Assembly: GCF_029910535.1 (NCBI RefSeq)
Contig: NZ_CP069362.1
Coordinates: 2,046,001 to 2,110,000, forward strand
DNA: 64,000 bases
Reading direction: 5' to 3'
Origin: Marinitoga aeolica
GTDB taxonomy: Bacteria > Thermotogota > Thermotogae > Petrotogales > Petrotogaceae
The number at the start of each line of letters is the position of its first letter. Within the stretch, counting starts at the first letter, position 1. A model generated the notes under the pieces. It searched no databases, was not told the DNA's origin, and saw only the letters and a list, made by a program, of their open reading frames with translations. Shown piece by piece: positions 1-64,000 of this stretch. A program made the translations under genes and the position numbers.

Positions 1-627
1 AAATATACATATGATTTTATAAAGGTATTAGATACAGATAGTATCGCAACTAATAATACTCAGGTTTTTGATGGAGATTTTAAAGTGCTTGGAACTTCTG
101 GGAAAAACGAGGTTGTAGCTTTTGAAAAAAATAAAGGGAAAGGTAATGTTTTAGTTTTAGGAATTAATTTTGACATGCAATATAATCATCATATAGAACA
201 TGTAGATAAACTTTTAAAGTTTTTTGGAATAAAAAAGATAATACAAACTAAAGATGTTGATGTTAGATTAAAAAGAATAAATAATGGATATTTGATATTT
301 TTACATAATTTAGATGATTATACTAAAGATATAGAACTTATTATAAATAATTCTAAAATATTTGATGAGAAAAAAATAAGAATAAGTGGCCGAAGTGGTT
401 TATTGTTACCTTATAAACTACATTTAAATGATGAATTAGAATTAATATATTCAACATGTGAAATTGTAAATAAAAATCCCAATGAAATAACTTTTCTTTG
501 TAAACAAGATGAAGAGTACATAAAGTTTAATAAAGAAATTTATTGTGAGAATAATGATATTGATTTTAAAGATGGAGTATATAAAATTTGTGGTTATAAA
601 AATAAAGAAATTAAATTTAAATATTAG
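1..627 (+). CDS. C-terminal part of a glycoside hydrolase (GH42/GH35-like), cut by window edge
   Basis: The frame is open from the first base, so only the last ~208 residues are present. A GKGNVLVLG segment (about residues 46-54 of the visible part) resembles the glutamine-amidotransferase-like middle domain of GH42-type beta-galactosidases. It is followed by a beta-rich tail (about residues 95-208) like the C-terminal sandwich of such enzymes. No catalytic acids are visible, so the family call is tentative. The gene ends 9 bp before the GH94 gene and is probably the preceding member of the same sugar operon. The upstream sequence would settle the family. Confidence 0.4.
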   Translation, partial: KYTYDFIKVLDTDSIATNNTQVFDGDFKVLGTSGKNEVVAFEKNKGKGNVLVLGINFDMQYNHHIEHVDKLLKFFGIKKIIQTKDVDVRLKRINNGYLIFLHNLDDYTKDIELIINNSKIFDEKKIRISGRSGLLLPYKLHLNDELELIYSTCEIVNKNPNEITFLCKQDEEYIKFNKEIYCENNDIDFKDGVYKICGYKNKEIKFKY

Positions 628-636
628 GAGGTCATT

Positions 637-2997
637 ATGAAAAAATATTTTGAATCTAAATATGGATATTTCACAGATGACGAGTATGTAATTACAAATC
701 CAAAAACACCAAAGCCATGGGTAAATGTTATAAGTAATGGAGATTACTCAATTATCGTATCTCAAAATGGAAGTGGTTATTCATGGAGAGGGAATGGTTC
801 AGAAAATAGAATAACAAGATCTTTTCAAGATTTAATAAAAGATAATTGGGGAAAATATTTTTATTTAAGAGATTTAGAAACGAAAGAGTATTGGTCTTTA
901 GGATTAAAACCTGTTATGCATGATTATGATTTTTATGAAGTAAAACATGGATTTGGATATTCTATAATAAAACAAGTGAAAAACAACATAGAAACAGAAT
1001 TAAAATTTTTTGTATCTATAGACAATCCTGTAGAATTTATGGAGATAAAAATAACAAATAAAACTGATAAAAAGAAAAATTTTGATTTGAGTTCTTATGT
1101 TGAATGGGTGTTAGGAAATTTTCCAGATGAACATAGAGAATTTCATAAAATTTTTGTTGATTCAAAATTTGAAAATAACGCCTTGTATTACGATAAATTA
1201 ATAAGCTCATTTTTAGATGAAAAAGGTAGACATAATAATAAAAGTTGGGATCAAATCGCTTTTCATGCTGTAAGCGAAAAAGTTAAATCGTATGAAGGAG
1301 ATAAAGAAAACTTTATAGGCATGTACAGAACAGAAGCAAATCCAATAGCTATGGAAGAAGATGTTTTAAGTCAAAAAACAGGAAGGTATACAGATCCAAT
1401 AGGTTCATTACAGGTAGAATTCGAATTAAACCCAAATGAATCGAAAACTATTGTATATATAATTGGTACTGCTTACAAAGGCAAAGAAGACCCAAAAGAG
1501 TTTGTAAAAGCTTTTGCTAATGTTGAAGCTAGTGAAAAAGAGTTTAAAAAAGTTGTTAAATTTTGGAATGAATTGTTTGATAAGGAGCATGTAGAAACAC
1601 CAGATGATGCCTTTAATTTAATGACAAATAAATGGTTAAAATATCAGGCTATTTCAGGTAGAATGTGGGCTAAGTCTGGTTATTATCAAGTATCTGGTGG
1701 GTATGGGTATAGGGATCAGTTACAAGATTCTTTAATATTTTTACCTTTAGACCCATCATATACAAAGAAACAACTCTTGCTTCATGCTGAACATCAATTT
1801 AAAGAAGGAGATGTCTTACATTGGTGGTTAACTATAGGGAATTGGGGGCCACGAACTAAATGTTCGGATGATCTATTGTGGTTACCATTTATTGCAAATT
1901 ATTACATAATGGAAACTGGAGATTATTCTATTTTAGATGAAGTTGTTCCTTATTATGATGGAGGAAAAGATACTTTCTATAATCACTGTAAAAAAGCTAT
2001 AGAAAAAGTTTTTTCAAGATTCAGTCCAAGAGGGATTCCATTAATGGGAGATAATGACTGGAACGATGGTTTAAGTGCAGTAGGCACAGACTGGAAAGGT
2101 GAAAGTTTTTGGGTAGCTGAATTTTTATATTTCATTTTAAAAGAATTCAAAAAATTTGCAGAATATAAAAAAGATAAAAAATTTATTGAAAAAATCGATG
2201 ATGTATTAGAAAATTTAAAAGAAGCATTTAATAAATATGGTTGGGATGGTGAATGGTTCTTACAAGCTACTACAGATGATTTTGAAAAAGTGGGTTCAAA
2301 AGATAATGAGGAAGGAAAGATTTATTTAAATCCACAATTATGGGCTGTTATTAGCGGAATTACTAATGAAGAGAGAATAAAAAAATCAATGTATAGCGTA
2401 ACTAAATATCTTTTAAAAGATTACGGAGCATTATTATTAGCTCCCGCATATACTGAACCTAAAACAGACATAGGTTATATTACCAGATATGCACCAGGTT
2501 TAAGAGAAAATGGTGGGGTTTATACGCATGCTGCCACATGGGCTGTTTGGGCTTATGCATTATTAAAAGATAATGAAAAGGCTTATGAAGCATATAAAAA
2601 AATTTGTCCTCCAAACAGAGTTAAAGATATTGATAATTATTTAGCTGAACCATATGTTACACCAGGAAATACAGATGGACCTTTATCTCCATATTATGGA
2701 AGAGGAGGATGGACATGGTATACAGGTTCTGCGCAATGGTTGCATAGAGTTGGCACTAATTACATTTTAGGTATAAGACCTACTTTAGATGGTTTAGAAA
2801 TCAATCCTTGTGTCCCAAAAGATTGGAATGGTTTTAAATATAAAAGAACATTTAGAAATTCAACATATTTAATAGAAGTAATAAATAACGGTTGTAATAT
2901 TAAAGAAATTTATGTTGATGGTAAAAAAATAGATTCTAATATAATTCCTAGTTTTGAAGATAACAAAGAACATAATATAAAAGTTATTTTAAATTAA
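637..2997 (+). CDS. GH94 beta-glucan/disaccharide phosphorylase
   Basis: A cytosolic protein (no signal peptide) of 786 residues, the usual length for short GH94 phosphorylases, which split a beta-glucosidic bond with phosphate to give glucose 1-phosphate. The N-terminus has the typical YGYFTDDEYVITNPKTP opening, followed by a beta-sandwich and an (alpha/alpha)6 barrel. The general-acid motif GDNDWNDG places the catalytic Asp at residue 474. The phosphate-site motif ENGGVYTH ends at His631. The start has an AGGAGGT site. Substrate cannot be read from sequence. The two GH144-type genes of this locus make a beta-1,2-linked oligoglucan (sophorose series) likely, but known beta-1,2-oligoglucan phosphorylases are longer (about 1100 residues). 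Cellobiose- or laminaribiose-type activity remains possible. Confidence 0.85.
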   Translation: MKKYFESKYGYFTDDEYVITNPKTPKPWVNVISNGDYSIIVSQNGSGYSWRGNGSENRITRSFQDLIKDNWGKYFYLRDLETKEYWSLGLKPVMHDYDFYEVKHGFGYSIIKQVKNNIETELKFFVSIDNPVEFMEIKITNKTDKKKNFDLSSYVEWVLGNFPDEHREFHKIFVDSKFENNALYYDKLISSFLDEKGRHNNKSWDQIAFHAVSEKVKSYEGDKENFIGMYRTEANPIAMEEDVLSQKTGRYTDPIGSLQVEFELNPNESKTIVYIIGTAYKGKEDPKEFVKAFANVEASEKEFKKVVKFWNELFDKEHVETPDDAFNLMTNKWLKYQAISGRMWAKSGYYQVSGGYGYRDQLQDSLIFLPLDPSYTKKQLLLHAEHQFKEGDVLHWWLTIGNWGPRTKCSDDLLWLPFIANYYIMETGDYSILDEVVPYYDGGKDTFYNHCKKAIEKVFSRFSPRGIPLMGDNDWNDGLSAVGTDWKGESFWVAEFLYFILKEFKKFAEYKKDKKFIEKIDDVLENLKEAFNKYGWDGEWFLQATTDDFEKVGSKDNEEGKIYLNPQLWAVISGITNEERIKKSMYSVTKYLLKDYGALLLAPAYTEPKTDIGYITRYAPGLRENGGVYTHAATWAVWAYALLKDNEKAYEAYKKICPPNRVKDIDNYLAEPYVTPGNTDGPLSPYYGRGGWTWYTGSAQWLHRVGTNYILGIRPTLDGLEINPCVPKDWNGFKYKRTFRNSTYLIEVINNGCNIKEIYVDGKKIDSNIIPSFEDNKEHNIKVILN

Positions 2998-3009
2998 GGA
3001 GGGGAAATT

Positions 3010-4326
3010 ATGTTAAAAAGATTATTGTTGGTTAGTTTATTAGCTTTGATAGTTGTTGTTTCTTTTGGTGAAAAAGTTGTTATTACTTATGCAAACTGGA
3101 ATTTGGGGTTAGAGCTTGAACAGAAGATGGTAGATGAATTTATGAAAGCAAATCCGGATATTGTTGTAAAACCAGCAGAAAATATAGATTATGGTAAATA
3201 CATCGATTCTTTAAATGCAGCTGCCGCAGCAGGAGAATTACCAGATGTTATTATGATTCCTAATATCCCTATGGCTTTAACAAACGAATGGGCTTTAAAC
3301 ATTAAGAAATTTGTTGATAATGATTTAGAGTGGTACAATATACCTGCTCCATTAAGAGAAGCTACAAAATATGGAAATGGTGTTTATGCTGTTCCTGCAG
3401 GTATGTATTTTATGGGATACTTTGTTAATGACGATTTATTTGAAAAATTTAATATCACAAAATTACCATTTGCTCCAGTATGGCCAAGGTTTATGGCTGC
3501 TGTAAGAGCTTTAACAAATGTACAAGAAAAGAGCTTAGGTTTATCTGAAGAAGTTCAAATTCCTGAATGGTATCCAGCTTCAATAAATAAAAACCTTGGA
3601 TGGTTTACCTGGGATGGAAAAAAATATCATCTTTCAGAAAGAGAATTTATTACAGCTGTAAAAATTGCTAAGCAATTATTCCAAAACAAATATGTATTCG
3701 ATAGTTTAAGTGCAGATGAAAAGAAAATGTTAAATGCTGGTTGGTATGGTGAAGCTTGGGATCAAGGAGAAATTGCTATTAGATGGTCAGGTACCTGGGA
3801 TATTAACAATTTCAGAAATTTGAAATTTAAAACCAGATTTATTGGAGTTCCTGGTGAAAGAACACCTGTTGTTGGAGATTTTATGATTATTTCTTCTTCA
3901 ACTAAGCATGCAGAAGCAGCATATAAATTTTTAAGGTATATTACTTTTGCTAGAGAAGGTATGTTAAAAAGATTAGAAATTGATGATAAAAATCAATGGG
4001 TATCTTTGCCATTAACAACAGAAAAAGCTATATTAGAAAGATATTTTATTCAAAAAGATGTTTACCCTGGAATTAGAGAAGCTTATGAAACTATTGATAA
4101 GGGTATAATCGAAGGTGTTAAAGTAGTTCCTGGATATGTAGAATCAAGATGGACAGCACCAACAGGAATTAAAATTGGTGATAAAGATAATGCAAATATA
4201 GGAGACGTTATCTGGAATTCTATGAGAGGAGATTTAAATATTGCCGATTATGCTGCACAATTAAATGATTTAGCAAATAAAGCTTATGAAAAGAACTATA
4301 AAGTAATTGAATCTTTAATAAAATAG
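3010..4326 (+). CDS. sugar ABC transporter substrate-binding protein
   Basis: A periplasmic family-1 extracellular solute-binding protein of 438 residues. Residues 1-20 form a Sec signal peptide without a lipobox cysteine, so the protein is probably released or held by other means, as is common in Thermotogota. The mature part has the two-lobe pattern of MalE-like proteins, including the hinge-proximal GDFMIIS and a C-terminal AYKFLRYIT helix. A near-perfect AAGGAGGGG site lies 7 bases before the ATG, predicting strong expression, as expected for a binding protein. It sits between the GH94 gene and a second, larger binding protein, and should deliver oligosaccharides to the permeases at 7125-8890. 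Confidence 0.88.
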   Translation: MLKRLLLVSLLALIVVVSFGEKVVITYANWNLGLELEQKMVDEFMKANPDIVVKPAENIDYGKYIDSLNAAAAAGELPDVIMIPNIPMALTNEWALNIKKFVDNDLEWYNIPAPLREATKYGNGVYAVPAGMYFMGYFVNDDLFEKFNITKLPFAPVWPRFMAAVRALTNVQEKSLGLSEEVQIPEWYPASINKNLGWFTWDGKKYHLSEREFITAVKIAKQLFQNKYVFDSLSADEKKMLNAGWYGEAWDQGEIAIRWSGTWDINNFRNLKFKTRFIGVPGERTPVVGDFMIISSSTKHAEAAYKFLRYITFAREGMLKRLEIDDKNQWVSLPLTTEKAILERYFIQKDVYPGIREAYETIDKGIIEGVKVVPGYVESRWTAPTGIKIGDKDNANIGDVIWNSMRGDLNIADYAAQLNDLANKAYEKNYKVIESLIK

Positions 4327-4336
4327 GAGACAAAAT

Positions 4337-7132
4337 ATGAGAAAAATTTTCCTTGCAATCTATATAGTTTTAGCTATATTAAGCTTTTCAAAATTAACAG
4401 AATTAAGTTATTTTGAACAACTAAAAAGATGGAATGGAATAAATAAGGCAGTTGGGGTAGAAATAACCCCATCTGCTTCATATATTACTTTAAATAAACA
4501 TGAATCTTTTAGTTTTTACATTGATGTTCCAAAAGAAGGTTTATATAATATTGAATTGATTTATAAAGTCTTATCTGACGATTTATTAGAAAATGAAATA
4601 GATATAAAAATAAATGATAAATATCAGTTTTTTGAATCAAGAAGAATAGTATTACCTCAATTTTGGAAATCTAAAAATGATTTTTTAATTGATCGTTATG
4701 GGAATCAAATTGTACCAGAACAATCCAAGTTAAAGAAGGAAACTATTTATTTATTAAAAGATGCTGCAAATTTAGAAGAGTATCCTTTTTTATTTTTTTT
4801 CAAAAAGGGAAAAAACAAAATCCAAATTACATTAAATTCCGGAAAGATTTTAATAAAAAAGATTAAAATTATATCTCCTACTAAAGAAATTAGTTATGAG
4901 GAATATAAATTAACTCATAATATTGAAAACAATAATGACACATTTATAATATTAGAAGCAGAAAAGCCTGATTATAAAAACGATACAGCTATCAATCCTA
5001 TTTCAAGTAGAGATTTAGAGGTTAATCCTTATAGCACTAATAATCTGCTTTTAAATGTGCTTGGTGGTGACTCCTGGTCTAAGAGTGGTCAAGAAGTATT
5101 TTATAAAATTCACATTAAAAATGATGGATACTATTATATTGGATTTAAATACTTACAAAATCTAAAACCTAATTCAAATGTTTTTAGAACTATAAAAATA
5201 GATAATAAGATCTTATTTGAAGAAATGAAAAGGGTTAAGTTTCCTTTTACCACAAAATGGGAAATAATAAAGTGGAATTATCCAATATACTTAGAAAAAG
5301 GGGATCATATTCTATCTTTAGAAGCAAATGCCTATTTGTATGGTAACTTAATTAATAGTATATATTATTTAATAAATGAGATAAATAATATTGCTTTAGA
5401 TTTTAAAAAGCTTACAGGGGGTAATAGTGCTAATAAAAATATTGAATGGGATGTTCTAAACTATTTCCCAGATATACAGAAAACTTTAAATAATTACAAA
5501 GATGAATTAGAAAAAATTTATGTTAAGGCTTTAAAATTAAATGATAATAGAAATAATAGTGAAGGGTTAATAGCTTTGGATGCAGCAATTAAGAATATAA
5601 AATTTTTGGCTAATAATCCAAATTTAATTCCAAAAAGATATTCATTGCTAAATGAAGGAAGCAATTCTATTGTTACTAAACTTTCTATTGCACTTACAGA
5701 GTTTCAAAGGCAACCTTTAATTTTAGATCAAATATATATTTTCAATAATGAGAAAAAATTACCACAATTAAAAATAAATCTTAGTAAAAGGTTTATAGAA
5801 GGTCTTAAAAGATTTATATATTCATTTAAAATTAAAGATAACTATTCAAACAAAGGTAAAGTACTAAAGGTGTGGGTTAATAGATCTAGAAATTATGTGA
5901 ATTTAATTCAAAGTTTAGCAGATACGCAATTTACACCGAAAACAGGAATAAAAGTAGATATATCTTTAATGCCTAATGAGCAAAAGTTAATATTGTCATA
6001 TGCTTCGAAAACTGCGCCAGATATTGCTTTAGGAATAAGTAACTGGTTACCTTTCGAGCTTGGGATAAGAGGGGCAGCTTTAGATTTAAGAAGATTCGAT
6101 GATTTTGGAAAAGTTATTACCAGATTCTCACCTGGAGCTCTTTTGCCCTTTATTTATGAACAAAAATGTTTTGCTTTGCCTGAAACACAGGATTTTTATG
6201 TTTTATTTTACAGAAAAGATATTTTTGAGAAATTAAAATTACCTATTCCCAATACATGGGATGACGTAAAAAAAATACTTCCAGAATTACAAAGATATGG
6301 TATGAATTTTTATTTACCCATTGCTGGTGCTGGAGGATTTAAACCATTTATGACCACTGCACCATTTATTTATCAAAACGATGGAAGATTTTATTCCAAT
6401 GATGGTTTTAAAACTGCTTTAAATGAACCAAATTCTTTAAAAGGCATAGAATTAATGACGAAGCTTTTTACATTATATGGTGTTCAATTACAGGTTCCTA
6501 ACTTTTTTGAACATTTTAGAAGTAGTTTATCTCCTATTGGAATAAGTAATTTTACTACCTACTTACAATTAATGGTAGGAGCCCCTGAACTAAAGAATTC
6601 ATGGGATATAGCTTTATCTCCAGGGGTTAAAAATGGAAATATTATAGAAAGATGGCAAACTGGATCTGCTCAATCTGCTATGGTTTTTAATACTACGAAA
6701 TATCCTAATGAAGCGTGGGAATTTTTAAAATGGTGGACTTCTGAAAAAACACAAACAGATTTTGGCCAGAGAATTCAAACTTTATATGGTAAAGAATTTA
6801 TGTGGAATAGCGCAAATATAAAAGCTTTTTCCAAAATACCAATACCTGATGAACATAAAAAAATTATTTTAGAACAATGGAAATGGTTAAAAGAAGTTCC
6901 TAAAACTCCAGCTGGATACATGACAGAAAGAGAGCTAAGTAACATTTGGATTAAGGTTGTTCTGCAGGGGAAAAATTTAAGAGCCAGTGTCGATGATTCT
7001 GTAAATAAAATAAATAAAGAAATACAGAGAAAATTGGAAGAATTTGGATATATTAAAAATGGGGAAAAAATAAAGAATTATTATATCCCAAAAATTGAGG
7101 ATGCGCTTAAATGGAGGCTAAGCAATGAATAA
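4337..7132 (+). CDS. two-part exported protein: beta-sandwich modules fused to a sugar-binding (SBP family 1) domain
   Basis: A 931-residue exported protein with a signal peptide (residues 1-18). Residues ~30-190 and ~200-340 look like two beta-sandwich, carbohydrate-binding-module-like units: the first has [18 protein letters not shown], the second EAEKPDY and [16 protein letters not shown] mainly helical linker (~350-500) follows. Residues ~510-920 form a complete family-1 solute-binding domain ([37 protein letters not shown]). Normal binding proteins are about 400 residues. The gene overlaps the first permease by 8 bp. The extra modules may hold polymer chains near the importer; this is inference. 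Confidence 0.75.
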
Positions 7133-8009
7133 AAGTAAATCTTCTATAATATTATTTTTATCTCCATATTTATTAATATTTTCTATATTCATTATATTAC
7201 CAGTTATAATGGCTATATTGCTTTCTTTTACTAATTTTAATGCTATTCAATTTCCAAACTTTATAGGTTTAAAAAATTATGTTAATTTAATTACTACAGA
7301 TGATGTGTTTATGCAATATGTATTACCAAATACTTTAAAATTTTCTTTAATTGTTGGGCCCTTAGGATATATTTTAGCTTTTATATTAGCCTGGATGTTA
7401 GCTCAAATTCCAGCATTACCAAGAACGATTCTCGCTTTAATTATTTATTCTCCTTCAATGACTATGGGAGTTGCTATGCAAGTTATCTGGAAATCATTAT
7501 TTAGTGGCGATGTAACTGGTTATATAAATAGTTGGTTGATTAGGTTAAATCTTATTCAACAACCTATCCAATGGTTGCAATCCCCAAAATACTTAATGCC
7601 AATTATGATAATAGTAACAATTTGGAGTAGTATGGGTGTTGGGTTTTTAGCAATGCTTGCTGGTATTTTAAATATTAATCCAGAATTATATGAAGCAGGG
7701 TATATTGATGGAATTTCAAAAAAGTGGCAGGAAATTATTTATATTACAATTCCTTCCATGAAACCACAAATGTTGTTTGGTGCAGTAATGTCTGTTGTAA
7801 CAACTTTTCAGGCTGGAGCAATTGGAGTTCAATTATCCGGATCAAATCCTACTCCACAATATGCTGGTCAATTAATTGTAAATCATATTGAAGACTATGG
7901 TTTTTTAAGATATGAAATGGGGTATGCTGCTGCAGTTTCGGTATTTTTATTATTTCTTATTTTAATAAGTTCTAAAGTTGCATGGTCATTATTTGGTGAA
8001 AAGGATTAG
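7125..8009 (+). CDS. sugar ABC transporter permease, MalF/UgpA type
   Basis: An integral membrane protein of 294 residues with about six transmembrane helices. The cytoplasmic EAA loop that contacts the ATPase is seen as [14 protein letters not shown][12 protein letters not shown] near residue 190. It starts inside the 3' end of the fused binding-protein gene, using a GGAGG that lies in that gene, so the two are translationally coupled. It pairs with the MalG-type permease 9 bp downstream. No ATPase gene is in the locus. A shared MsmX/MalK-type ATPase elsewhere must energise it, a common arrangement for such importers. Confidence 0.88.
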
Positions 8010-8017
8010 GTGAGATT

Positions 8018-8890
8018 ATGGCAAAATTTCAAGGAACAAAAATCAATCCCAAACAATTTCATAAAAGCCAGATAAAATTTTATTTATTTTTAATACCTTT
8101 TGCAATATTTATGCTATTACCTTTAATTTTTATATTTTCTCAAGCATTTAAACCCATGAGTGAATTATTACAATTTCCCCCACAAATTTTAGTAAAAAAT
8201 CCAACATTAAATAATTTTAGACAATTATTTTCTACCATTTCAACATCTGGTATTCCAGTTACCAGATATCTATTTAATAGTTTGTTGGTTACAGTAATAA
8301 CCGTATTTTTAACTGTCTACATCAGCACCTCGGCTGGATATGTGTTATCTAAAAAGAATTTTAAATTTAAAAATTTTATTTTCAAAATAAATACTTATGC
8401 TCTTATGTTTGTTCCTATAGCTGTGTCAATTCCAAGATATTTAATAGTAGTAAAGTTAGGGCTTATAGATAAATTTGTAATAAACATTCTTCCTATGTTA
8501 GCTATGCCCGTAGGTTTATTTCTGGTGAAACAATTTATAGATCAAATACCTGATGAATTGATTGAAGCAGCTAAAATAGATGGTGCAAATGATTTTGTTA
8601 TTTTCAGAAAAATTATTATTCCTCTGGCTAAACCAGCAGTTGCGACAATTGTTATTTTATCTTTTCAATCAGCATGGAATTATATTGAGGCTTCTTCAAT
8701 ATATATAAATAATGAAAGTTTAAAAACTTTTGCATATTTTATGACAACTTTGAATTTGGCAAATAACTCAGTTGCAGGTCTTGGAATGGCTGCTGCAGCT
8801 TCATTAATAATGTTTATACCAAATTTAATCATTTTTATATTTACTCAAAGCAAAGTTATGAATACTATGGCACATTCTGGAATAAAATGA
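8018..8890 (+). CDS. sugar ABC transporter permease, MalG/UgpE type
   Basis: A 290-residue permease with about six transmembrane helices. The EAA motif EAAKIDGANDFVIFRKIIIP lies near residues 187-206. The N-terminal cytoplasmic tail is about 22 residues long. It is the MalG-like partner of the preceding gene. The AGGTGA ribosome site lies 5 bases before the ATG, at the end of the upstream gene. The next gene follows after 10 bp, so it belongs to the same transcript. Confidence 0.88.
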   Translation: MAKFQGTKINPKQFHKSQIKFYLFLIPFAIFMLLPLIFIFSQAFKPMSELLQFPPQILVKNPTLNNFRQLFSTISTSGIPVTRYLFNSLLVTVITVFLTVYISTSAGYVLSKKNFKFKNFIFKINTYALMFVPIAVSIPRYLIVVKLGLIDKFVINILPMLAMPVGLFLVKQFIDQIPDELIEAAKIDGANDFVIFRKIIIPLAKPAVATIVILSFQSAWNYIEASSIYINNESLKTFAYFMTTLNLANNSVAGLGMAAAASLIMFIPNLIIFIFTQSKVMNTMAHSGIK

Positions 8891-8900
8891 GGTTGATATA

Positions 8901-10883
8901 ATGAAAAAAATTTTATTAATAATTACTATCTTTACATTCAATTTATTGATATTTTCTAATGTTCCCTATAAGACTTATACCATGGGGCCTAATAATCGTT
9001 TAATAGAAACAAGAACGGCATTTGTACCTTCAAAAATTTTAACTCCAAATATTTTAAATGCAGAAGACTTATTTGTTGACAATAATGGGAATATTTATAT
9101 TGCAGATACAGGCAATATGAGAGTATTAAAAATTAACAAAGATAACAAAGAAGAGTCTATTGGAGATTTTATGATGTTTATGCCTACGGGAGTTTATGTA
9201 AAAAATGATAAGATTTATGTTGCAGATTCAGGGAATTTTGTAGTACAAATTTATGATAAAGAAGGGCAATTATTAAAAGAAATAGATAAACCAAAAGAAC
9301 CTTTGTTTGGTGTGAAAAATCTTTTTATTCCATTAAAGCTCGCTGTAGATGATAGAGGAAATATCTATGTAGTAAGTGAGGGTTCTACTAATGGATTAGT
9401 AAATTTAAATGAATATGGGCAGTTTATGAATTATTTTGGAGCTAATCAACCAAATGTTTCTTTGAAAATGATTTTACAACGTTTAATCTATACGGGGAAT
9501 AATTTTTTGAAAATCAAACCTCCCTCGCCTACAAATTTATGTATAGATAAAGATGGATTGGTATATACTGTAACAGAAGGATTGAATAATAATAGTATTA
9601 AAAAATTCAATGTTGCAGGTATTAATGTATTTGAGAATAAAATATTTAGTCCGAATAAACCTGTAGACATTGATACAGATAAATATAACAATATTTATGT
9701 ATTAACTGCTGAAGGAAAAATTGTTGTTTTGAGTAGCGAAGGTGATCTTTTATTTATTTTTGGAGGTAAAGAAACTATATATGAAAGAAAAGGCTTACTT
9801 AAAAGTCCTGCAGCTATTGACGTAGGCGATGATGGAAAAATCTATGTCCTTGATAAAGAAAAAAATAATATCATAGTATATGAACCCACTGAATTCGCAA
9901 AAAATGTATTTAAAGCAAATATGTTTTATGTGCAAGGTTTATATGTTGAAGGTAAAGATTTGTGGGAAAAAGTAAAAAATCTAAACAGCACATTTATGCT
10001 AGCTTATAAAGCATTAGCAAAGGCTTATTTTAAAGAAGGTAATTATAGTAAATCCTTAGAATATTTTAAATTAGCTGGTGTTAAAAATGATTATTCAGAA
10101 TCTTTTTGGCAAATTAGGAATGAGTGGCTTCAAAAAAATCTTTCAAAAGTAATAGTTTTCTTTGTTTTATTATATATTTTCTTAAAAATACTATTTTATT
10201 TTGATTCAAAGAAAAATATATTATCTGGATTAAAAATTTTTATAAATTCAATAGCGAATAAAAAAATTGTTTCTGATATCTTATTTTTAAAGTATATATT
10301 AAAAAATCCATTTGATGCATTTTATGAGATTAAAAGAAAAAATAGAATTTCTATATATAGTGCTTTAATATTATATGGTTATTTATTTCTTTTGAAGATA
10401 TTTGAAATATATTTCAAAGGATATATATTCAATAATGTTAATATATATCGTATAAATATATTTTCAGAATTTATTGGATTATATACACCTATTTTATTAT
10501 TAATAATATCAAATTATTTAATTAGTGAAATAAATGATGGTGAAGGAAAGTTACAACATATTATTATTGGTGGTGTATATTCTCTAGCTCCATATTTGAT
10601 TTTTTATCCTTTTTTAATAATTTTAAGTAATTTTATAACTTACAATGAAGCATTTTTGATTAATTTTCCTAATTTTATTATAATTTCTTGGAGTTTAATT
10701 ATTTTATTTATTATGGTAAAGGAGATTCATAATTATAGCGTTTCAGAAACCGTCAAAATAATATTTTTGACTTTATTTATGGTTTTTGTAATAGTTATAA
10801 TTGCTTTTATAATTTTCGTTTTATTTACTCAGGAAATAGATTTTATTAAATCCATTATAATGGAGTTGATTGTTCGTGAATAA
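8901..10883 (+). CDS. NHL-repeat / TPR / YIP1-like membrane protein
   Basis: A 660-residue protein with three parts. After a signal peptide (~1-19) come NHL beta-propeller repeats (~50-330; examples ADTGNMRVLKI and VADSGNFVVQIYD). A TPR-like helical pair follows (~350-395; AYKALAKAYFKEGNYSKSLEYF). The C-terminus (~415-655) has a first helix and then a cluster of about five transmembrane helices resembling the YIP1 domain. Proteins of this shape occur next to DUF5696 proteins and sugar ABC permeases in Firmicutes, but their role is not established. Here it lies between the two permease pairs, suggesting an envelope scaffold or sensor for the import system. The function is not known. Confidence 0.65.
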   Translation: MKKILLIITIFTFNLLIFSNVPYKTYTMGPNNRLIETRTAFVPSKILTPNILNAEDLFVDNNGNIYIADTGNMRVLKINKDNKEESIGDFMMFMPTGVYVKNDKIYVADSGNFVVQIYDKEGQLLKEIDKPKEPLFGVKNLFIPLKLAVDDRGNIYVVSEGSTNGLVNLNEYGQFMNYFGANQPNVSLKMILQRLIYTGNNFLKIKPPSPTNLCIDKDGLVYTVTEGLNNNSIKKFNVAGINVFENKIFSPNKPVDIDTDKYNNIYVLTAEGKIVVLSSEGDLLFIFGGKETIYERKGLLKSPAAIDVGDDGKIYVLDKEKNNIIVYEPTEFAKNVFKANMFYVQGLYVEGKDLWEKVKNLNSTFMLAYKALAKAYFKEGNYSKSLEYFKLAGVKNDYSESFWQIRNEWLQKNLSKVIVFFVLLYIFLKILFYFDSKKNILSGLKIFINSIANKKIVSDILFLKYILKNPFDAFYEIKRKNRISIYSALILYGYLFLLKIFEIYFKGYIFNNVNIYRINIFSEFIGLYTPILLLIISNYLISEINDGEGKLQHIIIGGVYSLAPYLIFYPFLIILSNFITYNEAFLINFPNFIIISWSLIILFIMVKEIHNYSVSETVKIIFLTLFMVFVIVIIAFIIFVLFTQEIDFIKSIIMELIVRE

Positions 10884-12906
10884 AATTCATTTCTTATTAG
10901 TATTAATATTCGTATTAATTAATATAACAATATATTCTTCTATGATTAAAATCTTCGAAAATAATAATTTTGAGTATTATTTCGATAAAAATTCAATTTC
11001 TTTTGATATTAAAGAAAAAAATGGGAATAATATTTGGAAAACCAATTTAAGAGAAAAAGATTCATCACTTAATAATGAATGGTCAAATTTCTTTTCAAAT
11101 GGTATATCAATAGATTATTATTTAAAATCAGAAAGACAATTAAAAAGAAAATCTTTTAATGTTAGTAATTCTAAAATTTCTTATAATATGGATGCAAATA
11201 TATTGCATCTTGATATAGAATCTACAGAATTACATATTGAAATAAAATTAGATATAAAATTCACTTTAGATGGTTTTGATATTATTTTACGTGATAATGG
11301 AATTATTGAAAGAGATGAGAATGTATATATTCAGAGATTATACTTCTTTCCATTTTTTGATTCTGTAAAATATAGTAAAACAGGTTATATTTTTATTCCT
11401 GATGGTTCTGGCGCATTAATCAATTTAAAAAAATCAATAGCTAAATCTCCTTATATACAAAGGGTTTATGGTGATGATTATGGTATAAAAGATATAAATA
11501 CTTTAAATAATCAATATATACCAAATAAAAATATTCTTATTCCAATATATGGAATGATTGTAGAAGAAAATAAAAAAGGATTCATGAATATTATTGAAGA
11601 AGGCGAAGAATACACAGATATATTAGCATATCAATCTGGTATTGTAACTCCATATTCATGGGTAACAGCAAGATATAATTTAAGAGATTTATATAAAAAG
11701 TTTATAGATAAAAAAGGAAATGCAGTATTAGTGGGTATGAATAGACCTTATAATTATAATATTATCTCAAAATATGTATTGTTAAGCGGCAATAAAGCTA
11801 ATTATTCTGAAATGGCTATAATTTATAGGAAATATTTAGAAAGTAAAGGGATATTATATAAAAGGAAACTTAAATCTCATACTACTTTAAGGCTTGATTT
11901 CTTGGCTGTTGAAAGTAAGAAAAAAGCTTTAGGAAAAGAATTCATTATAATGACGAAATTAGAAGATATTTTAAAAATTAAAAATGAATTAAACAAAAAA
12001 ATTGGTGAAAATCTTTTAATAAATATTTTAGGATATTCTAAAAACGGATATAGTAATTCCTCACCTTACCATCTCCCTTTAAATAATAAATTTTATAATG
12101 AAAAAATTTCTAATGATTTATATTTTTCCGTTGATTATACTTTAGGTAATCCAAAAAACAAATACGATATAGCGCAAAATATTTCCAAACAATTATTACA
12201 GATATTTAATAAATATTTAATTACTCCCAATAAATCAATTGAACTGTATCAAAAAGAAAAAAGCAAATTTAATAAACTCAACATTAAAAATTTTTCTTTT
12301 AAATCAATTGGTGAATATTTATATTCAAATTATGGTAAAGACTTTCACACAAGGGAAGAAAATATGGACTTGATTTCAAAGACGTTTTATGGAACTTTCT
12401 ATAACCCAAACTTTTATTTATGGAAAAACACATATCAAATATTTGATATAGATTCAGAATCCTCTGATTTTTTAATTGAAAATAAATCTATACCATTTTT
12501 ACAGATTGTATTAAAGGGATATATGGATTTTTATTCAAAACCTTTGAATTTTAGTTCTAATATTAAGGATTCTCTTTTGAAATTAATTGAATATAGTATT
12601 TATCCAACTTTTTTGATAACAAAAGAGGATTCTTTCAAATTAATTGATACCGATTCAGAATGGATATATTCTTCGCAATATAGTTCCTTAAAAGATACTA
12701 TTATAAATTCCTATAATTTTGTTAAAAGCGCTCTTGATAATGTAGCTAATGCCTTTATTTTGAAACATGAATATTTAAATGAAGATGTAGTTAAAGTTTC
12801 ATATTCAAATAGCATCGAAATAATAATAAACTATTCCCAAAAAATGTTTAATTATAAAGGGAAAAAGATTCTTCCTAAAAATTTTGGGATTATAAAGGGT
12901 GAATAA
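10876..12906 (+). CDS. DUF5696-like exported protein of a glycan-import locus
   Basis: A 676-residue exported protein from the GTG at 10876, which lies 10 bases after a GGAG and gives a clean signal peptide (MNKIHFLLVLIFVLINITIYS is cleaved near Ser). A TTG two codons upstream is possible but closer to the GGAG than usual. The middle contains the family-like block GYIFIPDGSGALI (~residue 175) and a PYSWVTARYNLRDLYKKF segment. The start overlaps the stop of the NHL/YIP1 gene. DUF5696 proteins recur in Firmicute loci beside permeases and YIP1 proteins; no biochemical role is known to me. The C-terminal half could be barrel-like, but no catalytic motif is evident. Confidence 0.6.
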   Translation: MNKIHFLLVLIFVLINITIYSSMIKIFENNNFEYYFDKNSISFDIKEKNGNNIWKTNLREKDSSLNNEWSNFFSNGISIDYYLKSERQLKRKSFNVSNSKISYNMDANILHLDIESTELHIEIKLDIKFTLDGFDIILRDNGIIERDENVYIQRLYFFPFFDSVKYSKTGYIFIPDGSGALINLKKSIAKSPYIQRVYGDDYGIKDINTLNNQYIPNKNILIPIYGMIVEENKKGFMNIIEEGEEYTDILAYQSGIVTPYSWVTARYNLRDLYKKFIDKKGNAVLVGMNRPYNYNIISKYVLLSGNKANYSEMAIIYRKYLESKGILYKRKLKSHTTLRLDFLAVESKKKALGKEFIIMTKLEDILKIKNELNKKIGENLLINILGYSKNGYSNSSPYHLPLNNKFYNEKISNDLYFSVDYTLGNPKNKYDIAQNISKQLLQIFNKYLITPNKSIELYQKEKSKFNKLNIKNFSFKSIGEYLYSNYGKDFHTREENMDLISKTFYGTFYNPNFYLWKNTYQIFDIDSESSDFLIENKSIPFLQIVLKGYMDFYSKPLNFSSNIKDSLLKLIEYSIYPTFLITKEDSFKLIDTDSEWIYSSQYSSLKDTIINSYNFVKSALDNVANAFILKHEYLNEDVVKVSYSNSIEIIINYSQKMFNYKGKKILPKNFGIIKGE

Positions 12907-12907
12907 A

Positions 12908-13768
12908 ATGAAATTAAAAAACAAAAATGCTTTAATGGGAATAATTTTTGTTTCTGGTTGGATTATAGGTTTTCTAGTGTTTACTTTAGTCCCGATTATC
13001 AGAACAATATGGTTTAGTTTTAATAATGTAAAATTTACTGCTAATGGTATAAAGGAAACCTATGTTGGTTTATTAAACTACAAAAATGCATTTTTATTAG
13101 ATCCTGTTTTTACAGATTATATTATTGAATATATTTCTCAAATGCTCATATTTATTCCTATAATAGTAACTTTCTCTTTAATAGCTGCTATTATGTTAAA
13201 TAAAAAAATAAAAGGAAAAGGTTTTTTTAGAACTATATTTTTTCTTCCAGTTATAATTACCAGTGGACCTGTAATGCAAAAATTAATAGAGCAGAATGCA
13301 ACGGCATTACCAGGAGTTTATAAATATTTTTCTATGGAATATTTGGCTAAAAACTTTGGAATTTTTGGAAATTTATTTGGAATGGTATTAAACTCTTTTA
13401 TAATGATTTTATGGTTCTCAGGAGTTCAAATTCTTATATTTATAGCTGGACTTCAGAAATTAGACAAAAGCGTCTATGAAGCAGCCAGTATAGATGGAGC
13501 TTCAAAATGGCAAATGTTTTGGAAATTAACTTTACCTGCATTAATGCCTGTTATTTCAATTAATGTCGTATATACTTTAGTTACTTTATCCAATTTTGCA
13601 TTAAATCATATAGTTCAGAAAATTTCTAATGATATGTATGACATTACAAAAGGTATCGGTTATGCTACAGCTTTAGCAATAATATATTTTATCATTATAC
13701 TAATTTTACTTTCTGTATTTCTCTTAATTACTAAAAACAAAGATGGTGAAAAATATGCGAAAAATTAA
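12908..13768 (+). CDS. sugar ABC transporter permease (second pair, MalF type)
   Basis: A permease of 286 residues with six predicted transmembrane helices and the EAA motif YEAASIDGASKWQMFWKLTL near residues 193-212. I start it at the ATG at 12908, nine bases after AAAGGG. A GTG at 12899 would sit directly on that site and is less likely. It overlaps the next permease gene. This is the second complete permease pair in the locus, so two importers, or one importer with alternative permeases, share the two binding proteins. Confidence 0.86.
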   Translation: MKLKNKNALMGIIFVSGWIIGFLVFTLVPIIRTIWFSFNNVKFTANGIKETYVGLLNYKNAFLLDPVFTDYIIEYISQMLIFIPIIVTFSLIAAIMLNKKIKGKGFFRTIFFLPVIITSGPVMQKLIEQNATALPGVYKYFSMEYLAKNFGIFGNLFGMVLNSFIMILWFSGVQILIFIAGLQKLDKSVYEAASIDGASKWQMFWKLTLPALMPVISINVVYTLVTLSNFALNHIVQKISNDMYDITKGIGYATALAIIYFIIILILLSVFLLITKNKDGEKYAKN

Positions 13769-14639
13769 AGAATTTATTTCAAAAGCTCTATTATATTTTT
13801 TATTGATATTAATAGGTTTTGTCTTTCTATATCCTATATTTTATATGATATCTTATAGTTTTATGGATACAGAAGATTTAGTTAATCCTTTTGTGAAATG
13901 GATTCCTACGAAATTATATTTAGAAAATTATAAAAGCGCATTAAATGTTTTAAACTACAAAACATCGTTAATAAGCTCTATTTATGTAGCATTAATTCCA
14001 TCTCTATTACAAATAATTTTTTGTTCTGTTACAGGATATGGATTAGCAAGATTTGATTTTAAAGGGAAAAAAATAATTTTATTTTTAATTATTGCAACCT
14101 TTATTATACCCAGTCAAGTAACAATGATTCCACAATTTTTAATGTATAAAGATTTGAATTTAATTGGAAGTTTATACTCATTTATATTACCTGCTATTTT
14201 TAGTCAGGGATTAAGAAGTTCCATCTTTATCTTGATATTTTATCAATTTTTTAAAATGTTCCCAAAATCTTTAGAAGAAGCAGCAAAAATAGATGGAGCT
14301 AATTATTTAACTATATTTTTAAGAATAGCTGTTCCAAGCGCATTACCTGCATATTTAGTATCTTTTATTTTTTCATTTGTCTGGTATTGGAACGAAAGTA
14401 CTTTAAGTGCCCTATATTTTGGAAATAAAATAAAAACACTTACATTAGGATTGCAAAATTTTACTGCTACATATCAAAATATATATTCTAGTTCTATTAC
14501 ACAAACAGGAAAATCTATAAATGAAGCTATTAATATGGCTGGAACACTATTAACAATATTACCATTACTTATCTTTTATTTTGTTTTCCAACGATGGTTT
14601 GTTGAAAGTGTCGATAGAACTGGTATTACAGGGGAATAG
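13755..14639 (+). CDS. sugar ABC transporter permease (second pair, MalG type)
   Basis: A MalG-type permease of 294 residues with about six helices. The EAA motif EEAAKIDGANYLTIFLRIAV lies near residue 175. The ATG at 13755 is preceded by GGTGA at the correct distance, inside the end of the upstream gene; an ATG at 13743 lacks such a site. It is translationally coupled to the partner permease and is followed after 9 bp by the secreted GH144-type gene. Confidence 0.86.
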   Translation: MRKIKEFISKALLYFLLILIGFVFLYPIFYMISYSFMDTEDLVNPFVKWIPTKLYLENYKSALNVLNYKTSLISSIYVALIPSLLQIIFCSVTGYGLARFDFKGKKIILFLIIATFIIPSQVTMIPQFLMYKDLNLIGSLYSFILPAIFSQGLRSSIFILIFYQFFKMFPKSLEEAAKIDGANYLTIFLRIAVPSALPAYLVSFIFSFVWYWNESTLSALYFGNKIKTLTLGLQNFTATYQNIYSSSITQTGKSINEAINMAGTLLTILPLLIFYFVFQRWFVESVDRTGITGE

Positions 14640-14648
14640 GAGGGAATT

Positions 14649-15890
14649 ATGAAAAGATTTATATTAATATTTTTAGTTTTAATATCTACATTAGTAATAT
14701 TTTCTATAGATAATCAATATTTTAATGAAGAATTTAAAAGATCATTTTTCTTTTTTTGGGAACAGGCTAATATTAATGAAAAAAGTAGTGGCTATGGATT
14801 AATTAGAGATAGATATCCTGGTAATCCAAATGTTGCAAGTATAGCATCTACCGGTTATGGATTAGCTGCAATTCCAATTGGTATAGAAAAAGGGTGGATC
14901 TCATATGAAGAAGGGTATACTAGAGTAAATAAAACATTAGATACCCTATTAAATCTTAAAAACATAAGAGGTTTTTTCTATCATTTTTTAGATATAAATA
15001 CAGGTAAAAGGATATGGAATAGTGAGATTTCAACTATAGATACTTCTATACTATTATGTGGTGTTTTAACAGCAGGAGAATATTTTGGGGGTGAAATAAA
15101 AGAAAAAGCTGAAAAATTATATAAAAATGTGAATTGGAAAATGTTTGTGGATAAAAGTACCAATTATTTTTATATGGCTTTTTATCCTGAAAAAGGTTTT
15201 TCGGGGAAATGGGATTTTTATGCTGAGCAATTAATGATGTATATATTAGCAGCAGGTTCTCCAACATATCCAATAAATGAAGATGTTTATTATTCTTTTA
15301 AAAGGCATGAAGGAAATTATAAAAGTAAAAAATTTATTCACTCTTGGTTTGGTTCTTTATTTACTTATCAATATTCACATGCATGGATTGATTTTAGAAA
15401 TAAAAAAGATAAATTAGGAGTCGATTGGTTTGAAAATTCTGTAAATGCTTCCATAGCTAATTATAACTATTGTGTTGATTTATCTAATAAATTCAAATCT
15501 TTTTCTAAAGATCGTTGGGGGTTATCTGCTTGTGATTCTCCTAATGGCTATAATGGTTTATTTGGTGCTCCTCCATCTGGTTATAATAATAAACAACATA
15601 AAGTAGATGGAACAATAGCAACGTCAGCAGCGTTGGGATCAATAGTATTTACACCAGATTTATCTTTAAAAGCCCTAAATGCTTTTTATAAAATATCAGG
15701 TTTGGTGGGTAAATATGGTCTAAAAAATGCTTTTAATTTAGATAAAAATTGGATTGCTAATGATTATATAGGTATAGATAAAGGTATAATTTTATTAATG
15801 TTTGCTAATTATGAAAATGAGTTTGTATGGAAATTATTTAATAAAAACCAATATATTAAAAATGGTCTAAAAAGGCTAGAAATACAGTGA
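14649..15890 (+). CDS. secreted glucoamylase-like protein, GH144-type beta-1,2-glucanase candidate
   Basis: A 413-residue protein with a signal peptide (~1-19) followed by the whole glucoamylase-like fold (PF10091 type). Typical blocks are FFFFWEQ, GYGLIRDRYPGNPNVASIAS, WNSEISTIDTSILLCGVLTA, FYAEQLMMYILAAGSPTYP, YQYSHAWIDFRN, WGLSACDSPNGY and GIDKGIILLMFANYE. The acidic residues in SEISTID and the YAEQ block are where this family places its catalytic acids. GH144 members include endo-beta-1,2-glucanases and sophorose-releasing enzymes. I infer extracellular cleavage of beta-1,2-glucan, feeding the importers encoded upstream. An AGGAGGG site precedes the ATG. Confidence 0.75.
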   Translation: MKRFILIFLVLISTLVIFSIDNQYFNEEFKRSFFFFWEQANINEKSSGYGLIRDRYPGNPNVASIASTGYGLAAIPIGIEKGWISYEEGYTRVNKTLDTLLNLKNIRGFFYHFLDINTGKRIWNSEISTIDTSILLCGVLTAGEYFGGEIKEKAEKLYKNVNWKMFVDKSTNYFYMAFYPEKGFSGKWDFYAEQLMMYILAAGSPTYPINEDVYYSFKRHEGNYKSKKFIHSWFGSLFTYQYSHAWIDFRNKKDKLGVDWFENSVNASIANYNYCVDLSNKFKSFSKDRWGLSACDSPNGYNGLFGAPPSGYNNKQHKVDGTIATSAALGSIVFTPDLSLKALNAFYKISGLVGKYGLKNAFNLDKNWIANDYIGIDKGIILLMFANYENEFVWKLFNKNQYIKNGLKRLEIQ

Positions 15891-15898
15891 GGTGTATT

Positions 15899-17071
15899 AT
15901 GAATAATATTTTGGAAATTGAAGAAAAATTGTCTTTTGATTTTTTTTGGAATGAAGTTTCTAAAACTGAAAATGGTTATGGATTAATACGCGATAATACT
16001 AAACATAATATTGCTAGTATAGCTTCTGTTGGATTTGGATTAAGTGCAATTCCTATTGGTATAGAAAGAAAATGGATTACTAAAGAAGAAGGGTATAATA
16101 GAGCTTTTAAGACATTAAATACATTTTTATATAATGTAGAACAAAAAGAAGGATTTTATTTACATTTTGTGGATATGAAAAATGGAAAAAGAGTTTGGAA
16201 CAGTGAAGTATCTGTGATAGACACTTCTATATTTTTAATGGGAGCATTAACTGTAGCAGAATATTTTAAAGGTGAAATATATGAGTTGTTTGAAAAAATA
16301 TATGAAAGAATTAATTGGCAATGGTATACAGACAAAAATAAAAATATGTTCTATATGGGATATTGGTATGAAAGTGGATTCCATGGATATTGGGATGGAT
16401 ATGCAGAGCAATTAATGATGTATATAATGGGTGCAGCATCTCCAACTTACCCCGTAGATCCTATATTATATTATTCCTTTAATAGAAACCTTGGAAGATA
16501 TAAAAATTACGAGTTAATATATACATGGACAGGATCAATTTTTACTTATCAGTATTCACATGCATGGATTGATTTTAGAAATAAAAAAGATAAATTAGGG
16601 GTTGATTGGTTTAAGAATTCTATTTTAGCTACAAAAGCATCAAGACAATATTCCATAGATAACAATCATATATATAAATCATTTAGTGAGAATTCATGGG
16701 GATTAACTGCTTGCGATTCACCTAATGGTTATCGTGGAGATTTTGGAGCTCCACCTTCGGCACATAATAATACAGAAAACAAAACAGATGGAACAATTCC
16801 ACCTGCGGGAACTATAGGTTCTATAGTTTTTACTCCTGATGAGGTTATAGAAGCTATGAAGTATTATGATACACTAGAGAATTTAAAATGCAAATATGGT
16901 TTTAAAGATGCATTTAATTTAGACAAAAATTGGTATTCAGATATAGTAATTGGAATAGATAAAGGGATTAGTTTATTAATGATTGAAAATTATAGAACTG
17001 GTATGATATGGGATTTAGTTATGAAAAATAAATATATAAAAAGAGGATTAGCATTATTAGAGATAAAATAA
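15899..17071 (+). CDS. cytosolic glucoamylase-like protein, GH144-type
   Basis: A close paralogue of the preceding gene with the same blocks (YGLIRDNTKHNIASIAS, WNSEVSVIDTSIFLMGALT, YAEQLMMYIMGAASPTYP, YQYSHAWIDFRN, WGLTACDSPNGY, GIDKGISLLMIENYR). It has no signal peptide, so the enzyme should act in the cytosol. The ATG at 15899 follows GAGGTG by four bases, immediately after the upstream stop; a GTG at 15887 lacks a site. With the GH94 phosphorylase it would complete intracellular breakdown of imported oligosaccharides. The pair probably arose by tandem duplication. A terminator follows at once. Confidence 0.72.
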   Translation: MNNILEIEEKLSFDFFWNEVSKTENGYGLIRDNTKHNIASIASVGFGLSAIPIGIERKWITKEEGYNRAFKTLNTFLYNVEQKEGFYLHFVDMKNGKRVWNSEVSVIDTSIFLMGALTVAEYFKGEIYELFEKIYERINWQWYTDKNKNMFYMGYWYESGFHGYWDGYAEQLMMYIMGAASPTYPVDPILYYSFNRNLGRYKNYELIYTWTGSIFTYQYSHAWIDFRNKKDKLGVDWFKNSILATKASRQYSIDNNHIYKSFSENSWGLTACDSPNGYRGDFGAPPSAHNNTENKTDGTIPPAGTIGSIVFTPDEVIEAMKYYDTLENLKCKYGFKDAFNLDKNWYSDIVIGIDKGISLLMIENYRTGMIWDLVMKNKYIKRGLALLEIK

Positions 17072-17100
17072 ATAGCCGCAATTTGCGGCTATTATTTATT
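17071..17100. terminator. bidirectional rho-independent terminator
   Basis: Perfect 11-bp arms at 17071-17081 and 17083-17093 (GC core GCCGC/GCGGC) with A/T-rich flanks on both sides. It ends the glucan operon on the + strand. It also lies at the 3' end of the converging kinase gene on the - strand. Confidence 0.85.
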
Positions 17101-17722
17101 CTACATTTTCTAATTCTAATATTTCTGATATATCCTGAACGATTTTATCTATATATTCTGGATTTTCAACTATATCTATCTTATCTCCGTCAACTACATA
17201 TATTTTTGATTGATCATAAGTATTTATCCAATCTTTATATAAATCATCCAATTGCTTCCAATATTCAATAGGAACAGCCATTTCCATGTCTCTTCCTCTT
17301 TTTTTAATTCTTTTTACTATCGTATCTACACTAGTTTTTATATATATTAATAAATCTGGTTTTTTTAAGAATTCTAACATTGTATAGAATATTTGATTAT
17401 ATGTTTCATATTCTCTTTGGCTCATTTTTCCATTATTATATAAGTTTCTTGCAAAAATTTCTGCATCTTCGTATATTGATCTATCTAAAATAGCATTATC
17501 ATCAGAATCTATAATTTGTTTTATGCTATTAAATCTATGAAATAAAAAGAATGTTTGTAAATGATATGACCACTTTTTTTGATCTTTATAAAAATCTTCT
17601 AAAAATGGATTATCATTTACGGATTCATAATAAGGTGTAAAATCTAATCTTTCAGATAATACTTTTGTAAATGTTGATTTCCCTGCCCCTACATTCCCCG
17701 CTAATACAATCATTTTACCCAT
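17096..17722 (-). CDS. deoxynucleoside kinase (dGK/dAK-like)
   Basis: A 208-residue kinase that phosphorylates deoxynucleosides with ATP (salvage). The P-loop GNVGAGKST is at residues 9-17, the ILDRSIYED motif (DRS) is near residue 85, and a lid-region RIKKRGRDME is present. The ATG at 17722 has a GGAGGG six bases upstream. Its start overlaps the stop of the second kinase gene, so the two are co-translated. The two paralogues recall the heterodimeric or paired kinases of Gram-positives, but whether they form a complex is not visible. Confidence 0.85.
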   Translation of the reverse strand: MGKMIVLAGNVGAGKSTFTKVLSERLDFTPYYESVNDNPFLEDFYKDQKKWSYHLQTFFLFHRFNSIKQIIDSDDNAILDRSIYEDAEIFARNLYNNGKMSQREYETYNQIFYTMLEFLKKPDLLIYIKTSVDTIVKRIKKRGRDMEMAVPIEYWKQLDDLYKDWINTYDQSKIYVVDGDKIDIVENPEYIDKIVQDISEILELENVE

Positions 17723-18342
17723 ATTTTTCCCTCCAAATAACTTACTATATTTTCTAATAATTCTTTTAATTGATTTTCATCAAAAACATTAAAATTATTT
17801 CCGTCTACGTAGATATAATCTTTTAAATTTGAAAAATACGATTTATATCCTTTATCAACCATTTCTAAATATTCTCTGGCTATGGTTTTCTCCATATCTC
17901 TATTTCTTTTTTTAATTCTTTCAACAACTGTATCAACATCTGTATCTATATAAATTAAAACATCTGGTTTTACAATATCTTCAGTTAAAATATCGTATAT
18001 CTTCAAAAATTTTTCTTTTTCTTTCGAATTGGTTATTGTGATGTCGGCAAAAATTTTATTTTTAAGCATATCATAATCAGATACTACAATATTTGAGTAA
18101 GAATTTTTATGATATTGTTTATACCTCGAAACTAAGAAAAACATTTCTGTTTGAAAACCTACATCTTCATTTTTATATAATAGTGGTAAATAGGGATTAT
18201 TTTCAAATTCTTCTAATATCAATTCATCTGCATTAATTTTATAAAAAATAGCGTTTGCTAAGGTTGTTTTTCCACTTCCAATATTCCCTTCAATGTTTAT
18301 TCTAACATTTTTATCTTTAAAATATTCTGCAATCTTTTCCAT
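17710..18342 (-). CDS. deoxynucleoside kinase paralogue
   Basis: A 210-residue protein homologous to the downstream kinase. The P-loop GNIGSGKTT is near residues 18-26, and RIKKRNRDMEKTIAREY is near residue 138. The DRS motif is changed: the equivalent region reads VVSDYDMLKN, so the conserved Asp-Arg-Ser is only partly kept. This may mean another substrate range or a partner role. An upstream AT-rich stretch with an ATTATA box on this strand (18371-18376) may be its promoter. Confidence 0.78.
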   Translation of the reverse strand: MEKIAEYFKDKNVRINIEGNIGSGKTTLANAIFYKINADELILEEFENNPYLPLLYKNEDVGFQTEMFFLVSRYKQYHKNSYSNIVVSDYDMLKNKIFADITITNSKEKEKFLKIYDILTEDIVKPDVLIYIDTDVDTVVERIKKRNRDMEKTIAREYLEMVDKGYKSYFSNLKDYIYVDGNNFNVFDENQLKELLENIVSYLEGKIWVK

Positions 18343-18471
18343 ATAATCCCCTCCAAAAGTGGTATAATATATTATATATTAAAAATATGTATCTTATCTT
18401 TATTTTTCTTTAAATTTTTCTATATGTTGTAGTTATTAAAATCACAAATACTACAGATTGTGAGGTGTAAC

Positions 18472-19380
18472 ATGATATTTGCAAAAAATTATGATGATAG
18501 TCCAATAATATTAAAAGAAGAAAATAGAAAAACGATTTTAAAATCTAATTATCCATGTGAATATCCTGAATCTTCTAAAATACCTCTGTATATATATGAT
18601 GCCAAATCTGATAAAACCCTTCTTTTTATACATGGTTTAGGTACTAGAAACTTAAAATATTTGAAGTGGTTTCCAGAAAATTTTGCTAAAAATGGTTATA
18701 ATAGTGCTTTAATGATTTTACCATATCATTTTGATAGAACCCCTAAAGGTCATAAAAGTGGTGAACTATTTTTATCAACTACGGATAATTATATTTTAAG
18801 ATCCCGTTTTGAGCATTCTGTAGTTGATATTCTTACTACTTTAAATTATTTAAAAGAAAGATTTAAAACGGATTTATATTTAATGGGGTTTAGTTTTGGT
18901 GGTATGGTATCTACAATAGCTGCTTCATTAAGAGAGGATATTAAAGGGTTATCTTTAGCTGTTACAGGAGGAAATTTTTATCATATTACATGGAAAAGTT
19001 TTGTAACAGGTGTATTGAGAGTTCAATATGAAGAAAATAAAGAATGCAATCCAGAAAAATGTTTAAATTATCATCTAAAAGAATACCCTGAATACTTAAA
19101 TAGTTTAAAAAAACCAGAAATAGAACTTGATAAAGCACCAATTGCGTGTTTTGAATATGATCCTTTAACATTTGCTAAATTTATTAAAAGCCCAGTTATT
19201 ATATTTAGAGCATTATTTGATATTTTTATTCCTAAAAAATCAACTTTGGATTTATATGAAAAGATAAAAACACAAAAAGAATTATACACAATTCCTACAG
19301 GGCATTTGTCTTCATACTTGTATAGAAAATATATTTTGAAAAAAACTATAAGTTTTTTCAAAAAAAGAGGTGAGATATGA
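18472..19380 (+). CDS. alpha/beta hydrolase
   Basis: A cytosolic protein of 302 residues with the alpha/beta hydrolase pattern: oxyanion segment [11 protein letters not shown] (~residue 48), nucleophile elbow GFSFGG (~residue 143), an acid in the ALFDIFIP region and the terminal histidine in PTGHLSS (~residue 278). The ATG at 18472 follows GAGGTG by four bases. The substrate is unknown. The stop overlaps the start of the DUF362 protein gene, so the two products may act together. Confidence 0.75.
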
Positions 19381-20417
19381 TGAAGGTATATTTGAAAAAA
19401 TGTAATGATTATGATAATGTTGAAAAAGTATTATTACCTATTTTAGAAAATTACAAGAATAAATTTAAAAGTGGAGATAAAGTATTAGTAAAACCTAATC
19501 TATTATCACCCAAAAAGGTTGAAACTGGAATAACAACTCATCCAAAGGTAGTTGAGGCTGTATTAAAATTTTTATTGGATTTGGGTACAAACCCATATTT
19601 AGGAGATAGCCCTGCGACAGGAACTGCATTAGAAGCAGTTAAAGCAAATGGTATTTATGATGTATGTAAAAAATTAGAAGTTCCCATTGTAGAATTAGAT
19701 GATCCTGTTGTTGTAGATGGTGAAATATATAAAGGAATAAAAATCTCTAAAAAGGTTTTAGAAGCAGATAAAATTGTAAATATTGCCAAACTAAAAACGC
19801 ATGTGCAAATGATAATGACATTAGCTGTAAAAAACACATTTGGATGTGTAGTGGGTAAAGAAAAATCAGCATGGCATTTTAGAGCAAAGACAAATACTAA
19901 TTTTGCTAATGTATTAATAGATATTCACAATATAGTAAATCCTACTCTAAATGTATTAGATGGTATTTTAGGTATGGATGGTAATGGACCAGCAAATGGA
20001 TTCACTAGAAAATTTAATGTTATAGGGGTTTCAGAAAATGGATATGCTCTTGATCATGCAGTTATAAAATCTTTAAATATTAAAGAGAAATATGTTTACA
20101 TCGTAAAAGAAGCAATGAAAAGAGGTTTAATTCCAAAATATGAATTAAAAAGTGACTGGAAAGGTGATAATATCAAGCTTCCTTTAACAGCTCCTATTTT
20201 TGAAACTGTAACAAATATGGTTAGGATTTTTGAAAGGGTCCCAAAAATAAATAAAAACAAATGCGTTGCATGTAAGATATGCGAAGAAAGATGTCCTGCC
20301 CAAGCTATAGATATTGACAATGATAAATATATAGATTATTCAAAATGTATTAGATGTTATGTATGCCATGAAGTTTGTCCACAAGATGCAATTAAATTAA
20401 TAAGAAGAATAATATAA
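19380..20417 (+). CDS. DUF362 protein with C-terminal 2[4Fe-4S] ferredoxin domain
   Basis: A 345-residue protein. Residues ~1-270 are the DUF362 domain ([41 protein letters not shown]). The last ~65 residues carry two cysteine clusters, [12 protein letters not shown] and [12 protein letters not shown], expected to bind two [4Fe-4S] clusters. DUF362 proteins are widespread in anaerobes; their reaction is not established. Two adjacent ATGs (19377, 19380) exist, and the second is six bases after GAGGTGA and preferred. The gene is coupled to the hydrolase upstream. Confidence 0.8.
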
Positions 20418-20440
20418 AAAGGGGCTTTAAGCCTCTTTTT
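20416..20440. terminator. bidirectional terminator overlapping two stop codons
   Basis: A-rich/GGGCTT ... AAGCCTC/T-rich hairpin between converging genes. The stop of the DUF362 gene (20415-20417) and the stop of the Cys-rich gene (20427-20429, other strand) both lie at or within the stem. Confidence 0.75.
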
Positions 20441-20762
20441 CATTAAATTCCCTTATTTTTTTAATTCTATCAGGGTTTAAATAATTTAAGCAACATCCTG
20501 ATCCAAACATTTTAACCTTTAAATTTATGCTGTTTTCATATTCAACTATCTCATCATATTTACTGCATTTATTATCTTCTGTTAGATACTCACATTGTTG
20601 CTTTTCTTTATTCCATTTTCCATAATAACATGGCGTGTGTTTACAACAATATCCACACTGAACGCACTCGGGACATTGTTGCTCTTCTTTATTCATCTTT
20701 TCAAATAATTCTTCGAAATCTTCAATATCTTCTAACTCATCAAAGTCATCATAAAAAAACAT
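20427..20762 (-). CDS. YkgJ-like CxxCxxCC metal-binding protein
   Basis: A small acidic protein of 111 residues. The N-terminal third is rich in Asp/Glu/Phe. The centre has CPECVQCGYCCKHTPC, which matches the CxxCxxCC pattern of the putative zinc- or iron-chelating YkgJ-type domain, followed by further cysteines (CEYL, KCSKY, GCCLNYLNP). The ATG at 20762 has an AGGAGG site six bases upstream. Longer upstream starts lack one. The role is unknown; metal binding is inferred from the cysteines. Confidence 0.7.
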   Translation of the reverse strand: MFFYDDFDELEDIEDFEELFEKMNKEEQQCPECVQCGYCCKHTPCYYGKWNKEKQQCEYLTEDNKCSKYDEIVEYENSINLKVKMFGSGCCLNYLNPDRIKKIREFNEKEA

Positions 20763-20835
20763 AAAATTCCTCCTAATTTTTTTATAGTATATAATATTTG
20801 AAGGAATAATAAATCTCAATATAGTTACAAAATAT

Positions 20836-21945
20836 TTAAATCTTTTTCTCTTTATACATTATAGGATAGATGATTCCGAGGAATATTGAAAATAAACTTA
20901 CACTAAAAAGTACAAAACTTACATTATTGCCAAAAACTGCAGAATATCCACTTGAAACAAAATTGCCTATAGCCCATGCAAAACCCATAGAAACAGAAGA
21001 TGCAAAACTTTTATTTTTTGGCATTAGGAATTGTGCTTCGACTAAATTTGCTGACATAGTTAAAAATCCAAAAGCATCAAATGAAGAAAATGAGATAATT
21101 CTTAATAATTCAGAATTTATAGTAACCATAAAAATTCCAGAAATCCCCATCCCCAAAAAACCAATAAAATTAATAAATTTTATTCCTAATTTATCTCTTA
21201 AATATGTTCCATAATAATTAGTAAACATTCCTATTATCATACCTATAGTTAATGTTGCACCACCAATAATCAAACCCGAACCTTTTTGGTTAAGATAAAT
21301 AGGAACAAATGTATGAAAAATATTCATAATAAATCCTCTTAAAGCTACCATTAAAAACACAGGTAATAATACTATTGCTTCTTTTAAAGAAGGAAACCTT
21401 TTTTCTGATATTTCGGTTTTTTCATATTTCCATAATTTTTTATAGAAAAATATTAATAAAAATGCACTTAAAATACCGATGATATATAATTTATCCATTC
21501 CAAAAATTTTAACATATGATGTAATGAAAATAGGCCCTAATGCTGCTCCAAATGTTCCTAAAACAGAAAACCAGGCTACGTGAGTTCCTTTATTTAATCT
21601 ACCGGCAAAGCTGGCACCGACTGGATGAAAAGCAGAATTAAATAATCTTATAAAGAAAATTAAAGTTAGTAATACGTAAAAACTATTTACGAATCCCAAT
21701 AAAGAAATTAATATAATTTCTGTAAATAATAAGATAACAACGAAAACACCATCTCTTTTTTTCCTGTCAAAATAAAGACCGAAAAAAATTTGAAGAATAG
21801 ATGAAAAAGCACCTATTAATGTTATAAGTGTAGTAAAAGTTCTACTATCAATATTAAATTTATTTATAAAATAAGGACCTAAAGGTTTAAAAAAAGAATT
21901 GAAAAAATCTGCAAGAAAATGAGCTAAAGATATAGTTAAAGTCAT
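20836..21945 (-). CDS. MFS transporter (fosmidomycin-resistance-like)
   Basis: A 369-residue membrane protein with about 12 helices of the major facilitator type. The opening ISLAHFLADFFNSFFKPLGP and the PVGASFAGRL segment resemble the Fsr/fosmidomycin-resistance group of drug exporters. The ATG at 21945 follows AAGGAGGC by five bases, so the longer upstream frame is not used. The substrate cannot be deduced. It stands alone on the minus strand between two other transcription units. Confidence 0.75.
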   Translation of the reverse strand: MTLTISLAHFLADFFNSFFKPLGPYFINKFNIDSRTFTTLITLIGAFSSILQIFFGLYFDRKKRDGVFVVILLFTEIILISLLGFVNSFYVLLTLIFFIRLFNSAFHPVGASFAGRLNKGTHVAWFSVLGTFGAALGPIFITSYVKIFGMDKLYIIGILSAFLLIFFYKKLWKYEKTEISEKRFPSLKEAIVLLPVFLMVALRGFIMNIFHTFVPIYLNQKGSGLIIGGATLTIGMIIGMFTNYYGTYLRDKLGIKFINFIGFLGMGISGIFMVTINSELLRIISFSSFDAFGFLTMSANLVEAQFLMPKNKSFASSVSMGFAWAIGNFVSSGYSAVFGNNVSFVLFSVSLFSIFLGIIYPIMYKEKKI

Positions 21946-22030
21946 ATAATGCCTCCTTATTGTTAGTATTACGAACAAATTATATCATAAAAAATATTAA
22001 AATACAATAAATTATTAAAATAATAAAATA

Positions 22031-22060
22031 AAAAAATCCGGCATATCAAATGCCGGATTT
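22031..22060 (-). terminator. rho-independent terminator of nucleoside ABC operon
   Basis: Perfect 11-bp arms (22034-22044 and 22050-22060, core CCGGCAT/ATGCCGG) with a five-base loop. On the minus strand the stem is followed by a T-run. It lies 3 bases after the permease stop codon. Confidence 0.88.
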
Positions 22061-22062
22061 GA

Positions 22063-23013
22063 TTATTCTTTTTCGTATGGGACACCATCTGCTGCTGGTG
22101 GTCTTGTTTTACCGACAAATCCACTAACAACAATTATTGTAATTACAAATGGTAATAAGTTAAGTAAAGCTTTCATTTCTGGTGGTATATCAAGAATAGA
22201 TTGTAATTGAATATTTAAAGCATCAGATGCGCCAAATAGTAAAGCAGCCCACATTGCACCTACTGGATTCCAGTTACCAAGAATCATAGCGGCTAATGCA
22301 ATAAAACCCTTACCACTTGGCATATTTTCCTGGAATTGACCTAATTCTCCAATACTTAAATAAGCACCTGCAAAAGCAGCTAAAACACCACTCATTAATA
22401 CACCAAAATATCTAATTTTAAAAACATTAACACCTAATGTATCAGCTGATTTAGGATTTTCACCAACAGCTCTCATTCTTAATCCTAAAGGTGTTTTATA
22501 TATTAAGAACCAACTTAATGCAACAGCTATAAATGCTAGATAAACAAATATACTCATTTCATCAAAAATTTGACCAAAAAATGGAACATCTTTCATAAAA
22601 GCCAACTTAACTTTTGGAATTTTAGCAACAAAGTCTGTTTGTCCAGAATGACCAAATATTGGTTCCATTAAAAACGCAGATAAACCACTTGCAATAAGAA
22701 TTAAAGCAGTTGCACTAACAATTTGGTCAGCACTCCATCTAATGGAAACATATGCGTGTAACCAGGCTAACATTACACCAGCTATAATAGCACCCAAAAG
22801 TCCTAACCAGGGATTACCTGTATAAAATGTAAAAACAACAGCTGTAAAGGCACCAATTTTCATAATACCTTCTAAAGCAATATTTGTTACACCAGTGACT
22901 TCACTGAAAACGCCACCAAGAGCTGCAAAAATCAATGGAGTAGCACTCATCAACATTAATTTATAAAAAATTGGAGTTGAGAAACTATAAAAAACAGCCT
23001 GGAATATATTCAT
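22063..23013 (-). CDS. nucleoside/simple-sugar ABC transporter permease (YufQ-like)
   Basis: A 316-residue membrane protein of the BPD_transp_2 (RbsC-like) family, with FSEVTGVTNIALEGIMKIGAF near the N-terminus and RAVGENPKSADTLGVNVFKIRYFG in the cytoplasmic loop. It is the second permease of a PnrA/BmpA-type nucleoside importer. Its ATG overlaps the stop codon of the first permease gene (ATGA arrangement). It is the last gene of the operon before a strong terminator. Confidence 0.85.
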   Translation of the reverse strand: MNIFQAVFYSFSTPIFYKLMLMSATPLIFAALGGVFSEVTGVTNIALEGIMKIGAFTAVVFTFYTGNPWLGLLGAIIAGVMLAWLHAYVSIRWSADQIVSATALILIASGLSAFLMEPIFGHSGQTDFVAKIPKVKLAFMKDVPFFGQIFDEMSIFVYLAFIAVALSWFLIYKTPLGLRMRAVGENPKSADTLGVNVFKIRYFGVLMSGVLAAFAGAYLSIGELGQFQENMPSGKGFIALAAMILGNWNPVGAMWAALLFGASDALNIQLQSILDIPPEMKALLNLLPFVITIIVVSGFVGKTRPPAADGVPYEKE

Positions 23014-24071
23014 TTAGATTCACCACCTTTAGGAGATGAAAATTTCAATATAAAGGTTCTAACTATTCTATCAGCAGCAACAAGGAATATAATAATACCT
23101 TGAATTATAGTAACAATATCATCTGGAACTTTAGCAAATTGCATTGCATTTGAGCCTGTTCTTAAAGAAGAAATCAAAAATGCAGCAAAGATAATACCAA
23201 TAGGATTATTTTGACCAATTAAAGCAATAGAAATACCATCAAAACCTTTACCACCACTAAAATCACCAAAAATTCTATGATGAATTGCCATAACTTCCAT
23301 CGATCCAGCCAATCCTGCTAAAGCACCACTAATAGCCATAGTTAAAACAATATTTTTACTTAAAGATATTGCTCCTGCTTCAGCAGCATAAGGATTAAAT
23401 CCTACGGCTTTAAGTTCATAACCAGTTGTTGTTTTTTCTAACAATATATAAACTAATATTGCAGCTACAATTGAAACAATAATACCTGAAGGTAATGTTG
23501 TAGCTTGTACAGTCATTAAAGGTGGTAGTTGAGCACTTTGTGCTATTTCTGGTGATTTAGGAACTCCTTGACCTACAGCTAATGGGCCAGCTACAAAATA
23601 ATTTGTTAAATAAACAGCTATCCAGTTAAGCATTATTGTTGTAATAACTTCATGAGCACCAGTTGTAGCTTTTAGATAACCTGCAATAGAAGCCCAAAAA
23701 GCACCACCGAGGATACCAGCTAACATTGTAATAGGTATAGCAAATACAGGTGAAACTCCTCCTAAATTAAGACCAACGATTGTTGAAAAAATCGCTCCCA
23801 TCATCAACTGACCTTCAGCACCTATATTAAAGATTCCTGCTCTAAAACCAAATCCAACAGCTAAACCTGTTAAGACAAGTGACATCATTTTGGAAATATT
23901 AGCAGCCAAGGCAGCTTTACTGCCAAAAGCACCCTGTAACATTACCCAATAAGCACTTAAAGGATTTTTACCTATTAAAAGTATAACAATTCCAGCAATA
24001 AATAAAGCTATTATTACAGAAGTAACAGGTACTAAAATATTCATTGCGTTTTTTGAGAGTTTATTTTTCAA
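23010..24071 (-). CDS. nucleoside/simple-sugar ABC transporter permease (YufP-like)
   Basis: A 353-residue permease (BPD_transp_2) with NIGAEGQLMMGAIFSTIVGL and ELKAVGFNPYAAEAGAISLSKN blocks. The best start is the TTG at 24071: it overlaps the stop of the ATPase gene and has a GGAGGGG six bases upstream. Upstream ATGs in the same frame have no site. The use of TTG directly at the upstream stop implies translational coupling. Confidence 0.85.
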   Translation of the reverse strand: MKNKLSKNAMNILVPVTSVIIALFIAGIVILLIGKNPLSAYWVMLQGAFGSKAALAANISKMMSLVLTGLAVGFGFRAGIFNIGAEGQLMMGAIFSTIVGLNLGGVSPVFAIPITMLAGILGGAFWASIAGYLKATTGAHEVITTIMLNWIAVYLTNYFVAGPLAVGQGVPKSPEIAQSAQLPPLMTVQATTLPSGIIVSIVAAILVYILLEKTTTGYELKAVGFNPYAAEAGAISLSKNIVLTMAISGALAGLAGSMEVMAIHHRIFGDFSGGKGFDGISIALIGQNNPIGIIFAAFLISSLRTGSNAMQFAKVPDDIVTIIQGIIIFLVAADRIVRTFILKFSSPKGGESK

Positions 24072-25653
24072 TTGGATCCCCTCCATGTGCCAACTTTTCT
24101 TCAAGTTTGATATCTTCTAATTTATGTCCAGCCATCATTAATCCAAGTTCTTCGATTGTTACTTCATCTGGTTTTACTTCACCCATTATTTCTCCTTCGT
24201 ACATTACAATTATTCTATCAGAAAGAGATAAAACTTCCTCTAATTCCATTGACACCAATAATACCGCAACATCTTTCTCTCTTAAATTTAATATTTCTTT
24301 GTGAACATACTCAATTGCTCCAACGTCTAATCCACGTGTAGGTTGGGCAATAACAATGAATTCTGGATTAAAGCTTACTTCTCTTGCAATAACAACTTTT
24401 TGTTGATTACCTCCTGATAAATTACCAGTTGGGATAGTTCCATCAGCAGGTCTTACATCAAATCTTTTTATCAATAATTCTGCATTTTTATTGATAACTT
24501 TATGGTTCAAAAAGCCATTTTTTGCAAAAGGTTCTTTATAATGTTTTCCAAGAATTAAATTATAATAATTAGGGTACTCTTTTACCATGGCATATTTGTA
24601 CCTATCTTCTGGAATATGTCCTATATTTCTTTCCCTTAATTCTCTAACAGTTTTTTTAGTGACATCCTCACCATTATATATATATTTACCTTTTTCTATT
24701 TTTCTTAAACCTGTTAAGGCTTCTACTAATTCAGTTTGTCCGTTACCGGCAACACCAGCAACGCCTAAAACTTCACCTTTTCTTATTTTAAAACTGATAC
24801 CTCTTACAGCATCTAAGTTTCTGTTGTCTTTTACCCATAAATTATCAATTTCAACAGCAATATTGCCAGGTGTTTTTTCACTTTTTTCGACTCTTAATAC
24901 AACTTCTCTACCAACCATCATGTTTGCTAATTCTCTCGCATTTGTATCTTTAGCAGCAACATTACCGGTAACCTTACCTAATCTCATAACAGTAATATTG
25001 TCACTTATTTCCATAACTTCATGTAGTTTGTGCGAAATAAATATAATTGTTTTTCCATCTTCTTTTAGTTTTCTAATAATTCCAAATAGTTCTTCAGTTT
25101 CTTGAGGAGTTAAAACAGCAGTAGGCTCATCTAAAATAAGAATTTCAGCACCTCTATATATGGTTTTTAATATCTCAACTCTTTGTTGCATTCCAACAGG
25201 AATATCTTCAATTTTTGCATCAACATCAACAAACAAACCGTATCTTTCTGAAAGTTCTTTAACCTCTTTTCTAGCTCTTTTAAGATCAAAAACCATACCA
25301 TTTTTCGGTTCTGAACCTAGAACAATATTTTCCGCAACTGTTAATGTATCAACTAACATAAAATGTTGGTGAACCATACCAATACCAGCTCTAATTGCAT
25401 CACCAGGACCTTTAAATACTTTTTTTTCACCGAAAATGTAAATGTCTCCTGATGTTGGTGTGTATAATCCATATAATTGATTCATAAGAGTAGATTTTCC
25501 GGCACCATTTTCACCTATAATTGAGTGGACTTCTCCCTTTTTAACTAAAAAATTAACATGATCATTAGCTAAAACTTTTGGGAATTGCTTTACAATATCT
25601 TTCATTATAACAGCATATTCCTTTTTATTTATGGAAGATAAATCTATACTCAA
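24061..25653 (-). CDS. nucleoside/simple-sugar ABC transporter ATP-binding protein (double NBD)
   Basis: A 530-residue ATPase with two nucleotide-binding domains. The first has Walker A GENGAGKST (~residue 48), and its signature is altered (VGMQQRVEILK) before Walker B ILILDEPTAVL. The second has GVAGNGQTE in place of a standard P-loop, then LSGGNQQKVVIARE and FIVIAQPTRGLD. This asymmetry, with only one canonical P-loop, is normal in the RbsA/YufO family. It works with the two permeases downstream and the binding protein upstream. Confidence 0.9.
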   Translation of the reverse strand: MSIDLSSINKKEYAVIMKDIVKQFPKVLANDHVNFLVKKGEVHSIIGENGAGKSTLMNQLYGLYTPTSGDIYIFGEKKVFKGPGDAIRAGIGMVHQHFMLVDTLTVAENIVLGSEPKNGMVFDLKRARKEVKELSERYGLFVDVDAKIEDIPVGMQQRVEILKTIYRGAEILILDEPTAVLTPQETEELFGIIRKLKEDGKTIIFISHKLHEVMEISDNITVMRLGKVTGNVAAKDTNARELANMMVGREVVLRVEKSEKTPGNIAVEIDNLWVKDNRNLDAVRGISFKIRKGEVLGVAGVAGNGQTELVEALTGLRKIEKGKYIYNGEDVTKKTVRELRERNIGHIPEDRYKYAMVKEYPNYYNLILGKHYKEPFAKNGFLNHKVINKNAELLIKRFDVRPADGTIPTGNLSGGNQQKVVIAREVSFNPEFIVIAQPTRGLDVGAIEYVHKEILNLREKDVAVLLVSMELEEVLSLSDRIIVMYEGEIMGEVKPDEVTIEELGLMMAGHKLEDIKLEEKLAHGGDPIEK

Positions 25654-25736
25654 CTTTTACACCTCCTAACATTAATAGCTTATAAATATCGAAGAACTTC
25701 AATATTTACAAACTATTAATGTTTTAAATTTATAAA

Positions 25737-25760
25737 TAAGGCGGGATTACCCCGCCCCTA
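25737..25760 (-). terminator. GC hairpin between bmpA-type gene and ATPase gene (probable attenuator)
   Basis: Arms GGCGGG (25740-25745) and CCCGCC (25751-25756) with only a weak T-rich tail on the minus strand. Such a leaky stop or 3' stabiliser would let the binding protein be made in excess over the transporter; inferred. Confidence 0.6.
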
Positions 25761-25773
25761 AATTTAGATTTAA

Positions 25774-26865
25774 TTAGAATGGAAATTCAATATCTGCTGA
25801 GAAATTATTTAAATCATTTTCATTGTCAGGAACAATTAATAATCCAGATTTGATTGCATAATTTAAGTATTCGATTTCAGCTAATATTCTTGCAGGAACT
25901 AAACCTTTTGTATATTTCATTTGAGATAAACTTACACCATCTTCTAATGCACCTAATACTTGTAATCCACCTTTGAATCTGTTTCTGTATGCATCCCTTA
26001 CACCATAATATGATGCATTGTCAACTCTTTTTAAAGCACTTGCTAATACATAACCTGGAGCCATGTAATCTTGATCTGAGTCAACACCAATTGCAAAGTA
26101 ACCTTCGCCTTTTTCAAAGTATTTGTCGATAACTGTAGCTAAATCTGCGTTTGCATCAATTCCGTATAATTTTAATGATTTTTCTTTTGCTGCATCAATA
26201 ACACCATTTCCACAAGCACCAGCTGCTGCAAAAATAATATCTGCACCTTCAGCATATTGTGCTAATGCCATTGATTTACCTTTTGCTGCATCAGTGAATG
26301 ATTCTGTATATCCTACAACAACTTCTACATTTTCACCATAAATATCATTATAAGCCTTTACACCAGCAATGTAACCATATCTAAATCTTTCAACTGGAGG
26401 AATAGCAATACCACCAATGAAACCAACTTTTCCTGTTTTTGTCATAGCTGCTGCTAAGTATCCTACAAAGAATGCTGATTCTTGTTCTTTAAATAAATAT
26501 AATTGAACATTTTTAGGAACTTTTCCGCCTTCTGGAGGAGCAATATCAATACCAATAAATTTTGTTGCTGGATATTGTGGTGCAACGTCAAATAAAGCAT
26601 TACTCATCATGAATCCAACAGCAATAACAACGTCGGCTTCTTTTGCAGCGTTAGATAAATTGTCAACATAGTCACTTTGTTCTTTTGATTGAATAACCTG
26701 AACATCAATACCATATTTATCTTTTGCTTTTAAAATTCCTGCCCATGTTCCATCGTTAAATGATTTGTCACCTAAACCCCCTACGTCAGATACCATAATA
26801 ACCTTGAATGCAAATGAAGAAACTACTAATGCCATCAATAAAACTAAAAGTACAGCTTTCTTCAT
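25774..26865 (-). CDS. PnrA/BmpA-type nucleoside-binding protein
   Basis: A 363-residue exported binding protein of the Bmp family. The signal peptide (~1-19) has no lipobox, as in the Thermotoga homologue. Family blocks are VSDVGGLGDKSFNDGTWAGI, the VIAVGFMMSNALF strand, FIGGIAIPPVERFRYGYIAG and FAAAGACGNGVIDAAKEK. Known homologues bind purine nucleosides (guanosine, inosine, adenosine), so a purine nucleoside is the likely ligand. It is first of the transporter genes, 4 bp after the membrane-protein gene at 26870-28807. Confidence 0.85.
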   Translation of the reverse strand: MKKAVLLVLLMALVVSSFAFKVIMVSDVGGLGDKSFNDGTWAGILKAKDKYGIDVQVIQSKEQSDYVDNLSNAAKEADVVIAVGFMMSNALFDVAPQYPATKFIGIDIAPPEGGKVPKNVQLYLFKEQESAFFVGYLAAAMTKTGKVGFIGGIAIPPVERFRYGYIAGVKAYNDIYGENVEVVVGYTESFTDAAKGKSMALAQYAEGADIIFAAAGACGNGVIDAAKEKSLKLYGIDANADLATVIDKYFEKGEGYFAIGVDSDQDYMAPGYVLASALKRVDNASYYGVRDAYRNRFKGGLQVLGALEDGVSLSQMKYTKGLVPARILAEIEYLNYAIKSGLLIVPDNENDLNNFSADIEFPF

Positions 26866-26869
26866 AACC

Positions 26870-28807
26870 TTACCTCCCTTTATAGAATTTGATAATTTGT
26901 AATCCGCTTAAAGCGGTAAATAATAACATTAATAAACCAAAGAATATATTTATACTAAATGTTTGAGCATTTAAAACAGGATATTTAAATTCTGATAATA
27001 TGTGAATTGTATGAGGTTTTACAAATGCTAATAAAGATGCTATTGTCATTATTGCTAATCCTGTTAATTTAAATAAAAGTTTTTCGTTTAGATAGAAATA
27101 TAAAAATCCTAAAACTAACAATAATAAAATTTTCGTTCCCCAATCCGAAACAAGTGGTTTTATATTTATAGATTCATTTATTTTAGATGAAAAAACTGAG
27201 AGTAAATTTGGTTTATAATTGGTCAAAATACTTGATTTTATTAATTTTGTTTCTAAATTTGCTTGGAATAATGTTTTAAATTTATCATCGGAATATTTTA
27301 AAATATTTGCAGTATGAGTGTTATAAGTTTTTAAGCCATTCTCTATGTTTTTCACTCTTTTTTGAGAATTCTTCTCAAATTCTTCTAAAACCTTCCTCAA
27401 GTTATCAGTTAATTTATTATAAACTCCGTAATTCTCAAGATATAAACCTTCTTTTAATAAGTCGATTCTAACTTTTCCATCTTCATAATTTAAATAATCT
27501 AAAATTTTATTTTTTCCAGAATCAACTAAAAATTTTTTTAGAGCAGAATTGTATATATACTTTATATCTGAATATTCTGCTGATAATTGTGAATCAATAT
27601 AAGCAACATCTTTATGCACAAAAGAATATGGATATAATAAAACATCATTAAGTAATGTTTTTTGCATTATTGAATCATGAAAATCAGGATTATTTTCCAT
27701 TCTTATTTCTCTAATATTATTAAAAAGAGGTATATTCATCAATATTAATATTATTACAATTAGGGAAATATTTACTATTCTTTTTGCTAAAGATATATTT
27801 CTTCCAAATGCTTTAAAGAACATAGTAATTAATATAAGTGCAAAAGCTAGAAGTAAGAATGCACCATAGATAAATGATGTAATCATATCTTTTGAGAAAT
27901 TATAATAATTTAATATATAAATAGATTCACTAATTACGATACCAAAGAATAACCATTTATACAAATCTTTTTTCTTTAAAAAGAAAATTACCAAAATCAA
28001 AGCCAAATACACAATAAATCTAATCCATTCTTTACTTTTTTTAACTTCAGCATTGCTTAAAAAAATGTTTATTATTTTTTGAGTATCATTTTTTATGGTA
28101 CCTGGTACAAATGATAAAACTTTAGATGCTAAATCATCTATTTCAATTTCTAAATCTTCACCTGTTACACGCATTTTAGAAATTTCTTTTATTCCATCTT
28201 CTAAAGTATCTTTATTTTTTGAAATGATATTATCAAAAAATTCATCAGGTTCTCCTTCGTATATGTAATATTCTGGAGATTCCAATTTAGCACGTCTATT
28301 TTTCATTTTTGTTTTAGTTAATGATTTATTAGGAGAATCTTTTACCAATCCCAAAGAATATGCAATAGCATTTTTAATATAAAGGAATCCTGTGTCTTGT
28401 AAATAAGATGAGTATTCTTCTAATGCCAGATAAAAGGCAGGTAAGGACCTAACGGTTTCTTCGGTTAAGTTTTTCCCTGCTAAATCACTTTGAACATAAG
28501 CAAGAAAACCAGCAAATGCAATTTCTTCTTCTAAAGAATTAAAACGATGTTCTTCAGCTATTGAGGAAAGATGTTTTGGAATATAAGAAGGTCTATCGGT
28601 ATATTCAGCACTTCCTACCATTTGAGTTTTATAAAATTTGTACAATCCCATGTTTTTTAATTCGTCAAAAAACCATTTAAAATTTTCTGAATGGCTTGTA
28701 TATTCATTGATATACTTAACATAATCTGTTTTTATATTAGCCATATTAAGTGAAAATATACTTAAAGCTATGAGAAAGAATACAGTCATTACTACAATCT
28801 TTTTCAC
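26870..28807 (-). CDS. large membrane protein of unknown function, first in nucleoside-importer operon
   Basis: I do not recognise this 645-residue protein. The GTG at 28807 follows AGGAGGTG by five bases; an ATG 24 bases upstream has none. Residues 1-20 are a signal sequence or membrane anchor. A long soluble helical region follows to ~250, then four to five helices (~265-370), a second soluble helical region (~375-560) and three helices at the C-terminus. No catalytic motif is seen. It ends 4 bp before the binding-protein start, so it is co-transcribed with the purine-nucleoside importer, and a link to nucleoside uptake or envelope function is inferred only from that. Confidence 0.6.
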   Translation of the reverse strand: MKKIVVMTVFFLIALSIFSLNMANIKTDYVKYINEYTSHSENFKWFFDELKNMGLYKFYKTQMVGSAEYTDRPSYIPKHLSSIAEEHRFNSLEEEIAFAGFLAYVQSDLAGKNLTEETVRSLPAFYLALEEYSSYLQDTGFLYIKNAIAYSLGLVKDSPNKSLTKTKMKNRRAKLESPEYYIYEGEPDEFFDNIISKNKDTLEDGIKEISKMRVTGEDLEIEIDDLASKVLSFVPGTIKNDTQKIINIFLSNAEVKKSKEWIRFIVYLALILVIFFLKKKDLYKWLFFGIVISESIYILNYYNFSKDMITSFIYGAFLLLAFALILITMFFKAFGRNISLAKRIVNISLIVIILILMNIPLFNNIREIRMENNPDFHDSIMQKTLLNDVLLYPYSFVHKDVAYIDSQLSAEYSDIKYIYNSALKKFLVDSGKNKILDYLNYEDGKVRIDLLKEGLYLENYGVYNKLTDNLRKVLEEFEKNSQKRVKNIENGLKTYNTHTANILKYSDDKFKTLFQANLETKLIKSSILTNYKPNLLSVFSSKINESINIKPLVSDWGTKILLLLVLGFLYFYLNEKLLFKLTGLAIMTIASLLAFVKPHTIHILSEFKYPVLNAQTFSINIFFGLLMLLFTALSGLQIIKFYKGR

Positions 28808-29005
28808 AAAAGCACCTCCTAAAAAATTCAATTACTATAATTATTATATCATAAACCTCAAAAAAACGCACAAGGATATTATCATATTTTTTTTTAAATT
28901 TCAAGACAGATAAATAACAGTTTTAATTAAATTTATGGCATTAATTTTATCTGAACATATTTCTTCAAAGTTTAAAGCAACTAATCCTCTTTTTTAAACT
29001 TTGAA

Positions 29006-29014
29006 TGGTATAAT
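29006..29014 (+). promoter_or_regulatory. extended -10 promoter of surE-def-fmt operon
   Basis: TGG followed by TATAAT, about 60 bases before the surE start. No convincing -35 box is seen. The 28832-29074 gap also carries the divergent minus-strand promoter region (an ATTATA at 28844-28850) and nothing else obvious. Confidence 0.6.
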
Positions 29015-29074
29015 ATAATAAAATAGGATAAAATCAATTAAATTTTTCACAAATTGTAAACTTGAGGTGATATT

Positions 29075-29851
29075 GTGAATATTCTTGTTACAAATGATGA
29101 TGGGATTATGGCACCAGGAATTTTTATTTTAAAAAAAGAGCTGGAAAAAAAACATAATGTTTATATTGTGGCGCCAGATATTGAAAGAAGTGCTACAGGT
29201 CATGCGATTACTATTAGAAATCCATTATGGGCAAAAAAAATATTTTTAAATAATGAATTTTTAGGCTATGCGGTTAATGGAACTCCGGCGGATTGTGTAA
29301 AATTAGGATTAGAGGCTATATATAATAATATTGAATTTGATATTATAATAAGTGGTATAAATAAAGGGCCAAATTTAGGGACTGATTTGTTATATTCTGG
29401 AACTGTTTCTGGTGCTTTAGAAGGATCCTTGAATGGTTATCCGGCAATAGCAATATCTTCAGCAAATTATCAAAATCCAAATTATGAAACAGCAGCAAAA
29501 TTTATTTCGGATTTTTTAGAAAATCCAGATTTTATTGCTATGCCAGATTTTAGTGCTTTGAATATAAATGTTCCTAATGTTGAATATTCGGAAATAAAAG
29601 GTTTTAAGATTACCAGGCAAAGTAAAAGGAGATATAAAGATTATTTTGAACCTAGAAAAGATCCTTATGGGAATACATATTATTGGATGTTAGGTGAAAT
29701 AATTGAAGATGATAATGAAGAAGATTCAGACTATTTTGTTTTAAAAGAAAATTATGTATCGATAACACCAATAAAATCATTTTTAACAGATTTTGAATAT
29801 ATGAAAAAATTAAAAAAAATTAAGGAGGATAAAAATGGATTTAAAGGTTAG
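29075..29851 (+). CDS. surE: 5'/3'-nucleotidase SurE
   Basis: A 258-residue metal-dependent nucleotidase acting on nucleoside monophosphates. The N-terminal ILVTNDDGI holds the metal-binding Asp pair (residues 8-9). NGTPADCVKLG, SGINKGPNLGTDLLYSGTV and SAN blocks follow. The start is a GTG preceded by GAGGTGA. It is the first gene of an operon with def and fmt; its last bases overlap the def start. Confidence 0.92.
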   Translation: MNILVTNDDGIMAPGIFILKKELEKKHNVYIVAPDIERSATGHAITIRNPLWAKKIFLNNEFLGYAVNGTPADCVKLGLEAIYNNIEFDIIISGINKGPNLGTDLLYSGTVSGALEGSLNGYPAIAISSANYQNPNYETAAKFISDFLENPDFIAMPDFSALNINVPNVEYSEIKGFKITRQSKRRYKDYFEPRKDPYGNTYYWMLGEIIEDDNEEDSDYFVLKENYVSITPIKSFLTDFEYMKKLKKIKEDKNGFKG

Positions 29852-30365
29852 ATTGATTGGAGATCCAGTTTTACGAAAAAAAGCCACTAAAATTGAAAAA
29901 ATAGATGAAAGCTTTTTAGAATTATTAGAGATTATGACAAATATGATGTATAGAGAAGATGGGGTTGGATTGGCAGCTCCGCAAGTTGGGATAAGTAAAA
30001 GATTTTTTATAATGGATGATGGAAAACAATTAAGGAAAGTTATTAACCCAGAGATAATAGAATTTTTAGGTGAAGAGAGTACTTTTGAAGAAGGGTGTTT
30101 AAGCATTCCTGGTATATTTTTAAACGTAAAAAGGCCTGAGGGAGTAAAAGTTAAATATACAAATGAAAATGGTGAAATAATAGAAGAAGAATTACATGAA
30201 TATACTGCTAGAATTTTTCAACATGAATATGATCATCTTGAGGGTATATTATTTATTGATAAAGTGAGCACAGCTTCTAAAGCTAAGGTGAAAGGTAAAA
30301 TTAAAGAATTAATGAAAGAGGGAAAAAGAATAGCCAAAGAATTAGGGGAAGTTGAAATAAAATGA
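29835..30365 (+). CDS. def: peptide deformylase
   Basis: A 176-residue metalloenzyme that removes the formyl group from new proteins. All three family motifs are present: GVGLAAPQVG (~43), EEGCLSIPG with the metal-binding Cys, and HEYDH with the two metal-binding His and the catalytic Glu. The start overlaps surE, using an AAGGAGG inside that gene. It overlaps fmt by 4 bp, the classic def-fmt pairing. Confidence 0.95.
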   Translation: MDLKVRLIGDPVLRKKATKIEKIDESFLELLEIMTNMMYREDGVGLAAPQVGISKRFFIMDDGKQLRKVINPEIIEFLGEESTFEEGCLSIPGIFLNVKRPEGVKVKYTNENGEIIEEELHEYTARIFQHEYDHLEGILFIDKVSTASKAKVKGKIKELMKEGKRIAKELGEVEIK

Positions 30366-31306
30366 AAATAGTGTTTATGGGGACACCGGATTTTGCGGCT
30401 ATTCATTTGAGAAAATTAATTGAAAAAGGTTTTAATATTGTTGGAGCCTTTTCTCAACCTGATAAACCTAAAGGAAGAGGGAAAAAAGTTCTTCCAACGC
30501 CAGTTAAAATAGTGGCTAGTGAACATAATATTCCTATTTTTCAACCCAAAAGTGTAAATTTAAAATCAGGATTCGAAACATTAGAAAGTTTAAATCCTGA
30601 TATAATAATTACTGTAGCCTATGGTAAAATTCTAAAAGCAAAAGTAATTAATTTACCTAAATATGGGTGTTGGAATGTTCATGCATCTTTATTACCAAAA
30701 TATAGAGGAGCTGCTCCTATACAAAGAGCAATTGAAAATGGAGAAACCAAAACAGGCATCTCTATTTTTAAAATTGTCGAAGAGTTAGATGCAGGACCTA
30801 TTGCATATGTTAAGGAAACACCAATTTATTTAGAAGATAATTTTGAAAGTTTGTATAATAGATTAGCAGAAATTGGAAGCGAATCTTTAGTAGAATTTTT
30901 AAGCAATTTTGAAAAATATACTGAAAAGTTAATTTACCAAAATGATAATGAAGCAACTTATGCAGCTAAAATTAGTATTGAAGACACATATATTAATTGG
31001 TATGATACTAATGAAAAAGTATTTAACAAGATTAGAGCTTATGATCCTATTCCTGGAGCTAAATCAGAAATTAATGGACAAATAGTTAAATTGTTTCATG
31101 CATCTTTGGATAGCATGCATAATGATTTTCCTGGAAAAATCTTAAAAATTGATAAAGATGGTGCTGTGATTGCTACAGGAAATGGAACTGTTAAAATCAA
31201 AAAAATACAATTTCCTGGCAAAAAAGCTATAAATATTTTTGATGCATATAATGGAAGAAAAATAAATGTTGGAGATATTTTAAAAAATATAAAAAGGGGT
31301 GAATGA
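30362..31306 (+). CDS. fmt: methionyl-tRNA formyltransferase
   Basis: A 314-residue enzyme that formylates initiator Met-tRNA using 10-formyl-tetrahydrofolate. It has MGTPDFA at the N-terminus, the catalytic NVHASLLPKYRGAAPIQRAI block, and DAGPI; the C-terminal OB-like domain spans ~205-310. It forms an ATGA overlap with def. Two copies of its substrate, tRNA-fMet, are encoded 3 kb downstream. Confidence 0.95.
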   Translation: MKIVFMGTPDFAAIHLRKLIEKGFNIVGAFSQPDKPKGRGKKVLPTPVKIVASEHNIPIFQPKSVNLKSGFETLESLNPDIIITVAYGKILKAKVINLPKYGCWNVHASLLPKYRGAAPIQRAIENGETKTGISIFKIVEELDAGPIAYVKETPIYLEDNFESLYNRLAEIGSESLVEFLSNFEKYTEKLIYQNDNEATYAAKISIEDTYINWYDTNEKVFNKIRAYDPIPGAKSEINGQIVKLFHASLDSMHNDFPGKILKIDKDGAVIATGNGTVKIKKIQFPGKKAINIFDAYNGRKINVGDILKNIKRGE

Positions 31307-31307
31307 A

Positions 31308-31523
31308 ATGGCAGAGACATTTAACATGTATATGATTAAAGGATATAAAACAGAAAAAGATGCAGAGGTTATCGAAGAAGTTTTAAAAAGTATTGATGGA
31401 ATAATCAAATTTAAAATCGAAAAGGCATTTGGAGCAGTAGAATTGACTTATGATGATGAAAAAGTCACAAGAGAAGAGATTAGTAATAAATTAAAAACAA
31501 AAGGTTTTGAGTTAAAATACTAA
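31308..31523 (+). CDS. HMA-like small protein lacking the CxxC metal site
   Basis: A 71-residue protein with the beta-alpha-beta-beta-alpha-beta pattern of heavy-metal-associated domains (MYMIKGYKTEKDAEVIEEVL, then GAVELTYDDEKVTREEI). The CxxC metal-binding pair is absent, so copper binding in the usual way is unlikely. The ATG at 31308 lies after AAAGGGGTGA and just after the fmt stop. The role is unknown; it may be a small regulatory fold. Confidence 0.6.
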   Translation: MAETFNMYMIKGYKTEKDAEVIEEVLKSIDGIIKFKIEKAFGAVELTYDDEKVTREEISNKLKTKGFELKY

Positions 31524-31524
31524 C

Positions 31525-32508
31525 ATGAAAAAAAAATATATATTCAGTTTTTTATTTGCATTTATAGCAACACTTACAGTTTTTATTCTAATTTCAGGGA
31601 TAAAAGGATTTACAAGTAGTATCCAATCTTTTTTAGGATACAATTATTTATTTTTATTTTTAGGTCTGTTTATAATAACTATAAAATGGATTATTGAGAG
31701 CTTAATAATAAAATTATTATTAAATAATATGTTATTTAAACATTCTTTAAAATTTACCCTTATTGGACAATTTTATAGCTATTTAACTCCATTTTACACT
31801 GGTGGTCAACCATTCCAAATATTATATATATCTAAATATGGAATTGATCCAGGGCAAGCTACAGCAATGATACTTTTTAAAACATTCATTTTTCAAATAA
31901 ATATGGCATTGTTGGGTTTGATAGCGGTAATATATTCTATTTATCATTTTTCATATACTGTAACCATAGGGATCACATTAGGAATATTGTTGAATTCACT
32001 AGCCATTTTTTTAATATTATTTTATGTGATTAATCAAAAAGCTGCTATAAATACGACGTTGTTTTTTGTAAAGTTTTTGAAAAAGATAGGATTATTAAAA
32101 AATCCAGAAAAGCATATAGATGAAATAATATTTAAAGTAAAAACATTCATTGATGTATTTAGAATGGAATCAAGAAAGATATTTAAAATGATTTTTATAT
32201 TTGTTTTAAGTGTAATTCAGTTTTCATGTTCATTTTTAGTATTACCAATAATTCTAAAAGGTTTTGGTAAGAATATATCATTGAAAATAGTATTTAAGTC
32301 GTTAATCACTCAGGTAACTTCATCAATTGTTCCTACGCCAGGTACTTCGGGAGGTGCTGAAAGTATTTTTTATTTATTATTTTCGGATATATTATCTCCT
32401 GAGAGAATAAGTTCATCACTTATATTATGGAGATTAACAACTTATTATTATGTTTTGCTAGTAGGCGGAATAGTAGTATTACTCAATCATAAATATAAAA
32501 AAGCATAA
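31525..32508 (+). CDS. flippase-like membrane protein (UPF0104 / lysylphosphatidylglycerol synthase TM region)
   Basis: A 327-residue protein with about eight transmembrane helices. The conserved family blocks FYSYLTPFYTGGQPFQILYI and SSIVPTPGTSGGAESIFY are both present. Members are related to the membrane part of MprF and may move lipids across the membrane. It begins 1 bp after the preceding stop and ends the surE operon before a terminator. Confidence 0.8.
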   Translation: MKKKYIFSFLFAFIATLTVFILISGIKGFTSSIQSFLGYNYLFLFLGLFIITIKWIIESLIIKLLLNNMLFKHSLKFTLIGQFYSYLTPFYTGGQPFQILYISKYGIDPGQATAMILFKTFIFQINMALLGLIAVIYSIYHFSYTVTIGITLGILLNSLAIFLILFYVINQKAAINTTLFFVKFLKKIGLLKNPEKHIDEIIFKVKTFIDVFRMESRKIFKMIFIFVLSVIQFSCSFLVLPIILKGFGKNISLKIVFKSLITQVTSSIVPTPGTSGGAESIFYLLFSDILSPERISSSLILWRLTTYYYVLLVGGIVVLLNHKYKKA

Positions 32509-32520
32509 ATCAAGATATAA

Positions 32521-32549
32521 AAAAAAGGAACCGCTACGGTTCCTTTTTT
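32521..32549. terminator. bidirectional terminator
   Basis: A-run/GGAACCG, loop CTA, CGGTTCC/T-run: a perfect 13-bp stem usable in both directions. It separates the surE operon from the converging tRNA-Leu gene. Confidence 0.92.
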
Positions 32550-32554
32550 CATTA

Positions 32555-32643
32555 TGGTGCCGAGGGCGGGACTTGAACCCGCACGGGATAAATTCCCACA
32601 TGGCCCTCAACCATGCGTGTCTGCCGATTCCACCACCTCGGCA
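32555..32643 (-). tRNA. tRNA-Leu (GAG)
   Basis: An 89-base class II tRNA with a long variable arm. The acceptor TGCCGAG pairs with CTCGGCA and CCA is encoded. The anticodon stem CATGG/CCATG encloses loop TTGAGGG, giving anticodon GAG. Confidence 0.92.
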
Positions 32644-32653
32644 AGCCTTAGAT

Positions 32654-32682
32654 ATTATACAATAACTTTTATTTTTTGTCAA
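32654..32682 (-). promoter_or_regulatory. consensus promoter of tRNA-Leu(GAG)
   Basis: On the minus strand TTGACA (32682-32677) and TATAAT (32659-32654) are separated by exactly 17 bases, ending 11 bases before the tRNA. Confidence 0.88.
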
Positions 32683-32948
32683 CTACTATTTTGAATATTG
32701 AGATGAAAAATATTTTACTTTTTAAATATAATATTTTTTGATATGTTATTTTTTATATCAATAAAGAAAAACTAATTGAATATTTATTTTTTATTCATAT
32801 AGATGAAATTATATTCAAATTTCTTTTTTGAAAAAAATTTAATAAAGACTAAAATCATAAAAAATTTACAAAGTGTGTTGGTAAAATAAATATTTTTTCA
32901 AAATCATGTATATATTTTTGTATTATTATTTATTAAGGAGGTGTTTTG
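32683..32948. other. AT-rich intergenic stretch
   Basis: About 265 bases of nearly pure A/T sequence between the tRNA-Leu promoter and a small gene. I see no gene, repeat or structured RNA. It presumably contains the + strand promoter for 32949-33883, but no box is convincing. Confidence 0.6.
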
Positions 32949-33122
32949 ATGGAATATAAAAATGCTAAAATAAATACATTATCCCAGTATGATTTTTTAA
33001 AAGAAATAAAAAAAATTGAGGATGAAGAAGAATTAAAGGATTTTACTAAAAAACGTTTCTTCAATTCCATTCAAAACGTAAATGCAAAAAGTAAAAAAGA
33101 AGAATTAAAAAATAATGGGTGA
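32949..33122 (+). CDS. small hypothetical protein, 57 residues
   Basis: A 57-codon gene with an excellent AAGGAGG site seven to eight bases before the ATG. The product is highly charged and helical (Lys/Glu-rich, KEIKKIEDEEELKDFTKKR in the middle), without signal peptide or cysteines. Its TGA lies 5 bases before the ATG of the degenerate ABC gene, so the two form a coupled pair. The function is unknown. Confidence 0.55.
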   Translation: MEYKNAKINTLSQYDFLKEIKKIEDEEELKDFTKKRFFNSIQNVNAKSKKEELKNNG

Positions 33123-33127
33123 AATAT

Positions 33128-33883
33128 ATGATTTATGAAGAAGATAAGCCAATAATTGAGGTAAAAGATTTTTCATTATATATGAATAATATAGTAGTAT
33201 TAAAATCCATTAATTTGAGATTATATAATAATGAGTCGGTTTTGATATATGGTGAAAGGAATTCAGGAAAATCTGCCCTTCTAAGGGCATTTGTGCATTT
33301 AAATGAAGAATTGTTTAGTAATGTATATGGAAAAGGAGATATAAAATATAGAGGAAAAGATGTTAGGGAACAGGAAAAAAAATATTTAAGAAGCAATATT
33401 ACTTATACAGAACCACAATATTTGCAAAATTTAAATTTTATTTCGTTAAAGGAATTATTAAAAGTATCATTAGGTATAAGTCCACATGCATTATCTTATG
33501 ATCACATATCTTTATTAAAAAAGTTAGATTTGATGAATAAATTTGTAGATTTAAAAAGCTTAAAATATTATAATGATTTGTCTAATTGGTCAAGTGCGGA
33601 TAAATTGTCGTTGTTAATTTTTATATCTTTAGCAAGAAATCCTAATATTTTTATGTTTGATTCTATTTTGGATCATATTGATGATGTTTTGTTAAAAAAA
33701 ATAAAAGATGTTATAAGCGATATAAACCAAAATAGAGTATTAATATTTGCTACAAGAAATCTTTTTAGATACCTTGATATATGTAATAGAATTATTGTAT
33801 TAAAAGAAGGAAAAATTATTTTTGATTCAACACCAAAAGAATTTATTATTAACTTTAAACAAGATAAATTTAGAAACTTGTAA
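33128..33883 (+). CDS. degenerate ABC-type ATPase-like protein
   Basis: A 251-residue single ABC domain. Walker A is intact (GERNSGKS, residues 42-49) and a Q-loop-like EPQ is present. The signature reads LSNWSSADK (from residue 151) instead of LSGGQ, Walker B IFMFD is followed by Ser179 where the catalytic Glu should be, and the H-loop His is replaced by Arg210. ATP may bind but normal hydrolysis is unlikely. Overall spacing is like PstB-type domains. No permease is nearby. I start it at the ATG at 33128; a GTG at 33119 lacks a ribosome site. Its last Leu codon and stop are part of the repeat that continues into the tRNA operon. Confidence 0.75.
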   Translation: MIYEEDKPIIEVKDFSLYMNNIVVLKSINLRLYNNESVLIYGERNSGKSALLRAFVHLNEELFSNVYGKGDIKYRGKDVREQEKKYLRSNITYTEPQYLQNLNFISLKELLKVSLGISPHALSYDHISLLKKLDLMNKFVDLKSLKYYNDLSNWSSADKLSLLIFISLARNPNIFMFDSILDHIDDVLLKKIKDVISDINQNRVLIFATRNLFRYLDICNRIIVLKEGKIIFDSTPKEFIINFKQDKFRNL

Positions 33884-33894
33884 CTAAAAAGGTA

Positions 33895-33923
33895 TTGACA
33901 AAAAAGATAAAAAATGATAAAAT
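33895..33923 (+). promoter_or_regulatory. consensus promoter of tRNA operon, copy 1
   Basis: TTGACA (33895-33900), 17-base spacer, TAAAAT (33918-33923), about 28 bases before the tRNA-Leu. Confidence 0.88.
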
Positions 33924-33951
33924 AATCACGGTTGAAATAACCGAAGAAGGT

Positions 33952-34041
33952 TGCCGAGGTGGCGGAATTGGCAGACGCTGCGGACTTAAAATCCGTTGGG
34001 TGGAGACACTCGTGTGGGTTCAAGTCCCACCCTCGGCACCA
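33952..34041 (+). tRNA. tRNA-Leu (TAA), copy 1
   Basis: A 90-base class II tRNA. The acceptor TGCCGAG pairs with CTCGGCA, CCA is encoded, and GCGGA/TCCGT closes loop CTTAAAA, giving anticodon TAA. Confidence 0.93.
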
Positions 34042-34064
34042 TTTTTATTTTCTCTACTACGCGG

Positions 34065-34141
<77 letters not shown>

Positions 34142-34151
34142 TTTTTTTTAT

Positions 34152-34228
34152 GGCGGCGTAGCTCAGTTGGCTAGAGCATGCGGTTCATACCCGCAGTGTC
34201 AAGAGTTCGAGTCTCTTCGCCGCCACCA
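34152..34228 (+). tRNA. tRNA-Met (CAT), probably elongator, copy 1
   Basis: A 77-base tRNA with acceptor GGCGGCG/CGCCGCC, anticodon loop TTCATAC and CCA encoded. GTAGCTCAGTTGG matches elongator tRNA-Met of other bacteria. A lysidine-modified tRNA-Ile2 with the same CAT anticodon cannot be fully excluded by eye. Confidence 0.85.
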
Positions 34229-34229
34229 G

Positions 34230-34264
34230 TAAAAAAGAGCAGTCTTTTGACTGCTCTTTTTTAC
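34230..34264 (+). terminator. terminator of tRNA operon copy 1
   Basis: A perfect 14-bp stem (A6-GAGCAGTC / GACTGCTC-T6) with loop TTTT. It lies immediately after the repeat and is not shared with copy 2. Confidence 0.92.
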
Positions 34265-34372
34265 TTATTCCTATTTTTAATTTCTTTATATAAATTTTTA
34301 TACTATATAATGATGGTTATAATATTTAGAAAATACCAATAAATTCATAAGGAATTTGTAACTAAAAAGGTA

Positions 34373-34401
34373 TTGACAAAAAAGATAAAAAATGATAAAA
34401 T
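34373..34401 (+). promoter_or_regulatory. consensus promoter of tRNA operon, copy 2
   Basis: Same TTGACA / 17 bp / TAAAAT arrangement as copy 1. Confidence 0.88.
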
Positions 34402-34429
34402 AATCACGGTTGAAATAACCAAAGAAGGT

Positions 34430-34519
34430 TGCCGAGGTGGCGGAATTGGCAGACGCTGCGGACTTAAAATCCGTTGGGTGGAGACACTCGTGTGGGTTCA
34501 AGTCCCACCCTCGGCACCA
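34430..34519 (+). tRNA. tRNA-Leu (TAA), copy 2
   Basis: Identical in sequence to 33952-34041; anticodon TAA. Confidence 0.93.
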
Positions 34520-34542
34520 TTTTTATTTTCTCTACTACGCGG

Positions 34543-34619
<77 letters not shown>

Positions 34620-34629
34620 TTTTTTTTAT

Positions 34630-34706
34630 GGCGGCGTAGCTCAGTTGGCTAGAGCATGCGGTTCATACCCGCAGTGTCAAGAGTTCGAGTCTCTTCGCCG
34701 CCACCA
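34630..34706 (+). tRNA. tRNA-Met (CAT), probably elongator, copy 2
   Basis: Identical to 34152-34228. Confidence 0.85.
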
Positions 34707-34708
34707 TA

Positions 34709-34750
34709 AAACAAAAAAGAGAAGCGATTTGCTTCTCTTTTTTGTTTTTT
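34709..34750. terminator. bidirectional terminator after tRNA operon copy 2
   Basis: A 15-bp perfect stem (34711-34725 with 34731-34745; core GAGAAGC/GCTTCTC) flanked by A and T runs. It ends the tRNA operon and the converging HAD gene. It differs in sequence from the copy 1 terminator. Confidence 0.9.
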
Positions 34751-35369
34751 ATAAGATATCTTTCCACTTATCTTTTTCATTTACATGAATAAATTTAATT
34801 CCCGCTTTTGTGCTTGCTTCATCAAAAACAGTATCTCCTATCATAATACAATCTTTTGGATCAATTTTCAATTTATTTATAATTTCAATAAAAAATTTTG
34901 GATTAGGCTTACAATAATGAGAGTTCTCCATATATGAAACATATTCAAAATCATTAAAAGTCATATCTATGAAATTAAGTCTTTTTTCTACAGCGATTTT
35001 TGGAAATACAGGATTAGAAGCAAAAATTAGTTGGTGTTTAGATTTCTTAATGAATTCTAATAACTCATCATTTGGCTTTATAATTTTATTTAATTTTGGA
35101 AATTCATTTTTATAAAAATTTATAAATAAATCATACCAATATTCTTCTTCTTTTCCACTTTTTTCTGCCATTATTTTGAGATAATAATCTAGATTATCTG
35201 TATCTTCATCATTCTTTTTTATAAGTTCAGATGTTGCTTCTAAAATAGTATTGATAACGTTTTTATCCTGAATTTTAGAATATTCCAAAAATGATGTAAA
35301 ATAATATTTTTGGAATTCTTCTTCTGGATTTTTTATTAAAGTACCGTCATAATCTAAAAATATATAAAT
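34749..35369 (-). CDS. HAD-superfamily phosphatase with a probable ATT start codon
   Basis: A 206-residue HAD hydrolase. Motif I, FLDYDGTLI with nucleophile Asp and acid/base Asp, lies at residues 4-12 only if translation starts at the ATT at 35369. That ATT is seven bases after a perfect GGAGG (35381-35377). There is no ATG, GTG or TTG between the ribosome site and motif I. The first conventional in-frame start (TTG at 35288) would delete motif I and has no site. Motif II is FASNP, III is KPNPKFF and IV is IGDTVFDEAST. The substrate is unknown. Confidence 0.75.
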   Translation of the reverse strand: MYIFLDYDGTLIKNPEEEFQKYYFTSFLEYSKIQDKNVINTILEATSELIKKNDEDTDNLDYYLKIMAEKSGKEEEYWYDLFINFYKNEFPKLNKIIKPNDELLEFIKKSKHQLIFASNPVFPKIAVEKRLNFIDMTFNDFEYVSYMENSHYCKPNPKFFIEIINKLKIDPKDCIMIGDTVFDEASTKAGIKFIHVNEKDKWKDIL

Positions 35370-35384
35370 AATTTCACCTCCAAA

Positions 35385-35431
35385 TAAAAAGGTCTGGATT
35401 GTGGGGAGAGGGAGAGATTCACAATCCAGAC
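35385..35431 (-). terminator. long-loop hairpin terminator after carbamate kinase
   Basis: Perfect 12-bp arms (35392-35403 and 35420-35431) enclose a 16-base loop that is purine-only on the + strand apart from its last two bases. On the minus strand the stem is followed by CTTTTTATTT, so it can end the arc operon just upstream of the HAD ribosome site. Confidence 0.75.
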
Positions 35432-35452
35432 AATGGTTTGTTTTAAATTTTA

Positions 35453-36394
35453 TTATGGTATGATTTTTGTTCCTGTTTTACCTTCTAAAGCATCTTTTAA
35501 TTTTTCCATATCAGTAATTAAAGCTGGTTTACCTGAATCTTTTACAAATGAGATACAAGATTCTATTTTAGGCAACATACTACCTTTTGCAAAATGACCT
35601 TCTTCAATGTACTTTTCTGCTTCGGCAATTGTAATAGTATCTAAAGCCTTTTGGTTAGGTTTGTTAAAATTAAGATAAACTTTTTCTACTGCAGTCAAAA
35701 TGATAAATTCATCAGCATTTAAAATTTTTGCTAACAACGCAGAAGCTCTATCTTTATCTATAACGGCTTCAACACCTTTAACATCACCGTTTTCATCTAT
35801 TATAACTGGTATTCCGCCTCCGCCACCAGCTACAACAATAACATCATTTTCAATTAAATCTTTTATTGTATTTTTTTCTATTGCATCTAAAGGTATTGGT
35901 GAAGGAACAACTCTTCTCCAACCTCTACCAGCATCTTCTTTAAAAATCCAACCTTTTTCTTCCATCATTTTTTTAGCATCTTCTTCATTGTAGAAAGGAC
36001 CCACTGGTTTTGTTGGATTTTGGAATCCAGGATCATTTTTATCAACAACTATTTGTGTAACTACTGCAGCAACATCTCTTTCGATTTTTCTTTCTTTTAG
36101 AACATTTTTTAATTCTTGAACAATCATATAACCTAAATATCCTTGAGTCATTGCTCCTAATACATCCATTGGAAATGGAGGTATAGTATTTTTAGCAATA
36201 TCCTGCTGTAATAACAAGTTACCAACTTGAGGACCATTTCCATGTGTAATAATAATGTCATAATCCATTTCTATCATATCAGCTAGATATGAAGCAGTAA
36301 CTCTAATGTTTTTAAACATGTTTTCTGCTGTAGGTTTTTCTCCAGGTCTATTCATTGCATTTCCGCCTATAGCGACGACTGCTAATTTTTTCAT
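35453..36394 (-). CDS. arcC: carbamate kinase
   Basis: A 313-residue amino-acid-kinase-family enzyme that makes ATP from carbamoyl phosphate and ADP. It has VVAIGGNAM at the N-terminus, ITHGNGPQVGNLLLQ, and VVAGGGGGIPV, with the C-terminal PKIESCISFV segment. It follows ornithine carbamoyltransferase by 21 bp. Together they convert citrulline plus phosphate to ornithine, CO2, NH3 and ATP. Arginine deiminase is not in this window. Confidence 0.94.
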   Translation of the reverse strand: MKKLAVVAIGGNAMNRPGEKPTAENMFKNIRVTASYLADMIEMDYDIIITHGNGPQVGNLLLQQDIAKNTIPPFPMDVLGAMTQGYLGYMIVQELKNVLKERKIERDVAAVVTQIVVDKNDPGFQNPTKPVGPFYNEEDAKKMMEEKGWIFKEDAGRGWRRVVPSPIPLDAIEKNTIKDLIENDVIVVAGGGGGIPVIIDENGDVKGVEAVIDKDRASALLAKILNADEFIILTAVEKVYLNFNKPNQKALDTITIAEAEKYIEEGHFAKGSMLPKIESCISFVKDSGKPALITDMEKLKDALEGKTGTKIIP

Positions 36395-36415
36395 TTCGTT
36401 CCCCCCTGTCGTATT

Positions 36416-37396
36416 TTATAAGGTAGCTACCATAATAGCTTTTATTGTATGCATTCTATTTTCTGCTTGATCGAATACTTTTGAATGTCTGCTTCTAAAT
36501 ACTTCATCAGTTACTTCTCTAATGTCTAATCCTCTTTCTTTTGCTTCTTTTGCAACTACAGTTTCAAAATCATGGAATGAAGGGAGACAATGTAAGAAAA
36601 TAACATTTGGATTTTCTGTTCTTTTAATTAAATCCATATCTACTCTATAAGGTGTTAACAATTCAACTCTTTCAGGCATTTTATCTTCTTCACCCATTGA
36701 TACCCATACATCCGTATAAATAACATCTGCATTTTTCACACCATCTAAATCAGATGTATATTCAATTATTGCTCCTGTTTCTTTTGCTGTTTCTAAAGCT
36801 TCATTCATCATTTCATCTGAAGGTTTTAATGATTCAGGTCCAACAGCAACATAATGCATGCCTAATTTTGCAGAAATTCTCATTAATGTATTAGCTACGT
36901 TATTTCTTGTATCTCCAATAAATACCACTTTCATTTGATTTAAAGGTTTATGTACATATTCCATCATTGTCATAACATCAGCTAAACCTTGTGTTGGGTG
37001 TGCTTCATCAGTTAATCCATTCCATACAGGAACACCTGAATATTTTGATAAATCTTCAACAACTTTTTGTTTAAATCCTCTGTATTCAATTCCGTCATAC
37101 ATTCTTCCTAATACCTTAGCTGTATCCTCAATAGATTCTTTTTTACCCATTTGACTATTAGTTAAGAAAGTAACGTGTGCACCTTCATCTAATGCAGCAA
37201 CTTCAAAAGCAGTTCTTGTTCTTGTAGAAGTTTTATCGAAAATTAAAACTATATTTTTTCCTTTTAAAGTTTCTGTTCTGATTCCTGCTCTTTTTTTAGA
37301 TTTTAAATCAAAAGCTAAATCTAATAAATATTTTATTTCTTCTGGTGTGTAATCCTTTAAAGACAATAAACTTCTTCCTTTTAAATTAATAGGCAT
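36416..37396 (-). CDS. arcB: ornithine carbamoyltransferase (catabolic context)
   Basis: A 326-residue transcarbamoylase. The carbamoyl-phosphate motif is [16 protein letters not shown] (~residues 53-68), with [12 protein letters not shown] and the ornithine/catalytic HCLPSFHD later. Because the next gene is carbamate kinase and no arginine biosynthesis genes are near, the catabolic (citrulline-degrading) direction is likely. A GGAGGAG site precedes the ATG. The anabolic ArgF role is an alternative. Confidence 0.92.
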
Positions 37397-37437
37397 ATTA
37401 ATCTCCTCCTTTTAATTATTTGAACTTGACAATGTTT

Positions 37438-37465
37438 ATTATACATGTTGTTTTTAATTTCTCAA
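37438..37465 (-). promoter_or_regulatory. promoter of arcB-arcC operon
   Basis: On the minus strand TTGAGA (37465-37460), a 16-base spacer and TATAAT (37443-37438), about 40 bases before the arcB start. Confidence 0.65.
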
Positions 37466-37603
37466 AATGAAAAATTTTTGAAAAAATAGCCAGTATGAAG
37501 AAAATTTCATGATTATTCCTTTTTATTATAAGTATCCGTAAGTATAATTGAGTATGCTTGGATATACATATTTATGTTATAATAAACATGAGGAGTTGAT
37601 AAT

Positions 37604-38704
37604 ATGAAAAAAATATTATTATTTATTATATCATTAATTTTTGTGTTTTCATCATGTATTAAAATAATTCCTAAAGCAGAAGATACCAATTTTTCTGATT
37701 TAACCCAAGATCAAAAAGAATTGTTAATAAGATTAATTGCTACTGGATATAATAAAGGTGGGAATTATAAATTTGATGAATTAAAAAATTTAGCAAGCAC
37801 TACTGATTATGATGATAGAATTTTAAATAATTATAAATATTTTATTGGAATTACAGATGTAATGCCTACAAAAACTATAGAGTTAAAAACTATTCCAAAT
37901 GATGATGAAAGAATTAAGGAGTATATTAAAAGCATTATAAATAAATTTAAAGATAATGGGGAGTACAATAATAATTCAGATGATAATTTTTTCATAGATG
38001 CATTTAATGAATATATTCCAGTAAATCCTTTAAGAAAGGATAGAGATTTTAGTTATTTAAATCCTAAAATCAAAAATAATTTTATGAATGAGGATGAGTT
38101 AATAAATAGAGTATATAATTTAATTTATAGAGATTATAATAATAATTATATTTTTAAAAAATGGTATGATAAATATTTTGGAGAAGATTTTTTATCAAGT
38201 ATAAAAATATATGCAAAATTTTTAGTTGACATGGCTTATACATATACTCATTCAAATGCAGAATTAAATAGAATAAATTATACAAATTCAGAATTATATC
38301 CAGAGAAAATTAGTTTAAATCATATTCCTGTTGAATTGTTATTATCTATAATGTATCAGGAATCTAAATTTTTTCCTGCTTCCTTTAAAGCTGAAATAAA
38401 AACAGATGATGAAAATATTGAATATATAGATTCTGTATCTTTTGGGCTTACCCATACATTGATAGATTCAGATTATTTATATATTTCAAAAAATTATAAT
38501 GATATAGGAAACAATAAATTTGAACCATATAATTTTAGTATGATTTCTTGGTATTATTTATATGGTGCAAATCCTTTTAATAATCCAACCGGTGAAGAAA
38601 CGTACTTTTCCGATTGGGATTTAATAACTATTAGAGGTTCTATTCTATATTCAACTATTTATTTAGATATGCTATATCAAAAATTGATTAAATATATAAA
38701 ATGA
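37604..38704 (+). CDS. lipoprotein with SLT-like (lytic transglycosylase) domain
   Basis: A 366-residue lipoprotein: the lipobox FSSC puts the lipid-modified Cys at residue 18. The C-terminal ~130 residues fit a lysozyme-like SLT domain. LLLSIMYQESKFFP carries the expected catalytic Glu, followed by SVSFGLTHT, the equivalent of the usual SxxGLMQ block. The 150-residue middle is of unknown fold. It should cut or remodel peptidoglycan from the membrane face. A TATAAT at 37578-37583 is a likely -10. Ribokinase follows after 15 bp. Confidence 0.7.
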   Translation: MKKILLFIISLIFVFSSCIKIIPKAEDTNFSDLTQDQKELLIRLIATGYNKGGNYKFDELKNLASTTDYDDRILNNYKYFIGITDVMPTKTIELKTIPNDDERIKEYIKSIINKFKDNGEYNNNSDDNFFIDAFNEYIPVNPLRKDRDFSYLNPKIKNNFMNEDELINRVYNLIYRDYNNNYIFKKWYDKYFGEDFLSSIKIYAKFLVDMAYTYTHSNAELNRINYTNSELYPEKISLNHIPVELLLSIMYQESKFFPASFKAEIKTDDENIEYIDSVSFGLTHTLIDSDYLYISKNYNDIGNNKFEPYNFSMISWYYLYGANPFNNPTGEETYFSDWDLITIRGSILYSTIYLDMLYQKLIKYIK

Positions 38705-38719
38705 TTAGGGGGTCAAAAA

Positions 38720-39637
38720 ATGATAGGTGTAGTGGGTAGTTCAAATATGGACATTGTTTTAACAGTAGAAAAATTTACAAATCCTGGTGAAACGCAAAAA
38801 GCTATTTCTCTTGAATATTTTCCAGGGGGAAAAGGAGCAAATCAAGCAGTAACGGCAGCAAAATTGTCAAAAGAAGATGTGTATTTTTTTACAGCATTAG
38901 GAAATGATGATTTTGGAAAAAAATTAGCGAGTAACTTTGATAAATTAAATATTAAAGGTTATATTTATACTGATTTGCCTACAGGAAGAGCATATATTGA
39001 AGTAACGAAAGACGGTAGTAATAGGATAATAATTTATGAGGGAGCAAATGGTTTTATTACACCTGAAATAGTAGAAAGAAAGCTTGAAATATTAAAGGAG
39101 TATAAATATTTTTTATTACAAAATGAAATTCCATTTGAAACTTCTTTGCATATTGCAAAAACCTTAAAATCCAAGAAAAAAGTAATAATTTTTGATCCTG
39201 CTCCTGCTCAAAATATAGAAAAAGAAATTTTTAAATATGTTGATTATTTTACGCCAAATGAGGAAGAATTTAAATACTTATCAAATAAATTCTTTAATTT
39301 AAATCCAGATGAAAATTTAAAGGAAATATTAAGAAGATTTTTTAATTTTGGTATAAAAAATATAATATTAAAGCAAGGCGAAAAAGAAATAATACTTTAT
39401 AATAGAAACTCAATTTTAAAAATTCCTGTATTTAAAATTGATAAAGTAATTGATACAACAGCAGCAGGTGATGTTTTTAATGGCGCTTTAGCTGTAGCGT
39501 TGGAAGAGGGCAAAAATATTAAAGAGGCAATTCGATTTGCATCTGCAGCAGCAGGAATAACTATAACGAGAAAAGGTGCCCAATCGTCAATTCCTACTAG
39601 AGAAGAAGTAGAAGAATTTTTAAAATCAAACAAATAG
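38720..39637 (+). CDS. rbsK: ribokinase (PfkB family)
   Basis: A 305-residue PfkB sugar kinase. The N-terminal GSSNMDIVLTVEKFTNPGET and GGKGANQAVTAAKL match the ribokinase signature. The C-terminal DTTAAGDVFNGALAVAL contains the catalytic Asp and anion hole. It phosphorylates ribose, which could come from nucleosides taken up by the PnrA-type importer in this window (inference). It ends at a terminator that begins in its last codons. Confidence 0.87.
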   Translation: MIGVVGSSNMDIVLTVEKFTNPGETQKAISLEYFPGGKGANQAVTAAKLSKEDVYFFTALGNDDFGKKLASNFDKLNIKGYIYTDLPTGRAYIEVTKDGSNRIIIYEGANGFITPEIVERKLEILKEYKYFLLQNEIPFETSLHIAKTLKSKKKVIIFDPAPAQNIEKEIFKYVDYFTPNEEEFKYLSNKFFNLNPDENLKEILRRFFNFGIKNIILKQGEKEIILYNRNSILKIPVFKIDKVIDTTAAGDVFNGALAVALEEGKNIKEAIRFASAAAGITITRKGAQSSIPTREEVEEFLKSNK

Positions 39638-39660
39638 AGCTGTACAGTTCTATTTGTTTC
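39631..39660 (+). terminator. terminator of ribokinase gene
   Basis: Twelve-base arms CAAATAGAGCTG / CAGTTCTATTTG with one G-T pair, followed by T-rich sequence. The rbsK stop codon is inside the stem. Confidence 0.75.
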
Positions 39661-39700
39661 AATTTATGGAGAAAGATTCTTCATATTTTTCAGATATATT

Positions 39701-39733
39701 AAACAAATAGGGTCTTTATGACCCTATTTGTTT
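39701..39733. terminator. bidirectional terminator at 3' end of minus-strand gene
   Basis: Perfect 14-bp arms 39701-39714 and 39720-39733 (core AATAGGGTC/GACCCTATT). The stop codon of the minus-strand gene (39724-39726) lies in the stem. Confidence 0.88.
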
Positions 39734-40419
39734 AATATTGTATATCCTATGAAACCTATAAATAAACCTAATAAAGATAATAAAATATATTTAGTTGCAG
39801 TTTTTTTGCTTCGATCAACTTCAAAATCAATTTCTTTAGAAAAACTTCCTTTTTCATTATATACAGTTAATTTATCTTTATAATATCCATCAGGATAATC
39901 TATAGGAAAATATAACTCATTTTTCCCAGGTCGTATTTGTTTTTCAACATTTAGATTATTAAATTTTATATAACCATATGTATTTGAATATAAAAGAATT
40001 TTTAAAGAATCATTGTACCAGTCATTATTTGGTGATACTTTTTTTGTATAAGAAATTATCTTAATATTTGGAATAACGTCTTGATCCAAACCAAGATTTA
40101 TTTCTTCATTTTCTAATAAAAATTCATATTTATTGTTTTTATATTCTATAAATATTTTTCCAGAACCAGTAACAAATTTCTGATTTTTTGAATAAACAAC
40201 AAATTCTTCACTGTTTATTTTTATATTTTGAGGATATGTTTTAAAGAAAAAAGTTATTGTTGAGATAGAAGAGTCATTAATATAACGTAATTTAACATAT
40301 TGACTATATGTCGTATTCGTACTTCCAAATGTGAAAATAAAACTAAAATTAATACTCGTATAACCTAAAGAAATTATACTAACCAATAACATTATCAAAA
40401 ATACAAATAGTTTTTTCAT
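39724..40419 (-). CDS. exported protein with C-terminal membrane anchor, unknown function
   Basis: A 231-residue protein, not recognised. It has a signal peptide at residues 1-19, then a beta-rich region with many Tyr/Phe/Lys (two immunoglobulin-like repeats are possible), and a single C-terminal helix (KYILLSLLGLFIGFIGYTIL). This topology would tether it to the outside of the cytoplasmic membrane. The ATG at 40419 has a GAGGCGAT site. The gene begins just beyond the polA stop and is probably co-transcribed. Confidence 0.55.
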   Translation of the reverse strand: MKKLFVFLIMLLVSIISLGYTSINFSFIFTFGSTNTTYSQYVKLRYINDSSISTITFFFKTYPQNIKINSEEFVVYSKNQKFVTGSGKIFIEYKNNKYEFLLENEEINLGLDQDVIPNIKIISYTKKVSPNNDWYNDSLKILLYSNTYGYIKFNNLNVEKQIRPGKNELYFPIDYPDGYYKDKLTVYNEKGSFSKEIDFEVDRSKKTATKYILLSLLGLFIGFIGYTILNK

Positions 40420-40429
40420 TTTTATCGCC

Positions 40430-43111
40430 TCACTTTGTCCACCTTTCTGATACATTTATATCTACTTTTAGTGGAACATCAAGTGATACAGCATTTTCCA
40501 TTGTATCTTTAACAATTTTTGAAACTTCATCAACCTTGTCTTTTGGCAACTCTATAACTATTTCGTCATGCACCTGAAGTATCATTTTTGCATATTCTGG
40601 TAATCTTTCATTTAATTTTATCATCGCTATTTTCATTATATCAGATGCAGTTCCTTGAATAGGAGTGTTTATTGCTATTCGTTTTAAGTCATTTTTATTT
40701 AATCTTAAGCTGTTTAAAAATCTTTTTCTTCCAAAAATAGTTTCAACATAGCCATTTTTTGCTAAATCTGATAAAATTTGTTGTTGATATTCTTCCACTT
40801 TTTTATATAATTCGAAATATTTTTTTATAAAAATACCAGCATCATTAATAGAAACACCAGTTCTTTCTGAAAGACCATAGGAAGAAACACCATAAATTAT
40901 AGAAAAATTAATCATTTTTCCAATTTGCCTCATTTTATGATCTACTTGATTTTCTGGAACATCAAATAATTTTGAAGCTGTTATAGTATGTATGTCTAAG
41001 TCATTTTTAAATGATTCTATTAATACAGGATCTTTACTCATATGAGCTAATACTCTTAATTCTATTTGTGAATAATCAGCACTTAAAAGGACATAACCAT
41101 CTTTTTCGGCTTTTACAGCATTTCTTATCTTTTCTCCTTCAGTTTCTCTAATAGGTAAATTTTGAAGATTAGGATCACTACTACTTAATCTACCAGTTGC
41201 GGCACCAGTTTGATTAAAAGAAGTATGAACCCTCTTTGTTTTTTTATTAACTAATTTAGGAATTGATTGAATATACGTGGATAAAAGTTTTTGATATTTT
41301 CTATAATCTAAAATTTTTTGTATAATAGGATGATCATTTTTCATTTCTTCTAGTACTTGAGCGTTTGTTGAAAATTGTCCGCCTTTAGTTTTTCTTTTAG
41401 GTGTAAGACTTAATTTCTCAAATAAAAGTTCTCTAATTTGTTTTGGGGAATTTGGATTAATATCATATCCAGCTATTTCTCTTATTTCTTGTAATATATT
41501 ATTTGAAATTTTAGTATATTCTTTCTCTAATTGTTTTAAATATGGTATATCGAAAAATACTCCATTTAATTCCATTTTTGCTAAAACTGGAATTAATGGA
41601 TTTTCTATATCAAACATAACTTTTTCTAATTCAAATTCATAGATTTTAGGTCTTAAAACATGAAAGAGTCTTAATGTAATATCAGCATCTTCTCCTGAAT
41701 ATTCAGCAACTTTATTTGGGTCAATATCTTTTAATGTATTTGCAAAAAGAGTATTGTTTACAATTTCATCATATTTTATGGTTTCATAATTTAAGTATTT
41801 TTTTGCAAGATCATCCATATTAAATCTTCGTGAATCTGGAGAAACTAAATAAGCAGCTATCATTGTATCAAAATATGGAACTTTAAAATCAAAACCGTGT
41901 ATTTTCATAACAGACAAATCATATTTTAGATTTTGGCCTATTAAATCCTTATTTTTTAATATATTCCATAATTCAGATAATATTTTTATTTTTTTATCGT
42001 AAGATTCTTTGGATATATCAATATAATATCCTTTTTTAGGTTCAAAAGCTATAGCTATACCCAAAATTTCAGCTTGATATGGGTCTATAGATGTGGTTTC
42101 TAAATCAAATGATATAATATTTTGATTTTCCAATTTTTCGAAAAATTCTGGTAAATCTTTTTCATATAATAATTCATAATTACCCTTTCCAGATAAATCA
42201 TCTATTTCAGGCAAATTTTCAACTCTAACAAATTTCTTCTCTTCTTTTAATCCTAATTCTTTTAATATGGATCTAAATTCAAATTCATTTAATAATTTTT
42301 CCAAATTCTCGTTAAATCCTCTATATATATAATCTTCCCAATTTATTTCTAAAGGAACATCTGTAACGAGTTGAACTAATTTTTTGCTTAAAAATGCCAT
42401 TTCTTTTCCATTCTCCAATTTGTTCTGAATAGATTTTGTAGTGTTCCTAATATTTTTATATATTTCCTCTAAAGATCCATATTCTTTTATTAGTTTTGTA
42501 GCAGTTTTTTCACCTATGCCCTTTACTCCTGGTATATTATCTGCAGTGTCTCCAGTTAAAGCTAAAAAATCTTGTATTTTTTCAGGACCAAATCCATATT
42601 TTTCATAAACTTTTTTTATATCATATTCTATAATATCAGTTATCCCTCTGCCAATTCTAAGCATTTTAATATTATCATTTACCAATTGCATTAAATCTTT
42701 ATCAGAAGATAATATATATACTTGATTAAAATTATTTTCACCTTTTAAAGCTAAAGTAGCAATAACATCATCTGCTTCAACGCCTTCTTCTGCTATTGTT
42801 TTTATACCCAATGCATTTACTATTTCCAAAATATAGGGTATTTGATCCTTAAATATTTTTGGAGTTTCAGGTCTGTTTGCTTTATAGCTTTCTAATAATT
42901 TATGTCTATAAGTGACTGTCTTTTTATCCATTACAAAAATTATTGCATCTTCATCTTTCAAAACGTATTTTTCTAATATTTTTAAAATCATTTTAGTAAC
43001 ACCATAAATGGCATTTGTAGGAATACCGGATGTGGTTTTAAGATTTTGATCAAGAGCAAAAAAAGCTCTATAAGCAACTCCACTACCATCTATTAAATAT
43101 AAATTTCTCAT
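40430..43111 (-). CDS. polA: DNA polymerase I
   Basis: An 893-residue polymerase with all three domains. The 5'-3' exonuclease covers ~1-290 (YLIDGSGVAYRAFFAL, EGVEADDVIATLA, GDTADNIPGVKGIGEKTA). The proofreading exonuclease appears active: SFDLETTSIDP, GQNLKYDLSVM and EYSGEDADITL are kept. The polymerase domain spans ~500-893: DYSQIELRVLAHMSKDP (motif A), RQIGKMINFSIIYG (O helix) and LQVHDEIVIELP (motif C). It lies at the head of a minus-strand cluster with a small protein, dtd and rel upstream. Confidence 0.96.
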   Translation of the reverse strand: MRNLYLIDGSGVAYRAFFALDQNLKTTSGIPTNAIYGVTKMILKILEKYVLKDEDAIIFVMDKKTVTYRHKLLESYKANRPETPKIFKDQIPYILEIVNALGIKTIAEEGVEADDVIATLALKGENNFNQVYILSSDKDLMQLVNDNIKMLRIGRGITDIIEYDIKKVYEKYGFGPEKIQDFLALTGDTADNIPGVKGIGEKTATKLIKEYGSLEEIYKNIRNTTKSIQNKLENGKEMAFLSKKLVQLVTDVPLEINWEDYIYRGFNENLEKLLNEFEFRSILKELGLKEEKKFVRVENLPEIDDLSGKGNYELLYEKDLPEFFEKLENQNIISFDLETTSIDPYQAEILGIAIAFEPKKGYYIDISKESYDKKIKILSELWNILKNKDLIGQNLKYDLSVMKIHGFDFKVPYFDTMIAAYLVSPDSRRFNMDDLAKKYLNYETIKYDEIVNNTLFANTLKDIDPNKVAEYSGEDADITLRLFHVLRPKIYEFELEKVMFDIENPLIPVLAKMELNGVFFDIPYLKQLEKEYTKISNNILQEIREIAGYDINPNSPKQIRELLFEKLSLTPKRKTKGGQFSTNAQVLEEMKNDHPIIQKILDYRKYQKLLSTYIQSIPKLVNKKTKRVHTSFNQTGAATGRLSSSDPNLQNLPIRETEGEKIRNAVKAEKDGYVLLSADYSQIELRVLAHMSKDPVLIESFKNDLDIHTITASKLFDVPENQVDHKMRQIGKMINFSIIYGVSSYGLSERTGVSINDAGIFIKKYFELYKKVEEYQQQILSDLAKNGYVETIFGRKRFLNSLRLNKNDLKRIAINTPIQGTASDIMKIAMIKLNERLPEYAKMILQVHDEIVIELPKDKVDEVSKIVKDTMENAVSLDVPLKVDINVSERWTK

Positions 43112-43123
43112 ATATTTACCCCT

Positions 43124-43321
43124 CTATTCAGCTCTTACATATTTTTTTGTGCCGTCAGGCATTTTAAATTTTATAACTACCCCTTTTGCAGGTTTTTCTT
43201 CCCCTCTATAGAGTTTATGGATGTTTTGTGGAGTAATTCCATATTTTGCACCTTCTGCACTGATATGAGCATCAAATGGATGTTCTGAATATACAAATAC
43301 TGTTACTTCTACTTCTTTCAT
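43124..43321 (-). CDS. small conserved-looking protein, 65 residues, unknown function
   Basis: I do not recognise the family. The 65-residue product is compact and beta-rich (VEVTVFVYSEHPFDAHISAE, then KGVVIKFKMPDGTKKYVRAE), without membrane segments. It has a GGAGGTG site before the ATG and sits 12 bp upstream of polA and 19 bp downstream of dtd, so it is certainly in the operon. Confidence 0.6.
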   Translation of the reverse strand: MKEVEVTVFVYSEHPFDAHISAEGAKYGITPQNIHKLYRGEEKPAKGVVIKFKMPDGTKKYVRAE

Positions 43322-43340
43322 ATTAACACCTCCAAATTTT

Positions 43341-43793
43341 TTAAAAAGTTTTTTCTGAATCTAGTAATAAAGTAACTGGACCATCATTGATTAAACTGAC
43401 TTCCATTTCTGCCTGAAAAACACCTTTTTCTACGTTAATTTTATATTTTTCTTCAATAAAATTTATAAATTTTTCATAATACTCTTTACCTTTATCGGGT
43501 TTTGCGGCATTTGAATAAGAAGGTCTTCTTCCTTTTCTACAATCACCATATAGTGTGAATTGAGAAACAACCAATATTTCACCTTTAATATCTAATAAAG
43601 ATAAATTCATTTTATCATTTTCATCTTCAAAAATTCTTAAATTAAGTATCTTCTCTGCTAACCATTCAATATCTTTCTCGCTATCATTGTGTCCTACCCC
43701 TAATAAGACTAAAATGCCTTTATTTATTTTTCCTACAGTTTTTCCCTCGATATCAACATGCGCTTTTTTAACTCTTTGTACGACTGCTCTCAA
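43341..43793 (-). CDS. dtd: D-aminoacyl-tRNA deacylase
   Basis: A 150-residue protein that removes D-amino acids (and glycine from tRNA-Ala) from tRNA. The two active-site motifs SQFTLYGD and [11 protein letters not shown] are present, as is the N-terminal [13 protein letters not shown]. The length is typical. It starts 2 bp after the rel stop, the common rel-dtd pairing. Confidence 0.95.
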
Positions 43794-43795
43794 TC

Positions 43796-45952
43796 TTAAC
43801 TCCTCCTTACACTATAAACTCCTTTTATGTTTTTTATTGAAGATAATACTCTCATTAAATGTTGAACATCTCTTACGGATAATCGCATTTTTAAATCAAT
43901 TCTATCAATTTTTCGCGAAGTTTCATACATTTCAATATTAGCTTTTTCCATTTTTATTTTTTTTCTTATTTCATCTAAAACAGATTTATTTTCCATTTCA
44001 ATGAGTAAATGCGTAACAAATTTAGAGTTTTCGATATCTTCAGTTACCCATGAGACTTTGACAATTCTTGATATAGGAACTTCTTTAATATTCATACAAT
44101 TTTTTCTGTGAATTCCGATACCTCTTCGGCTAACAATACCAATAATATCATCACCCAAAACAGGGTTACAACATTTTGCAAAATAAACGTCAATACCTTC
44201 CTGACCATCCACTATTACACCGATTCCTTTTCTTTTATATGTGATTTTTGGAGATTTGAAAGTTTCTTCAAAAATTTTATTTTCTTCTTCTTTTTTCTCA
44301 AAAAGTTTATATATTTCTTTTGGGTTAACATCACCAAATCCAAGTCTTATATATAATTCTTCTTCATTCTTTATTTTATTTTTTTCGCAGAAAGTTTGAT
44401 TATCTTTTATTTCATGTATTAAATTATCTATAGACATATTTAGTTCTTTAGCGATTTCTCTAAGTTTATCTCTCCCTTTTTCTTCAAGATTTTTTTCATT
44501 TTTTAATCTATAATATCTTTTTATTTTATGTTTAGTTCTGGAAGATTTTGCATACTTTAGCCAGTCTATACTTGGACCAGGTGTATTTCTATTAACAATT
44601 ATTTCAACAACATCTCCGTTTTGTAATTCATAACTTATAGGAACTATTTTTCCATTTACTTTAGCTCCAGCAAAATGATTACCAACATTTGTATGTATAG
44701 CATATGCGAAATCTATTGGAGTAGCTCCATAAGGTAAATGAATAATCTCTCCTTTTGGTGTGAAAACAAAAACCTCATGTGCTTTTAGTTCTTCTTCTAT
44801 TTCATTTAAATTAAAGGCAGATTGTGCAATTTCTTTATGTAAATCCATTAATCGTTTTACAAAGTATAATTTTTTCGCATCAACTCCTTGTTTATAAGCC
44901 CAATGTGCAGCTAAACCATATTCACTTTCTTCATGCATTTCCCAATCCCTAATCTGTATTTCTAATGTTTCTCCTTTGTTTGTAATGACAGTAGTATGTA
45001 TAGATCTATAACCATTTGATTTTGGAACAGCAATGTAATCCTTAATTCTTCCGGGAACAGGTCTCCAAACAGAATGAACAACTCCCATTGCGGCATAACA
45101 TGCAGTTGGAGATTCTGTTATAACTCTCAGAGCAATAAAATCATATATTTCATCAAAACTTTTATTTTTTCTTAGCATTTTTTCCCAGATGCTATACAAA
45201 TGTTTTGTTCTACCTTGAAGAGTAGCTTTTATATTATGTTTTTCTAATTGTTCTGAAATTATCTTTTTATATTCTTCCATTCTATCGTGAACATTTTTAA
45301 CCTTTTCTTCTAATTTTCTTTTTAAATCCTCATAAGCTTCAGGGTATAAATATTTAAAGGATAAATCTTCTAATTCAGCTTTTATTTTATGAATACCTAA
45401 TCTATGTGCAATTGGAGCATATATTTTAAGAGTTTCCTGAGATTTTATTATTTGTTTTTTATGAGGTACATACTGTAATGTTCGCATATTATGTAATCTA
45501 TCAGAGAGTTTAACTATAATAACCCTAATGTCATTTGACATAGCAAGGAGCATTTTACGTATTGTTTCAATTTTTTCTAAAGACTTCATGTCAACTTTAT
45601 TTAATTTTTCGTTTAATTTTAAATTGCTAATTTTAGTAACACCATCAACTATTCTTCCTATATCAAGACCAAATTCTTTATTTATTTTGTCTATAGGTAC
45701 ATCACAATCTTCAACAACATCATGTAATAAAGCGCCTACAATGCTTTCGATATCCATTTTCAGTTTAGCTAATATTTTTGAAACAGCTTTTGGGTGTTCG
45801 AAAAAAGGCTCTCCTGAAGCACGCATTTGACCATCATGTGCTTCTTTTGCTAAAAAATATGCTTTTTTTAATAATTCTTTTTCGGAGTTTTCTAGTTTTC
45901 TTTCCAAAATACTTTCTATTTCATTAGCATATTCTATAAATTCTAACTCCAT
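43796..45952 (-). CDS. rel: bifunctional (p)ppGpp synthetase/hydrolase (RelA/SpoT)
   Basis: A 718-residue Rel protein. The HD hydrolase domain has ALLHDVVED (~residue 78) and [10 protein letters not shown]. The synthetase domain has [13 protein letters not shown] and [23 protein letters not shown] ([21 protein letters not shown]) and C-terminal ACT domains follow. The intact HD suggests both synthesis and hydrolysis. The ATG at 45952 is preceded by AAGGGAAGTGA; an ATG 18 bases upstream lies before that site. Confidence 0.94.
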
Positions 45953-46009
45953 TTGGTCACTTCCCTTCATTTCAATTATATCACAAAAGATGATGCTAAT
46001 AAAAATTTA

Positions 46010-46018
46010 TGATATAAT
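46010..46018 (+). promoter_or_regulatory. extended -10 promoter before fabG
   Basis: TGA followed by TATAAT, about 74 bases before the fabG ATG; no clear -35. Confidence 0.55.
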
Positions 46019-46091
46019 ATACGTGTATTATAAGTTCAACTATAAGCGTTGCATAGTATTATTAATATAAAAATTATTAGGAGGGAAATGT

Positions 46092-46841
46092 ATGAAATTA
46101 AAAGATAAAGTATGTATAGTTACTGGTGCAAATAGAGGAATCGGAAAGGAAATTAGTAGAAAATTTGTTGAAGAAGGAGCTATTGTTTTAGGATTTGCAA
46201 GAAATTTAGAAGCTTTAAAAAATGTAGAAAATGAATTAAATACTTTAAATAAAGGAATGTTCAGGGGTTATAAGGTTGATGTTTCTAATAGCGAGGAAGT
46301 AAATAATACAGTTAAAGAAATATTTAAAGAATACAAAAGAATAGATGTTCTTGTTAACAATGCTGGTGTTACTAAAGATATGTTATTATTATTGATGAAA
46401 GAAGAAGATTTTGATTTTGTTATAAACGTAAATTTAAGAGGAGTATTTTTAGTTACAAAAGCTGTTGCGAAAGTAATGAGGAAGCAAAAAGAAGGTTCAA
46501 TTATTAATATATCAAGTGTTGTAGGAATAGATGGAAATATAGGTCAAACAAATTATTCAGCAAGTAAAGCTGGAGTTATAGGGATGACAAAAACATGGGC
46601 TAAGGAATTAACCATGAAAGGTGAACAAATTAGAGTAAATGCAGTTGCTCCAGGATTTATAGAAACAGATATGACAAAAGATTTAAATGAAGATTTTAAA
46701 GAAGCTGCGTTACAAAGAATATTGTTAAAACGTTTAGGATCACCTGAGGAAGTTGCTAAAGTGGTATTATTCCTGGCTTCTGATGATTCATCTTACGTTA
46801 CTGGACAGGTAATAAGGATAGATGGAGGTCTTTCATTGTAA
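46092..46841 (+). CDS. fabG: 3-oxoacyl-ACP reductase (SDR family)
   Basis: A 249-residue short-chain dehydrogenase. The NADPH-binding motif TGANRGIG is at residues 11-18, NNAGVT is near residue 87, the catalytic SSV / YSASK pair is near 141-158, and PGFIETDM is present. The length and motifs fit FabG of fatty acid synthesis, but the neighbours are not fatty acid genes, so another SDR substrate is possible. The TAATG overlap couples it to the radical SAM gene. Confidence 0.85.
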   Translation: MKLKDKVCIVTGANRGIGKEISRKFVEEGAIVLGFARNLEALKNVENELNTLNKGMFRGYKVDVSNSEEVNNTVKEIFKEYKRIDVLVNNAGVTKDMLLLLMKEEDFDFVINVNLRGVFLVTKAVAKVMRKQKEGSIINISSVVGIDGNIGQTNYSASKAGVIGMTKTWAKELTMKGEQIRVNAVAPGFIETDMTKDLNEDFKEAALQRILLKRLGSPEEVAKVVLFLASDDSSYVTGQVIRIDGGLSL

Positions 46842-47770
46842 TGGCATATATTCCAGGTTACATAAGATTATACGAAAATGGTGAATTACATAAAAGAAGA
46901 GATTTGTTATATGAAAAATTAAATTCATGTGATTTATGTCCTAAAAATTGCAAAATAAATAGACATAAGAATTTAGGAGTTTGTAGGGTAGGAGATAAAA
47001 TAAAAATTTCAGAATTTGTTTTGTACAAAGGAGAAGAACCACCATTAGTTGGAGATACAGGTGCAGGAGGAGTCTTTTTTAGCAATTGTGTAATGAAGTG
47101 TGTTTATTGTCAAAATTTTAATTTTTCTCAAAAAGGTTTTGGTAAAGAGTTTTCAGTAGAAGAATTAGCAGATAAATTTTTGTGGTTACAAAATGAAAAA
47201 AAGGTTCAAAACATAGATTTAGTAACAGCAACTCCATATTTACCGTTTATTATTGATGCTCTAATTTTAAGTGTTGAAAAAGGTCTTAAAATACCAATAG
47301 TTTGGAATACTTCTTCTTATGAAAGTATTGAAACCTTGAAATTGCTTGATGGAATAGTAGATATTTATTTAGCTGACATAAGATATATTACAGAATATGC
47401 AGCATCTAGGTATTCAAAAACACCTGATTATTGGAATTTTGCAAAAGAAGCAGTTAAAGAAATGTATAAGCAATTAAGAGGAGAATATATTTTTGAAAAT
47501 GATGTTATGAAAAAAGGGTTAATAATTAGAATTTTAGTATTACCCAATAATATAGATGAAGCAAAAAATGCTTTAAACTTTATTGCAAAATTAGATAAAA
47601 ATATACTAATAAGTCTAATGGATCAATATGTTCCAGTATACAAAGCAAAAGATTATCCAGAAATAAATAGATTATTGAAAAAAAGCGAATATGAGAAGGT
47701 TATTGATACTATGATAGAATTAGATTTAAATGGCTGGATTCAAGAACATAAATTGTTAGAGGGGGATTAA
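46841..47770 (+). CDS. radical SAM protein, PflX/activase-like
   Basis: A 309-residue radical SAM enzyme. The cluster-binding motif is Cys83-x3-Cys87-x2-Cys90 (CVMKCVYC). An N-terminal cysteine set, CDLCPKNCKINR-x-KNLGVC (~residues 30-49), matches the uncharacterised PflA-related COG1313 group. The target is unknown; no glycyl radical enzyme is nearby. The start codon overlaps the fabG stop. Confidence 0.8.
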   Translation: MAYIPGYIRLYENGELHKRRDLLYEKLNSCDLCPKNCKINRHKNLGVCRVGDKIKISEFVLYKGEEPPLVGDTGAGGVFFSNCVMKCVYCQNFNFSQKGFGKEFSVEELADKFLWLQNEKKVQNIDLVTATPYLPFIIDALILSVEKGLKIPIVWNTSSYESIETLKLLDGIVDIYLADIRYITEYAASRYSKTPDYWNFAKEAVKEMYKQLRGEYIFENDVMKKGLIIRILVLPNNIDEAKNALNFIAKLDKNILISLMDQYVPVYKAKDYPEINRLLKKSEYEKVIDTMIELDLNGWIQEHKLLEGD

Positions 47771-47771
47771 A

Positions 47772-49424
47772 GTGAATAATGAAGAAATGATTATGAGGAT
47801 TCTTGATGATATCCAGGAAGCGGTTATGTTGATTAATTCAAGCGAGGAAATTATATTTCTGAATAATTCAGCTTCTAAGATATTAAATATTCCAAAGGAG
47901 AAAGCACTATATACTAAAGTTACAGATACAGTGACAGATACAAGATTACATATTGTATTAAAAACTGGAATACCGGAATTAGATAGAATTCAAAATCTTG
48001 GAAAAAAAATTATAGTAACTTCAAGATTCCCTATAAGAGATGAAAATGATGAAATAATTGGGGCAGCTGCTATTTTTAGAGATGTTACAAGTATTCAAAA
48101 ATTAGCTGAGGAAGTTACCAATTTGCGAGAATTAGATTCTCTTTTAAGAGCTATCATTGATTCAACCTATGATGCTATATCTGTTGCTGATGAAGAAGGA
48201 AGAATTGTTATGGTAAACAAGGCGTATACCAAAGTAACAGGTCTCACTCCTAAAGAAGTAATAGGAAAATTAGCAACATATGATATTGCAGAAGGTCATG
48301 AAAGTATGCATATTAGATGTGCAAGAGAGAAGAAGCCAATATTAAATGTAAAAACAAAATTATCCACAAATAAAAAAGAGGTACTAATTAATGTAAATCC
48401 TATATTTGTAAAAGGTGAATTTAAAGGAAGTGTAGGGGTTATTCATGACATTTCTGAAATTGAAAGATTACTTAGAGAACTTGAAGCAACAAAAAGACTT
48501 TTGAAAAAAGACGAGGCTAAATATACATTTGAAGATATTGTGGCTGAATCTGAAATAATGAAAAATGTTATTTTTCAAGCCAAAAAAGCAGCAAATACAA
48601 ATGTAAATATTTTATTGTATGGTGAACCTGGTGTTGGAAAAGAGATATTAGCTCAGGCTATTCATAATTATAGTAAGAGAAGAGATTATCCCTTTATTTC
48701 GACTAATTTATTGCTTCAGGATGAAAAGAAACAATTGGAAAATTTATTTGAAAATAAGGAAAACTTGCTTTCAATGTCAGAAAATGGAACTTTATTTATA
48801 GATAACGCTCATTTAATGAGTCCAAAGGTTCAAGAATTAATGTTAGAGCTTTTGAATGAAGGAAGAGTGTATTATAAAAATAAAAAAATAACATTATCAG
48901 GAAAAATAATTTTTGCTACTCCAGAAAATTTAAAAGAATTAATGTCTATAGGTAAATTTTCAAGAAATTTATACTATAAAATGTCAGTTGTAACAATAGA
49001 AGTTCCAGCTTTACGAGAAAGGAAAGAAGATATACCAAAGATGGCAAAACAGGTGTTACATATATTGAATCAAAAACATGAAAAGGTGGTATATGATTTT
49101 TCAGAAGATGCTATAAAAATTTTAGAAGATTATGATTGGCCAGGAAATATAAGAGAATTAGAAAATGTTTTGGATAGAGTTTTAATGAATATGAGTCAAT
49201 CAGATACTATTATTACATCAATGCATTTGCCAGATTTAAAGGTTATGGATATAGAAAAAAATGAATTAAAGGGAACACTTAAGGAATTGTTGGATGAATA
49301 TGAAAAATATATTATAATAGAAACTTTAAAAACATGTCAAGGTAATAAAACAGCAGCAGCAAAAAAATTAGGATTAACAGTAAGAAATTTATATTATAAG
49401 CTTGAAAAATTAGGATTAAAATAA
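47772..49424 (+). CDS. NtrC-family-like regulator (PAS-AAA+-Fis) lacking the sigma-54 contact loop
   Basis: A 550-residue regulator with two PAS domains (~1-110 and ~118-225), an AAA+ domain (~260-480) and a Fis-type helix-turn-helix (~505-550, GNKTAAAKKLGLTVRNLYYK). Walker A GEPGVGKE is near residue 285. The block that should hold GAFTGA is shortened and absent: FISTNLLLQDEKK runs directly to ENGTLFIDNAH. Walker B has Asn in place of the catalytic Glu. An Arg-finger region (FSRNLYYKM) and VPALRERKEDIP remain. It cannot be expected to open sigma-54 promoters and probably acts as a ligand-sensing DNA-binding protein with the main sigma factor. GTG start, with GAGGGGGAT upstream. Confidence 0.8.
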   Translation: MNNEEMIMRILDDIQEAVMLINSSEEIIFLNNSASKILNIPKEKALYTKVTDTVTDTRLHIVLKTGIPELDRIQNLGKKIIVTSRFPIRDENDEIIGAAAIFRDVTSIQKLAEEVTNLRELDSLLRAIIDSTYDAISVADEEGRIVMVNKAYTKVTGLTPKEVIGKLATYDIAEGHESMHIRCAREKKPILNVKTKLSTNKKEVLINVNPIFVKGEFKGSVGVIHDISEIERLLRELEATKRLLKKDEAKYTFEDIVAESEIMKNVIFQAKKAANTNVNILLYGEPGVGKEILAQAIHNYSKRRDYPFISTNLLLQDEKKQLENLFENKENLLSMSENGTLFIDNAHLMSPKVQELMLELLNEGRVYYKNKKITLSGKIIFATPENLKELMSIGKFSRNLYYKMSVVTIEVPALRERKEDIPKMAKQVLHILNQKHEKVVYDFSEDAIKILEDYDWPGNIRELENVLDRVLMNMSQSDTIITSMHLPDLKVMDIEKNELKGTLKELLDEYEKYIIIETLKTCQGNKTAAAKKLGLTVRNLYYKLEKLGLK

Positions 49425-49436
49425 TATGGTGAGTAT

Positions 49437-49883
49437 ATGAGATTTCATTTTAATCTTGAAAGATTAAAAAATTTGAAAGAACGTCTTGAAGAAGATGCAA
49501 AAAGAATATTTTTAGAAGCTACTGCTGAGAGAATAAAAGCAGAACAAGATCTTATTGATATCAATGAGAAAATAAAAATAGAAAATAAAAATTTTATATA
49601 TCAAATTTCTAATAATTTAGTATCTATTCAAGAAATACAACAGTGGAGATCTTATTTAGAATCTTTAGAGAAAGAAAGAATAAAATTAGGAGAAATATAT
49701 AGAGAAAAGATGGCAATTGAAGAGGAAAAAAGGAAAAAATATTTAGAAGCACGTAAAGAAAGGATTATATTAGAAAAATTAAAAGAAAGGAAGTTTGAAG
49801 AATATAAAATAGAATTTCAACGAGAAGAAAATAGAAATTTGGATGAAATAGGAATTCAAATGTTCTATAGAAAAGAAGAATAA
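49437..49883 (+). CDS. fliJ: flagellar export chaperone FliJ
   Basis: A 148-residue all-helical, charged protein with the FliJ pattern: FHFNLERLKNLKERLEE at the start, a long coiled coil and the closing RNLDEIGIQMFYRKEE. FliJ works with the FliH/FliI ATPase in flagellar protein export. No other flagellar gene is in the window. The gene is 12 bp from the regulator and likely co-transcribed. Confidence 0.72.
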   Translation: MRFHFNLERLKNLKERLEEDAKRIFLEATAERIKAEQDLIDINEKIKIENKNFIYQISNNLVSIQEIQQWRSYLESLEKERIKLGEIYREKMAIEEEKRKKYLEARKERIILEKLKERKFEEYKIEFQREENRNLDEIGIQMFYRKEE

Positions 49884-49930
49884 TTTTAAACAAATTTTAT
49901 CTTTTCTTCCATATACCTTAATATATTATA

Positions 49931-49939
49931 TGGTATAAT
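49931..49939 (+). promoter_or_regulatory. extended -10 promoter of tRNA-Cys
   Basis: TGG followed by TATAAT, 12 bases before the tRNA; no strong -35. Confidence 0.7.
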
Positions 49940-49951
49940 AAACACGGTTAA

Positions 49952-50028
49952 GGCAACGTAGCCAAGGGGCCTAAGGCGGCGGTCTGCAAAATCGCTATTC
50001 GTGGGTTCAAATCCCACCGTTGCCTCCA
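49952..50028 (+). tRNA. tRNA-Cys (GCA)
   Basis: Acceptor GGCAACG pairs with CGTTGCC, discriminator T, CCA encoded, and anticodon loop CTGCAAA gives GCA. The last bases form one end of an 11-bp direct repeat that recurs at 61319, marking the tRNA as an integration site. Confidence 0.92.
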
Positions 50029-50029
50029 T
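50019..50029 (+). repeat. attL-like direct repeat in tRNA-Cys 3' end
   Basis: GTTGCCTCCAT, covering the acceptor 3' strand, CCA and one further base. An exact copy is at 61319-61329, 11,300 bp away. The match stops on both sides (C versus T before, T versus A after). Confidence 0.8.
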
Positions 50030-50078
50030 TCTATACCCTGCAACATGAGATTGTATGTTTGGAGTATATACCGGTTTG

Positions 50079-50110
50079 AAAATCCCCCGTTAATTCGGGG
50101 GATTTTGTTT
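50079..50110 (+). terminator. terminator at left end of island
   Basis: Perfect 11-bp arms AAAATCCCCCG / CGGGGGATTTT (50079-50089, 50096-50106) followed by T-rich sequence. It replaces the displaced original terminator of tRNA-Cys. Between the tRNA and this hairpin I see no gene. Confidence 0.88.
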
Positions 50111-50228
50111 TATATAGTATATTTTAATAATTTTTGTTATAGTGCCCTGATATATTTATTGTTTAACTATATGTTGAAAAAAATAATATTTTGTTATATA
50201 ATTAATTAAAACATATTAAGGATATTTT

Positions 50229-50477
50229 ATGGAGTTACGTTTAAAAAATGAGGATATTGTTGTTGTTTTATAACAACCTATATTAGAAAATAGAGAAATA
50301 GGTGCAATTATTATCAATGGAAATGGAGGAGTAGTTAAAAAATATTATAAAGGCGACAATGCTATAACATTAATAAGTCTTAATGAAAAACATCCGCCAA
50401 TAATAATTCCAAAAAGAAATTAGAATAGAGTACTTGTTATTGGTAAAGTAGTAGGAAAATATGAAAGATGGGAATAA
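50229..50477 (+). pseudogene. S24 (LexA/cI-like) repressor peptidase domain, broken
   Basis: The frame from the ATG at 50229 reads through two in-frame stops (TAA at codon 15, TAG at codon 65) to a final TAA at 50475-50477. Between them lie the S24 features DIVVV, ENREIGAIIINGNGGVVKK (the active-site Lys region), ITLISLN and VLVIGKVVGKYERWE. No N-terminal DNA-binding domain precedes it. Such domains belong to phage or ICE repressors, so this is a relic of the mobile element that brought the island. Confidence 0.7.
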
Positions 50478-50559
50478 GTATCCTTTTTTACAATATTTAA
50501 CGTTAATTAATTATTCCTTATTTTTAAAAATTTTATTATCAAAAAAGATATTAAAAGTG

Positions 50560-50565
50560 TATAAT
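50560..50565 (+). promoter_or_regulatory. -10 box before the toxin operon
   Basis: TATAAT preceded by GTG, 29 bases before the GTG start of the toxin gene. No clear -35. Confidence 0.45.
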
Positions 50566-50593
50566 ATATGTATATAGTAGGGGATGGATACAT

Positions 50594-51153
50594 GTGAATA
50601 GTGATTTAGAATTTTGGGATTCAGAAATTGTTTTATTATGCTATCATGGAACTTCTAAAGAAAATGCCGAAAAAATACGAACTAATAATGAATGGAAAGC
50701 ATCTGAACCTGAAATTGAATGGTTGGGCAAAAAGGTATATATTTTATGGAAAATAATAGGTTTTGGACTTGTACATGGGCAGAGAATGGAAAACATCATT
50801 ATAAGAATCCATATGTTTTAAAAGTTTTTCTTAAACTTAAGCGGTATGAACTATTTGATATGTCATATGATAAATGGTTTCGATTTTTTGAATTTGTAAG
50901 AGATGAAATGATAAAAACTGGGAAAATTAAAAGTAATGAAAAAACGGATGGAAAAGTAATTGATTACATTATAAATAAATTTGCTAAAAAAGGTAAAAAG
51001 ATAAAAGCTATTAAAAATTATTTAAGTTACAGTTTTAAATTCCCATCAAATTTTAGTAATATACAAATTCAAATATGTGTTAAAGATTTAGATATAATTA
51101 CTATAGATTCAATTGAATCGTGTGAAAAGAGGAGGGAAGAACATGCTATTTGA
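50594..51153 (+). pseudogene. ADP-ribosyltransferase-fold toxin (CmdT-like), with an internal frameshift
   Basis: Two overlapping frames together encode one ~186-residue protein. The first (GTG at 50594) gives LLCYHGTSKENAEKI and EWLGKK; the second continues GIYFMENNRFWTCTWAENG. YHGT plus WLGxGIYF is the NAD-binding signature of PARP-like ADP-ribosyltransferases (H-Y-E class). The break is at an A-run (50729-50733): five A's, where six would restore the frame. A -1 ribosomal slip on AAA AAG gives the same joined protein, so programmed frameshifting is possible. A dead toxin or a sequencing slip is equally possible. The end overlaps the next gene by 11 bp. Confidence 0.68.
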
Positions 51154-51397
51154 TAAACTTCCATTTGAAATGGATTTCGAGGAAATGGAGAAGGAAATTA
51201 AAAACTATTTTAAAAACGTTGAAAAAAATGAATTGTTGTATGATTTAATAGAAGCTGGGTTTGAACCAGAAGAATTAAATCTTGATTATTTTTTTAACGA
51301 AACTATATCAAAAAAGGAAACTACATCTAATGTTTCTTTTATTAATTTAGATTTAAAAAGCCCGGATAATAAAAATGATATCGGGAGGGCAGCTTAA
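51143..51397 (+). CDS. small acidic protein, antitoxin candidate (CmdA-like position)
   Basis: An 84-residue protein. The N-terminal half is acidic and helical (EMDFEEMEKEIKNYFKNVEK, LIEAGFEPEELNLDYFF); the C-terminal half looks disordered. I see no known antitoxin fold. Position is the main evidence: it overlaps the toxin gene end and its stop overlaps the SecB-like gene start (TAATG), so the three are translated as a unit. A strong GGAGGGAAG site precedes the ATG at 51143. In toxin-antitoxin-chaperone systems the antitoxin has a chaperone-dependent tail, which would fit the unstructured C-terminus. Confidence 0.55.
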   Translation: MLFDKLPFEMDFEEMEKEIKNYFKNVEKNELLYDLIEAGFEPEELNLDYFFNETISKKETTSNVSFINLDLKSPDNKNDIGRAA

Positions 51398-51810
51398 TGA
51401 GTGAAAAATTAATGTCTAGCGATTTTTTTTTTGATAAGTATAAAATAAATAAATTTAATTTTACTCACAAAAAAAGTGATTCAAAAAAAGTAAATTTTGT
51501 TGCTTCTCTGGAAAAGACTGAATTTAAAAAAACTAATAAATCAAAAGACTCTCAAAAAGGGACTTTAACGGTTGGTTTTAAAATTGTAGGGAAAAACGAT
51601 AAAACCGAAGAAGTTTCAATTTATATTGAAGCTACAGGATATTTTTCTGCAAAATTTGAAGACGAAGAAAAATTTGAAAGATTTTGTAAATTTAATGGTT
51701 TGATAAATCTTTTGAATGTAATACGTAGTTATATTATTTCGGTAACTTCTCAAACAGGACACCCCACAGTAATTATGCCTTTAATAAATATTCCTGCTTC
51801 TTTAAAATAA
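51397..51810 (+). CDS. SecB-like chaperone (CmdC-like position)
   Basis: A 137-residue protein with the SecB fold pattern: beta strands KGTLTVGFKIVGKND and EVSIYIEATGYFSAKFEDEE, then the helix LLNVIRSYIISVTSQTGHP and the closing VIMPLINIPASL, matching the ISxLTxxxGxPPxxLPPINI end of SecB-type proteins. Thermotogota are not expected to use SecB for general export, and the gene sits in a toxin operon. Solitary SecB-like proteins in this setting act as antitoxin chaperones. A terminator follows. Confidence 0.7.
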   Translation: MSEKLMSSDFFFDKYKINKFNFTHKKSDSKKVNFVASLEKTEFKKTNKSKDSQKGTLTVGFKIVGKNDKTEEVSIYIEATGYFSAKFEDEEKFERFCKFNGLINLLNVIRSYIISVTSQTGHPTVIMPLINIPASLK

Positions 51811-51899
51811 ATTTTTTAATACTTTTTATTTCTATATTTGGAGCTGATTTTTATGTTTAATAAAAATATACATCTAAATTCAATAGTAATAGTATGAAT

Positions 51900-51929
51900 C
51901 AAACGAGGCCTTTGAGGTCTCGTTTTTTT
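51900..51929 (+). terminator. terminator of toxin-antitoxin-chaperone operon
   Basis: AAACGAGGCCT / AGGTCTCGTTT stem (one G-T pair) with TTTGA-type loop, followed by T7. Confidence 0.85.
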
Positions 51930-51977
51930 AATTAATCAAGCGACCGATATATTAATTTTGAAATAGGAGGGGATGGT

Positions 51978-53072
51978 ATGGAATTATTTGAAGAATTAAA
52001 AAAGTTAGCTAAAAAGGTTGAGGATTTAAAGGATAAAGTTCAAAATAATGAGGAAGCTACAAAAACAGCATTTATTATGCCATTTTTTGAATTATTAGGT
52101 TATGATACACGAAATCCTTTAGAATTTGTTCCTGAATATACAGCAGATATTGCAAATAAGAAAGGTGAAAAAGTAGATTATGCGATTTTAATCGATGAAG
52201 AACCTCAAATATTAATTGAAGCTAAAGCATGTAATGAAAAATTAGATAAACATGATGCACAACTAATGAGATACTTTAATGTGACAAATGCAAAAATTGC
52301 AATATTAACAAACGGAATAATATATAAATTCTTTACCGATTTAGATGAACCAAATAAAATGGATGAACGTCCATTTTTGGAAATAAACATTTTAGATTTA
52401 AAAGAAGCTCAAATTGCTGAATTAAATAAATTTTCTAAAAATAATTTTGATTCAGAAAAAATAATGGTTTCCGCAGAAAATTTAAAATATTCAAATGCTA
52501 TAAAAAATTATATAAAAAGACAATTCGATAATCCGGACGATGATTTCGTAAAATTAATTCTTAGCCAAATATATAATGGTCAAAAAACTAAAAAAGCAAT
52601 AGAAAAATTTAAAGATCCTATAAAAAAGGCATTAAATCAAATATTAAATGAATTAGTAAGAAATAGATTAGAAGACGCTTTAAAAAATAATTCTAAAGAA
52701 GAAAAAGAAGAAAATCTAGAAGAAGATAATACAGAAGAAGTTTCAGATGATGTAAATTCTGGTATTGTAACTACTGAAGAAGAGTTACAAGCATTTTATA
52801 TGATACAAGGAATTCTTACAGAATTTGTTGATGATCCAGAACGAATAAGTTATAAAGATACAAAAAGCTATTTTGGGATATTATTAGATGGCAAAGTAAC
52901 TAATTGGATATGTCGTTTAGTTCTAAAATCTAATAGTAAATTTATTATATTCCCAAAAAACAAAAGTGATGAATCCGGAAATAAAGAAGGAGAAAAGATA
53001 AAAATAGAGAAACTTTCTGAAATATATAGTTTAAAAGATAAATTTATTGAGAGTTTGAAAAATTTATTATAA
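51978..53072 (+). CDS. solitary type I restriction endonuclease-like (PD-(D/E)XK) protein
   Basis: A 364-residue protein. The N-terminal half is the HsdR-N-like nuclease domain: KTAFIMPFFELLGYDTRNP, then VDYAILIDEEPQILIEAKA, which supplies the D...ExK catalytic core (~residues 68-86). An acidic low-complexity stretch (~235-258) leads to a C-terminal domain (TEEELQAFYMIQGIL and SYFGILLDG). HsdM/HsdS genes and helicase domains are missing. Such lone proteins are common in mobile islands; the target and partner are unknown. An AGGAGGGG site precedes the ATG. Confidence 0.75.
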   Translation: MELFEELKKLAKKVEDLKDKVQNNEEATKTAFIMPFFELLGYDTRNPLEFVPEYTADIANKKGEKVDYAILIDEEPQILIEAKACNEKLDKHDAQLMRYFNVTNAKIAILTNGIIYKFFTDLDEPNKMDERPFLEINILDLKEAQIAELNKFSKNNFDSEKIMVSAENLKYSNAIKNYIKRQFDNPDDDFVKLILSQIYNGQKTKKAIEKFKDPIKKALNQILNELVRNRLEDALKNNSKEEKEENLEEDNTEEVSDDVNSGIVTTEEELQAFYMIQGILTEFVDDPERISYKDTKSYFGILLDGKVTNWICRLVLKSNSKFIIFPKNKSDESGNKEGEKIKIEKLSEIYSLKDKFIESLKNLL

Positions 53073-53084
53073 GAAGGTAAAATA

Positions 53085-53386
53085 ATGAAAAATATCATAT
53101 TTATAATTTTGATATTTATAATTTCCTTATGGGGAACAGAAACTTTTATTACTATGAATAATTCTAATTAAATTTTTGAATTAACAATGTAAAATTTACT
53201 GGTTCTTTTCAATTTTCTCCAGAACCCTATAAAAAATATATATTAGCAATCTATGCTCCCAATATAAAGAAAAACGTAGATTTTGGGTTCATATTGAAAA
53301 CTATCTCGTCATTAACAATGTGGAAGATAGAAAGAGAAAGTGAAGAGTATAAAAAATTAATCAATTATATTAAGCAATTCAACTAA
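53085..53386 (+). pseudogene. broken gene for a small exported protein
   Basis: A good signal peptide (MKNIIFIILIFIISLWGTET) is followed by a stop after 28 codons and then a frame change. The remaining frame, from about 53190, reads KFTGSFQFSPEPYKKYI, then IYAPNIKKNVDFGFILK to a stop at 53386. At least one nonsense change and one indel are required. The family is not recognised. Confidence 0.55.
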
Positions 53387-53518
53387 TACGGGGGGATTTG
53401 ATGAGTGATGAAATTATAAAAATTATTTTTCACTATCTAAAAGATTGAAAAATTTCTATGCATTATATTTTGAATGTAATAATATTATATATTCCAATAT
53501 CAAAAAGGAGGTCGTTTA
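53387..53518 (+). other. short gap with a 15-codon ORF remnant
   Basis: A GGGGGGATTTG ribosome-like site precedes an ATG at 53401 that opens only 15 codons (stop 53446-53448). It looks like the head of a deleted gene. The rest is A/T-rich and probably holds the promoter of the toxin gene at 53519. Confidence 0.4.
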
Positions 53519-55000
53519 ATGTCGAAAAAGAAATATTATGCTGTAAAAAAGGGAAGAAAAACTGGAATATATGAGAATTGGGAAGATGCTAATAAACAAG
53601 TAAATGGGTTTCGTGGAGCAGAATATAAAAGTTTTTCTTCTCTTGAAGATGCAAAAGAATATATGGGATTGGAAAATAAAAAAATAAAATCTACAAACTT
53701 TAATAATAATCAAAATAAAGTTATTGCATATGTTGATGGCAGCTATAATGATAAAGAAAAGATTTATGGTTCTGGTGTTTATATTATTCATAATGGAGTT
53801 GAAAAAGAATTTTATAAATATGGAAAAGATGCAAATTTTATTAACACAAGAAATGTTGTCGGTGAGATAATAGCAACTTTATTAGCTTTAGAATATGCAA
53901 AAAACAAAAATGCTATAGAAATTGATATACATTATGATTATGACGGAATAAAAAAATGGGCTGTAGAAGAATGGAAAACAAAAAGTGATATTGCAAAAAT
54001 CTATAAAATGAAATTGGAAGAATATAAGAAATATTTAAGCATTAATTTTTATAAAGTTAAATCACATACAAATAATCCCGGAAATACAAAAGCTGATGAA
54101 TTAGCAAAAAAAGCAATTGATGAAATGACAAATAAAATAGAATTTGATATTTCTTTATATGATAATATTGATAGAATAAAAAAATATGCCAATAATATCA
54201 ATTTCAAATTTGAAAATTTTAAAATTGAGGATTTTAAATTATTAAAAAAATTATTAAGTGATAATTTTGAAGTCGAAAATATAGAAACACAAAATTCTAT
54301 AGATAGTTTCAAAGCCAAAAGCAATATTTTTAATACTCATTTAAAAATAATTTTATACAAAACAAATACGTTAACAATTCAAGGAAAAGCACATGATGTA
54401 TTTATTATTGTTCAAGAATTTCTTTCAAAATATAAAAATTATATAGAAATTCTTCAGCTTAATGAAGAATATTTTGGTACAAATATTAAAGAAACTGAAA
54501 GTGAGTTTGAAACTATAATGAACAATTTATCTAATTTTTTTACAATTGAAATTAAAAACCTATTATTTACAGCTTATTTAATTACCAAACAAAATAAAGA
54601 GGTTGAATTAAACAATACTTCATATAAGTTTGATTACTCTTTCTATTTAATGCCAATAATGAGAGTTTTAGAAGCTTTTTTACGTTCTATAATATGTGAT
54701 AAATATAGAATTAATTGTAAAAAGGATTCATTTCAAGGAGTTTTCGAAAAAAATAATGAGGACTTAAAATATTGTTTTACAGATGTAGCTAGAAACAAAA
54801 TTAACAATTTCGAAATTGAAAATGCTTTAGAAAAATGCTATAATTTTTACCACAAAAGGCATAAATATGCTCATGCAAAAAACAATTTTGCTCAAACTAA
54901 AACCATAACTGACTCGGATAAAGTTAATGAATTTATAATAGAAGGAATTAAATTAATAAAAGATACATACGATATATATATAAATAATAAAAAAATATAG
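53519..55000 (+). CDS. rnlA: RnlA-family toxin fused to N-terminal RNase HI
   Basis: A 493-residue fusion. Residues 1-50 form a viroplasmin-type hybrid-binding domain (YYAVKKGRKTGIYENWEDA). Residues ~65-200 form RNase HI with all acidic residues: Asp73 in AYVDGSYN, Glu116 in VVGEIIATLLALEYA, Asp140/142 in HYDYDG, and Asp193 with His183 (KVKSHTNNPGNTKADELAKKA). The rest resembles RnlA: a repeat/binding region (~230-345, LTIQGKAHDVFIIVQEFL) and a C-terminal HEPN domain with the RNase motif Arg447-x4-His452 (RHKYAH). E. coli RnlA is an mRNA-degrading anti-phage toxin that needs RNase HI for activity, so the fusion joins toxin and activator. The antitoxin gene follows. Confidence 0.8.
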   Translation: MSKKKYYAVKKGRKTGIYENWEDANKQVNGFRGAEYKSFSSLEDAKEYMGLENKKIKSTNFNNNQNKVIAYVDGSYNDKEKIYGSGVYIIHNGVEKEFYKYGKDANFINTRNVVGEIIATLLALEYAKNKNAIEIDIHYDYDGIKKWAVEEWKTKSDIAKIYKMKLEEYKKYLSINFYKVKSHTNNPGNTKADELAKKAIDEMTNKIEFDISLYDNIDRIKKYANNINFKFENFKIEDFKLLKKLLSDNFEVENIETQNSIDSFKAKSNIFNTHLKIILYKTNTLTIQGKAHDVFIIVQEFLSKYKNYIEILQLNEEYFGTNIKETESEFETIMNNLSNFFTIEIKNLLFTAYLITKQNKEVELNNTSYKFDYSFYLMPIMRVLEAFLRSIICDKYRINCKKDSFQGVFEKNNEDLKYCFTDVARNKINNFEIENALEKCYNFYHKRHKYAHAKNNFAQTKTITDSDKVNEFIIEGIKLIKDTYDIYINNKKI

Positions 55001-55011
55001 AGGTGAATGCT

Positions 55012-55374
55012 ATGGAACCGTTCAAAATAATAAAGATTAAAAATGAAAAATATGAATTTATGATATTATCTATTTCATATATTAATCCTTTTGATGAACT
55101 TGAAAAAATCGAAAAAAAGCTAAAAAAGAAGAACTATAAAGGTTATGTTATATTCGATCTTTATCTATCACATGCAAATAATGATTATAGATTTGCGGAA
55201 GGATATTTTAATGGCGAACATTTTGTAAAATCTGAATTCAAGTGGTTATCAAAAGCTAATGAAAATATAAAGAAAATATCTAATAAGTTTTTTTATACTC
55301 ATCCTGAATACATTGATAATAGTTTGTTATCGTCGGTTGATAAATTATATTTAAAAGAAAAAATGTTTATATGA
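55012..55374 (+). CDS. rnlB: RnlB-family antitoxin
   Basis: A 120-residue protein with the RnlB-type centre KGYVIFDLYLSHANNDYRF, close to the E. coli RnlB length of about 123. It follows rnlA by 11 bp; AGAGGTGA precedes the ATG at 55012. It should bind and silence the HEPN RNase of RnlA. Its 3' end lies only 19 bp from the IS3 terminus, and the frame appears complete. Confidence 0.75.
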   Translation: MEPFKIIKIKNEKYEFMILSISYINPFDELEKIEKKLKKKNYKGYVIFDLYLSHANNDYRFAEGYFNGEHFVKSEFKWLSKANENIKKISNKFFYTHPEYIDNSLLSSVDKLYLKEKMFI

Positions 55375-55422
55375 TAATCGTTCCTTTATGAACTGACCCT
55401 TGTAAAGTAGACACATAATTAA

Positions 55423-55921
55423 TTAAATAAATTGGAGTGCTTGATTTCTGTATTCGATAGGAGTCATGCACTCCAATCTTTTTTGTAACCGCTCTTCATT
55501 GTAATATCTAATATACTCCTCAATTTTTTCTTTTAAATCTTCTAAAGATTCAAACTTTTTATCGTAAAACATTTCCGATTTTATTATTCCAAAGAACCCT
55601 TCCATTGGGCCATTATCAATACATTTTCCCACTCTTGACATGCTTTGTGTCATTCCTGATTTTTCTAATTTGTCATTAAAGACTCTTGATGTGTATTGAA
55701 ACCCCCTATCGCTATGAAATATTGGTTTTGCGTTTGGGTATTTTTTTATTGCATTATCAAACATTTTGAATACTAATCTATTATTGTTACTATAGGATAT
55801 ATTGTATTCTATTATTACATTATCGTACAAATCCATTATAGGGCTTAAATATAGTTTCCTTTTTTCTCCAGGTATTGAAAACTCACTTACATCTGTTAGC
55901 CATTTTTCATTTGGTTTGTTT
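55423..55921 (-). pseudogene. IS3 transposase orfB, C-terminal part (outer IS3 element)
   Basis: The DDE integrase core is kept from KPNEKWLTDVSEF through PIFHSDRGFQYTS and GPMEGFFGIIKSE to the end (YNEERLQKRLECMTPIEYR). The N-terminal third lies 4 kb away at 59976-60390. The sequence joins in frame (FKSNKPNEKW) if the IS21 element and one 8-bp duplication are removed. It is inactive as it stands. Confidence 0.85.
55914..55921 (+). repeat. target-site duplication of IS21, left
   Basis: GTTTGTTT, identical to 59968-59975 on the other side of the IS21 element. Confidence 0.85.
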
Positions 55922-56056
55922 TGTATTTTGCAACCCAATAATACTCCAAATTATAATTGAAAAATGGGCCAAAAAAATAAAATGCTGAAGACATCTACTT
56001 TTTAAGATTTATTAAATTTTTGTTAATTTTAATCTGTTCTCACTTATTACCTCCAA

Positions 56057-56824
56057 TCATTCTAAAGATTTAATAAATTCTTCAGTTTCCTTTAGCCTAT
56101 AACTATTCCCATTCATATTTACTAAATATGCTCTGTGAGTTAATCTATCAACCATAGCTGCTGATAATACAGGATCATTAAATATTTCTTCCCATCTATC
56201 AAAAGATAAATTGGTTGTTATTATTGTTGACTTTCTTACTGCTCTTGAAGATAATAATGTAAATAATAATTCTGATCCTTCTTTATCAAAAGATATATAT
56301 CCTAATTCATCACATATTACTAAATCATATTTACCAAATTTATTTTGAAATGATCTTAATGTTTTATTTGATCTAGATTCTTTTAATTGTGTTATTAATA
56401 ACGGTACTGTTGTAAATAATACTTTGTATCCTTCTAATATAGCTTTTGTTCCTAATCCTATTGCTATATGTGTTTTTCCTGTACCAGGATTTCCAGATAA
56501 TATAACATTTTGATTATTTCTAATGAAGTCTAATGTTTTTAATATTTTTAATTTTTTTCTTGCATCTTGTGGTAGATATTCTATTTTTAAATCTTCTAAA
56601 TATTTTTTCTGTGGAAAATTGGCTAATCTTATTCTGCTTTTTAATCTTGAATCTATTAATCTTTCATATTCTTTTTTTAATATTTCATGCAAGAATTTAT
56701 CATAACTTATTTCTGTTGTATTTGCTTCTGTTATGTATTCCTTATAATGACTTCTTAATCTTGATAATTTTAATTCTTTAGAATATAATTCTATTTCTTC
56801 ATATATTTTGTTAATTTTATTCAT
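56057..56824 (-). CDS. istB: IS21 helper ATPase IstB
   Basis: A 255-residue DnaA/DnaC-like AAA+ helper of IS21 transposition. Walker A GNPGTGKTH is near residue 111, and Walker B VICDELGYISFD near residue 170, with the SSR segment and IITTNLSFDRW sensor block. It is complete. Its ATG overlaps the stop of the detached istA tail (ATGA), so normal coupling to istA is lost. Confidence 0.9.
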   Translation of the reverse strand: MNKINKIYEEIELYSKELKLSRLRSHYKEYITEANTTEISYDKFLHEILKKEYERLIDSRLKSRIRLANFPQKKYLEDLKIEYLPQDARKKLKILKTLDFIRNNQNVILSGNPGTGKTHIAIGLGTKAILEGYKVLFTTVPLLITQLKESRSNKTLRSFQNKFGKYDLVICDELGYISFDKEGSELLFTLLSSRAVRKSTIITTNLSFDRWEEIFNDPVLSAAMVDRLTHRAYLVNMNGNSYRLKETEEFIKSLE

Positions 56825-56987
56825 TGTATCATCTCATTTAATCTACTTAATTGTTTTCGTGAATATTCTTCTATAATTCCATCATGTTTAATAGTTATTT
56901 CTTGAATTTTATTTTCATTTATTAGTTTTATTTTTGCAAAGGATATATTTGTATAATTTAGTTTTTCTATTATTCTTTTCGTAATCA
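56821..56987 (-). pseudogene. istA C-terminal tail, detached
   Basis: About 55 codons (VITKRIIEKLNYTN ... RKQLSRLNEMIQ, stop overlapping the istB ATG). It continues the istA frame that breaks off at the inner IS3 element. Confidence 0.75.
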
Positions 56988-57059
56988 CCCCATGGAATAT
57001 TTGGAGAAAAAATAAGAAAATGATATCATTAAACTAAAGGAATGAAAGGGGTGTTTGGT

Positions 57060-57464
57060 ATGAAAAATAGAAATAAGTATTCTCCTGATTTCAAACTTCA
57101 AGTTGTTAAAGAATATCTTAATTCTGATAAGTCTTTATCCGATATTGCTAGTAAGAATGGTATTCCTTCCCCTCATACTTTACATAAATGGGTTAAAAAA
57201 TATGAAGATTCTGGTTATGATGACAATATCTTCAATTCTAAGAAAGGAAGGCCTAAGTCCATTATTTCTGATATTTCTAAGGTTCCTCCTTTTATTTATG
57301 AGTCTGCTGGTATTGTTAAACCTGATAATAATTCCAATGATACTAATTCTTTAAAGAAAAAAATTGAATATTATGAACGTCTTCTTATTGAAAAAGAGTT
57401 GCTTATTAAAATGCAAGAAGATGAGATTAACTTTTTGAAAAAAAAACACAACTGGAAAAAGTGA
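57060..57464 (+). CDS. IS3-family transposase orfA (inner element)
   Basis: A 134-residue HTH_Tnp_1-type protein (YSPDFKLQVVKEYL, SDIASKNGIPSPHTLHKW) with a C-terminal coiled coil. The ATG at 57060 follows GAAAGGGGTG. The gene ends in a GTGA overlap with orfB. Codon use is rich in TCT, CCT and CTT, unlike the A-rich neighbours, indicating recent arrival. Confidence 0.88.
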   Translation: MKNRNKYSPDFKLQVVKEYLNSDKSLSDIASKNGIPSPHTLHKWVKKYEDSGYDDNIFNSKKGRPKSIISDISKVPPFIYESAGIVKPDNNSNDTNSLKKKIEYYERLLIEKELLIKMQEDEINFLKKKHNWKK

Positions 57465-58456
57465 CTTTTATTGGTAATCTTTTGATTGTTTTTAAATATA
57501 GAGATTTTGGTGTTTCTACTTCTTTTTTACTCAATCGTTATAACATTAGTTCCAGTTCTTTTTATTATAATACCAGGTTGTTTTTTGTTGTTAAAAGAAC
57601 CAGAAAGTCTTATTTTAAAGGTCATTCCTATACTGCTGACGGTAAAAAAGTTTCTGATGATTATATTAAACAATTGCTTGTTGATTTGTTATCTATTGAT
57701 GACCCTTTGAATCCTGAGTTCTTTTACAAAACTCTTGGTTCTAAGAAGTTAGCTGCTATTTTTAGACACAAGTATAATATTATTATTAATCACAAAAAGA
57801 TTCATAGATTAAGAAAAGAATTAAATCTTATTAGAAATTATCGTCATCATCCAAAACATCCTAAAAGAAGACCTAAAAATCACGATATTACCAGACCTAA
57901 TCAATACTGGGAATCAGATATTAAATTTATCCCCACTAAATATGATGGTTATATCGCAATACTTACTATAATCGATAGTTTTGATAGGGCTGTTGTTGGT
58001 GTTTATATTGGTAATTCTATTAAAGCTAAAGATTTTATTTCAACTTTAAGAAAAGCTATTAATTTTAGAGGTGCTACTCCTGATAATCTCATTATTAGGA
58101 CAGATAATGGACCACAATTTAAAGCTAAAATTACTGCTGCTTTTATGGATGAATTAAATATTATTCATGAATTTGGTTACAAAAATAATCCTAATTCTCA
58201 AGCTTATATTGAATCTTTTCATTCTAGTGTTCAACGTGAATTTGTTGAATCTATTGAATTTGAACATATTGATGATGTTTATAATTACTATATTTCATAC
58301 ATTTATTTTTACAATAATTTAAGGCCTCACGGTTCTTTAAATTATTTTACTCCTGATTTTGTTTTTAATCTTTTTTCTAATCAAGATATTGATTCTAACT
58401 TAGACGAAATTAAATCTATTAAATTTAATGATTTTATTGTTTGTGTGAAAAAATGA
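57461..58456 (+). CDS. IS3-family transposase orfB (inner element)
   Basis: A 331-residue DDE transposase. Catalytic acids are in WESDIKFIPT, IIRTDNGPQF and the SQAYIESFHSSVQREF helix. The IS3 ending YIYFYNNLRPHGSLNYFTPDF is present. GTG start directly at the orfA stop. It appears intact. Confidence 0.9.
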   Translation: MTFIGNLLIVFKYRDFGVSTSFLLNRYNISSSSFYYNTRLFFVVKRTRKSYFKGHSYTADGKKVSDDYIKQLLVDLLSIDDPLNPEFFYKTLGSKKLAAIFRHKYNIIINHKKIHRLRKELNLIRNYRHHPKHPKRRPKNHDITRPNQYWESDIKFIPTKYDGYIAILTIIDSFDRAVVGVYIGNSIKAKDFISTLRKAINFRGATPDNLIIRTDNGPQFKAKITAAFMDELNIIHEFGYKNNPNSQAYIESFHSSVQREFVESIEFEHIDDVYNYYISYIYFYNNLRPHGSLNYFTPDFVFNLFSNQDIDSNLDEIKSIKFNDFIVCVKK

Positions 58457-58489
58457 GTTTTCCTTATTTATTCTCCAATATCCAGGGGG

Positions 58490-59830
58490 CAAGCCGCTTT
58501 TTATTTCATTTAAATCAATTTTATTTTTATGCATATATTCTAATAGCATTATGAAATCTCTTGGATTTGTGATAAAATACCTATTGTATATGTCTTTTAT
58601 TTCTTGTGGTGCCTGATGCATTGCTAAGCTATTATGTAATGCACCAGGCTTTCTTTTTAGCGTATTGATATAATGTTCTATATTTATTGACCATTTGTTT
58701 ATTCCATATATTCTTTTATGAATAGCAATAGGTTTTTCATCATATATTACTATTTTTTCTGGATACAATTTTACTTTTAACCATTTATCTGTATATTCAA
58801 CAGGTACAGAATATCTACAATTATTTACGGTTATAGTTGAATATTTATCTACATATACTTCCTTAATTATTGAATATTCATATTTTGGTGGTTTTTTAAA
58901 TAGATATTCTTTTTCTTTTTTGAATTCTTCAGCAGGAGTATTAGGATTTTTCATATTTTCATTTATATATCTTAGTCTTAATTCAAGAAATTCATTTGCT
59001 TTTTCTAAAGTATCAAATTCATATTTTATTGAAAACACCCTTTGTTTTATAACATTTACACTTTTCTCCACATGACCTTTTTCGTTTGGTTTTCTTACAT
59101 TACAAAATCTTATATCAAAATTATAATATGTTGATAACTTCATCAAATCATCTGTTATTTCTCTTTTATTCCTTCCAACAAACTTTTTTATTGCAACTTT
59201 CATATTGTCATATACTATGATTTTATTTACACCGCCAATATGATCAAAAAACTTCACATGTGAGTCTATGAAACTCTCCATATTTTGTTTTTGATACAAA
59301 TATGCATATCTGTAATTACTATATGCAAAAGTAAATACTGCAGCCTGTATATTTTTCATTACTCCATTTATTTCTAGTTTAATTTCACCCCAATCAAATT
59401 CAACTATATCTCCAGGTATATATCTCTGTTTTATATATGCTTCTTTTGACTTTTTAGAACTAATTTTTCTTACTAAATTATATATTGTTCCTGAACTAAT
59501 TTCATATCCTTCATTTCTTATTATTTCATACATTTGGCTTACTGGCATTATTTGTTTTCTCAAACCTTTCTTTCTCTTTGTTTCGTTTGCTTCTACTAAT
59601 TCTTGAATTCTCAACATTAGCTCTTCTGTGACTTTTCTAGGTTTTCTATTTGATGTATCGTATTTCGGTTTACCTGCTATTTTCTCTATTATCTCTTCAT
59701 TTATTCCATCTTGATTTTTATATTCTTCAAATGCTTCTTCATATTCTTTTACATATTTCCCTACTGTCTTTCTATTTATCCCTAATATCCTACTAATTTC
59801 TCGTTGTGACTTTCCTTCTCTAAAATACAT
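58490..59830 (-). pseudogene. istA: IS21 transposase istA, N-terminal part
   Basis: About 447 codons of IstA: REISRILGINRKTVGKYVKE helix-turn-helix, EFDWGEIKLEING and KIIVYDNMKVAI of the DDE core, and FCNVRKPNEKGHVEKSVNVI. It is cut after LNEIKSGL by the inner IS3 element; the tail is at 56821-56987. A possible earlier start is blocked by a TAA two codons after an upstream ATG. Confidence 0.85.
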
Positions 59831-59967
59831 ATATATTACTCTTCTTTTTTAGTCCATACTGATCATCCTTTCTCAACTCCTCTCATCTTGAGAAGAGTAT
59901 ATCATTTTTTTATCAGTGGACCATTTTTCAATTTCATTCATGGGGTACTTTTAGTATACAAAATACA

Positions 59968-59975
59968 GTTTGTTT
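59968..59975 (+). repeat. target-site duplication of IS21, right
   Basis: GTTTGTTT, identical to 55914-55921. Confidence 0.85.
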
Positions 59976-60390
59976 GATTTGAAATTTCTATTTAAGATGT
60001 TTTCTTTTGTATAATTATTTGATCTTTTTCTATTAATTTTTTTCTTTCTAATTCTTGATTTTATTTTTAAGTATTTCATTAATCTATGTATATATTTTTC
60101 TGAATAATTCATATGATTATATCTATTAATATACATTGTCATTCTTCTATACCCAAGTCTTCCATCATGAGCTACATTATATTCTATTATCAATTGACAT
60201 AATAATTCATCTATTTTTTCTTTTTCTGGTTTTTCTCTTTTTTGATTTTTATAATACGAACTTCTAGATATTCCTAGTATTTTGCATATTGTATTTACTG
60301 CATAACCTTTTTTTGAATATTCTTCTACTAATTTATATTCTAATATTTGTCGTACTTTTGATAATGTTTTTCTAATTTCTCTTTTTTTTT
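59976..60390 (-). pseudogene. IS3 transposase orfB, N-terminal part (outer element)
   Basis: The frame opens from the -1 slip site in orfA (A-run at 60382-60390) and reads the HTH_21 part of OrfB: KILGISRSSYYKNQKR, then GRLGYRRMTMYI and MKYLKIKSRIRKK, ending at NRNFKSN where the IS21 element begins. The C-terminal catalytic part is at 55423-55921. Confidence 0.8.
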
Positions 60391-61041
60391 AAGTATTTCT
60401 ATTTCCAATTCTCTAAATTTCCTTAATTCTCTTTCTTTTTTTAATTCATACTTTAATCGTTCTACTTCAGATAATGAATCTAAATCAATTTTTTTAGGTC
60501 CTCTTCTTTTATCCTTTAATCCTTCTTCTCCGTGCTTTAAATACAATTTAGTCCATTTATATACATTGGCATAATTTATACCGTATCTAATCGCTGCTTC
60601 TTTATAATTCATATTATTTTCTATTACCCATTTTACTATTTCTAATCTTTCTTCGAATAAAACTTTTCTTGATTTCATGGAATAATTTTCTCCTTTGAAA
60701 TTATAATTTTTTAGCTCTATTCCATTATAGTATTTTTTTATCCATTTATGTATAACAGATTCATTAATATTATACATACTTGATAATTCTCTCGATGTAT
60801 ATATACCTTCTATATATTCCTTTACTATCGATAATTTAAATTCTTTGCTATATACATTATTTCTTTTCCTTTCTTCAAATGCCTTTTCACCATGTATTTT
60901 GTATATGTAATACCAACTTAAAACTGTATTTTTATAACATCCTATTTCTTTACCTATACTTTCAAAACTTCCTTTTCCTAACATATAATCTTTACATGCT
61001 TGTATTTTTATTTCTTTGCTAAATTTCCTCCTTTTATCCAT
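60340..61041 (-). CDS. IS3-family transposase orfA (outer element)
   Basis: A 233-residue OrfA with repeated helix-turn-helix units (KEIKIQACKDYMLGKGSFES, EFKLSIVKEYIEGIYTSREL, NYKEAAIRYGINYANVYKW) and a C-terminal leucine-rich coiled coil. The A9-G slip site at 60390-60381 near the end allows -1 frameshifting to make an OrfAB fusion. AGGAGGG precedes the ATG. It is intact, but its orfB partner is split. Confidence 0.85.
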   Translation of the reverse strand: MDKRRKFSKEIKIQACKDYMLGKGSFESIGKEIGCYKNTVLSWYYIYKIHGEKAFEERKRNNVYSKEFKLSIVKEYIEGIYTSRELSSMYNINESVIHKWIKKYYNGIELKNYNFKGENYSMKSRKVLFEERLEIVKWVIENNMNYKEAAIRYGINYANVYKWTKLYLKHGEEGLKDKRRGPKKIDLDSLSEVERLKYELKKERELRKFRELEIEILKKKEKLEKHYQKYDKY

Positions 61042-61135
61042 TAAAAAATCCCTCCTAGTAGTTCAGTGTTTTTTTATTAATTACACTGTCTACTTTGGAG
61101 GGAGCATTTCATTATATATATGGAGCGATTTTTTT

Positions 61136-61166
61136 ATATTACATTATTACAAAAATGTAATATAAT
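61136..61166 (+). promoter_or_regulatory. palindromic operator overlapping a -10 box
   Basis: Perfect inverted repeat ATATTACATT (61136-61145) / AATGTAATAT (61154-61163) with 8-base spacer. The right arm overlaps TATAAT (61161-61166). It looks like a repressor-controlled promoter, yet only a 12-codon ORF follows. Confidence 0.55.
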
Positions 61167-61217
61167 ATACGTAGCAAATGGATAACTTATGTTAAATCAT
61201 TAAAAAATTAATATTTT

Positions 61218-61303
61218 GCATCACTTCAAGAGAAAATCATTAAAATGATTCTGAGGTGATGCGAATGAGTATAATACGTGGTATATATCTGGGAAATTAC
61301 TAA
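61218..61303 (+). other. hairpin covering a ribosome site, followed by a 12-codon ORF remnant
   Basis: GCATCACTTCA (61218-61228) pairs with TGAGGTGATGC (61252-61262) with one G-T pair. An inner AATCAT/ATGATT stem extends it. The GAGGTGAT ribosome site of the ATG at 61265 lies in the right arm. The ORF stops after 12 codons (61301-61303), 15 bases before the right island repeat. Confidence 0.5.
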
Positions 61304-61318
61304 AACAAAAAATAATTT

Positions 61319-61329
61319 GTTGCCTCCAT
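61319..61329 (+). repeat. attR-like direct repeat at right end of island
   Basis: GTTGCCTCCAT, identical to the end of tRNA-Cys (50019-50029). No other tRNA sequence precedes it, so this is only the tRNA 3' tip. Confidence 0.8.
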
Positions 61330-61358
61330 AACTCCCGGTTTATTCGGGAGTTTTTATT
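61330..61358 (+). terminator. terminator, probably the original 3' end of the tRNA-Cys unit
   Basis: AACTCCCG / CGGGAGTT stem (61330-61337, 61345-61352) followed by T-rich sequence. It directly follows the right island repeat. Confidence 0.8.
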
Positions 61359-61364
61359 TTTTTA

Positions 61365-61373
61365 TGGTATAAT
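61365..61373 (+). promoter_or_regulatory. extended -10 promoter of lysE-type gene
   Basis: TGG followed by TATAAT, about 29 bases before the start codon. Confidence 0.65.
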
Positions 61374-61401
61374 ATTGAAAATGGAATTAAGGGGGGGTTA
61401 T

Positions 61402-61998
61402 ATGGATTGGTTAGCTTTTTTGTCTTTTACTTTTGTAGCTGTAATTACACCAGGTCCTAATAATATTCTTTCAATGGCAAATTCTAATAAATTTGGATAT
61501 AAAAAAACTATACCTTTTTTATTAGGAGTTACAGTAGGGTTTGGATTTTTAGTTTTGTTTAGCGGTTTGTTTAATAAAGTGTTGTTTGAGATAATGCCTA
61601 AAATCCGCGTTGTTATAGGTATTATAGGTTTTATATATATGCTTTATTTAGCGTATGTTTTATTAAAAAGTTCAAATCATAGTAATGAAAAAGAAGAAGT
61701 TTTGAGTTCCGCATCTTTTAAAACAGGAGTTATAATGCAATATATAAATCCCAAGGCAATATTATTTTCTATTACTGTCACTGGTAATTTTATAGTTCCA
61801 GCCTATGATTCTGTTTTTATGCTGGTCATTATGTCTATTTTTTTAGGAGTTGTAGCTTATTTTGGAACATCAGCTTGGGCTTTAATGGGAAGTATTTTAA
61901 AAATGTTCTTATCTAAATATGAAAAAGTTTTTAATGTAATAATGTCTCTTTTATTGGTATATACAGCTATATCAATATTAAGTTCTGTATTTCATTAA
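61402..61998 (+). CDS. LysE/RhtB-family amino-acid exporter
   Basis: A 198-residue membrane protein with about six helices. The family signature TPGPNNILSMANSNKFGYKK is near the N-terminus (~residue 17), with QYINPKAILF in the middle. It exports amino acids or related solutes; the substrate is unknown. The ATG at 61402 follows a GGGGGG-type site; upstream in-frame ATGs overlap the promoter. It is a single-gene unit between two terminators. Confidence 0.85.
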   Translation: MDWLAFLSFTFVAVITPGPNNILSMANSNKFGYKKTIPFLLGVTVGFGFLVLFSGLFNKVLFEIMPKIRVVIGIIGFIYMLYLAYVLLKSSNHSNEKEEVLSSASFKTGVIMQYINPKAILFSITVTGNFIVPAYDSVFMLVIMSIFLGVVAYFGTSAWALMGSILKMFLSKYEKVFNVIMSLLLVYTAISILSSVFH

Positions 61999-62030
61999 AA
62001 AAGAACTTCCTAAATTGGAAGTTCTTTTTT
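61997..62030. terminator. bidirectional terminator
   Basis: Perfect 14-bp stem (AAAAAAGAACTTCC / GGAAGTTCTTTTTT) with loop TAAATT, between converging lysE-type and corA genes. Confidence 0.92.
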
Positions 62031-62036
62031 AAAATA

Positions 62037-62963
62037 TTAAAGCCATTTTTTCCCTTTAAACCATAAGTAAGTCATTATCATAATTACTATTGAAGATATA
62101 ATAATATTTACATATATCAAAGGATTTTGTTGAAACGGGAGTTTTACATTCATTCCATAAAAGCTTGTTAATATTGTAGGAACTTGAAGTAGGATGGTAA
62201 CAACTGTTAATATTTTCATGACAATATTCAAATTATTTGAAATAACAGATGCATAAGCATCCATCATACCAGATAAAATATTGCTATATATATTCGTCAC
62301 TTCGATTGCCTGTCTATTTTCAATCAAAGTATCTTCTAATAGCTCTTCATCATCTTCATAAAGTTCTAATACTTTACCTTTTAACAGCTTTTCCATCATA
62401 ATTTCGTTTGATCTTAAAGATGTAGTGAAGTACACTAAACTTTTCTCAAGATACATTAATGTTTCAAGCTCATTATTTTTCATGGATTTATGCAACTCTT
62501 CTTCTACTAAATCTATGGTTTTATTAATTTCTTTCAAATAATCAAGAAATAACTTGGCATTTTTAAAAAATATTTGGAAAATCATCTTGCTTTTTTTGTG
62601 TGGATTTAACAAACTTGTTTCTATCATTTTTTCTATAAAATCAATTTCCTGCTTCATGGATAATAATATATAATTTTTCCCAATAATTATACCTAATGAA
62701 ACGGTTTTATAAGGGATTTTTTCGTCTTCTTCATTTCTCATAGGAACCTTTAAAATTAATAAAATTGTATCTTCATCAATTTCTATACGTGCTCTTTCAT
62801 CTTCGTCCAGAGAATCAGTTATAAAATCAGGGTCGAAATTTAATAAACTTGAAAGCATATGAATCTCATCTGCCGATGGATTTACTACCTTTATAAGTGC
62901 ATCTTGAGAAAAGCTTTTTGCCTCCACTAGTTTGTGTTCTACTCTGCTATAAAATTTTACCAT
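62037..62963 (-). CDS. corA: magnesium/cobalt channel CorA
   Basis: A 308-residue CorA: a long cytosolic N-terminal domain with coiled helices, then two C-terminal membrane helices. The YGMN selectivity motif (FYGMNVKLPF) is near residue 272. It forms a pentameric Mg2+ channel. GGAGGAG precedes the ATG. A 15-codon leader ORF ends 21 bases upstream and probably controls it. Confidence 0.92.
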   Translation of the reverse strand: MVKFYSRVEHKLVEAKSFSQDALIKVVNPSADEIHMLSSLLNFDPDFITDSLDEDERARIEIDEDTILLILKVPMRNEEDEKIPYKTVSLGIIIGKNYILLSMKQEIDFIEKMIETSLLNPHKKSKMIFQIFFKNAKLFLDYLKEINKTIDLVEEELHKSMKNNELETLMYLEKSLVYFTTSLRSNEIMMEKLLKGKVLELYEDDEELLEDTLIENRQAIEVTNIYSNILSGMMDAYASVISNNLNIVMKILTVVTILLQVPTILTSFYGMNVKLPFQQNPLIYVNIIISSIVIMIMTYLWFKGKKWL

Positions 62964-62984
62964 ATTATCTCCTCCTTTTCTTTG

Positions 62985-63032
62985 TTATGGCGGTCTAGAC
63001 AACGGATCTTCGCTGCAACTAAAATAATCCAT
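62985..63032 (-). CDS. 15-codon leader peptide upstream of corA
   Basis: ATG at 63032, preceded by a strong GAGAGGTGA site, encodes MDYFSCSEDPLSRPP and stops at 62985-62987. It contains Glu-Asp-Pro and a terminal Pro-Pro, the kinds of residues that destabilise or stall ribosomes. The short leader (about 30 bases from the predicted transcript start) has no room for a large riboswitch. It is analogous in design to the MgtL leader of enterobacterial mgtA. Confidence 0.6.
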   Translation of the reverse strand: MDYFSCSEDPLSRPP

Positions 63033-63067
63033 AAAATTCACCTCTCTTTAAATTGGGTTTCTAAGTA

Positions 63068-63076
63068 ATTATATCA
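63068..63076 (-). promoter_or_regulatory. extended -10 promoter of corA unit
   Basis: On the minus strand TGA followed by TATAAT (63073-63068), about 36 bases before the leader ORF. Confidence 0.6.
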
Positions 63077-63110
63077 TATAATGTAAGCTTTTTTCATAAT
63101 CATAATTATT

Positions 63111-63938
63111 TTAACTATGTTTTTTAACAAACGTTTTGTTTTTTATGTAATTAATAAGATATGATATTAAAAATAAAGAAAATAATGTAACAACAATAGA
63201 AGGACCTGGTGGAATATTAAAAAGATACGCAATAATGATTCCAAAAAAACCTGAGAAAATACCAGATAGACTTGAAATAAGTATCATTTGATTTAAAGAT
63301 TTTGCAAATAGTTTTCCTATAACTCCAGGTGTTATAAGCAATGAAGTAACTAAAATAATTCCTATAATTTTTACTGAAGTTACTACAACTATAGATACAA
63401 TAATTAAAAATATAAAGTTGATTAAATTAATGGGAACACCAAAGTTTTTTGCCATTCTGGGATTATAAGAATAATATTTTAGTTCTTTATTAAATAGAAT
63501 TATAAACAAAAGAATAGTTATAGAAACAATGCTTAAAATTTTTACATCGTCAGCATTAACCATTAAAATATCACCAAATAAATAACTTGTAAGTTCTGGT
63601 GTGTATCCAGGTTTTAAATATAAAAATATAACACCTAAAGCCATTGAAAATGATAGTAACATTCCAATTACACTATTTTCATTTACTTTTTCTTTTTTAC
63701 TGATGAAATAAATCACCATACCAAATAATATAGCTGTTATAATGCTTATTAAATCAATATTTAAATCAAGCAAGATAGCTAAAGCAATACCGCCAAATGC
63801 AGTATGGGCAGCACCTTCTCCAATAAATTCCATTTTCTTTAAAACAATGTAGTTGGAAAGCAAAGAAGCGCTGAAACTTGCTAAAATTGCTGCTAATATG
63901 GCGTAAATCATAAAATCATATGATAATAGTTCAATCAT
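63111..63938 (-). CDS. metal ABC transporter permease (ZnuB/MntB type)
   Basis: A 275-residue ABC-3 family permease with about eight helices. Typical blocks are LSNYIVLKKMEFIGEGAAHTAFGGIALA near residue 30 and LTSYLFGDILMV near residue 115, with VKIIGIILVTSLLITPGVIGKL further on. It imports Zn2+ or Mn2+; which one is not visible. Its ATG overlaps the end of an upstream gene that runs off the window. Confidence 0.87.
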   Translation of the reverse strand: MIELLSYDFMIYAILAAILASFSASLLSNYIVLKKMEFIGEGAAHTAFGGIALAILLDLNIDLISIITAILFGMVIYFISKKEKVNENSVIGMLLSFSMALGVIFLYLKPGYTPELTSYLFGDILMVNADDVKILSIVSITILLFIILFNKELKYYSYNPRMAKNFGVPINLINFIFLIIVSIVVVTSVKIIGIILVTSLLITPGVIGKLFAKSLNQMILISSLSGIFSGFFGIIIAYLFNIPPGPSIVVTLFSLFLISYLINYIKNKTFVKKHS

Positions 63939-64000
63939 TTCTGCTCACCACTTTTATTGGTTTATTTATATGTACTAAAAGTTCTAATTCTTCTGAGTAT
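63931..64000 (-). CDS. C-terminal end of a gene upstream of the metal permease (probably its ATPase)
   Basis: About 22 codons (YSEELELLVHINKPIKVVSRN) are visible, with the stop at 63931-63933 overlapping the permease start. The coupling and position suggest the ZnuC/MntA-type ATPase, but no motif lies in the visible part. Confidence 0.4.
   Translation of the reverse strand, partial: YSEELELLVHINKPIKVVSRND

Follow-up and report, generated by a model that had tools for sequence, protein, structure and literature searches.

Organization of the corA locus

The corA gene of Marinitoga aeolica is located on the minus strand of the 64-kb window (the whole stretch of DNA analysed) and is preceded by a short leader ORF. 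From 5' to 3' on this strand, the predicted promoter, the Shine-Dalgarno (SD) sequence of the leader, the leader ORF, the corA SD and corA itself follow each other as listed below.

63092..63097, minus strand: weak -35-like ATGAAA of the predicted corA-leader promoter
63068..63073, minus strand: extended -10 TATAAT (TGaTATAAT) of this predicted promoter, 10/12 matches including the TG
63039..63046, minus strand: SD of the leader ORF, GAGAGGTG; such an SD is present in 7/7 genomes of the genus
62985..63032, minus strand: leader ORF of 15 codons, MDYFSCSEDPLSRPP-stop, recognised from its conservation before corA and its mostly synonymous changes
62985..62993, minus strand: Pro-Pro-stop (CCG CCA TAA), the best conserved portion of the leader
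62970..62976, minus strand: corA SD AGGAGGA, 8-9 nt 3' of the leader stop
62037..62963, minus strand: corA, a CorA family transporter of 308 aa with the YGMN motif (PF01544, E 8.6e-54)

The leader codons are ATG GAT TAT TTT AGT TGC AGC GAA GAT CCG TTG TCT AGA CCG CCA TAA, encoding MDYFSCSEDPLSRPP, and 21 bases separate the stop from the corA ATG (62963). The ORF of 15 codons with a good ribosome site, on which the original prediction relied, is present exactly as claimed, and the corA SD is within reach of a ribosome halted at the leader stop. By sequence comparison, the solved structures closest to the encoded protein are chains named magnesium transport protein CorA; its score falls under the TIGR00383 equivalog cut-off, and the assignment of its ion (Mg2+ or Co2+) is therefore presumptive. 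The gene immediately upstream in the window encodes a Zn/Mn-type ABC permease and is not retained beside corA in other families. Several IS transposase genes or remnants are found side by side in the adjoining region (57042-61041), among them IS3-like orfA/orfB and IS21-like istA, the family names being judged by eye from the translations. Elsewhere in the window, a block of three tRNA genes has undergone a recent tandem duplication, its two copies (33953-34225 and 34431-34703) having identical scores.

The position of the extended -10 upstream of the ORF places the predicted start site about 28 nt before the leader, giving a predicted leader RNA of about 97 nt from the start site to corA. Transcription starting downstream of the ORF would have spoken against a leader function; the predicted promoter instead lies upstream. 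The same arrangement is recurrent among the 73 leaders examined for promoters: a perfect TATAAT precedes 29 of them, against 8% in shuffles, and TATAAT-like elements cluster 26-28, 31 and 37-47 nt 5' of the leader start. Computed with the usual 7 nt from the -10 to the start site, these spacings imply that the 5'UTRs of the leaders measure about 12-15 or 25-32 nt. Two similar length classes of 5'UTRs, 11-17 and 26-32 nt, have been described in Thermotoga maritima (PMC3636130). The leader ORF thus occupies the usual place of a first gene.

Conservation of the leader upstream of corA

The regions upstream of 42 close CorA orthologues were surveyed, originating from 41 genomes of the class Thermotogae and from one contig labelled Fusobacteriales (L033). 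With leader calls based on SD heuristics, and in genomes related to each other so that the counts are not independent, a leader was found before 34 of these 42 genes and was missing from the eight others; conservation in related genomes, the check proposed initially, is thereby supported. Twenty-six of the 34 leaders end with PP-stop. All seven genomes of the genus carry MDYFSCSEDPLSRPP or single-residue variants of it, while MESYGSYSDEPLPRPP, MSSESYTSSYSDEPLPRPP and similar peptides are found in family f10, MELYSSEGDLPP, MELYSSESEPPP and MELYSSESEPPL in family f2, and MDSSSSSKDVVSLPP, MESASNTEIPLRPP and MDCFNCDDDSKYKPP outside these groups. The start codon of the corA leader of one genome (G039) would be ACG and is uncertain. 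The pattern [DE]PLxRPP-stop occurs at 17 places in the 103 genomes, 16 of them directly 5' of corA, and the reversed pattern, used as a control, gave one match in the same genomes.

Changes within the leader are biased towards synonymous ones in the genus (5/7 distinct changes against 1.8 expected, P = 0.01, seven genomes) and in family f10 (10/18 against 4.8 expected, P = 0.007), and the bias is not significant in the Mesotoga-like group (name by inference). This bias is the single line of support suggesting that the leader is translated.

The leader is not a general trait of CorA: it was found before none of eight sampled distant CorA paralogues within the class, and most CorA genes from other phyla lack it. 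On the Fusobacteriales-labelled contig (L033:2924-3930), CorA is 76% identical to that of M. aeolica and is preceded by the PP-stop leader MDCFNCDDDSKYKPP; the D-Ala-D-Ala ligase-like gene beside it reaches just 42% identity with the M. aeolica genome. Leader and corA could possibly have been transferred together, or the contig could represent a binning error. Two Clostridia-type contigs (L074 and L044) share another sequence upstream of corA, GGACGTCGGACCGAGTTATAGGCG, for which Rfam gave no match reaching the gathering threshold.

A leader of the same style upstream of mgtE

MgtE is a Mg2+ transporter unrelated to CorA. A leader of the same style was found at 40 of the 57 mgtE loci of the class Thermotogae, PP-stop being here a search criterion, so that the PP ending in 40/40 holds by construction; the 17 other mgtE genes have no such leader. 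Among these leaders are MDSTGSFFEFSDLPP, LESTSSSFSLPP, VESTSLPP, VEYPSYSSNKPP, MEDPLSSYSNKPP and MGEDYPSSRPP. Two mgtE loci lacking a PP-stop leader (L174 and L214) display longer acidic leaders, starting with MSNEDSVPDSSCIYKG and MEEDLPDSYKIIMNKED, respectively, the former accompanied by a CTCCT-like anti-SD sequence.

As PP-stop was a criterion in this count, a fair control is provided by mgtE genes from other lineages, by the eight leaderless CorA paralogues and by a class-wide pattern search. None of 16 mgtE genes outside the class, from lineages reached through CorA, has a PP-stop leader, which rejects it as a general trait of mgtE. The class-wide search for an SD, a start codon, an acidic second codon and PP-stop gave 39 in-frame matches, of which 33 are at corA or mgtE; the remaining six are mutually dissimilar. 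Overall, the leaders comprise 8-19 codons, usually with Asp or Glu at codon 2 (63 of 74 leaders), and end with PP-stop; the stop is usually 11-33 nt 5' of the transporter start and mostly 6-15 nt from the transporter SD.

Within the 103 genomes, close CorA is carried by 41, MgtE (counted by PF01769) by 52 and both by only three, a near-exclusion with a Fisher P of 1e-13 when kinship is ignored. The distribution of the leader suggests that it tracks a function, the transport of Mg2+, and not a gene family. A link between the leader peptide and Mg2+ transport, as originally predicted, is well supported by its recurrence before CorA and the unrelated MgtE in a class where the M-box is missing.

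RNA structure and the distant leaders of family f2

The M-box (RF00380) is a riboswitch that in many bacteria controls genes for Mg2+ transporters, mgtE among them, in response to Mg2+. None was detected in the 103 Thermotogae genomes, the Bacillus subtilis and Lactococcus lactis controls being positive, and one is present at an outgroup mgtE locus (L275). The Rfam scan of the M. aeolica leader matched no family, and its predicted fold is not better than those of shuffled sequences (z 0.31), in agreement with the initial remark that no M-box-sized structure fits there. An M-box or other Rfam element was consequently rejected as the control of corA, none being at the locus, and so was an RNA switch, on account of the fold. 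Structure is also near random in the groups with a short spacer between leader and transporter (mean z -0.1 and -0.4). Searches of the M. aeolica leader revealed neither a terminator nor an alternative hairpin, nor a hairpin hiding the transporter SD in the manner of MgtQ. As this form of the RNA has no significant structure, a hairpin switch is unlikely.

A different architecture characterises the 14 genomes of family f2 (presumably Kosmotogaceae), in which the leader is 71-90 nt from corA and a strong hairpin, downstream of the MELYSS... leader, pairs with the corA SD and start codon (contigs L026, L028-L030, L017-L025 and L027; also L129, L133 and L135-L141). The anti-SD arm has a weaker alternative pairing with the start region of the leader itself. 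At this distance a ribosome at the leader stop would not block corA, and the sign or the mechanism must therefore differ; control would have to act via the hairpin, in the way suggested for the Salmonella mgtQ/mgtB pair. Standard pairs make up 90% of the pair cells of the Mesotoga-like set, against 43-65% in slid versions, with a covariation not above that of shuffles. Mesotoga-like leaders mostly end with CCA-CTT-TGA (PP-CTT-TGA), similar to the RF2 +1 frameshift site. The +1 frame is open through the anti-SD arm, where it reads DLSRPL(R/K)PPS. Its weak synonymous bias varies with the boundaries chosen (P 0.013, or P 0.12 when the region is extended), with base pairing as a confounder, and a +1 frameshift is a lead and not a finding.

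Comparison with known leader peptides

Leader ORFs controlling Mg2+ transporters are established in enterobacteria, with MgtL, CorL, MgtM/MgtP and MgtQ. The control of corA by a leader peptide, considered new for a thermophile in the original prediction, is not new in general, corL having been described in Salmonella and E. coli, where corA expression is inversely linked to corL translation (PMC11552253). Both corL and the present leader are short ORFs directly upstream of corA. CorL differs by a long structured leader, Rho-dependent termination, a UUG start in E. coli and a single Pro, whereas the M. aeolica leader is about 100 nt long, has no significant structure and ends with PP-stop.

MgtL and MgtQ exploit ribosome destabilisation for the control of Mg2+ transporters. 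MgtL, the mgtA leader starting with MEPDP..., has in common with the Thermotogae leaders an acidic codon 2, a Pro nearby and a Mg2+ transporter downstream, and Mg2+-dependent ribosome drop-off is also the model that we propose here. The early EPDP motif of MgtL acts via Rho and RNA refolding (PMC11282234); in Thermotogae the Pro-Pro is instead C-terminal, beside the transporter SD, the peptide sequence is unrelated, and the M. aeolica leader RNA shows no significant structure (z 0.31; group mean z -0.1) of the kind that switches and gates Rho termination for MgtL. MgtQ, encoded by an ORF of 8 aa before mgtB in Salmonella, is likewise very short, has Asp2 and another acidic residue and is involved in translational control, and its SD-sequestering hairpin has a counterpart in the f2 genomes. 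MgtQ acts through stem-loops that switch and can dispense with its only Pro codon (PMC8092293), whereas a hairpin of this kind is absent from M. aeolica and what stays constant in the leader is PP-stop. A Pro-rich C-terminus beside a downstream gene is also found in the RAPP arrest peptides and in CutF, a stalling leader responsive to copper (PMC9973294). Those proteins are exported and sense localisation or copper, unlike the Thermotogae ORFs of 8-19 codons, which have no signal sequence. The functional resemblance of the M. aeolica ORF to the enterobacterial leaders would be at most an analogy; its sequence is unrelated, a long structured leader is absent, and what is constant in it is PP-stop next to the ribosome site of the downstream gene.

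In the open-access literature, no report was found of an mgtE leader peptide in Thermotoga or of such leaders in Thermotogae. The PP-stop leaders of Thermotogae look like a new family, a variant of the enterobacterial kind.

Proposed mechanism and alternative explanations

Pro-Pro and a C-terminal Pro are slow contexts of translation. Termination after Pro-Pro would be slow as well, leaving a ribosome waiting on the leader stop. The footprint of a ribosome extends about 12 nt past the stop (PMC4833913), and with a stop-to-SD distance of mostly 6-15 nt the waiting ribosome would therefore crowd or cover the transporter SD and keep synthesis low when Mg2+ is ample. The nascent chain of 8-19 residues, with its acidic residues and Pro, would hold the 70S ribosome poorly together; when Mg2+ falls, the ribosome would dissociate before or at the stop, free the SD and allow more transporter to be made. 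The sensing of Mg2+ would then reside in the ribosome itself. Acidic N-terminal chains are known to destabilise ribosomes, an effect countered by Mg2+ and to which short chains are the most exposed (PMC9718836). The M. aeolica corA leader has D2, E8, D9 and P10, and corA leaders generally have several early acidic or Pro residues, while many mgtE leaders contain just a single acidic residue; in VESTSLPP-like leaders the classical destabilisation by an acidic run would therefore be weak. From the initial description of the leader as rich in acidic residues and Pro, the terminal PP stands as the constant feature and the acidic run does not.

That these ORFs constitute a conserved and functional leader of Mg2+ transporters is, in our view, very probable. 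We give an even chance to a translated regulatory leader operating by the full mechanism, of which we infer the pausing, the drop-off, the sign and the Mg2+ dependence. More tentatively, though by no means improbably, Thermotogae could possess a single transferable Mg2+ control, free of RNA structure and riboswitch, in which the ribosome terminating on a PP-stop leader of 8-19 codons is both sensor and roadblock, and which is kept while CorA and MgtE are exchanged.

The leader could merely aid translation, ribosomes that finish it reinitiating at the transporter start 20-30 nt further on with no signal sensed. The short spacing with the transporter SD in between would suit such a role, and leader genes have been proposed to raise expression in this way at a distance of about 10 bp (PMC4833913). 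The spacing of 20-30 nt exceeds this proposed optimum and reaches 71-90 nt in 14 genomes; moreover, reinitiation leaves unexplained the PP-stop ending, the conserved peptide sequence and the almost exclusive occurrence at Mg2+ transporters, which makes it unlikely. It is quite unlikely, too, that the leader monitors the capacity for translation, be it through charged tRNA-Pro, EF-P, release factor or polyamines, and adjusts Mg2+ uptake indirectly, in the manner of mgtP of Salmonella, which precedes a Mg2+ transporter operon and is known to respond to charged tRNA-Pro (PMC8092293). The slowness of Pro-Pro and C-terminal Pro would fit this sensing, but most leaders have two or three Pro codons only, at the very end, leaving little room for a tRNA attenuator, and the M. 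aeolica form has neither terminator nor alternative hairpin. A response to another metal carried by CorA (Co2+, Ni2+ or Zn2+) might be evoked from the CorA score under the TIGR00383 cut-off and from the adjacent Zn/Mn-type permease gene; it is made very unlikely by the same leader style before MgtE, the substrate common to MgtE and CorA being Mg2+, by the mutual replacement of the two transporters and by the loss of the ABC neighbour in other families. Finally, short ORFs accompanied by an SD-like sequence are common in AT-rich leaders, but a functionless chance ORF in the promoter region is already refuted by conservation over several families with synonymous bias and before two transporter families, the pattern being nearly confined to corA and mgtE, and retains next to no probability.

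Implications

The minimal forms of the leader, such as VESTSLPP-stop with its 8 codons, make the idea of a Mg2+-sensing terminating ribosome easily testable in purified translation. If true, it would show that Mg2+ sensing by the ribosome reaches beyond enterobacteria into a deep-branching and mostly thermophilic phylum, provide a case of a leader peptide following function rather than gene family, and answer how the M-box-free Thermotogae regulate their Mg2+ uptake.
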